Positions 1 through 22,699 of a DNA stretch of 22,699 bases are shown here, in pieces (position 1 is the stretch's first letter; the number at the start of each line of letters is the position of its first letter). Location of the stretch: positions 1 through 22,699 of IMG/VR virus record IMGVR_UViG_3300031539_000339. One strand, 5' to 3'. Under the pieces are notes generated by a model. The model saw only the letters and a list, made by a program, of their open reading frames with translations. It was not told the origin of the DNA and ran no database searches. This stretch comes from a virus. A program made the translations under genes and the position numbers.

Positions 1-120
1 TTAAAATCGCCCCTATTCTGGCTGATGTGATGGATTACTAGAGGAAAACTTTTTACCTGCCTAAATCTTGAAGTGTTGAAGCTAGGGATTAGCCTTTACT
101 AGAAGAGATGATGCCTTACT

Positions 121-333
121 CTATGGACGGACACCCTCCGATTTGGATTCTTTGGGTGTCTTATGTCTTTTTGTTTTATAACCCTGTCTTATCTTTTGTT
201 TTTCAGTTTGCATACCAGCCTGAAAAGCCTGTTGCTGTAAAATCATTTCAATAAACCGTTTGGCTTCCTGTGGGGAATCACCAGTAAACTTTATCTCCCC
301 ATCATTGCCGACTGCTAAAGTAAATAACTTCAT
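121..333 (-). CDS. Small basic protein after the tail fibre (70 aa)
   Basis: The function is not recognised. The N-terminus is a short beta hairpin (MKLFTLAVGNDGEIKFTG) followed by an amphipathic helix (QEAKRFIEMILQQQAFQAG), then a very basic Lys-rich tail (KIRQGYKTKRHKTPKESKSEG). AGGAGG sits 4 bases before the ATG, and the gene begins 8 bases after the fibre stop. It may be a small regulator, chaperone or accessory of the fibre. No membrane segment or Cys pair is present. Confidence 0.6.
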   Translation of the reverse strand: MKLFTLAVGNDGEIKFTGDSPQEAKRFIEMILQQQAFQAGMQTEKQKIRQGYKTKRHKTPKESKSEGVRP

Positions 334-341
334 AAAACCTC

Positions 342-1370
342 CTATGCTGCGACTGCCAATTCGTGTTCTGCACCAGCCCCATCAAGATAATAAAGCTTAT
401 TATCTGCCTTGGGATAAATAAAGGCATAACCATCAGCTGTTGATGGTGCTTCTGCTCGCTCCTTTATTTTTAATTGTAGTTCAATTTTTAGGTAATCTGT
501 CTCGCAATATGCTCCTGAAAAATCAAAGTTGCTTCCCACTAATGCTGTCCCGCATATTATTTGAGCCCGTGCACCCTCACCCAAATATCCACCCCTCAAG
601 CAGAGGTTTTGTGTGGCATTGCCATATATCTGCCCGCAATCTCCCCCAGCATCATTTTGAAAGCTTAATCTTGCTGTCCCACTCTCGCCCTTTAAATGTG
701 CTCCCAGACTATCTAACCAACAAGTCCCCCCACCAAAATATGCCTTCCCATCCGATGTCTGAACATAGAATTGTTTGGTAGTCGCATCGCTATATCCAAC
801 AAACAAAGCAGATGTTATCTCTATTCTAGGATTAGGTGAGGCTGCTGTTTTGAAAGTATTAGAGATGGTTACATCGGCGGTCATTGTACCCGTTACTAGC
901 TTATTAACATTAAGGTCGTTTATCTTGGCATTGGTGACTTGTAAATCGCCTATCTTGGCTGTTGTTACTGCAAGATTATTAATCAAGGCTGTTGTAACTG
1001 CTAAATTAGCTATCTTGGCTGTGGTGATATTGGCTGCCTTCACCTTATCTGTAGTTATGGCGTCTGTAGCTATTTTTGCCTCTGATACCGCAGCATCAAA
1101 TATCTTTGTGGTTGTTATTGCATTTGTGTCTATCTCGGTTGTTCCTATTGTACCTTCACTGAAAAACCATTTAACATTATTGCCCCATATAGCGATGATG
1201 TAGCAATCTACATTATCAATAAGGGCAGTGAAGGCAGCATTCCCCGAACTGTCCGTGTATTGCGTCTCAACCAAAACCTGGGTATCACCCCTGAACGCCC
1301 TACACCAGGCATTGGTCACGACTTGCCCTTTATCGTTAATGAGTTTAGTTAATGTGAAACTTCTTGCCAT
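342..1370 (-). CDS. Tail fibre with decapeptide repeat shaft
   Basis: This 342-residue fibre has three parts. Residues 1-66 resemble a small Ig/carboxypeptidase-regulatory beta domain (KGQVVTNAWCRAF, then DSSGNAAFTALIDN). Residues about 74-158 are a shaft of 10-residue repeats on the pattern AVTTAKIxxL, typical of trimeric fibre stalks. The C-terminal part is a Gly-rich beta region ending GYAFIYPKADNKLYYLDGAG, a motif shared by many phage fibres. No chaperone or self-cleaving domain is seen. It probably binds the host surface. It begins one base after the nuclease-like stop, with GGGGAGG a longish 15 bases upstream. Confidence 0.75.
   Translation of the reverse strand: MARSFTLTKLINDKGQVVTNAWCRAFRGDTQVLVETQYTDSSGNAAFTALIDNVDCYIIAIWGNNVKWFFSEGTIGTTEIDTNAITTTKIFDAAVSEAKIATDAITTDKVKAANITTAKIANLAVTTALINNLAVTTAKIGDLQVTNAKINDLNVNKLVTGTMTADVTISNTFKTAASPNPRIEITSALFVGYSDATTKQFYVQTSDGKAYFGGGTCWLDSLGAHLKGESGTARLSFQNDAGGDCGQIYGNATQNLCLRGGYLGEGARAQIICGTALVGSNFDFSGAYCETDYLKIELQLKIKERAEAPSTADGYAFIYPKADNKLYYLDGAGAEHELAVAA
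897..1151 (-). repeat. Decapeptide coding repeats in the fibre shaft
   Basis: Eight to nine 30-base units encode the 10-residue pattern (A/N/Q)(I/V)TTAKI(A/G)(N/D)L. The protein period is exact, and adjacent units such as AVTTALINNL and AVTTAKIGDL remain close in DNA sequence. Confidence 0.75.
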
Positions 1371-1371
1371 C

Positions 1372-1713
1372 TTATCTAGGTAATTCCTCCCCTTTTATTG
1401 CCCTATCTAGTGTATAATCAAGTCTTCTCGTTAAATCATCTTCCCAGCAATCTACAACAATATAACCCGCCTCTATCAATTTTTCCTTTCCCAATCTATC
1501 CCTACCCACTGGCGTTAAACCAGAATGCCAGTAGCCCCCCATGCAACGTATAGCAACCTGACGTTCCGTTAGTATAAAATCCACAACAGCACTGCCAATT
1601 TCCATAGTTCCAAACATCTTTTGTTGTGCTTCAAAGGGAATCTTATGGGCTGTCAACCAATCCCAAACTAACTTCTCAAGGCTACTGAGGAAGGGATAGA
1701 TAGTCTCAGCCAC
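1372..1713 (-). CDS. Vsr/DUF559-like nuclease-fold protein in the tail module
   Basis: I choose GTG at 1713 (113 aa). It overlaps the previous stop by 8 bases and has GAGGAA 8 bases upstream, better than an upstream ATG at 1776 lying 71 bases inside the preceding gene. The order SSLEKLVWDWL, VVDFIL, VAIRCMGGYWH, RDRLGKEKLIEAGYIVVDCWEDDL matches the small Vsr/DUF559 branch of PD-(D/E)XK folds. Where active members read a VDF...IEVDG-type core, this one has IRCMG, so the central acidic residue is replaced and activity is doubtful. Position between two tail genes suggests a packaged or structural use. It is followed one base later by the tail fibre start. Confidence 0.7.
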   Translation of the reverse strand: MAETIYPFLSSLEKLVWDWLTAHKIPFEAQQKMFGTMEIGSAVVDFILTERQVAIRCMGGYWHSGLTPVGRDRLGKEKLIEAGYIVVDCWEDDLTRRLDYTLDRAIKGEELPR

Positions 1714-3661
1714 GGAATATTTCCTCAACTGAAACCTGAATCTCGCCCTCTTTCCTGTTAGCGTCCCAATGCACATTCTCAGGAAGATTGGTTATCTTAA
1801 CCCAGTAACTTGTCTTAGCCGTATTGCCTGATGGATAAAACTTTACCAGTTCATCTTTATCTTGCGTTGTGTGGAGTTTGCTAAATATGTCCTCAGAATT
1901 ATCTTGAGTAGCCGCAATGGGAAAGGTAAAGCCTCTTAGCCTCTTTGTGCCTGCCAGGTAGCCAAACATCAGGGATTTTAATTCTGGTGTGGTTGCACTA
2001 CTATGAGTTTCGCCCTCTATGCCAAAAGTTATTGTCCTGAAGACCAAGCCGGCACCATCGGCAAACTCAAGGGCAGTTGGCACTGGCGAGGTGGCAAAGA
2101 CACCCAATGCGGTTTCCCAATCGCCATCATCCACCTTGTAATAGATGGTAAATTGCCTTTCGGCACCTGCTGTGTCATCACACCCTTTCGTCACTGCCAT
2201 AACCCGGAGGGCTAATTTATTAAATGGTGTTAGTGGACGGAATGTAGAAAGAATAGCCCTGCCCGAAGCTAACACAAACTCATAGCCTGAAATCTCAGTA
2301 GGGTCAGCGTTAAAATCGGGGAACATACAATATTTAATACCTGTGTCCTCCCCCCACCATAATCTGCCGTTGGTGTACATAGAGGATGGCGAGAAATGAA
2401 GACACCTTATTGGCTTATTTGCAGCACCTGTGTAGATTTGCTGGTTCCCGCCTATTGTCCCATGTCTCTTGAAGATGGACGATTTCTGGTCATCACTACT
2501 GCCACCATTAACACAGTAGATTATCCAATCGGACAACCCTAACATATCAAAGACTGCCCCCTGGTATCCTGAGGGCAAACCATCGTCCTGGTCAGGGCCA
2601 ACATCAGTTGCCATGCCGGGAGTAATCTTTTTAATCCCTGCCCCGGTGGAAATCCAAACATAGGAATTCCAATACATAGCGGCATAGCCAGCGTAATCAT
2701 GGGGTGGGAAGGAAATTTCCTGCTTGTAGATTTGTTGAGTCCAGAAATCTATAGCCCATAATCCTTCGCTTGTATTCAAATAAAGCACAGGATCGCCATT
2801 GGTTAATAATTTACCGGCGAATAATCCATTTACTGTTCCTAGATAGGCTGAAACCTTAAATGTAAGCCAGTCCCCATCTATATTTCCTCGAGGCGAATAG
2901 TTTACCGTTTTCCCATAAAAGCCAATAAGGCGATTATCAAGGACAGCAAGATAACCCTTACATCCCTCTAGGGCAGTCCAGGTTGTACCGTCCGTGCTCT
3001 TATAGGCAGCAGTGGCAGAACTTACTACTGCATAGGTACCTTCTTCATCGGTAACGACAATATCGTCTATCGGGTCATCTAATCCTGCTTCCTTTGTTAC
3101 CCATCTTTCTGCCCGACAAGTCCATACCACATCATTATCTTCAACAGTACCACCAACAGTTGTCGGCCAAGCAGGGTGGGTTGCTCCTGATGTTCCTGCC
3201 GTTGTGCATTCATAACAATATCCCGTATCAGTCACGGCATTAACATAGGTGGCTAGGCCATATACAGTCTCCTTTACCCAATCTGTATCCCCCTTCCATT
3301 CCGCAATTAGATTATCACCATAGGCATAAGTCTTGGCTGAACCAGAACCATCAAAATCAAATATGTCCACACAGATTTTAGCAAAGGTTCCCGCAGTATT
3401 GATTTTGGGACCTTGTATAATTCCGCTATCAAGGCTTGTGTTTAATCCCTCGCTCCAATAGAGTTGTTCAGTGCCGGAGGTTTTCTGATTCTTAACACCG
3501 ATCCCACCCCTCATGCCATGCCACTCTTCCACCGATGCCTGACAAAAGCTGCTATAACCAGTTGGCCCAGTATCAATTCTAGCTGCCATGGGGTTTATAT
3601 TGCGTCTCTGTATATCACCTATAACCCGAAAACGATTATCATCTAAAACGACCTCTCGCAT
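1706..3661 (-). CDS. Large propeller-like tail protein (nozzle/hub candidate)
   Basis: This 651-residue, Gly/Trp-rich protein reads as repeated beta-blades, for example GTYAVVSSATAAYKSTDG, GYLAVLDNRLIGFYG, LYLNTSEGLWAIDFW and AAMYWNSYVWISTGAGI. This is consistent with a beta-propeller as in tail nozzle or hub proteins. Residues about 124-181 contain the phage tail module with YECTTAGTSGATHPAWP and VVWTC, similar to small carbohydrate-binding repeats. The C-terminal 130 residues are a different beta domain. It follows the adaptor-like gene through a TAATG overlap. Tail location is well supported by composition and context; the specific nozzle role is a guess. Confidence 0.55.
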   Translation of the reverse strand: MREVVLDDNRFRVIGDIQRRNINPMAARIDTGPTGYSSFCQASVEEWHGMRGGIGVKNQKTSGTEQLYWSEGLNTSLDSGIIQGPKINTAGTFAKICVDIFDFDGSGSAKTYAYGDNLIAEWKGDTDWVKETVYGLATYVNAVTDTGYCYECTTAGTSGATHPAWPTTVGGTVEDNDVVWTCRAERWVTKEAGLDDPIDDIVVTDEEGTYAVVSSATAAYKSTDGTTWTALEGCKGYLAVLDNRLIGFYGKTVNYSPRGNIDGDWLTFKVSAYLGTVNGLFAGKLLTNGDPVLYLNTSEGLWAIDFWTQQIYKQEISFPPHDYAGYAAMYWNSYVWISTGAGIKKITPGMATDVGPDQDDGLPSGYQGAVFDMLGLSDWIIYCVNGGSSDDQKSSIFKRHGTIGGNQQIYTGAANKPIRCLHFSPSSMYTNGRLWWGEDTGIKYCMFPDFNADPTEISGYEFVLASGRAILSTFRPLTPFNKLALRVMAVTKGCDDTAGAERQFTIYYKVDDGDWETALGVFATSPVPTALEFADGAGLVFRTITFGIEGETHSSATTPELKSLMFGYLAGTKRLRGFTFPIAATQDNSEDIFSKLHTTQDKDELVKFYPSGNTAKTSYWVKITNLPENVHWDANRKEGEIQVSVEEIFRG

Positions 3662-4737
3662 TATTCAATCACTCCCTTTGAATTGGCATGAATTGCTGTA
3701 TAAATTGGGCGAGCCGTCTTTGCCTCAGCCATCTTGAAGGTGTTCAAAAGCTTATCACTCTCAAGCTTGCTATAGGGAAGGAAGGTTATTGCCTTAAGCA
3801 CAAGCCAATCAGGTGGCAGGAAAATATCATCCGTATTACTGGACACTAGGGCTTGTGAACCCTGCCCTTCTAGCCTTACCCTTAAATCTCCCACCACGCT
3901 AAAGTGGTCTTCATTGAATTTTATCTTTGGGCCATTAGTCTTAATGATTGACCAATCTCTCGGGTCAACAATATTCTTTATCGGGAACTTCCCATCACCT
4001 ACAGTTTCATCCGCAACTGCGGTTAGCACACCGCAACTCCCCGATGCACCCGTTACTGTATCGTCAACAGCGAAAGTCCCATCAACCTCCCTTACTAAAA
4101 TATAGTCATCGCCACTATCTTCATAGCTTATAATCCCCGTGGCTAGTGATACATCTGCCGTTACCTTTTCCCCTAGAGTGAAAGCTACAGTTACTGGTCC
4201 TGTTAATTTCTTTCCACTTACACAACCTTCTTTAGTAACCCTGTGGATATAAAGCAAGCTTGTGGGTAGGGTATATTCATAAGTGTAAATAGTGTTCCCG
4301 TCATTGGTTTCACCTTCCACTAACACGACAGTTGTCTCATCCTTAATATCAACTAAGTATTCCCCTGCTGCTGCGTCAATTGCCAGGTTGATAGCATTTA
4401 GATATTCGCCAGATGTAAATATTCTATGTAGTTCTAATTTAGATGCAGTAGTAAAGGTAGCCAGGGTTCGGTCAACCGTCAAGGTATTAGCTGGTGTTGT
4501 AAGTGTCCAATCCTTGGCTACGGCCGATTCACCAATATTTATTCCTTCATAAGTATAAACCTCATATTCGTGCTGATTAAAATAATCGTCAGCCTTGTTT
4601 CTGAACTGTGGCGGGTCTGTTGTGGCTAACACCGCAGTTGTAGTTGAACCCGCACTGACTGTCGCCAGGATTAAATCATCTAGTTCTCTCGCTATTCTCT
4701 GCCGAATAACTGATAAATCATTTGAATATAAAGCCAT
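3661..4737 (-). CDS. Adaptor/head-tail connector-like protein with inserted beta domain
   Basis: This 358-residue protein starts with a helical segment (LSVIRQRIARELDDLILATV) and later carries GEYLNAINLAIDAAAGEYL (about 109-127), a pattern found in phage adaptor proteins that join portal and tail. Residues about 180-240 hold a domain rich in the motif FTLGEKVT, GTFAVDDTVTGASGS, a beta module that recurs in virion proteins and looks inserted. The C-terminal part returns to helices (FLPPDWLVLKAITFLPYSKLESDKLLNTFKMAEAKTA compatible with the adaptor). The start overlaps the previous stop (TAATG) with AGGAGG upstream. Adaptor function is inferred; another tail-tube role is possible. Confidence 0.5.
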   Translation of the reverse strand: MALYSNDLSVIRQRIARELDDLILATVSAGSTTTAVLATTDPPQFRNKADDYFNQHEYEVYTYEGINIGESAVAKDWTLTTPANTLTVDRTLATFTTASKLELHRIFTSGEYLNAINLAIDAAAGEYLVDIKDETTVVLVEGETNDGNTIYTYEYTLPTSLLYIHRVTKEGCVSGKKLTGPVTVAFTLGEKVTADVSLATGIISYEDSGDDYILVREVDGTFAVDDTVTGASGSCGVLTAVADETVGDGKFPIKNIVDPRDWSIIKTNGPKIKFNEDHFSVVGDLRVRLEGQGSQALVSSNTDDIFLPPDWLVLKAITFLPYSKLESDKLLNTFKMAEAKTARPIYTAIHANSKGVIE

Positions 4738-5267
4738 TAGCTAACCTCCTGTATGTCTCGCCCAGTGAAATCTTGAACATCCCTTCCTGTGAAATCGCTA
4801 ACATCCCTACCACTGAAATCCTGAACATCCCTACCAGTAAAAGTCTGGACAGTGCGTCCTGTGAAATCCCTTACCCTTCTAATAACTGCCAGGGTAAGAA
4901 TAGCTGCTAAAGTCCCAACACCAGTTAAGGTAGCCTTACCAATAGCGGTAATGACACCAGCCCCAACTAAAGTTCCCGCACCACTGAGTGTTGCCTTACC
5001 ATAACGCCAGAAGCTACCTATACCCGCTAATGTTCCCGTGCCTGCTAGGGTAGTCTTCCCTATCGCTATCAGCCTGCCTATACTAGCCAAAGCACCAGTG
5101 CCCGATACTGTTGCTATTCCTGTGAATATCCCCACTCCAATACTAGCCAATGTACCTGTGCCTGATAGAGTAGCAGCACCGTAATGTATTACTTGCTCTA
5201 GAACAATGGCATCTCCATCCTCTTTAAGCAGAACATCACTATCTTCTTTTAATAGACGATAAGACAT
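4737..5267 (-). CDS. Nested tandem-repeat structural protein
   Basis: This 176-residue protein is almost entirely repeats. Residues 5-24 hold a doubled LLKEDSDV/LLKEDGDA element seen at the start of other phage surface proteins. Residues 32-131 are five 20-residue units of the type ATLSGTGTLASIGVGIFTGI, with no gaps. Residues 135-174 are five 8-residue units of the type DFTGRDVQ. The Gly/Thr-rich units are likely extended beta structure. The function is unknown, though position before the adaptor-like gene suggests a tail component. The stop overlaps the next start as TAATG. Confidence 0.65.
   Translation of the reverse strand: MSYRLLKEDSDVLLKEDGDAIVLEQVIHYGAATLSGTGTLASIGVGIFTGIATVSGTGALASIGRLIAIGKTTLAGTGTLAGIGSFWRYGKATLSGAGTLVGAGVITAIGKATLTGVGTLAAILTLAVIRRVRDFTGRTVQTFTGRDVQDFSGRDVSDFTGRDVQDFTGRDIQEVS
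4746..4865 (-). repeat. Five 24-bp coding repeats (8-aa FTGRDVQD units)
   Basis: Five contiguous 24-base units encode FTGRTVQT, FTGRDVQD, FSGRDVSD, FTGRDVQD and FTGRDIQE. The DNA copies remain similar, pointing to recent tandem expansion or slippage. Confidence 0.8.
4875..5174 (-). repeat. Five 60-bp coding repeats (20-aa units)
   Basis: Five contiguous in-frame copies encode ATL(S/A)G(T/A)GTLA followed by a hydrophobic half ending in IGK. The copies have diverged in base sequence more than in protein pattern, suggesting old duplication under selection. Confidence 0.75.
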
Positions 5268-5288
5268 TTATTTCTCCAGTTGACGTAA

Positions 5289-6167
5289 TTATGCTATCTT
5301 CGCTACAGCGAAAGTTGTCATGCCTGCAATCCCAACTGTAGGTTTGACAGCTCCTGCATTTTGATAACAATAGACATTTAAGTAATCATCAATAGCCAGG
5401 TTTACAATAGTGATAGCTAGAACCCCCGAATCGTTTGCTGACCCTACTGTAAACATCGAGACAGCAACATCCGCATTATTCTTTTTAATATAAGCAATTA
5501 ACCTTTGCCCATCCACAAGGGCTGATACAGATATTAGAGTCGTAGCTAAATACAACCCCGCTTCTTTAGCTGTAAATCTGGAGAAAAACAGGATGTATCC
5601 TTCGCCACTAGCCATTATATTTGCTGCAAGAGTTAAGTCGGAGGTAGAATTGTAAACAGTAACCGTAGTATAGGTATTGTCCGTAGTATTCCACACCGTT
5701 TTGCCTACATCAGCGGCAGTAAATTGATTCTTCGTAGTATCGATGAGATGATTAGCGGTAGTTGCCGTAGCTGAACCAGTCAGAGAGCTTGAATCAAATT
5801 CATTCTGAATATCAAAGCCTTCTACGTCAAAAGCAATGTGCGAAAACCCAGCATCCAAGAGCACCTGTGGCGTGGCACTTCTTGAAACAGCACAACCTGA
5901 TTGCTTTGCCAGGGTAAGCTCACCAACATCACTAAGCAGGAAAGCCTCCACGCCCTCGACATCCATACGGATTTTGTCCTCATCGGCGCTCTCCTCAACC
6001 TGGATTTGGGTATCACCATCGGCATCAATAATCTTAGGAATTTTAAGATTGGAGTGCTTAAGTTTTTTGGTTTCTATTGGTTCAGCTTCACTATCTACAA
6101 TAGCCAGGAGGTCATCGGCTACAGGTGTAGTCTTTTCTGTTAATTCACTAATCTTTTGGTCTGCCAT
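5289..6167 (-). CDS. Fibre/receptor-binding-like protein with C1q-like end
   Basis: This 292-residue protein begins MADQKISELTEKTTPVADD, an N-terminal signature common in phage tail fibres and thought to anchor them. A beta-rich middle follows, with a typical phage strand motif (FTAADVGKTVWNTTDN, about 150-165). The last 95 residues (SRFTAKEAGLYLATTLIS to VGIAGMTTFAVAKIA) follow the strand and Gly pattern of C1q/TNF-like jelly rolls. Such domains trimerise and bind receptors. AGGAGG precedes the ATG. Role in host attachment is inferred, but the fibre-like N-end and C1q-like C-end support it together. Confidence 0.65.
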   Translation of the reverse strand: MADQKISELTEKTTPVADDLLAIVDSEAEPIETKKLKHSNLKIPKIIDADGDTQIQVEESADEDKIRMDVEGVEAFLLSDVGELTLAKQSGCAVSRSATPQVLLDAGFSHIAFDVEGFDIQNEFDSSSLTGSATATTANHLIDTTKNQFTAADVGKTVWNTTDNTYTTVTVYNSTSDLTLAANIMASGEGYILFFSRFTAKEAGLYLATTLISVSALVDGQRLIAYIKKNNADVAVSMFTVGSANDSGVLAITIVNLAIDDYLNVYCYQNAGAVKPTVGIAGMTTFAVAKIA

Positions 6168-6243
6168 AATTTACCTCCTAATCTGGTTCCCCTGTATTTA
6201 GGCTTTCATTTAGCCTCTTATTTAAGCTACAGTTATTTCCTTA

Positions 6244-6666
6244 TTATATTATGACTACGTCAAGGTCTCCCGTATTGATTTTATAGGTATCTCCACTAGC
6301 TACTGCCTTAAAAGCATCAAACCGTGACCACATTACTACATTCCCAGCAGTTATAGCATCTATCAAGGCACAATGAGTTATTGTCCCCCAAGCACCCGTA
6401 GCCGTATCAAAGGTTATATCGCCTGCATTAGCACTTACACCATTAGAAGAAGCTGATAAGCCTGCAAGTTCTCTGGCATAACCACCACCGCTTACTTCAG
6501 AGGTAATAGTGCCAGCCTCCAACTCGGCATCAAGGGTTGCCAAATCCTCTTCCCCTGTGCTTGCCGCACAAAACAAACCTACATAAACTGCTGCTTGGCC
6601 CGTGATAGCCACATTCCGCATGAAATTGACTATCCTGTCCTCCATATACGTACTTAATTCTGCCAT
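6244..6666 (-). CDS. Tail fibre-like/minor structural protein
   Basis: This 140-residue protein matches a widespread phage minor structural pattern. The N-terminal helix LSTYMEDRIVNFMRNVA is followed by VYVGLFCAAST, then EVSGGGYARELA, DITFDTATGAWGTITHCALIDA and a closing strand with GDTYKINTGDLDVVI. Related sequences with SGGGYAR and ATGxWGTITHxALFDA are annotated as tail fibre or decoration proteins in many phages; that is family recollection, and the exact position in the virion is unknown. The ribosome site is AGGAGG nine bases upstream. The gene is intact. Confidence 0.65.
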   Translation of the reverse strand: MAELSTYMEDRIVNFMRNVAITGQAAVYVGLFCAASTGEEDLATLDAELEAGTITSEVSGGGYARELAGLSASSNGVSANAGDITFDTATGAWGTITHCALIDAITAGNVVMWSRFDAFKAVASGDTYKINTGDLDVVII

Positions 6667-6692
6667 TCTTGTTTACCTCCTTAATAGCATTT

Positions 6693-7040
6693 CTAACTCC
6701 TCACGCCACAAACTCGGATAGCCCAACCACCTGATGGTGCAGCATTACTCGTATAAATAGTAATAAACTGAAAGCCACCAATCGGCACCTGAGCAAAGAA
6801 TTGTGCCAGGCTACCACTTCTTATTGAGATAACCTTGTTCTGCCCTGTGGCATAATCAAAGCTATGTAGTTCATAAGCAACGGCACCACTTTTTTCGCCA
6901 ACCTTGACAGTAATTTTCGTGTCATTGGTTAGGTCTGGGAACGATATTAGCATCGTTTCGTATGGCCTCCCCAAGTCAACCTCAGAACTAACCTGTGCAC
7001 TTTGAGCAATCGTGGCTGCTTGCCAACTTCCTATAATCAT
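6693..7040 (-). CDS. Small beta-rich structural protein (115 aa)
   Basis: The function is not recognised. The sequence is beta-rich with a regular pattern of hydrophobic strands: MLISFPDLTNDTKITVKVGEKSG, YELHSFDYATGQNKVISIRSG, FQFITIYTSNAAPSGGWAIRV. This resembles a compact jelly-roll or cement-type capsid or tail protein. There is no Cys pair, membrane segment or catalytic motif. A GGAGG site lies 6 bases before the ATG. Context among late structural genes supports a virion role. Confidence 0.55.
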   Translation of the reverse strand: MIIGSWQAATIAQSAQVSSEVDLGRPYETMLISFPDLTNDTKITVKVGEKSGAVAYELHSFDYATGQNKVISIRSGSLAQFFAQVPIGGFQFITIYTSNAAPSGGWAIRVCGVRS

Positions 7041-7074
7041 ATTTAACCTCCATTACACACACACCGAGGCGTGT

Positions 7075-7314
7075 TTATTTTATTTTATTGAATCCTGGAA
7101 GGTCTGGTTCTAACCCCTGGTCAGCCTGTTTCTTTTGGTAAGTATCAAGATTATCTACCCAGCGAGGATAGCCCTCCTTCATCCTGATTGAAAAACCTGA
7201 AAGCGTGCGTTCCATTGGATTGCCACAATTAGGGCATCTGAAGTCTTCAGGCGACCTCACAAGTTTCTCAATCACTAGGTCACAGTTATTACACCTTAGT
7301 TCGTACAGAGGCAT
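7075..7314 (-). CDS. FmdB-type zinc ribbon protein 2
   Basis: This 79-residue paralogue of the protein at 7454-7669 opens MPLYELRCNNC and has a canonical pair of knuckles, C8-C11 and C27-C30 (CPNC). MERTLSGF follows, as in the FmdB family, then a charged tail (GYPRWVDNLDTYQKKQAD). Its start lies inside the 48-aa gene and uses AAGGAAGAAGG upstream of the ATG. Two divergent copies in one head operon point to either stepwise duplication or two partners. Zinc binding is well supported; function is not known. Confidence 0.8.
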   Translation of the reverse strand: MPLYELRCNNCDLVIEKLVRSPEDFRCPNCGNPMERTLSGFSIRMKEGYPRWVDNLDTYQKKQADQGLEPDLPGFNKIK

Positions 7315-7435
7315 TAGCCTTCTTCCTTGGTTTCTTGGCAGCTTTGACTAGAATATCCCGTATATCCAACAGGACTTCCAATATCAAGTCCTCATATTGC
7401 CTTGGACTATTCTGAATCTCAAGTCGTGTTTTCAT
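7289..7435 (-). CDS. 48-aa basic protein between two zinc ribbons
   Basis: This short gene, found by direct reading, runs from ATG at 7435 to TAA at 7289. The product begins MKTRLEIQNSPRQYEDL and continues with an amphipathic helix (LILEVLLDIRDILVKAA) into a very basic tail (KKPRKKANASVRTKV). It has a good ribosome site (TAGGTGA, about 4 bases before the ATG), sits 18 bases after the first zinc ribbon gene, and overlaps the second by 26 bases, in a different frame, in the compact style of this operon. The helix plus basic tail suggests nucleic acid or protein binding, but no family is recognised. Confidence 0.55.
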   Translation of the reverse strand: MKTRLEIQNSPRQYEDLILEVLLDIRDILVKAAKKPRKKANASVRTKV

Positions 7436-7453
7436 TTATCACCTACAAACTAT

Positions 7454-7669
7454 TTATGCTTCCCCTGGCCCTGGTTCCCATGAGTGGAACGGTTTAATGC
7501 CTAATGACTTATACTTAATAGGTATATTGTCAATCTTAACCATGCCTAGAGAAGATATAAGCCTGTCCATCAGCACTCCACACCCACAGAGGGGAGGAGC
7601 AGCCCCGAAGGACTGAACCTCCTCCCTGTTAGCTTTACACTTAGGGCATCGGTACTCGTAAAGTGGCAT
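7454..7669 (-). CDS. FmdB-type zinc ribbon protein 1
   Basis: This 71-residue protein opens MPLYEYRCPKC, the hallmark of the FmdB/CxxC_CxxC_SSSS putative regulatory family. Metal ligands are C8, C11, C28 and C30; the second knuckle is CGC rather than the usual CxxC. The remainder (about 32-71) is polar and unlike the usual Ser-rich tail. Family members are small zinc ribbons of poorly known function, often encoded in phage head modules. The gene starts 7 bases after the previous stop with AGGA as ribosome site. Its paralogue lies 140 bases downstream. The zinc ribbon is clear; the role is unknown. Confidence 0.8.
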   Translation of the reverse strand: MPLYEYRCPKCKANREEVQSFGAAPPLCGCGVLMDRLISSLGMVKIDNIPIKYKSLGIKPFHSWEPGPGEA

Positions 7670-7678
7670 CTTCTTCCT

Positions 7679-8539
7679 TTACGGACTGATTTGAAGCATC
7701 ACCCAGGGACTCCAACCATTATAGCCTTCAATGTCGTTATCACAGGTGTTAGCTAAGGGAAAACCTGCGTATTGATTATCATACGTAGTAGAGGAACCTT
7801 GAACAAAAGCGCCATAACGGTCAAAATAAACCGACCTATTGTCTTTCCCCTCACCTGGTTGGTCTGTCGAACCATACTGCGACATATACGGCCCCCATGT
7901 CTGAAGCCATACATAGTAGTCGGCAGTACCGTTCACATTCAAGCAACCAACACATGAACACCTAAATGCGCACTGGGAATCACTGATGGCCGTACCCACA
8001 TAGGCGTACTGGTTCCAGTGAAGTTTTCCATTGGGTGAAGTCCCAATAGCAGCGACAATCCCTTCTTTTAGTTGGAATGTAGTAGTTGTTGAAGTCGCAG
8101 CATTAGAGCGAATTCTACCCCTTACAGCACCAGTCCAAGGGCTAGATTCCAAGTAAACTTCCCCGTTCTTAAACTCGTCAGCCGTTGCTTCGTATGCAGC
8201 AGTACCAGAGTCCCATGTCCCTAGTGTTAATACTAGGGTTGTAGCCGCTGCACTTGCAGCGGTCGCAGTCCCTACAGGTATGTATCCGTTTGCGCCATGG
8301 GCTGTATTTTGCTTGCCCAGATTGTGCATACCCCTTCCCCTCCAAGCGGAAGCCCTATTCGTCTCAATATGTGCATAGCGAAACACCATATCCTCAACTA
8401 CGAGCTTGGTTCCTATTTCGTATTGCTTTGCGGCACTTTCCTCAGTGAACCATTGGGTAGGGGCGGTTATGATTTTTTCGCTGCTTCCCTTGTTGTCAAT
8501 AAGCTCAAGGGAACGGTAAACTCTTATTTGTTGTCCCAT
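7679..8539 (-). CDS. Probable head decoration/structural protein
   Basis: This 286-residue protein is rich in Gly, Ala, Thr and Tyr and predicted beta-rich. A middle stretch of Ala/Thr strands (GTATAASAAATTLVLTLGTW, about 92-111) precedes a segment reading VNGTADYYVWLQTWGPYM. The YxWxQTWGP pattern recurs in head surface proteins of environmental phages next to coat genes (my recollection of the family). Two closely spaced Cys clusters (QCAFRCSCVGC, near 190) are unusual and might bind metal or form disulfides. The 51-base gap before it holds no clear signal beyond an AAGGGGG ribosome site. Structural role is inferred from pattern and location. Confidence 0.55.
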   Translation of the reverse strand: MGQQIRVYRSLELIDNKGSSEKIITAPTQWFTEESAAKQYEIGTKLVVEDMVFRYAHIETNRASAWRGRGMHNLGKQNTAHGANGYIPVGTATAASAAATTLVLTLGTWDSGTAAYEATADEFKNGEVYLESSPWTGAVRGRIRSNAATSTTTTFQLKEGIVAAIGTSPNGKLHWNQYAYVGTAISDSQCAFRCSCVGCLNVNGTADYYVWLQTWGPYMSQYGSTDQPGEGKDNRSVYFDRYGAFVQGSSTTYDNQYAGFPLANTCDNDIEGYNGWSPWVMLQISP

Positions 8540-8590
8540 TTAATTTTTTCCCCCTTATTTATTTTTTGACGCATTGGAGCGGTATTTCTC

Positions 8591-9298
8591 CTACGTCTTT
8601 TTAGTTTGTTCTTTAGCCATAGCTGCCTGAGTCTCGACAACATCTTGCATAGTAACTATCTGTACGCCCTTGTGTCCTAATCTCACTGAGGTATCTAGAT
8701 AAACCTTGTATCCTGCCTTCCGACACTTCTCACAGAAGTCCCAGTCCTCAGAGATATAAAGTTCACCCTTCTCCTCAATAGTGTCAGGTTCCACATGGCG
8801 ATAACCCGACTCAAAGTAGGGATAACACTCATGCCCGGTTCCTGGATGAAGCAAGGGTAGTTTTAGCTTCTCAGCTATATCCTTTGCTACTCTTAGGGAT
8901 ATTCCCATAAAGCCAGTAGAGAGAAACTGGATTTCATGTATCTTCCCATCACTCTCATACGCAGCGTCATAGGCATAGTTGGCAGACTGTATCCCTGACT
9001 TAACAGCATAGTCACCCCCAATAATGTCGTAACCACTTTTGAGGTCTTGTGCTATCCTGTGCAGGTCATCAGGTTCAAACACAATATCCGAATCAAGGAA
9101 TATGAAGTAGGGGGGCATTCCCTTCTCCCTCACAAATTGTGTCAGAACATGACTTCTTGACCTGCCTATCAGGGCATCGCCACCAGTAATTATCCACATA
9201 AAGTTGTCAAGCCCTCGCTGGTGTGCCTTTTCTACACTCCAACAGGTTTCGCTCTCAACATTCCTGTAGGCAACTGTGACTAACAAAAAATCGTGCAT
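8591..9298 (-). CDS. GT-A fold glycosyltransferase (GT2-like)
   Basis: This 235-residue protein probably transfers a sugar from a nucleotide-sugar donor. It shows the GT-A signature: SRSHVLTQFV (47-56), then PPYFIFLDSDIVFEPDD with the metal-binding DSD at 69-71, then IIGGDYAVKS. FLSTGFMGISLRVAK and ISEDWDFCEKCRKAGYKVYLD (acidic catalytic region) are followed by LGHKG. This order matches phage and bacterial glycosyltransferases of the GT2/Anp1-like group. No signal peptide or membrane segment is present, so it acts in the cytoplasm. Its place between coat and decoration genes suggests virion proteins as substrates, but host glycans remain possible. The ribosome site GGGAG lies 4 bases before the ATG. 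Confidence 0.85.
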   Translation of the reverse strand: MHDFLLVTVAYRNVESETCWSVEKAHQRGLDNFMWIITGGDALIGRSRSHVLTQFVREKGMPPYFIFLDSDIVFEPDDLHRIAQDLKSGYDIIGGDYAVKSGIQSANYAYDAAYESDGKIHEIQFLSTGFMGISLRVAKDIAEKLKLPLLHPGTGHECYPYFESGYRHVEPDTIEEKGELYISEDWDFCEKCRKAGYKVYLDTSVRLGHKGVQIVTMQDVVETQAAMAKEQTKKT

Positions 9299-9310
9299 TT
9301 TCTCCCTTTA

Positions 9311-9335
9311 GGGGAGGAGTGTAGAACTCCTCCCC
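9311..9335 (-). promoter_or_regulatory. Perfect 10-bp hairpin after the capsid gene
   Basis: GGGGAGGAGT (9311-9320) pairs perfectly with ACTCCTCCCC (9326-9335) around a 5-base loop, 8 bases past the capsid stop. No U-tract follows on the minus strand, so it is more likely an mRNA-stabilising or partial-attenuation element than a full terminator. The 3' arm could also pair with the GGGAG ribosome site of the next gene. Confidence 0.5.
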
Positions 9336-9342
9336 ATAAAAG

Positions 9343-10209
9343 CTAACTTCGTGTCTTTATCCTGACACCATTGCCGGCTCTCACAAGATTAGCACCAAAG
9401 ATACATTGCACTCTTACGACAGAAGTAAACTTCTGCCACCAGTCGAATCTCTCAACTGTCGGAGCCTTTTGCTGTATCATGGCTATTGCCTGCTTGTGCA
9501 TAAGAGCAGCCAAATGGTAAGTAGTGTTTAGGGCACGTAAGTTATTCGTCGAGTAGACTTTGCCACCGTAAATAGACTTCCCTATCAATCCGTTTGCTGA
9601 TTCGACAGCTCCCCTTGCCACATAGTCGTCACGCAGGAATTTGTCTATTTTCATCAAATCGGTAAGGGATTCAGGGTCTAAAATAAGCGCTCTGTCTGAA
9701 AAGGGAACATCTGCCAAATCCAGATATTCCTTGGCCGATAGCATTACATCATCTGTAAGGGCAGCACCATCACTACCTACTGAGTTGGTAAATCCAGCAG
9801 CACCAGTGGCACCACCGAATAACTCAGCAAGGTAAGTGTCAACAGCCTGTGCTACCGAGTATGAACATTTTGTAGTAGCACCTGTCAAAAACTCAGGGTA
9901 ATTCTGGATATTCTCCTTGTAGCTAACACCCACAGCCTTGTATTTCCACTGGTTGACAGCGATGTTGGTTTTTTCTGTCTGGTAGACATATAGCTCTAGG
10001 TCAGCTGTAGTCGCAGCATTATTGGCAGCCCCAAAGTTGGCGAGTTGGGGGATGTTAAGGGTATCACCAAACTTCAGTAACGCCTCAAAGGTTCTGTCAA
10101 CCAAAGGGGCAATGACAAGATTGTACTCGTATGCTATCTGTGCCTTAGCTGATTGGTATTCCGGCACCCACTCATTTAGAGCAGTTGCGTTAAAAGCATT
10201 ACTAGCCAT
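9343..10209 (-). CDS. Major capsid protein (HK97 fold)
   Basis: This 288-residue protein is probably the coat subunit. It has no long N-terminal delta domain, agreeing with a separate scaffold gene upstream. An early segment on the pattern of EYNLVIAPLVDRTFEALLKFGDTLNIPQ matches the N-arm and E-loop region of many environmental phage coats. The middle holds a spine-helix and P-domain region (SYSVAQAVDTYLAELFGGA, then DRALILDPESLTDLMKIDKFL). The C-terminus, with AMIQQKAPTVERFDWWQKFTSVVRVQCIFGANLVRAGNGV, matches the usual A-domain and closing strand. The ribosome site is GAGGTGA. A strong hairpin follows the stop. Confidence is high from sequence pattern and context. Confidence 0.88.
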   Translation of the reverse strand: MASNAFNATALNEWVPEYQSAKAQIAYEYNLVIAPLVDRTFEALLKFGDTLNIPQLANFGAANNAATTADLELYVYQTEKTNIAVNQWKYKAVGVSYKENIQNYPEFLTGATTKCSYSVAQAVDTYLAELFGGATGAAGFTNSVGSDGAALTDDVMLSAKEYLDLADVPFSDRALILDPESLTDLMKIDKFLRDDYVARGAVESANGLIGKSIYGGKVYSTNNLRALNTTYHLAALMHKQAIAMIQQKAPTVERFDWWQKFTSVVRVQCIFGANLVRAGNGVRIKTRS

Positions 10210-10225
10210 TTAAGTCTCACCTCTT

Positions 10226-10933
10226 TTAACTTATTCTTCCTTCCTTAAAGGCCTTATCAATCTCCTTCTCGTGAGCTATAAGCTCCTCTGTACTGGCATT
10301 CTTCAACCATTCACGGGAATAAGCTCGCCCGCTTGCTGTTGAGATACCAGTATCGTATTTGGGGACTGATTTGGCTTCTGGGGAAGTTTTGGGCTTTCCC
10401 TTGCCCAGCAACTTCTCCCGCTCCTGCTGAATCGTTTTCGCAACAAGTTCCGCCTCTTCATACGATGTCGCAAACTTTAAGACTTCCGGCTCAACACCAT
10501 ATTGGCGAGAGATTCCAGATATAGCTTGCTCTCTCATTACTCCACCTAAGGCAGCTTCCCGGCGTGCTATATCCCTTTCCTTCTTAGCCAATTCCCGTGT
10601 TGCCTTCGTTGCCTGCCGCCTTATTTTGGCAGCACTTAAAGCTTCCTGATCGCCTTCTAAGGATTGGTCTTCTTTGCGTTCCAATTCAACTTGAAGTTCT
10701 TGTTGTTGCTTTACCGAGAACTCATAGTCCTCCTTCATTTGTGCTAAGTCAGCCATTGCTTTATTGGCTTTCTGCTCAGACTCATAAGTTCGCTTATCAG
10801 CCTTGCCCTGAAGGGTTCTCCATTCCTCCTCGGTATAGGTTCTTGGTTCTTGCGAAGTCGGTGTTTCTTCAGTTGAAGTTACCTCAGAAGTCTCCTCCCT
10901 TGGTTGCTCCGCCTGGTTTAATTCCTGCTCCAT
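10226..10933 (-). CDS. Capsid scaffolding protein
   Basis: This 235-residue protein is highly charged and almost free of aromatics in its middle. Residues 1-35 are an acidic, Thr/Glu-rich disordered N-terminus. About 40-135 is a heptad-like coiled coil rich in Q, E, K and A, and a basic linker (GKGKPKTSPEAK) precedes a C-terminal helical tail. Such proteins assemble inside the prohead, direct coat polymerisation and are then removed. The gene lies directly upstream of the major capsid gene (16-base gap), the classic scaffold-coat order, and starts after AATGGAGGTAAAAA. Identity rests on composition and position, since scaffolds diverge too fast for motif calling. No protease domain is visible. 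Confidence 0.8.
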   Translation of the reverse strand: MEQELNQAEQPREETSEVTSTEETPTSQEPRTYTEEEWRTLQGKADKRTYESEQKANKAMADLAQMKEDYEFSVKQQQELQVELERKEDQSLEGDQEALSAAKIRRQATKATRELAKKERDIARREAALGGVMREQAISGISRQYGVEPEVLKFATSYEEAELVAKTIQQEREKLLGKGKPKTSPEAKSVPKYDTGISTASGRAYSREWLKNASTEELIAHEKEIDKAFKEGRIS

Positions 10934-10964
10934 TTTTTACCTCCATTTAAGTTTTTCATTGCTT

Positions 10965-10993
10965 TTTATAATGGCAAGCAATTAGCCAATCGA
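10965..10993 (-). promoter_or_regulatory. Weak promoter candidate for the scaffold/capsid operon
   Basis: On the minus strand a TATAAA lies at 10970-10965, with TCGATT 17 bases upstream as a poor -35. It sits about 32 bases before the scaffold ATG, whose ribosome site is GGAGG. The location is right but the -35 match is weak. Confidence 0.3.
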
Positions 10994-11008
10994 CCGCTAA
11001 ATAGAAAC

Positions 11009-11029
11009 TCGCCCTGTGGGGCGATTTTA
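11009..11029. terminator. Compact GC hairpin, possibly a bidirectional terminator
   Basis: TCGCCC (11009-11014) pairs with GGGCGA (11019-11024) around the loop TGTG. On the plus strand TTTTA follows; on the minus strand GTTTCTATTT follows. It lies upstream of the scaffold gene and could end leftward read-through from the giant gene before the capsid promoter. Confidence 0.4.
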
Positions 11030-11145
11030 GAGGGGTAAACAGATTTTTATGGGTTAGTTATCGCAAAAGTAATTTTAGGGCAGGCCTTACCCTGATTATG
11101 ATAGGGGGGAAATTAAGGTTTTATGCCAGGATACCCCAATTTTTA

Positions 11146-11154
11146 TGGTATAAT
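11146..11154 (+). promoter_or_regulatory. Extended -10 promoter for the tRNA
   Basis: TGGTATAAT is an exact extended -10 element (TGN followed by TATAAT). The expected start near 11161 leaves about 3 bases of leader before the tRNA. No good -35 is visible, as usual for extended -10 promoters. Confidence 0.6.
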
Positions 11155-11163
11155 GAAAGTGGT

Positions 11164-11239
11164 GGGGGCATAGCTTAATCGGGAAAGCATCCGACTATCA
11201 ATTGGAAAGTTGAGGGTTCAAATCCCTTTGCCTCCACCA
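11164..11239 (+). tRNA. tRNA with anticodon ATC (nominal Asp), CCA encoded
   Basis: A full cloverleaf folds by hand. The acceptor is GGGGGCA with TGCCTCC (one G-U). The D arm is GCTT/AAGC with loop AATCGGGA, having A14, G18 and G19 in place. The anticodon stem is TCCGA/TTGGA with loop CTATCAA, and a 5-base variable region follows. The T arm is GAGGG/CCCTT with loop TTCAAAT, the discriminator base is A, and CCA is encoded at 11237-11239. With U33 fixed, the anticodon is ATC, which reads GAU (Asp). Bacterial tRNA-Asp normally has GTC and discriminator G, so isotype is uncertain. It lies on the plus strand inside a minus-strand structural operon, and its own extended -10 promoter ends 9 bases upstream. 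Confidence 0.85.
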
Positions 11240-11242
11240 CAC

Positions 11243-11271
11243 TTGACAAAGTTTGGGGGGTGTTTTAACAT
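11243..11271 (+). promoter_or_regulatory. Promoter just downstream of the tRNA
   Basis: TTGACA (11243-11248) begins four bases after the tRNA CCA. After a 17-base spacer comes TAACAT (11266-11271; four of six consensus bases). The expected start near 11278 coincides with the anticodon-arm complement, which is why I read it as the promoter of a separate small RNA. Confidence 0.45.
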
Positions 11272-11277
11272 TAATAT

Positions 11278-11364
11278 TGATTGGTAGTCGGATGGGTAAA
11301 AGAACCCAAGACTTCGGAAATAGGTCTTGAGGCAGTAAGGAGAGCCTTAAGGCCTATTTCTTTT
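11278..11364 (+). ncRNA. Candidate small RNA with 5' end antisense to the tRNA anticodon arm
   Basis: The predicted transcript runs from the start expected for the promoter at 11243-11271 to a terminator. Its 5' stretch (11280-11294) pairs with the anticodon arm of the adjacent tRNA (11188-11202) in 15 contiguous pairs, one of them G-U. Three more G-U pairs extend this to 11277-11294. It continues with a small hairpin TGGGT/ACCCA (11293-11297 with 11304-11308), a short single-stranded linker, and the long terminator hairpin. This order (single-stranded target-binding end, hairpin, terminator) is that of a typical bacterial small RNA. I recognise no known RNA family and its expression is inferred from sequence only. 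Confidence 0.4.
11317..11364 (+). terminator. Intrinsic terminator-like 17-bp hairpin
   Basis: The arm at 11317-11333 (GAAATAGGTCTTGAGGC) pairs over its full 17 bases, two as G-U wobbles, with 11344-11360 (GCCTTAAGGCCTATTTC). The loop is 10 bases and a U-rich tail TTTCTTTT ends at 11364. This would stop rightward transcription from the tRNA or small-RNA promoters. On the minus strand no U-tract follows. Confidence 0.6.
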
Positions 11365-11390
11365 AGCCCGCACCCGCCCCTCGGAAGGTC

Positions 11391-11418
11391 TTGACAAAAA
11401 TCCGGATGGTGTTAAAGT
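11391..11418 (+). promoter_or_regulatory. Sigma70-type promoter for the two small membrane genes
   Basis: A consensus -35 TTGACA (11391-11396), a 16-base spacer and TAAAGT (11413-11418; four of six consensus bases) point rightward. The expected start is around 11425, at the A of the ATG of the 51-aa gene. Confidence 0.55.
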
Positions 11419-11424
11419 AAGAAT

Positions 11425-11580
11425 ATGAAAGCACTTCTAGGAGTTTCTTTGGGGATTGCAATCATTGTCTTTTTCGCAGAAACGGAGTGGTTGGGTAAAA
11501 GCACTTTAGCCCCAGTTATTATGGCTTTGGCAATCGCCATTGCCTTACAGGCTGTATATTCGCTATTTAAAAAGGATTGA
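11425..11580 (+). CDS. Small two-helix membrane protein (51 aa), possibly leaderless
   Basis: I read this directly from the sequence. ATG at 11425 to TGA at 11580 gives 51 residues: a short basic N-end (MK), a hydrophobic helix LLGVSLGIAIIVFFA (about 4-18), a polar turn ETEWLGKST, a second helix APVIMALAIAIALQAVYSL (about 29-47), and a basic FKKD tail. It fits a hairpin in the inner membrane with both ends inside. A promoter (TTGACA at 11391, TAAAGT at 11413) would start transcription at or next to the ATG, and I see no good ribosome site, so translation may be leaderless. Orientation opposes the flanking structural genes. No family recognised; small size keeps confidence moderate. Confidence 0.5.
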   Translation: MKALLGVSLGIAIIVFFAETEWLGKSTLAPVIMALAIAIALQAVYSLFKKD

Positions 11581-11590
11581 TAAAACTAAG

Positions 11591-11788
11591 ATGATTCTTT
11601 TAGTACTCTCTATCAGCGCTGGTATAATGATGGGTGTACAGTATTACAAGATGGAGAAGCCCTCCCATCTCTCCAAACCCCAATATCAAACACGGACTCA
11701 TTATACTAAACTGATTGTAAAAACCATTGGGATTGGCCTAGCAACGATGTTAGCGGCTCACTACACCCTCTTCTACCTCGCTTTCTGA
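11591..11788 (+). CDS. Small two-helix membrane protein (65 aa), plus-strand island
   Basis: This open frame on the plus strand starts at ATG 11591. It encodes 65 residues with two hydrophobic stretches, ILLVLSISAGIMMGV (about 2-16) and LIVKTIGIGLATMLAAHY (about 42-59). A basic, polar loop (KMEKPSHLSKPQYQTRTHYTK) separates them. An in-frame TTG at 11540 would lengthen it by 17 residues and overlap the preceding gene; the ATG is preferred although its AAGGA ribosome site lies about 14 bases away. It follows the 51-aa gene by 10 bases and ends 3 bases from the convergent giant gene. Topology fits a holin, an inhibitor or a superinfection-exclusion protein, with no family recognised. Confidence 0.5.
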   Translation: MILLVLSISAGIMMGVQYYKMEKPSHLSKPQYQTRTHYTKLIVKTIGIGLATMLAAHYTLFYLAF

Positions 11789-11791
11789 GGC

Positions 11792-14700
11792 CTACTTCCA
11801 CCATTCTTTATAGCCTACCCCGCTAGGTTTGGTTGAGGAGAGACCTGACTCAGGAAAAGGTGGTGGTGGTGCTTCTTTTTCGTATCCCTTGATTGCATTG
11901 TCAGGAATACCATATCTGTTAATCATCTGTGTTACTAACTGGCGGGCCGTATCACTTTGTAATGTAGTTACATAGCCCCAGAAGAACAAGTTAGCATCCG
12001 TCTCTGGATTCTGTGCTCTGTAGTCATATCGTTTATCAGTAGGGACTGCCTTATAGGTCTCGAACATCTCCTGATATTCCATATAGTCTAATACTAACTG
12101 GTTAAACCCATTCTCCATTGTAATCTCTGAGGGGTCTAACCCAGAAATAGCACTATTTATATCGGAGCCAAGATTGCTGACCATATAGGTAAAATCTTCT
12201 GGGACATACTCAAATGGTATACCAGTTTCTGCAGCTCGTTGTCTTGACTTATCTAACTCCTCATTATCAATTTGGCCGAGATTAGCTTCTATGCCTTGAA
12301 GTTTCTTTAGAGCAGCCTCTAAATCAGTGGGGTCTGGGGTAATAGCACCAAACAGTGCGTGCTGTATCTTCTCAAGCATTGTCCTCTCAATCTCATAAAA
12401 CTCCTCATTGGGTTTATATGACTCATCAAACATAGCTCGGACTTTGCGCATTACAAGGCGGTCTAAATATCTACTATCGGTCAATGATTCAATAAGGTTC
12501 ATTGTTGGCCCATAAAAAGGGATAAAGGAATCACCCAAACCTGGTATCAGGATTGCCAATTGTTCCAAGGCGTACTTTTTGTCCCCTTCGTCTCTGGCAA
12601 AAGTTAAGTTTGATAATTGTCTGTATAGCTCTGTTAAGTTTTCAGTCGCCCCAACTGCCAACCCACCAATCTGCCATTGCAGCACCAAGAATGGATTATA
12701 AGCATCCCTCTTTTTACCAGTTGTAGCATTTAGCATTGCACTAGCAATAGCAGAACCTATTACTAAGGCTAATAAGGAATGAATAGCTCGCTTTCTATCA
12801 TTGCCTGTCAATCCCCTAGCCGGCTTTAATCTGCTGAATATGTCAACATACTTCTCGGCAACGCTTCTAGGGAAAGCAATAAGGCTACCAAGCACCCTGC
12901 CTGTTTCCCCCATCTCAATGCTGGAACGCAAATACCTGACATAGTTAAAATGATTCAAGGTTGTAATGCGTTTGCCTATATCCCTTATTGATGCCTCACC
13001 ACCAGATACTGCCTCTAACACACCACCATAATCATAATTCTTCAATGACAGGTATTCCAATATTCTTAATTGCTCTGTTTGCGATAGTTCATTAGCCCCA
13101 GAGTTCCTTAAAAACCTCTGAACATCACCATCTTTGAGATACTGTTTCAATGCCGTTTCGGCTTTAGCCCCACTACCTGCCATTGACAAATATCTATTTA
13201 ATTTATCAGATAGATGGTAATAGTCAGTTCTGCGTATCAGGTTCTCAAGGGGGGTTCTCCCCATATACCCCATGAGAAGTTGCTCCTCCATAGCTGCCTT
13301 AAATTGATGCACGAGAGTAGCCGTGTAATCTAGCCTGCCATTGCGAGTTAGGGGATCTGCGTAAAAACCACCAGTGAATATTGCCTTAATAACCTCCGAT
13401 TTATCAGGGTGGAAGGCAATATTCTGATGTACGTTTCTTACCGACATCCATGGAACCTTAGCAAGTGTCCCGAAAGACCATCCACCTACCCGTAGCAATA
13501 TCCTCACCACGGGACTTTCAATGGGGAATCCCTTAGTTTCTTGCAAGAAGGTAGATATTTTATTGGCAGCAGCACTAGGATTACTTAACTTGCCAGACTC
13601 TACAATATGCCCAAACTCCCTATCCATCTTTCTGAAATAGGGCTGGAGATTCATCCCCACCATCTGTCTTTCGTAGGCAATAAGTCTCTCCCACGGAGTC
13701 CTTTCATCCTTGCGGAAATCTAATCCCTTCCTTTGATGTAATGAGGTTGTCGTTGCTCTAACTGCCCATCTCTCACCAAGTTTAAGTTGCGGGTGTATAA
13801 CCTGAGTAAAACTATAGCCAGATTTCAGCACCCCCCAGGTCTTTGTTTTTAAGTAATTGGCAAGTGCAGTTTCACCCCTCCCCTCGTATATCTTTATTGC
13901 CTCTTTAATATCAGGTAGTGGAGCATCAGGCATAGCCACATCACCAGTCCGCTCAGTCCCATTCTTAATCAGTTCGGCATTACCATGATAATGATAATAA
14001 GCATCTTTGAACCGCTCTAATCTAACAGCGTCCTTCCACTGGTCATATTCCCTACGGAATAACTGGGCAACCCTTAACTCTTCATTAGTAAGCGTTGGCT
14101 TCTTTACCTTTGCCCCAGCTATTTCTGAATCAAGCCACTGTTGTATCTTCTCTATACTTTCCTTGTTTTGCGCTACTCTTGATAATTCAGGAACCTCCGC
14201 CTTCATTTCACTAACTTTTCGGGCTAACACAACATCATTGAGTTGCCTTCTCTCAACCATCATCTCGGCAACATCATATATCCTTGTAGCCCCTCTACCA
14301 CCAAGTTGCTCTTGAAATCGCCTCAGTGCACGGAGTATGGACATCGTACCACTCAGCCCGACATCATTAGGGACTTCGCTTATCTCTATCGCAAACTTTC
14401 GCCAGTTGATAGTCCTTTGTAATCTTGTCGCTGGATTTTCCTTCACTATTCTACTGGACAAGTCATCAATAGCTGACTTTAATTCAGGTCTACTGGAAAC
14501 TACCTCACTAACCCTAGCATCCCATTCTGCTAGTCCAGACTCAGCCTCATAGTTCATTTCCCTGATAAGTTTTTTAGCCTCAGACTCAGTTATAAATCTA
14601 TTTGCATTCTCAAATCTATCGGTGGGGAGTTTCAGGTCTTTCTTCAAGCCTTCATATATCCCTGGTGTTATCTTCTTTTCAGTAAATAGAATATTCTTTA

Positions 14701-17700
14701 AGGTCTGAATGTTTCTCTCTGTCGTTGGCTTGAGAACTATCTTGCCCTTAACCTTAATTGGCCTAGCAGTTCTTACTGCTTCAAGAATTTTATTGAGTCC
14801 CGTATATGCAACACTGGATAATTGCCGAGCCCCACCTTTCTCAAGGAATATCTTTCTATATTGTGATTGCGGCAAGGACTTGACTTTAACAGTAGCCATA
14901 ATAGTCTGCCGCAGTTTCTTTTCCACAGGGACTATCTGGCTACTAACCTCCCCCAACTCTTTACGCAAACCAACCTTTGTAATACCCTCTGGTAGATTCT
15001 TGGCTGGTTCTGTCAATAACTCTTTAATCTCTAGCCGTCTATTCTCTAGCCTCGCTGCTTCAGTGAGTCTTGGTGCTACTTCCCCAACAGGTTTAGCAAC
15101 CCCTAGTGCCTCAAACTCCTCACTTGAAGTAATCCAATCCTCTACCCCGGCAATAGTTTCGGGTGTATAAGTCCCAGTTTCACCAATAGCGACACTAACA
15201 GTTTCAGCCTCAACCTTAGCCGTTACGCCTTTTATTAATGCCTCTATTTCCCCTTCACTTGGATATGCAGGGATTTCGGGCTTAGGTGCCTCAGCTTCCC
15301 ACCATACATTTTCCCAAAGAGTGTTTTTATCTATATTATATTTCTTGGCAACTTGTGCTACCCCTGCCTTGGCTCGTGCTATTTGATTCTTTGTCAATCC
15401 AACGCCTGGTCTTCCAGCTATCCATTCCTCTCCAATTTTAGTAAGACGAGCCTCAGCTTCATCTATAGCCTTTTGTAGATTTGATACAGGAGAAACTTCA
15501 GCAGGTTTTGCCTCAACTGGCTCATACCAAGCCTTCTCTACCTGGTTATATCTCCATCCTTTAGCAAATAGAGCTTCTGGTTGCTCGGTTACTGCTTCTG
15601 TAACTTTAACTAAAGCCCCAGCCTTAAACGCTTGCTCTGCCGCTAGTTTAGTAGTAGGTTTAGCAACTTCAGGCTTGGCAAGTGGGGGGAGAGCCCCTTC
15701 AGGTATTGTTTCGCTTGGTCTAATTAACCTAGCTTGGTCTTTTAATATGGCACTTACTTGCCCCTTCTCATGCCCTGTTAAAACCTCAACCTTATAGGCT
15801 GGTATTGGATTCTGTTTTGTTCCTAAAGTTCCTTCCCCTATAACTCTTCCCTGAATTAAACCATCACTGACAATATCCCCTACTTCTATAGCCCTTGTTA
15901 CTGGCCCCCCAACTTCAGCAACAGGTTTAGCCACAGCAGGAGCAACCCTACCTGCTATAATACCTGTTATTCCCTTAACGAAATCAGCAGGCGTGTTCTT
16001 AGCAATCAGGGCGGTTAGAGATACAGAAGTTAATTCCTTGCCAGCCTGAGTAGCCAGTATGATATTACCCATAGTTTGGGTTGATGCCCTTATGCCGGCA
16101 TCCAGTAATAAAGCTTGTTCTTGAGTTGTGGCTTTTCCAGCCACTTTACCCGCCGCCCTAGCAACCTCACTGGCACCACGAGCCTTTATAATATTATCGG
16201 ACATTTGCGTTAACCAACGCCCATGATATTCAAGAACCTTCTGTAATAACTTTTCAACAGGAGTTTGAGCAGGTCGCCTAGCTACTCCTGATAAATAAAC
16301 AGCGTGTTTATTTACATACGAAGTAAGGGCTTTATTTGTTAAAGCGCTAACTCCCTTAATGGGTAGGCTTATAACCTTTCCTGCTGCCCACTCATATCCC
16401 GATACAGGAGCCAATGCCCCCCGAGCCACAGTTGCAGCAGCACCCTTTACGCCACCTTTAGCAGCAACAGGAGCCAATTGCCCCCTAAGAACAGTAGCGG
16501 AGGGAACAATCAAGGCAAATAATATCCATGCAGGAGCTTCATACTCTAAGCGCTTATACCATGGCAAAGCCATAAATTCAGCATGTTTTTCCCCGCCCGG
16601 TAGATATGCCTTAATTTTATCTTTCACCGGTGCATCATCCCAATGTGTTTGAACAAACTCAGCTAATCGGTCTTTATCCTTCTCATTCAGTTCCTCCCCT
16701 AGTCTTATCTTCCGCTCTATCACACCACCACCAATTTCTCTATCTAGTTCTTGCCATTGCCAGTTCATCATCGCTGGCAAAGTGATTGCAGGATAAAGCG
16801 CATAGTCAATTACCGTTGATATTGCCTTATTCAGTGCTTGCGTTATTTTAGGGTCACGATATTTAGCCGTAAGTTCAGCCCGCCATTCTTCCCTGGAGGG
16901 AATAGATATGGGTCTACCTGTAGGCTTAACTACACCCATTGGTGCAGGTCGTATTGGAGCTTCTTTATATCCAGGGGGGACTGTGGGCACCCGGGGTTTG
17001 AGAAGCTCATAGGCTGCCGTAAGATTCTCAAGGGCTTTCTTTATAGTAGCTTTCTCAGCTAGGCGTAATCCCCGAGTATCAACCCTCTGTATCGTTCTTG
17101 CTGTCTTCCAGAAATACTCACGATTCCCCTTTAGTAAATCTATGGCATATTGCGGATTCTCGGCTATGTATTTATAACTGCTTACCCATCCCCCTGCTGC
17201 TATGTAGGGTTCAAATAAATCATTTGTCGGAGCCACACAGGTAGGTGATTTCTCAACATGGGTTTGCCAATAATCTCTTAGCGATGCAACCTCGCCAGCT
17301 ATGTTCCCGGGTGTTCTTTTCTGTAAAATAGAATTCTTTAATTTCTCAAGTTCATAATCAAGCAAGCCCTTTGGTCTCAATATTGATTCCCACTTGTCCT
17401 GTGGTGTTTTTTCTAATGTCTGAATATAATCTCTTAATGGTTCATATTCACTAGAGATTCCCCCCAAATCATTACATCTTTGTTCTCTCTCCCTTTCAAT
17501 CTCATGCCTAATTTTATCAGGGAGACCATACCTAGTTTTATCCCATTCAATAGTTGGTTGGCTGGCCCAATGATCAATATAATCAGCCTCTTCTTCGCCA
17601 AATTTCTCTTTTAATTTCTCTAGTCTCTCTGATTTCTTAGTATCCAGTTGGATCCCCTCATAATCCCCTGGTTTTTCCCACCAATACTTCCCCCTAACTG

Positions 17701-17860
17701 CAATAGCTTCTCTAGCTTCCTGTGCTTGCCTCGCCAATCGCTCCTCGGGCCCCTCATAACCAGGTTCACCCGGCTCTAATATAGTAGGAGGTGCTTCATA
17801 TCTTTCCGCTGCCTCTAATGCCTCTTTACTTCCAGGTTCATAACCTTTCCATGTAGTCAT
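11792..17860 (-). CDS. Giant (2022 aa) virion-type protein, putative internal/ejection protein
   Basis: This is the largest gene in the window. I take the ATG at 17860, which overlaps the previous stop as TAATG, rather than a TTG at 17911 that would overlap it by 52 bases. The N-terminal 330 residues are charged and helical. A hydrophobic segment (AWILFALIVPSATVL, near residue 440) may insert in a membrane. An SH3/KOW-like stretch (GDIVSDGLIQGRVIGEG to DQARLIRP, about 660-713) is followed by Pro/Ala/Glu-rich linkers, then a long helical region (about 950-1680). A second hydrophobic segment (LLALVIGSAIASAML, near 1703) and a helical C-terminus ending GYKEWWK follow. I see no lytic transglycosylase, protease or polymerase motif. 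Size, location and amphipathic or membrane character fit podovirus ejection proteins or the large polyvalent-type proteins; this is inference. Confidence 0.65.
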   Translation of the reverse strand: MTTWKGYEPGSKEALEAAERYEAPPTILEPGEPGYEGPEERLARQAQEAREAIAVRGKYWWEKPGDYEGIQLDTKKSERLEKLKEKFGEEEADYIDHWASQPTIEWDKTRYGLPDKIRHEIEREREQRCNDLGGISSEYEPLRDYIQTLEKTPQDKWESILRPKGLLDYELEKLKNSILQKRTPGNIAGEVASLRDYWQTHVEKSPTCVAPTNDLFEPYIAAGGWVSSYKYIAENPQYAIDLLKGNREYFWKTARTIQRVDTRGLRLAEKATIKKALENLTAAYELLKPRVPTVPPGYKEAPIRPAPMGVVKPTGRPISIPSREEWRAELTAKYRDPKITQALNKAISTVIDYALYPAITLPAMMNWQWQELDREIGGGVIERKIRLGEELNEKDKDRLAEFVQTHWDDAPVKDKIKAYLPGGEKHAEFMALPWYKRLEYEAPAWILFALIVPSATVLRGQLAPVAAKGGVKGAAATVARGALAPVSGYEWAAGKVISLPIKGVSALTNKALTSYVNKHAVYLSGVARRPAQTPVEKLLQKVLEYHGRWLTQMSDNIIKARGASEVARAAGKVAGKATTQEQALLLDAGIRASTQTMGNIILATQAGKELTSVSLTALIAKNTPADFVKGITGIIAGRVAPAVAKPVAEVGGPVTRAIEVGDIVSDGLIQGRVIGEGTLGTKQNPIPAYKVEVLTGHEKGQVSAILKDQARLIRPSETIPEGALPPLAKPEVAKPTTKLAAEQAFKAGALVKVTEAVTEQPEALFAKGWRYNQVEKAWYEPVEAKPAEVSPVSNLQKAIDEAEARLTKIGEEWIAGRPGVGLTKNQIARAKAGVAQVAKKYNIDKNTLWENVWWEAEAPKPEIPAYPSEGEIEALIKGVTAKVEAETVSVAIGETGTYTPETIAGVEDWITSSEEFEALGVAKPVGEVAPRLTEAARLENRRLEIKELLTEPAKNLPEGITKVGLRKELGEVSSQIVPVEKKLRQTIMATVKVKSLPQSQYRKIFLEKGGARQLSSVAYTGLNKILEAVRTARPIKVKGKIVLKPTTERNIQTLKNILFTEKKITPGIYEGLKKDLKLPTDRFENANRFITESEAKKLIREMNYEAESGLAEWDARVSEVVSSRPELKSAIDDLSSRIVKENPATRLQRTINWRKFAIEISEVPNDVGLSGTMSILRALRRFQEQLGGRGATRIYDVAEMMVERRQLNDVVLARKVSEMKAEVPELSRVAQNKESIEKIQQWLDSEIAGAKVKKPTLTNEELRVAQLFRREYDQWKDAVRLERFKDAYYHYHGNAELIKNGTERTGDVAMPDAPLPDIKEAIKIYEGRGETALANYLKTKTWGVLKSGYSFTQVIHPQLKLGERWAVRATTTSLHQRKGLDFRKDERTPWERLIAYERQMVGMNLQPYFRKMDREFGHIVESGKLSNPSAAANKISTFLQETKGFPIESPVVRILLRVGGWSFGTLAKVPWMSVRNVHQNIAFHPDKSEVIKAIFTGGFYADPLTRNGRLDYTATLVHQFKAAMEEQLLMGYMGRTPLENLIRRTDYYHLSDKLNRYLSMAGSGAKAETALKQYLKDGDVQRFLRNSGANELSQTEQLRILEYLSLKNYDYGGVLEAVSGGEASIRDIGKRITTLNHFNYVRYLRSSIEMGETGRVLGSLIAFPRSVAEKYVDIFSRLKPARGLTGNDRKRAIHSLLALVIGSAIASAMLNATTGKKRDAYNPFLVLQWQIGGLAVGATENLTELYRQLSNLTFARDEGDKKYALEQLAILIPGLGDSFIPFYGPTMNLIESLTDSRYLDRLVMRKVRAMFDESYKPNEEFYEIERTMLEKIQHALFGAITPDPTDLEAALKKLQGIEANLGQIDNEELDKSRQRAAETGIPFEYVPEDFTYMVSNLGSDINSAISGLDPSEITMENGFNQLVLDYMEYQEMFETYKAVPTDKRYDYRAQNPETDANLFFWGYVTTLQSDTARQLVTQMINRYGIPDNAIKGYEKEAPPPPFPESGLSSTKPSGVGYKEWWK

Positions 17861-18879
17861 TAAAATGCTACCGTCCTTATTCGAGGTGCAAATGTGCCAG
17901 GGGCCTCCCAACGCTGCCTTGGAGATTGTGCCCAGAATTGCTCTTCAACTGCTGGTATCTGTTGTGGCAACCAAGCCTCGAAGCCAGTTTGTCTTTTCTC
18001 CGCTTCTGCCCTTGCTTCTTCTCGAGTAGGAAATCCCGTTAATGTGGGCAATCCAGCCTGATATTCTGTTTGCAATTTACCAAACATTCCCTCTATGAAA
18101 GATTGTAATGGCTGGCTCTTGGTTCCCTGAGTACCAAACCAATTAGAAAAGCTTTCCCCGTATTCGGGTGTCTCATGGTATGCCTCTTGTGCAGCGTATT
18201 GAGACCGGGCATAAGATTCCTCACGCCGTCTAGCTTGCTCTTCGGGCGAAAGTTGATATTGTTCCTCTGTTTTCCACTCACCTAATTGTTCTTGTGCTAT
18301 ATCCCACTTGCGGAAATAGTCTTCTATATCAACAGGCCGCCAATCATCAGGGTCGCCAAAGCGTGAACGATAATCCAGATATGTGTTATATTCCCGAACT
18401 TCCTCATCGGAATAATAAGGTTCAGGAACGTCAGGCCAGGGTGTAGGCTCCTCCTCCATCCAACTAGGTGCCCATTCATCTCTGTGCTCCAGATAATCGT
18501 AAATGTCAAAGGGCGTAGTAAGCTCTGCATCTGGGTGAGCTTTTATATAATCTAAGTAATTATGGTATTCCCCGATTTGCTCTTGGGTTGGTGCAGATGG
18601 CTCTTGGGCTTGTTCCTCAGCCCATCTATCCTTGTTGTTATAATAATCTTCCAGGTTCTCAGGGATAGGGAAACCCCCATCGGGATGCTCCTCAATGTAA
18701 GCCATATAAGCATTATATTCATCCTGAAGTTTATATAGGTCCCAGAACTTATTTATTTCCTCATCTGATAGCTTGCCAAATATTTGAGTCCTATTTTTCC
18801 CACGAGCAGATGGGTCAATTTCACTGTAATACCAAACAAAAAACTCATGATTACCTCTTTTTTCTTTTGTCGTAGCCAT
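17860..18879 (-). CDS. Acidic triple-repeat protein, unknown function
   Basis: This 339-residue, strongly acidic protein is rich in Tyr and Trp. Three imperfect repeats of about 33 residues are visible. The first begins YNAYMAYIEEHPDGGFP (near residue 53), the second YHNYLDYIKAHPDAEL (near 105), and the third YNTYLDYRSRFGDPDD (near 163). Each ends in a block like LEDYYNNKDRWA, IYDYLEHRDEWA or IEDYFRKWDIA, with Pro/Glu-rich spacers between. The C-terminal third is helical and Gln/Glu-rich. It starts 3 bases after the previous stop, which supplies GGTGG as ribosome site, and its TAA overlaps the next ATG as TAATG. Position between portal and the giant protein suggests a virion or ejection component, but no known family was recognised. 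Confidence 0.6.
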   Translation of the reverse strand: MATTKEKRGNHEFFVWYYSEIDPSARGKNRTQIFGKLSDEEINKFWDLYKLQDEYNAYMAYIEEHPDGGFPIPENLEDYYNNKDRWAEEQAQEPSAPTQEQIGEYHNYLDYIKAHPDAELTTPFDIYDYLEHRDEWAPSWMEEEPTPWPDVPEPYYSDEEVREYNTYLDYRSRFGDPDDWRPVDIEDYFRKWDIAQEQLGEWKTEEQYQLSPEEQARRREESYARSQYAAQEAYHETPEYGESFSNWFGTQGTKSQPLQSFIEGMFGKLQTEYQAGLPTLTGFPTREEARAEAEKRQTGFEAWLPQQIPAVEEQFWAQSPRQRWEAPGTFAPRIRTVAF

Positions 18880-18882
18880 TTC

Positions 18883-19695
18883 TTACCACCATAAAGGTCC
18901 CTTTTTACGCCAGGCAAAAATGTTGTCAAAGGGTTTTCTAGGTCGACCGGGTGTTGGATATTCGGGTTTGGGTGTGGGAATATTGGGCTGTGGGGGTTGA
19001 GGAGGTAAGGGAGATGGTGGAAGTGGGGAAGGGGGTGTGGGTAGAGGTGTGCCGAGAGTTGCACTAAAAGGCTTAATCTCTGATAGTCCATTTCCTGCTG
19101 CTGGTTTCGGATTCCACTCTGGGCTACCTGGATAAACTGGGCCTCTAGGAAATGGTGGGGGTTCATAATCAGGATACATTTCTGTAATCCATTTCCTCCA
19201 CTCCTGGGAAGCTTGATACCAAGGTATAAAGCCTTTTGAGTATGGCGGTTCATTTCCACCAGGACCTACTATTTGAGATGTATCCCACCCCTTTTTCTCT
19301 GGATTCCACACATAGGTCATAGTACCGAAACCTGGCTTTTGATACCAAGGTGGTTGAGAGGTGGGTGTAGGCGTGGGCATCGGTGTGGGTGTGGGGGTTG
19401 GTGTAGGTGTGGGTTCCTGCTGCGTAACCCATTTCCTCCACTCTTCAGGGGCTTGGTCCCAAGAGATAAATCCTTTGCCCCCACCCTGAACGGATGGTTG
19501 CGATGTATCCCATCCCTTTTTCTCTGCATTCCACACAACAGACATACCCCCAAATACCTTAGTAGGGTCTCCATACCAATCATACCAAGGTGGTTGTGAA
19601 CTTGGTGTTGGATTCCATGCTTCGCTACTTGGATAAATTGGCCCTCTAGGAAATGTTGTTGGTTTTTGCCACTGCATAATATTTCTATTTATCAT
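18883..19695 (-). CDS. Pro/Trp-rich duplicated protein, putative virion component
   Basis: The function is not recognised. The 270-residue protein carries an internal duplication. FPRGPIYPSSEAWNP (residues about 15-29) recurs as FPRGPVYPGSPEWNP. VWNAEKKGWDTSQ followed by a KGFISWDQAPEEWRKW block recurs as VWNPEKKGWDTSQ followed by KGFIPWYQASQEWRKW. The copies are separated by a pure Pro-Thr spacer (about residues 95-112), and a second Pro-rich stretch precedes a basic, Trp-ending C-terminus. It looks like two small Trp-rich modules on extended linkers. The gene starts one base after the portal stop, with AGGAGG nine bases upstream, so it is co-translated with the portal and is plausibly structural or ejected. 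There is no signal peptide or membrane segment. Confidence 0.6.
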   Translation of the reverse strand: MINRNIMQWQKPTTFPRGPIYPSSEAWNPTPSSQPPWYDWYGDPTKVFGGMSVVWNAEKKGWDTSQPSVQGGGKGFISWDQAPEEWRKWVTQQEPTPTPTPTPTPMPTPTPTSQPPWYQKPGFGTMTYVWNPEKKGWDTSQIVGPGGNEPPYSKGFIPWYQASQEWRKWITEMYPDYEPPPFPRGPVYPGSPEWNPKPAAGNGLSEIKPFSATLGTPLPTPPSPLPPSPLPPQPPQPNIPTPKPEYPTPGRPRKPFDNIFAWRKKGPLWW

Positions 19696-19696
19696 A

Positions 19697-21361
19697 TTAT
19701 CTCACCTCCTGTTGGGGCATGGGTGCCTGTCCTGCCACAGGTGCCTGTTGTGGGGCAGTTGCCCCTTCTACTGCTACCCTTTTTTGTTGTAATATTTGCT
19801 GTAGTTCTTGGGCGACAATTGCTAATTCTCTCTCTTGCCCCGTCCGTGTATATATTTCGCCAGCCTTAAAGAGCTTTAGTTCTGGACTCATAGCCTCAAC
19901 TTCCTCTATAATCATTTTTTCAAGTTCAGCCTTAGTATCTTGAATCTTGAGAATGTCATTCATAGCTGTTTCCCTGGACATCAACTTATTCTGCATTGCC
20001 ATTTGAGCTAATTGATATGCTTCTAATTCTTCCCAGGCATTTTGAATTACAAAATCAGCTCCTATGTAAAAGTCATTATCTAAAAGTTCAGGAACCATAT
20101 CATAAGTAGCATATGAATCCCCCGATACCGTTTTTACAGCAATGGTTAATCCCTGCTCTACAACTTGCTTCTTTATCATGCGGCACATATCGGTATAAGT
20201 ATCAACCAATGCCTGTTTCCTGGGTCCAACTACTTTATCTATCTCTGCCTTTAACATTCTAAGAGCAGTACCCGATAACTGAAATGATAATTGCCCCATT
20301 TCAATATCGCTATAGGTTGCTCTTTGAATATCTCCTCGCCCTAGTCCAATAGCCGTTTCAAGACTATGGGGTATATCGGGAACAGGAAGCCTTGTTGCCG
20401 TAACACCAGGGGGTAAAACCATAGTAGCACCGGCATAATAGGGAATATCCCCTGGGGGTAATGTATATGGTGGTTGACCCGCCTCTCTCTGAAAAACAGT
20501 TGGCGATTTGGCTAATAAATGGGCGTGAGTGGCAAGTATTGTGCGTAACTCATCTACCTGCTTATAACTTAATCTATTAGGGGCAAAGACACTTTGTCCC
20601 CAACTTGTTATTTTAATCCCACTACTATCACATATCCTGGGACTCATTGATACGGGTACTATAATAATAGGAATCTCAGACAGCCCGTGCTTTATTGGGT
20701 CTTGTAAAGTATTGCCTGTTTTACCACCCCCTGAGATAGCTATAGTGGCATTGATTTCCCTATCCCAATAATCCAGAACCTCAATTCCCTTTTCATTTGA
20801 CGAACCACCCTCAAATTTATAATCGTCTTTTAAGCTCTGAGGACTTCGGAATGTTTTATAAGCCACCCATGCCAACCCATCTCTGCCTATTTCAAAAGTT
20901 AAATACCTGGGGTCAAGTCCCAGAAAGTCCCACATAATGTTCCCTTCTGCATCGGGATAAACCAAAACCCTGGCAGCGATGACCCCCCTGACAAGAGCAA
21001 ACCAAGCTAGGCTATTTAGTAGTTTTGCCTCCAAGATACGCCTTAACCTTATGTCTGCCTGCTCAAAACCAAAATGATAAAGCCGTTCTTCCTTATTCGC
21101 TACCTCTTTGGCATTGGGGGCAGGATGATTCTCAGGTGGCAAAACTGTAAGTTGCAATTTAGAGCCAATCAGGTATGCCTGAACTCTATCAGACAATGAT
21201 CTTGGGTCATTACTGGTAATATTTATCGCCATAGGGTGAGTATCAAAATCCCGCTTCTTTACATTCCACAGGTCATAATCCTCATCCATCTGTTTATAAA
21301 GGTCATCAAATTCTTGCTCTTTCTTATTTACTTTCTCTATAATTTCACTAATTTCTATCAT
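19697..21361 (-). CDS. Portal protein
   Basis: This probably forms the dodecameric ring at the packaging vertex, on which TerL docks and to which the tail attaches. I choose the ATG at 21361 (554 aa). It overlaps the terminase stop as ATGA and has GGAGG five bases upstream; an in-frame TTG at 21373 would put the ribosome site inside the gene. The N-terminus is a short coiled-coil-like stretch rich in E and K, followed by a mixed alpha/beta body (residues about 40-240) with many buried aromatics. A long helical segment then leads to a Gln/Pro/Ala-rich tail. The assignment rests on position directly after TerL, size, and overall resemblance to podovirus-type portals; I see no single diagnostic motif. 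Confidence 0.8.
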   Translation of the reverse strand: MIEISEIIEKVNKKEQEFDDLYKQMDEDYDLWNVKKRDFDTHPMAINITSNDPRSLSDRVQAYLIGSKLQLTVLPPENHPAPNAKEVANKEERLYHFGFEQADIRLRRILEAKLLNSLAWFALVRGVIAARVLVYPDAEGNIMWDFLGLDPRYLTFEIGRDGLAWVAYKTFRSPQSLKDDYKFEGGSSNEKGIEVLDYWDREINATIAISGGGKTGNTLQDPIKHGLSEIPIIIVPVSMSPRICDSSGIKITSWGQSVFAPNRLSYKQVDELRTILATHAHLLAKSPTVFQREAGQPPYTLPPGDIPYYAGATMVLPPGVTATRLPVPDIPHSLETAIGLGRGDIQRATYSDIEMGQLSFQLSGTALRMLKAEIDKVVGPRKQALVDTYTDMCRMIKKQVVEQGLTIAVKTVSGDSYATYDMVPELLDNDFYIGADFVIQNAWEELEAYQLAQMAMQNKLMSRETAMNDILKIQDTKAELEKMIIEEVEAMSPELKLFKAGEIYTRTGQERELAIVAQELQQILQQKRVAVEGATAPQQAPVAGQAPMPQQEVR

Positions 21362-22659
21362 GCACTCCTCCAAGTTTTCGGATAAGTAATTGATATAGAA
21401 CTTGCTACAGGAATTGCCTTCATCCCCTGAATTAAGACCATTAGGGCAGAAACATAATCATCGTGTGCTCCACCAGTAGCATGGTATTGCCCCTTCTCGT
21501 CCCTGATATAGCTCATAAGTTGTTCTATAATGTCTAAGTTATGAATAACCAAACTCCTATCCTTAATCGCAACCCTTAAATCCTCAACCATCATCGGCTT
21601 GGTTATGCCAATCGTAGGCCAGCCTAATTTGTCTTTATTTTTATAGATATTGCAACCCAATTCTTGAAGTTTTTGCAGTGTGGCTTTGCCTACTGGGGCA
21701 TTTTCAACAACTGTCATGGCCTTGTTGTATTCTTCGCTCTTCCTTGCCAAAATATCGGCAAATTCCGCTTCTGGCATCTTGCACTTACCAGAGCAAACCT
21801 CCTCAATCCCAGCAGGGCTGACAAGGGCATTCACAAAGGCAGAATCATCGTGTCCTAAACCCGTAGCAGCATCAGCACCAATTACATATCGCTTGGCAAT
21901 TTGCCTTTTGCCATAGGTATAAATAAACCCTAGCTCTCTATCTAGTGCTTCTCTATCTTTTGCCTCCTGATACATCTCGTTTAAGATTTTCATATCAAAA
22001 GGACAATGCCCACCTACCTCAATAAACTGTCCTTCAAGCTCTTGAAGTAAGAATTGCTCATCCTGATAGCTTTCTTTTAGCTTATCGGCATAGTCTTTTG
22101 GTAGGAAAATGTTGTCTTGCGTTTTTGCCGTTATTAAAAGATAATTAGCCCTTTCCTGTGCACCAAATTCATTATAAAGCCAATTAAAACCCCTGGGAGT
22201 AGTCGTAACCCAGCCCTGATTAGGTCCCTTGGGGTCTCTAAGCCTTGCTTGTAGTATCTTAAAGGCCAATGCAGGTGATTCAGCAGCTTCATCCATGTGA
22301 AACCATCCCAATGTTGGCCCTCTTAATAGATATGGGTCCTTTGTTGTCCGAAAAAAGATTTGCCCACCTGTTACAAGTGAGGCAACCATATCAGTTTTAT
22401 TAAAATTAGTTATAAGTGCCCTGGTAAATATCTCTTCATAGACCGGTATCGTAGCGCTTTCGAGCACACGATAACTGGGAGCAGTCACCATACCATCTAC
22501 TCCTGCGTATTTTGCACAAACTTCTAACCCTTTTAATCCCCCACCATGAGTTTTGCCAGCACCCGAACCAGCCACAAGTGCAGTATAAGCAACTTCAGAC
22601 TCAACTAGTCTCTTCTGTACTGGCAATAATTGGCGCTTTATCTCCAATTCTTGTGACAA
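21358..22659 (-). CDS. terL: Terminase large subunit (packaging ATPase/nuclease)
   Basis: This is the motor ATPase that drives DNA into the prohead through the portal and cuts concatemers. The 433-residue protein has a Walker A motif AGSGAGKT (residues 30-37), a Walker B ending HMDE (121-124) and a TTTPRG coupling motif (152-157). The C-terminal RNase H-like nuclease shows GADAATGLGHDDSAF near residue 260 and a final HDDYVSAL near residue 400, which supply metal-binding acidic residues. Length fits the family. The start is TTG with a GAGGGGG ribosome binding site about 5 bases upstream. The stop overlaps the portal start as ATGA, so the two are translationally coupled. Family identity is firm from motifs; the packaging mode (cos or headful) cannot be read. 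Confidence 0.95.
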   Translation of the reverse strand: MSQELEIKRQLLPVQKRLVESEVAYTALVAGSGAGKTHGGGLKGLEVCAKYAGVDGMVTAPSYRVLESATIPVYEEIFTRALITNFNKTDMVASLVTGGQIFFRTTKDPYLLRGPTLGWFHMDEAAESPALAFKILQARLRDPKGPNQGWVTTTPRGFNWLYNEFGAQERANYLLITAKTQDNIFLPKDYADKLKESYQDEQFLLQELEGQFIEVGGHCPFDMKILNEMYQEAKDREALDRELGFIYTYGKRQIAKRYVIGADAATGLGHDDSAFVNALVSPAGIEEVCSGKCKMPEAEFADILARKSEEYNKAMTVVENAPVGKATLQKLQELGCNIYKNKDKLGWPTIGITKPMMVEDLRVAIKDRSLVIHNLDIIEQLMSYIRDEKGQYHATGGAHDDYVSALMVLIQGMKAIPVASSISITYPKTWRSA

Positions 22660-22671
22660 TTTCCCCCTCTT

Positions 22672-22698
22672 TTAACTCCGGTATCTTCTTCTGTCCCC
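22672..22698 (-). CDS. 3' end of an upstream gene (possible small terminase), partial
   Basis: At the right edge one minus-strand frame stays open from the window end to a TAA at 22674-22672, reading GDRRRYRS before the stop. This sits 12 bases upstream of the terminase TTG start, as expected for the last codons of a preceding gene. In many phages that gene is the small terminase, but only eight codons are visible and the other two frames are also open here, so this is a weak call. Confidence 0.25.
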   Translation of the reverse strand, partial: GDRRRYRS

Positions 22699-22699
22699 G

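Follow-up and report, generated by a model that had tools for sequence, protein, structure and literature searches.

A phage cassette combining an unusual tRNA gene with a predicted small RNA complementary to the tRNA anticodon arm

Organisation of the locus

The locus was found in an uncultivated phage (IMG/VR virus record IMGVR_UViG_3300031539_000339), from which a stretch of 22.7 kb (22,699 nt), hereafter the window, was analysed. Terminase, portal and capsid protein (PHROG 267) are all encoded on the minus strand. A cassette lies on the strand opposite to the flanking structural genes, with the scaffold gene on one side and a gene for a large polyvalent protein on the other, and it would make three products: a tRNA from a promoter P0, a small hairpin RNA from a promoter P1, and a small membrane protein from a promoter P2. 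A block of 430 bp at this site (10999-11428, plus strand) is common to a second phage, IMGVR_UViG_3300031539_000078 (45 kb; loci L012 and L023), and a third phage, IMGVR_UViG_3300009149_006176 (loci L024 and L028), has a related arrangement in the same slot.

The tRNA gene (11164-11239, plus strand) is well-formed, being called by both ARAGORN and Rfam (68 bits), and its CCA end is encoded. The closest annotated phage tRNAs (80% identity) are tRNA-Ala, followed lower down by tRNA-Ile, tRNA-Met and tRNA-Lys. Read from the sequence, the acceptor contains G3:U70 and A73, which we take to be established alanine identity elements, while the anticodon is AUC. The corresponding codon, GAU, occurs 38 times per 1000 codons in the main window genes and is the commonest among the 16 codons tabulated. 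The tRNA thus looks odd for ordinary decoding, as it seems to join an A34 anticodon for Asp GAU codons to an alanine-type acceptor with G3:U70. Its putative promoter, P0, is an extended -10 element (TGnTATAAT, 11146-11154, plus strand), of which TG and TATAAT are retained in the second phage amid mismatches.

Downstream of the tRNA, P1 (TTGACA-17-TAACAT, 11243-11271, plus strand) and P2 (TTGACA-16-TAAAGT, 11391-11418, plus strand) are the sole strict TTGACA promoters across the window, and the second phage has the same P1 sequence. The P1 RNA is predicted to start at 11278-11280, and the small RNA (sRNA) would be about 87 nt long (11279-11364, plus strand), with the same sequence in the second phage through 11348. 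It folds far better than shuffled sequences (z = -5.9), and ends in a terminator-like hairpin (11316-11361, plus strand) of 18 bp with a 10-nt loop, AGUAAGGAGA, followed by a U-rich tail. An initial annotation of this DNA had placed a promoter at 11243-11271 with RNA starting at about 11278, at the edge of a complement to the tRNA, and the sequence bears this out; the terminator hairpin that it described is likewise present, although the fold gives 18 bp rather than the 17 bp claimed. The sRNA belongs to no family found in an Rfam search, and the T-box leader covariance model gave no match at E up to 5. The hairpin loop (11334-11343) contains a Shine-Dalgarno-like AAGGAG. P2 is followed by an open reading frame (ORF) of 51 amino acids (11425-11580, plus strand), without Pfam or PHROG match, which by eye appears to encode a membrane protein and would be leaderless, beginning at or near the predicted P2 start.

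Complementarity between the sRNA and the anticodon arm

Positions 11280-11294 (ATTGGTAGTCGGATG, plus strand) pair with positions 11188-11202 of the tRNA anticodon arm (CATCCGACTATCAAT, plus strand) in 15 contiguous pairs, comprising 14 Watson-Crick pairs and one G-U, and the pairing reaches 18 if three more G-U pairs are counted; recomputation gave the same figures as the initial annotation. With the P1 start at about 11279, the complement makes up the first ~15 bases of the predicted RNA. A 12-codon ORF (MGKRTQDFGNRS, 11292-11330), starting with the ATG at 11292, begins inside the complement.

The contiguous complementarity between sRNA and tRNA exceeds chance. When the 127 bases downstream were dinucleotide-shuffled and compared with the whole tRNA, at least 14 Watson-Crick pairs arose in 2 of 3000 shuffles (~1 in 1,500), and 31 comparator tRNAs from the loci compared showed at most nine pairs each. 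The initial annotation had called the match very unlikely by chance; once free choice of place anywhere in 22.7 kb is allowed for, it is by itself only moderately surprising, at the percent level by a rough estimate. Two things strengthen it: its placement where the RNA is predicted to begin, and its exact conservation in the second phage.

Co-folding of tRNA and sRNA, a check suggested with the initial annotation, predicted that the cloverleaf opens and a 15-bp duplex forms with a net energy of -8.0 kcal/mol, in models that omit tRNA tertiary structure and modifications. This is the best value among 56 tRNAs, yet barely ahead of the next, an unrelated tRNA at -7.4 kcal/mol, and the predicted strength of pairing in trans is modest. 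Counting in favour of the pairing, 2 of 300 shuffled leaders equalled this value. As to covariation, the only other copy of the tRNA/sRNA pair is identical in both partners.

Distribution of the cassette

By blastn and alignment, the 430-bp block is 88% identical between the two phages, with mismatches distributed very unevenly: 41 in positions 10999-11159 (161 nt), none in positions 11160-11348 (189 nt, from tRNA to hairpin), and nine thereafter. Only one change, A11349G, lies within the hairpin, and it keeps the pair. The 189-nt identity could reflect recent recombination rather than constraint. In the second phage, the block occupies the same position as in the window, flanked by a large polyvalent-type gene on one side and the genes for scaffold and capsid on the other, but the capsid belongs to PHROG 212 rather than PHROG 267, and outside the cassette the DNA matches are confined to short patches, most of them within the polyvalent gene. 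Because of the different capsid family and the largely unrelated neighbouring genes, the block appears to be shared more widely than its surroundings. The second phage also encodes a tyrosine recombinase (Pfam Phage_integrase) and is therefore probably temperate.

Judged from its sequence and distribution, the block is a shared accessory RNA cassette of moron-like character. As in phage morons, it lies between structural genes with its own predicted promoters (P0, P1 and P2) and terminator-like hairpin, and it is common to phages whose genes, including those of the capsid, otherwise differ. The capsid of the third phage is 59-62% identical to that of the second (L023), and its slot holds promoters resembling P1 and P2, the latter immediately followed by a small membrane-type ORF. 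No tRNA was found in this slot, and two tandem hairpins replace the sRNA. These hairpins (L024:4790-4965, minus strand) are each ~70 nt, share CATGCATGC and ACCAG motifs, lie 3' of the P1-like promoter and directly before P2, and fall into no family in an Rfam search. The shared cassette also marks a slot in these phages for the exchange of promoted non-coding RNAs. Promoter uniqueness, conservation and the syntenic arrangement of two further phages lend good support to a small RNA beside the tRNA that has a promoter of its own. In the polyvalent gene (window positions 15075-15946), short DNA patches with 72-93% identity are common to the window, L023 and L024, although the remainder differs.

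Searches of viral contigs with exact patterns, which diverged copies could escape (the antisense 15-mer, a tRNA 25-mer and a hairpin 18-mer), returned one relative only, and a 24-base sRNA pattern had no match in genome contigs. The window capsid, scaffold and terminase, used as queries, yielded no useful relative. Matches on Klebsiella plasmids were rejected as tRNA-Arg without the complement; these small plasmids carry a tRNA-Arg(TCT) gene for which no annotation is listed (L020:1076-1151 and L021:2048-2123), the PLSDB table giving no RNA genes.

A distant relative (33%) of the L023 and L024 capsid occurs in a Chloroflexi metagenome-assembled genome, which points indirectly to a Chloroflexota host for this phage group. 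Searching 393 Dehalococcoidia and 400 Chloroflexota genomes for the cassette DNA gave short or tRNA-only matches. None of the 393 Dehalococcoidia genomes, a host group that is itself inferred, had a tRNA in which this arm and this anticodon occur together; the only host tRNA sharing the arm is tRNA-Lys(CTT), in which the anticodon differs. The proposal that the sRNA targets a host tRNA thus finds no support in these 393 genomes.

Possible roles of the sRNA

The best single reading, a tentative one, is that the sRNA works as an antisense RNA, covering the anticodon of the odd tRNA and thereby limiting or sequestering it. The sRNA would begin with a largely single-stranded tail, which would contact the anticodon loop and then invade the anticodon stem until 15 pairs have formed, and the resulting duplex would block decoding or charging of the tRNA. 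The sequences themselves show the match, the promoter and hairpin elements, and the sharing between two different phages; transcription, annealing in trans and an effect on the tRNA are inferred. Speaking for this reading are the 15 pairs where the RNA is predicted to begin, with their shuffle and comparator figures, the P1/P2-like promoter pair in the same slot of two other phages, the mismatch-free 189 nt, the different capsid family and neighbouring genes, and the co-folding result. Speaking against it are the small margin over an unrelated tRNA in net binding, the identity of the only other copy, which may stem from recent recombination, and the third phage, whose P1 slot is kept although the tRNA is absent. 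One of the models in the initial annotation was an RNA that regulates or sequesters the neighbouring tRNA, and it is supported in part: the promoted sRNA beside the tRNA is well backed, while its action by pairing is putative, the single further copy being identical and predicted binding modest. Given the odd make-up of the tRNA, one might speculate that it is restrained because it could insert alanine at Asp codons. A bolder version, which we consider improbable, is an RNA-only pair in which a mistranslating tRNA with alanine acceptor and Asp-codon anticodon is checked by an anticodon-hiding antisense RNA, carried as a shared cassette of temperate phages.

Antisense control ranks first among the explanations. 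In its main rival, a close second and itself quite possible, the P1 transcript would be a structured accessory RNA serving some other target or a protein partner, and the arm match would be coincidental or have arisen through sequence duplication. The third phage bears a P1-like promoter and a tandem pair of strong hairpins in this slot and lacks the tRNA, which indicates that the slot can do without a tRNA and a P1 RNA without this pairing. In addition, nine of the 15 bases (CATCCGACT) match a sequence common in tRNA anticodon arms, for example that of a Dehalococcoidia tRNA-Lys. An incidental match is, however, at odds with the shuffle and comparator statistics, and with the exact placement of the complement at the predicted RNA 5' end.

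The remaining explanations are less likely. Pairing could act in cis if a readthrough transcript from P0 folded the anticodon arm onto the complement, in competition with tRNA folding and maturation. No terminator was seen between the tRNA and P1, and the lowest-energy fold of 11160-11364 does pair the arm with the complement, at -75.8 kcal/mol compared with -65.6 kcal/mol for the cloverleaf and an independent downstream fold, a gain of ~10 kcal/mol. Yet the tRNA, being transcribed first, can fold while another ~40-50 nt are copied before the complement emerges, a dedicated promoter bordering the complement would be unneeded, and the terminator hairpin is present in either state, leaving no switch; an effect in cis is therefore regarded as unlikely. 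Regulation in the reverse direction, with the tRNA or an anticodon half serving as antisense or sponge over the sRNA 5' end and the start of the 12-codon ORF, would fit the extent of the complement, which spans the predicted RNA start through the ATG at 11292, but no Shine-Dalgarno site is visible by eye before this ATG and the peptide is not hydrophobic, making such regulation rather improbable. Finally, a remnant of a tRNA-type attachment site, raised in the initial annotation, or another DNA-level inverted repeat is most improbable. The tyrosine recombinase of the related phage speaks for it, but the gene for this enzyme lies ~17 kb away in that relative, the tRNA gene is intact, the two segments form an inverted and not a direct repeat, and the 393 Dehalococcoidia genomes offered no tRNA with both this arm and this anticodon.

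Comparison with known RNA systems

Antisense sRNAs, both trans-encoded ones and type I antitoxins, have a short 5' toehold, a terminator hairpin and a target encoded nearby. The window sRNA has the same layout, but its proposed partner is a tRNA instead of an mRNA. Sponges derived from tRNA 3' trailers, such as 3'ETS-leuZ, are RNAs that adjoin a tRNA gene and pair with another RNA, whereas the window sRNA is preceded by a promoter of its own and its pairing partner would be the tRNA. Among phages, T4 encodes rnaC and rnaD, which according to annotation are likewise small stable RNAs beside tRNA genes, but these lie inside the tRNA cluster; for the T4 tRNAs tested, the 127 nt that follow contained no complement of similar extent.

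The CreT toxin RNA of CreTA modules sequesters a tRNA via rare codons in a translated mini-ORF (PMC8501985). Both CreT and, as proposed, the window sRNA are small RNAs that take a specific tRNA out of use, but CreT does so through the rare codons of its mini-ORF, whereas the match of the window sRNA is directly antisense to the anticodon arm. A CreT-type RNA was considered and rejected, the ORF at ATG 11292 having neither a Shine-Dalgarno site nor a repeated rare codon, and no CRISPR guide was seen. A limited search of the literature gave no precedent for a phage RNA antisense to a tRNA. If the pairing is real, this would be a phage small RNA targeting a tRNA anticodon arm, and the phage tRNA would gain a direct off-switch.

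A further feature of the cassette concerns P2, as the same kind of promoter stands just before a start codon in all three phages. In each, a TTGACA promoter has its predicted start at or adjoining the ATG of a small membrane-type protein (window 11391-11425, L012:973-1010 and L024:4770-4800), and the proteins behind this leaderless type of start differ among the three phages.
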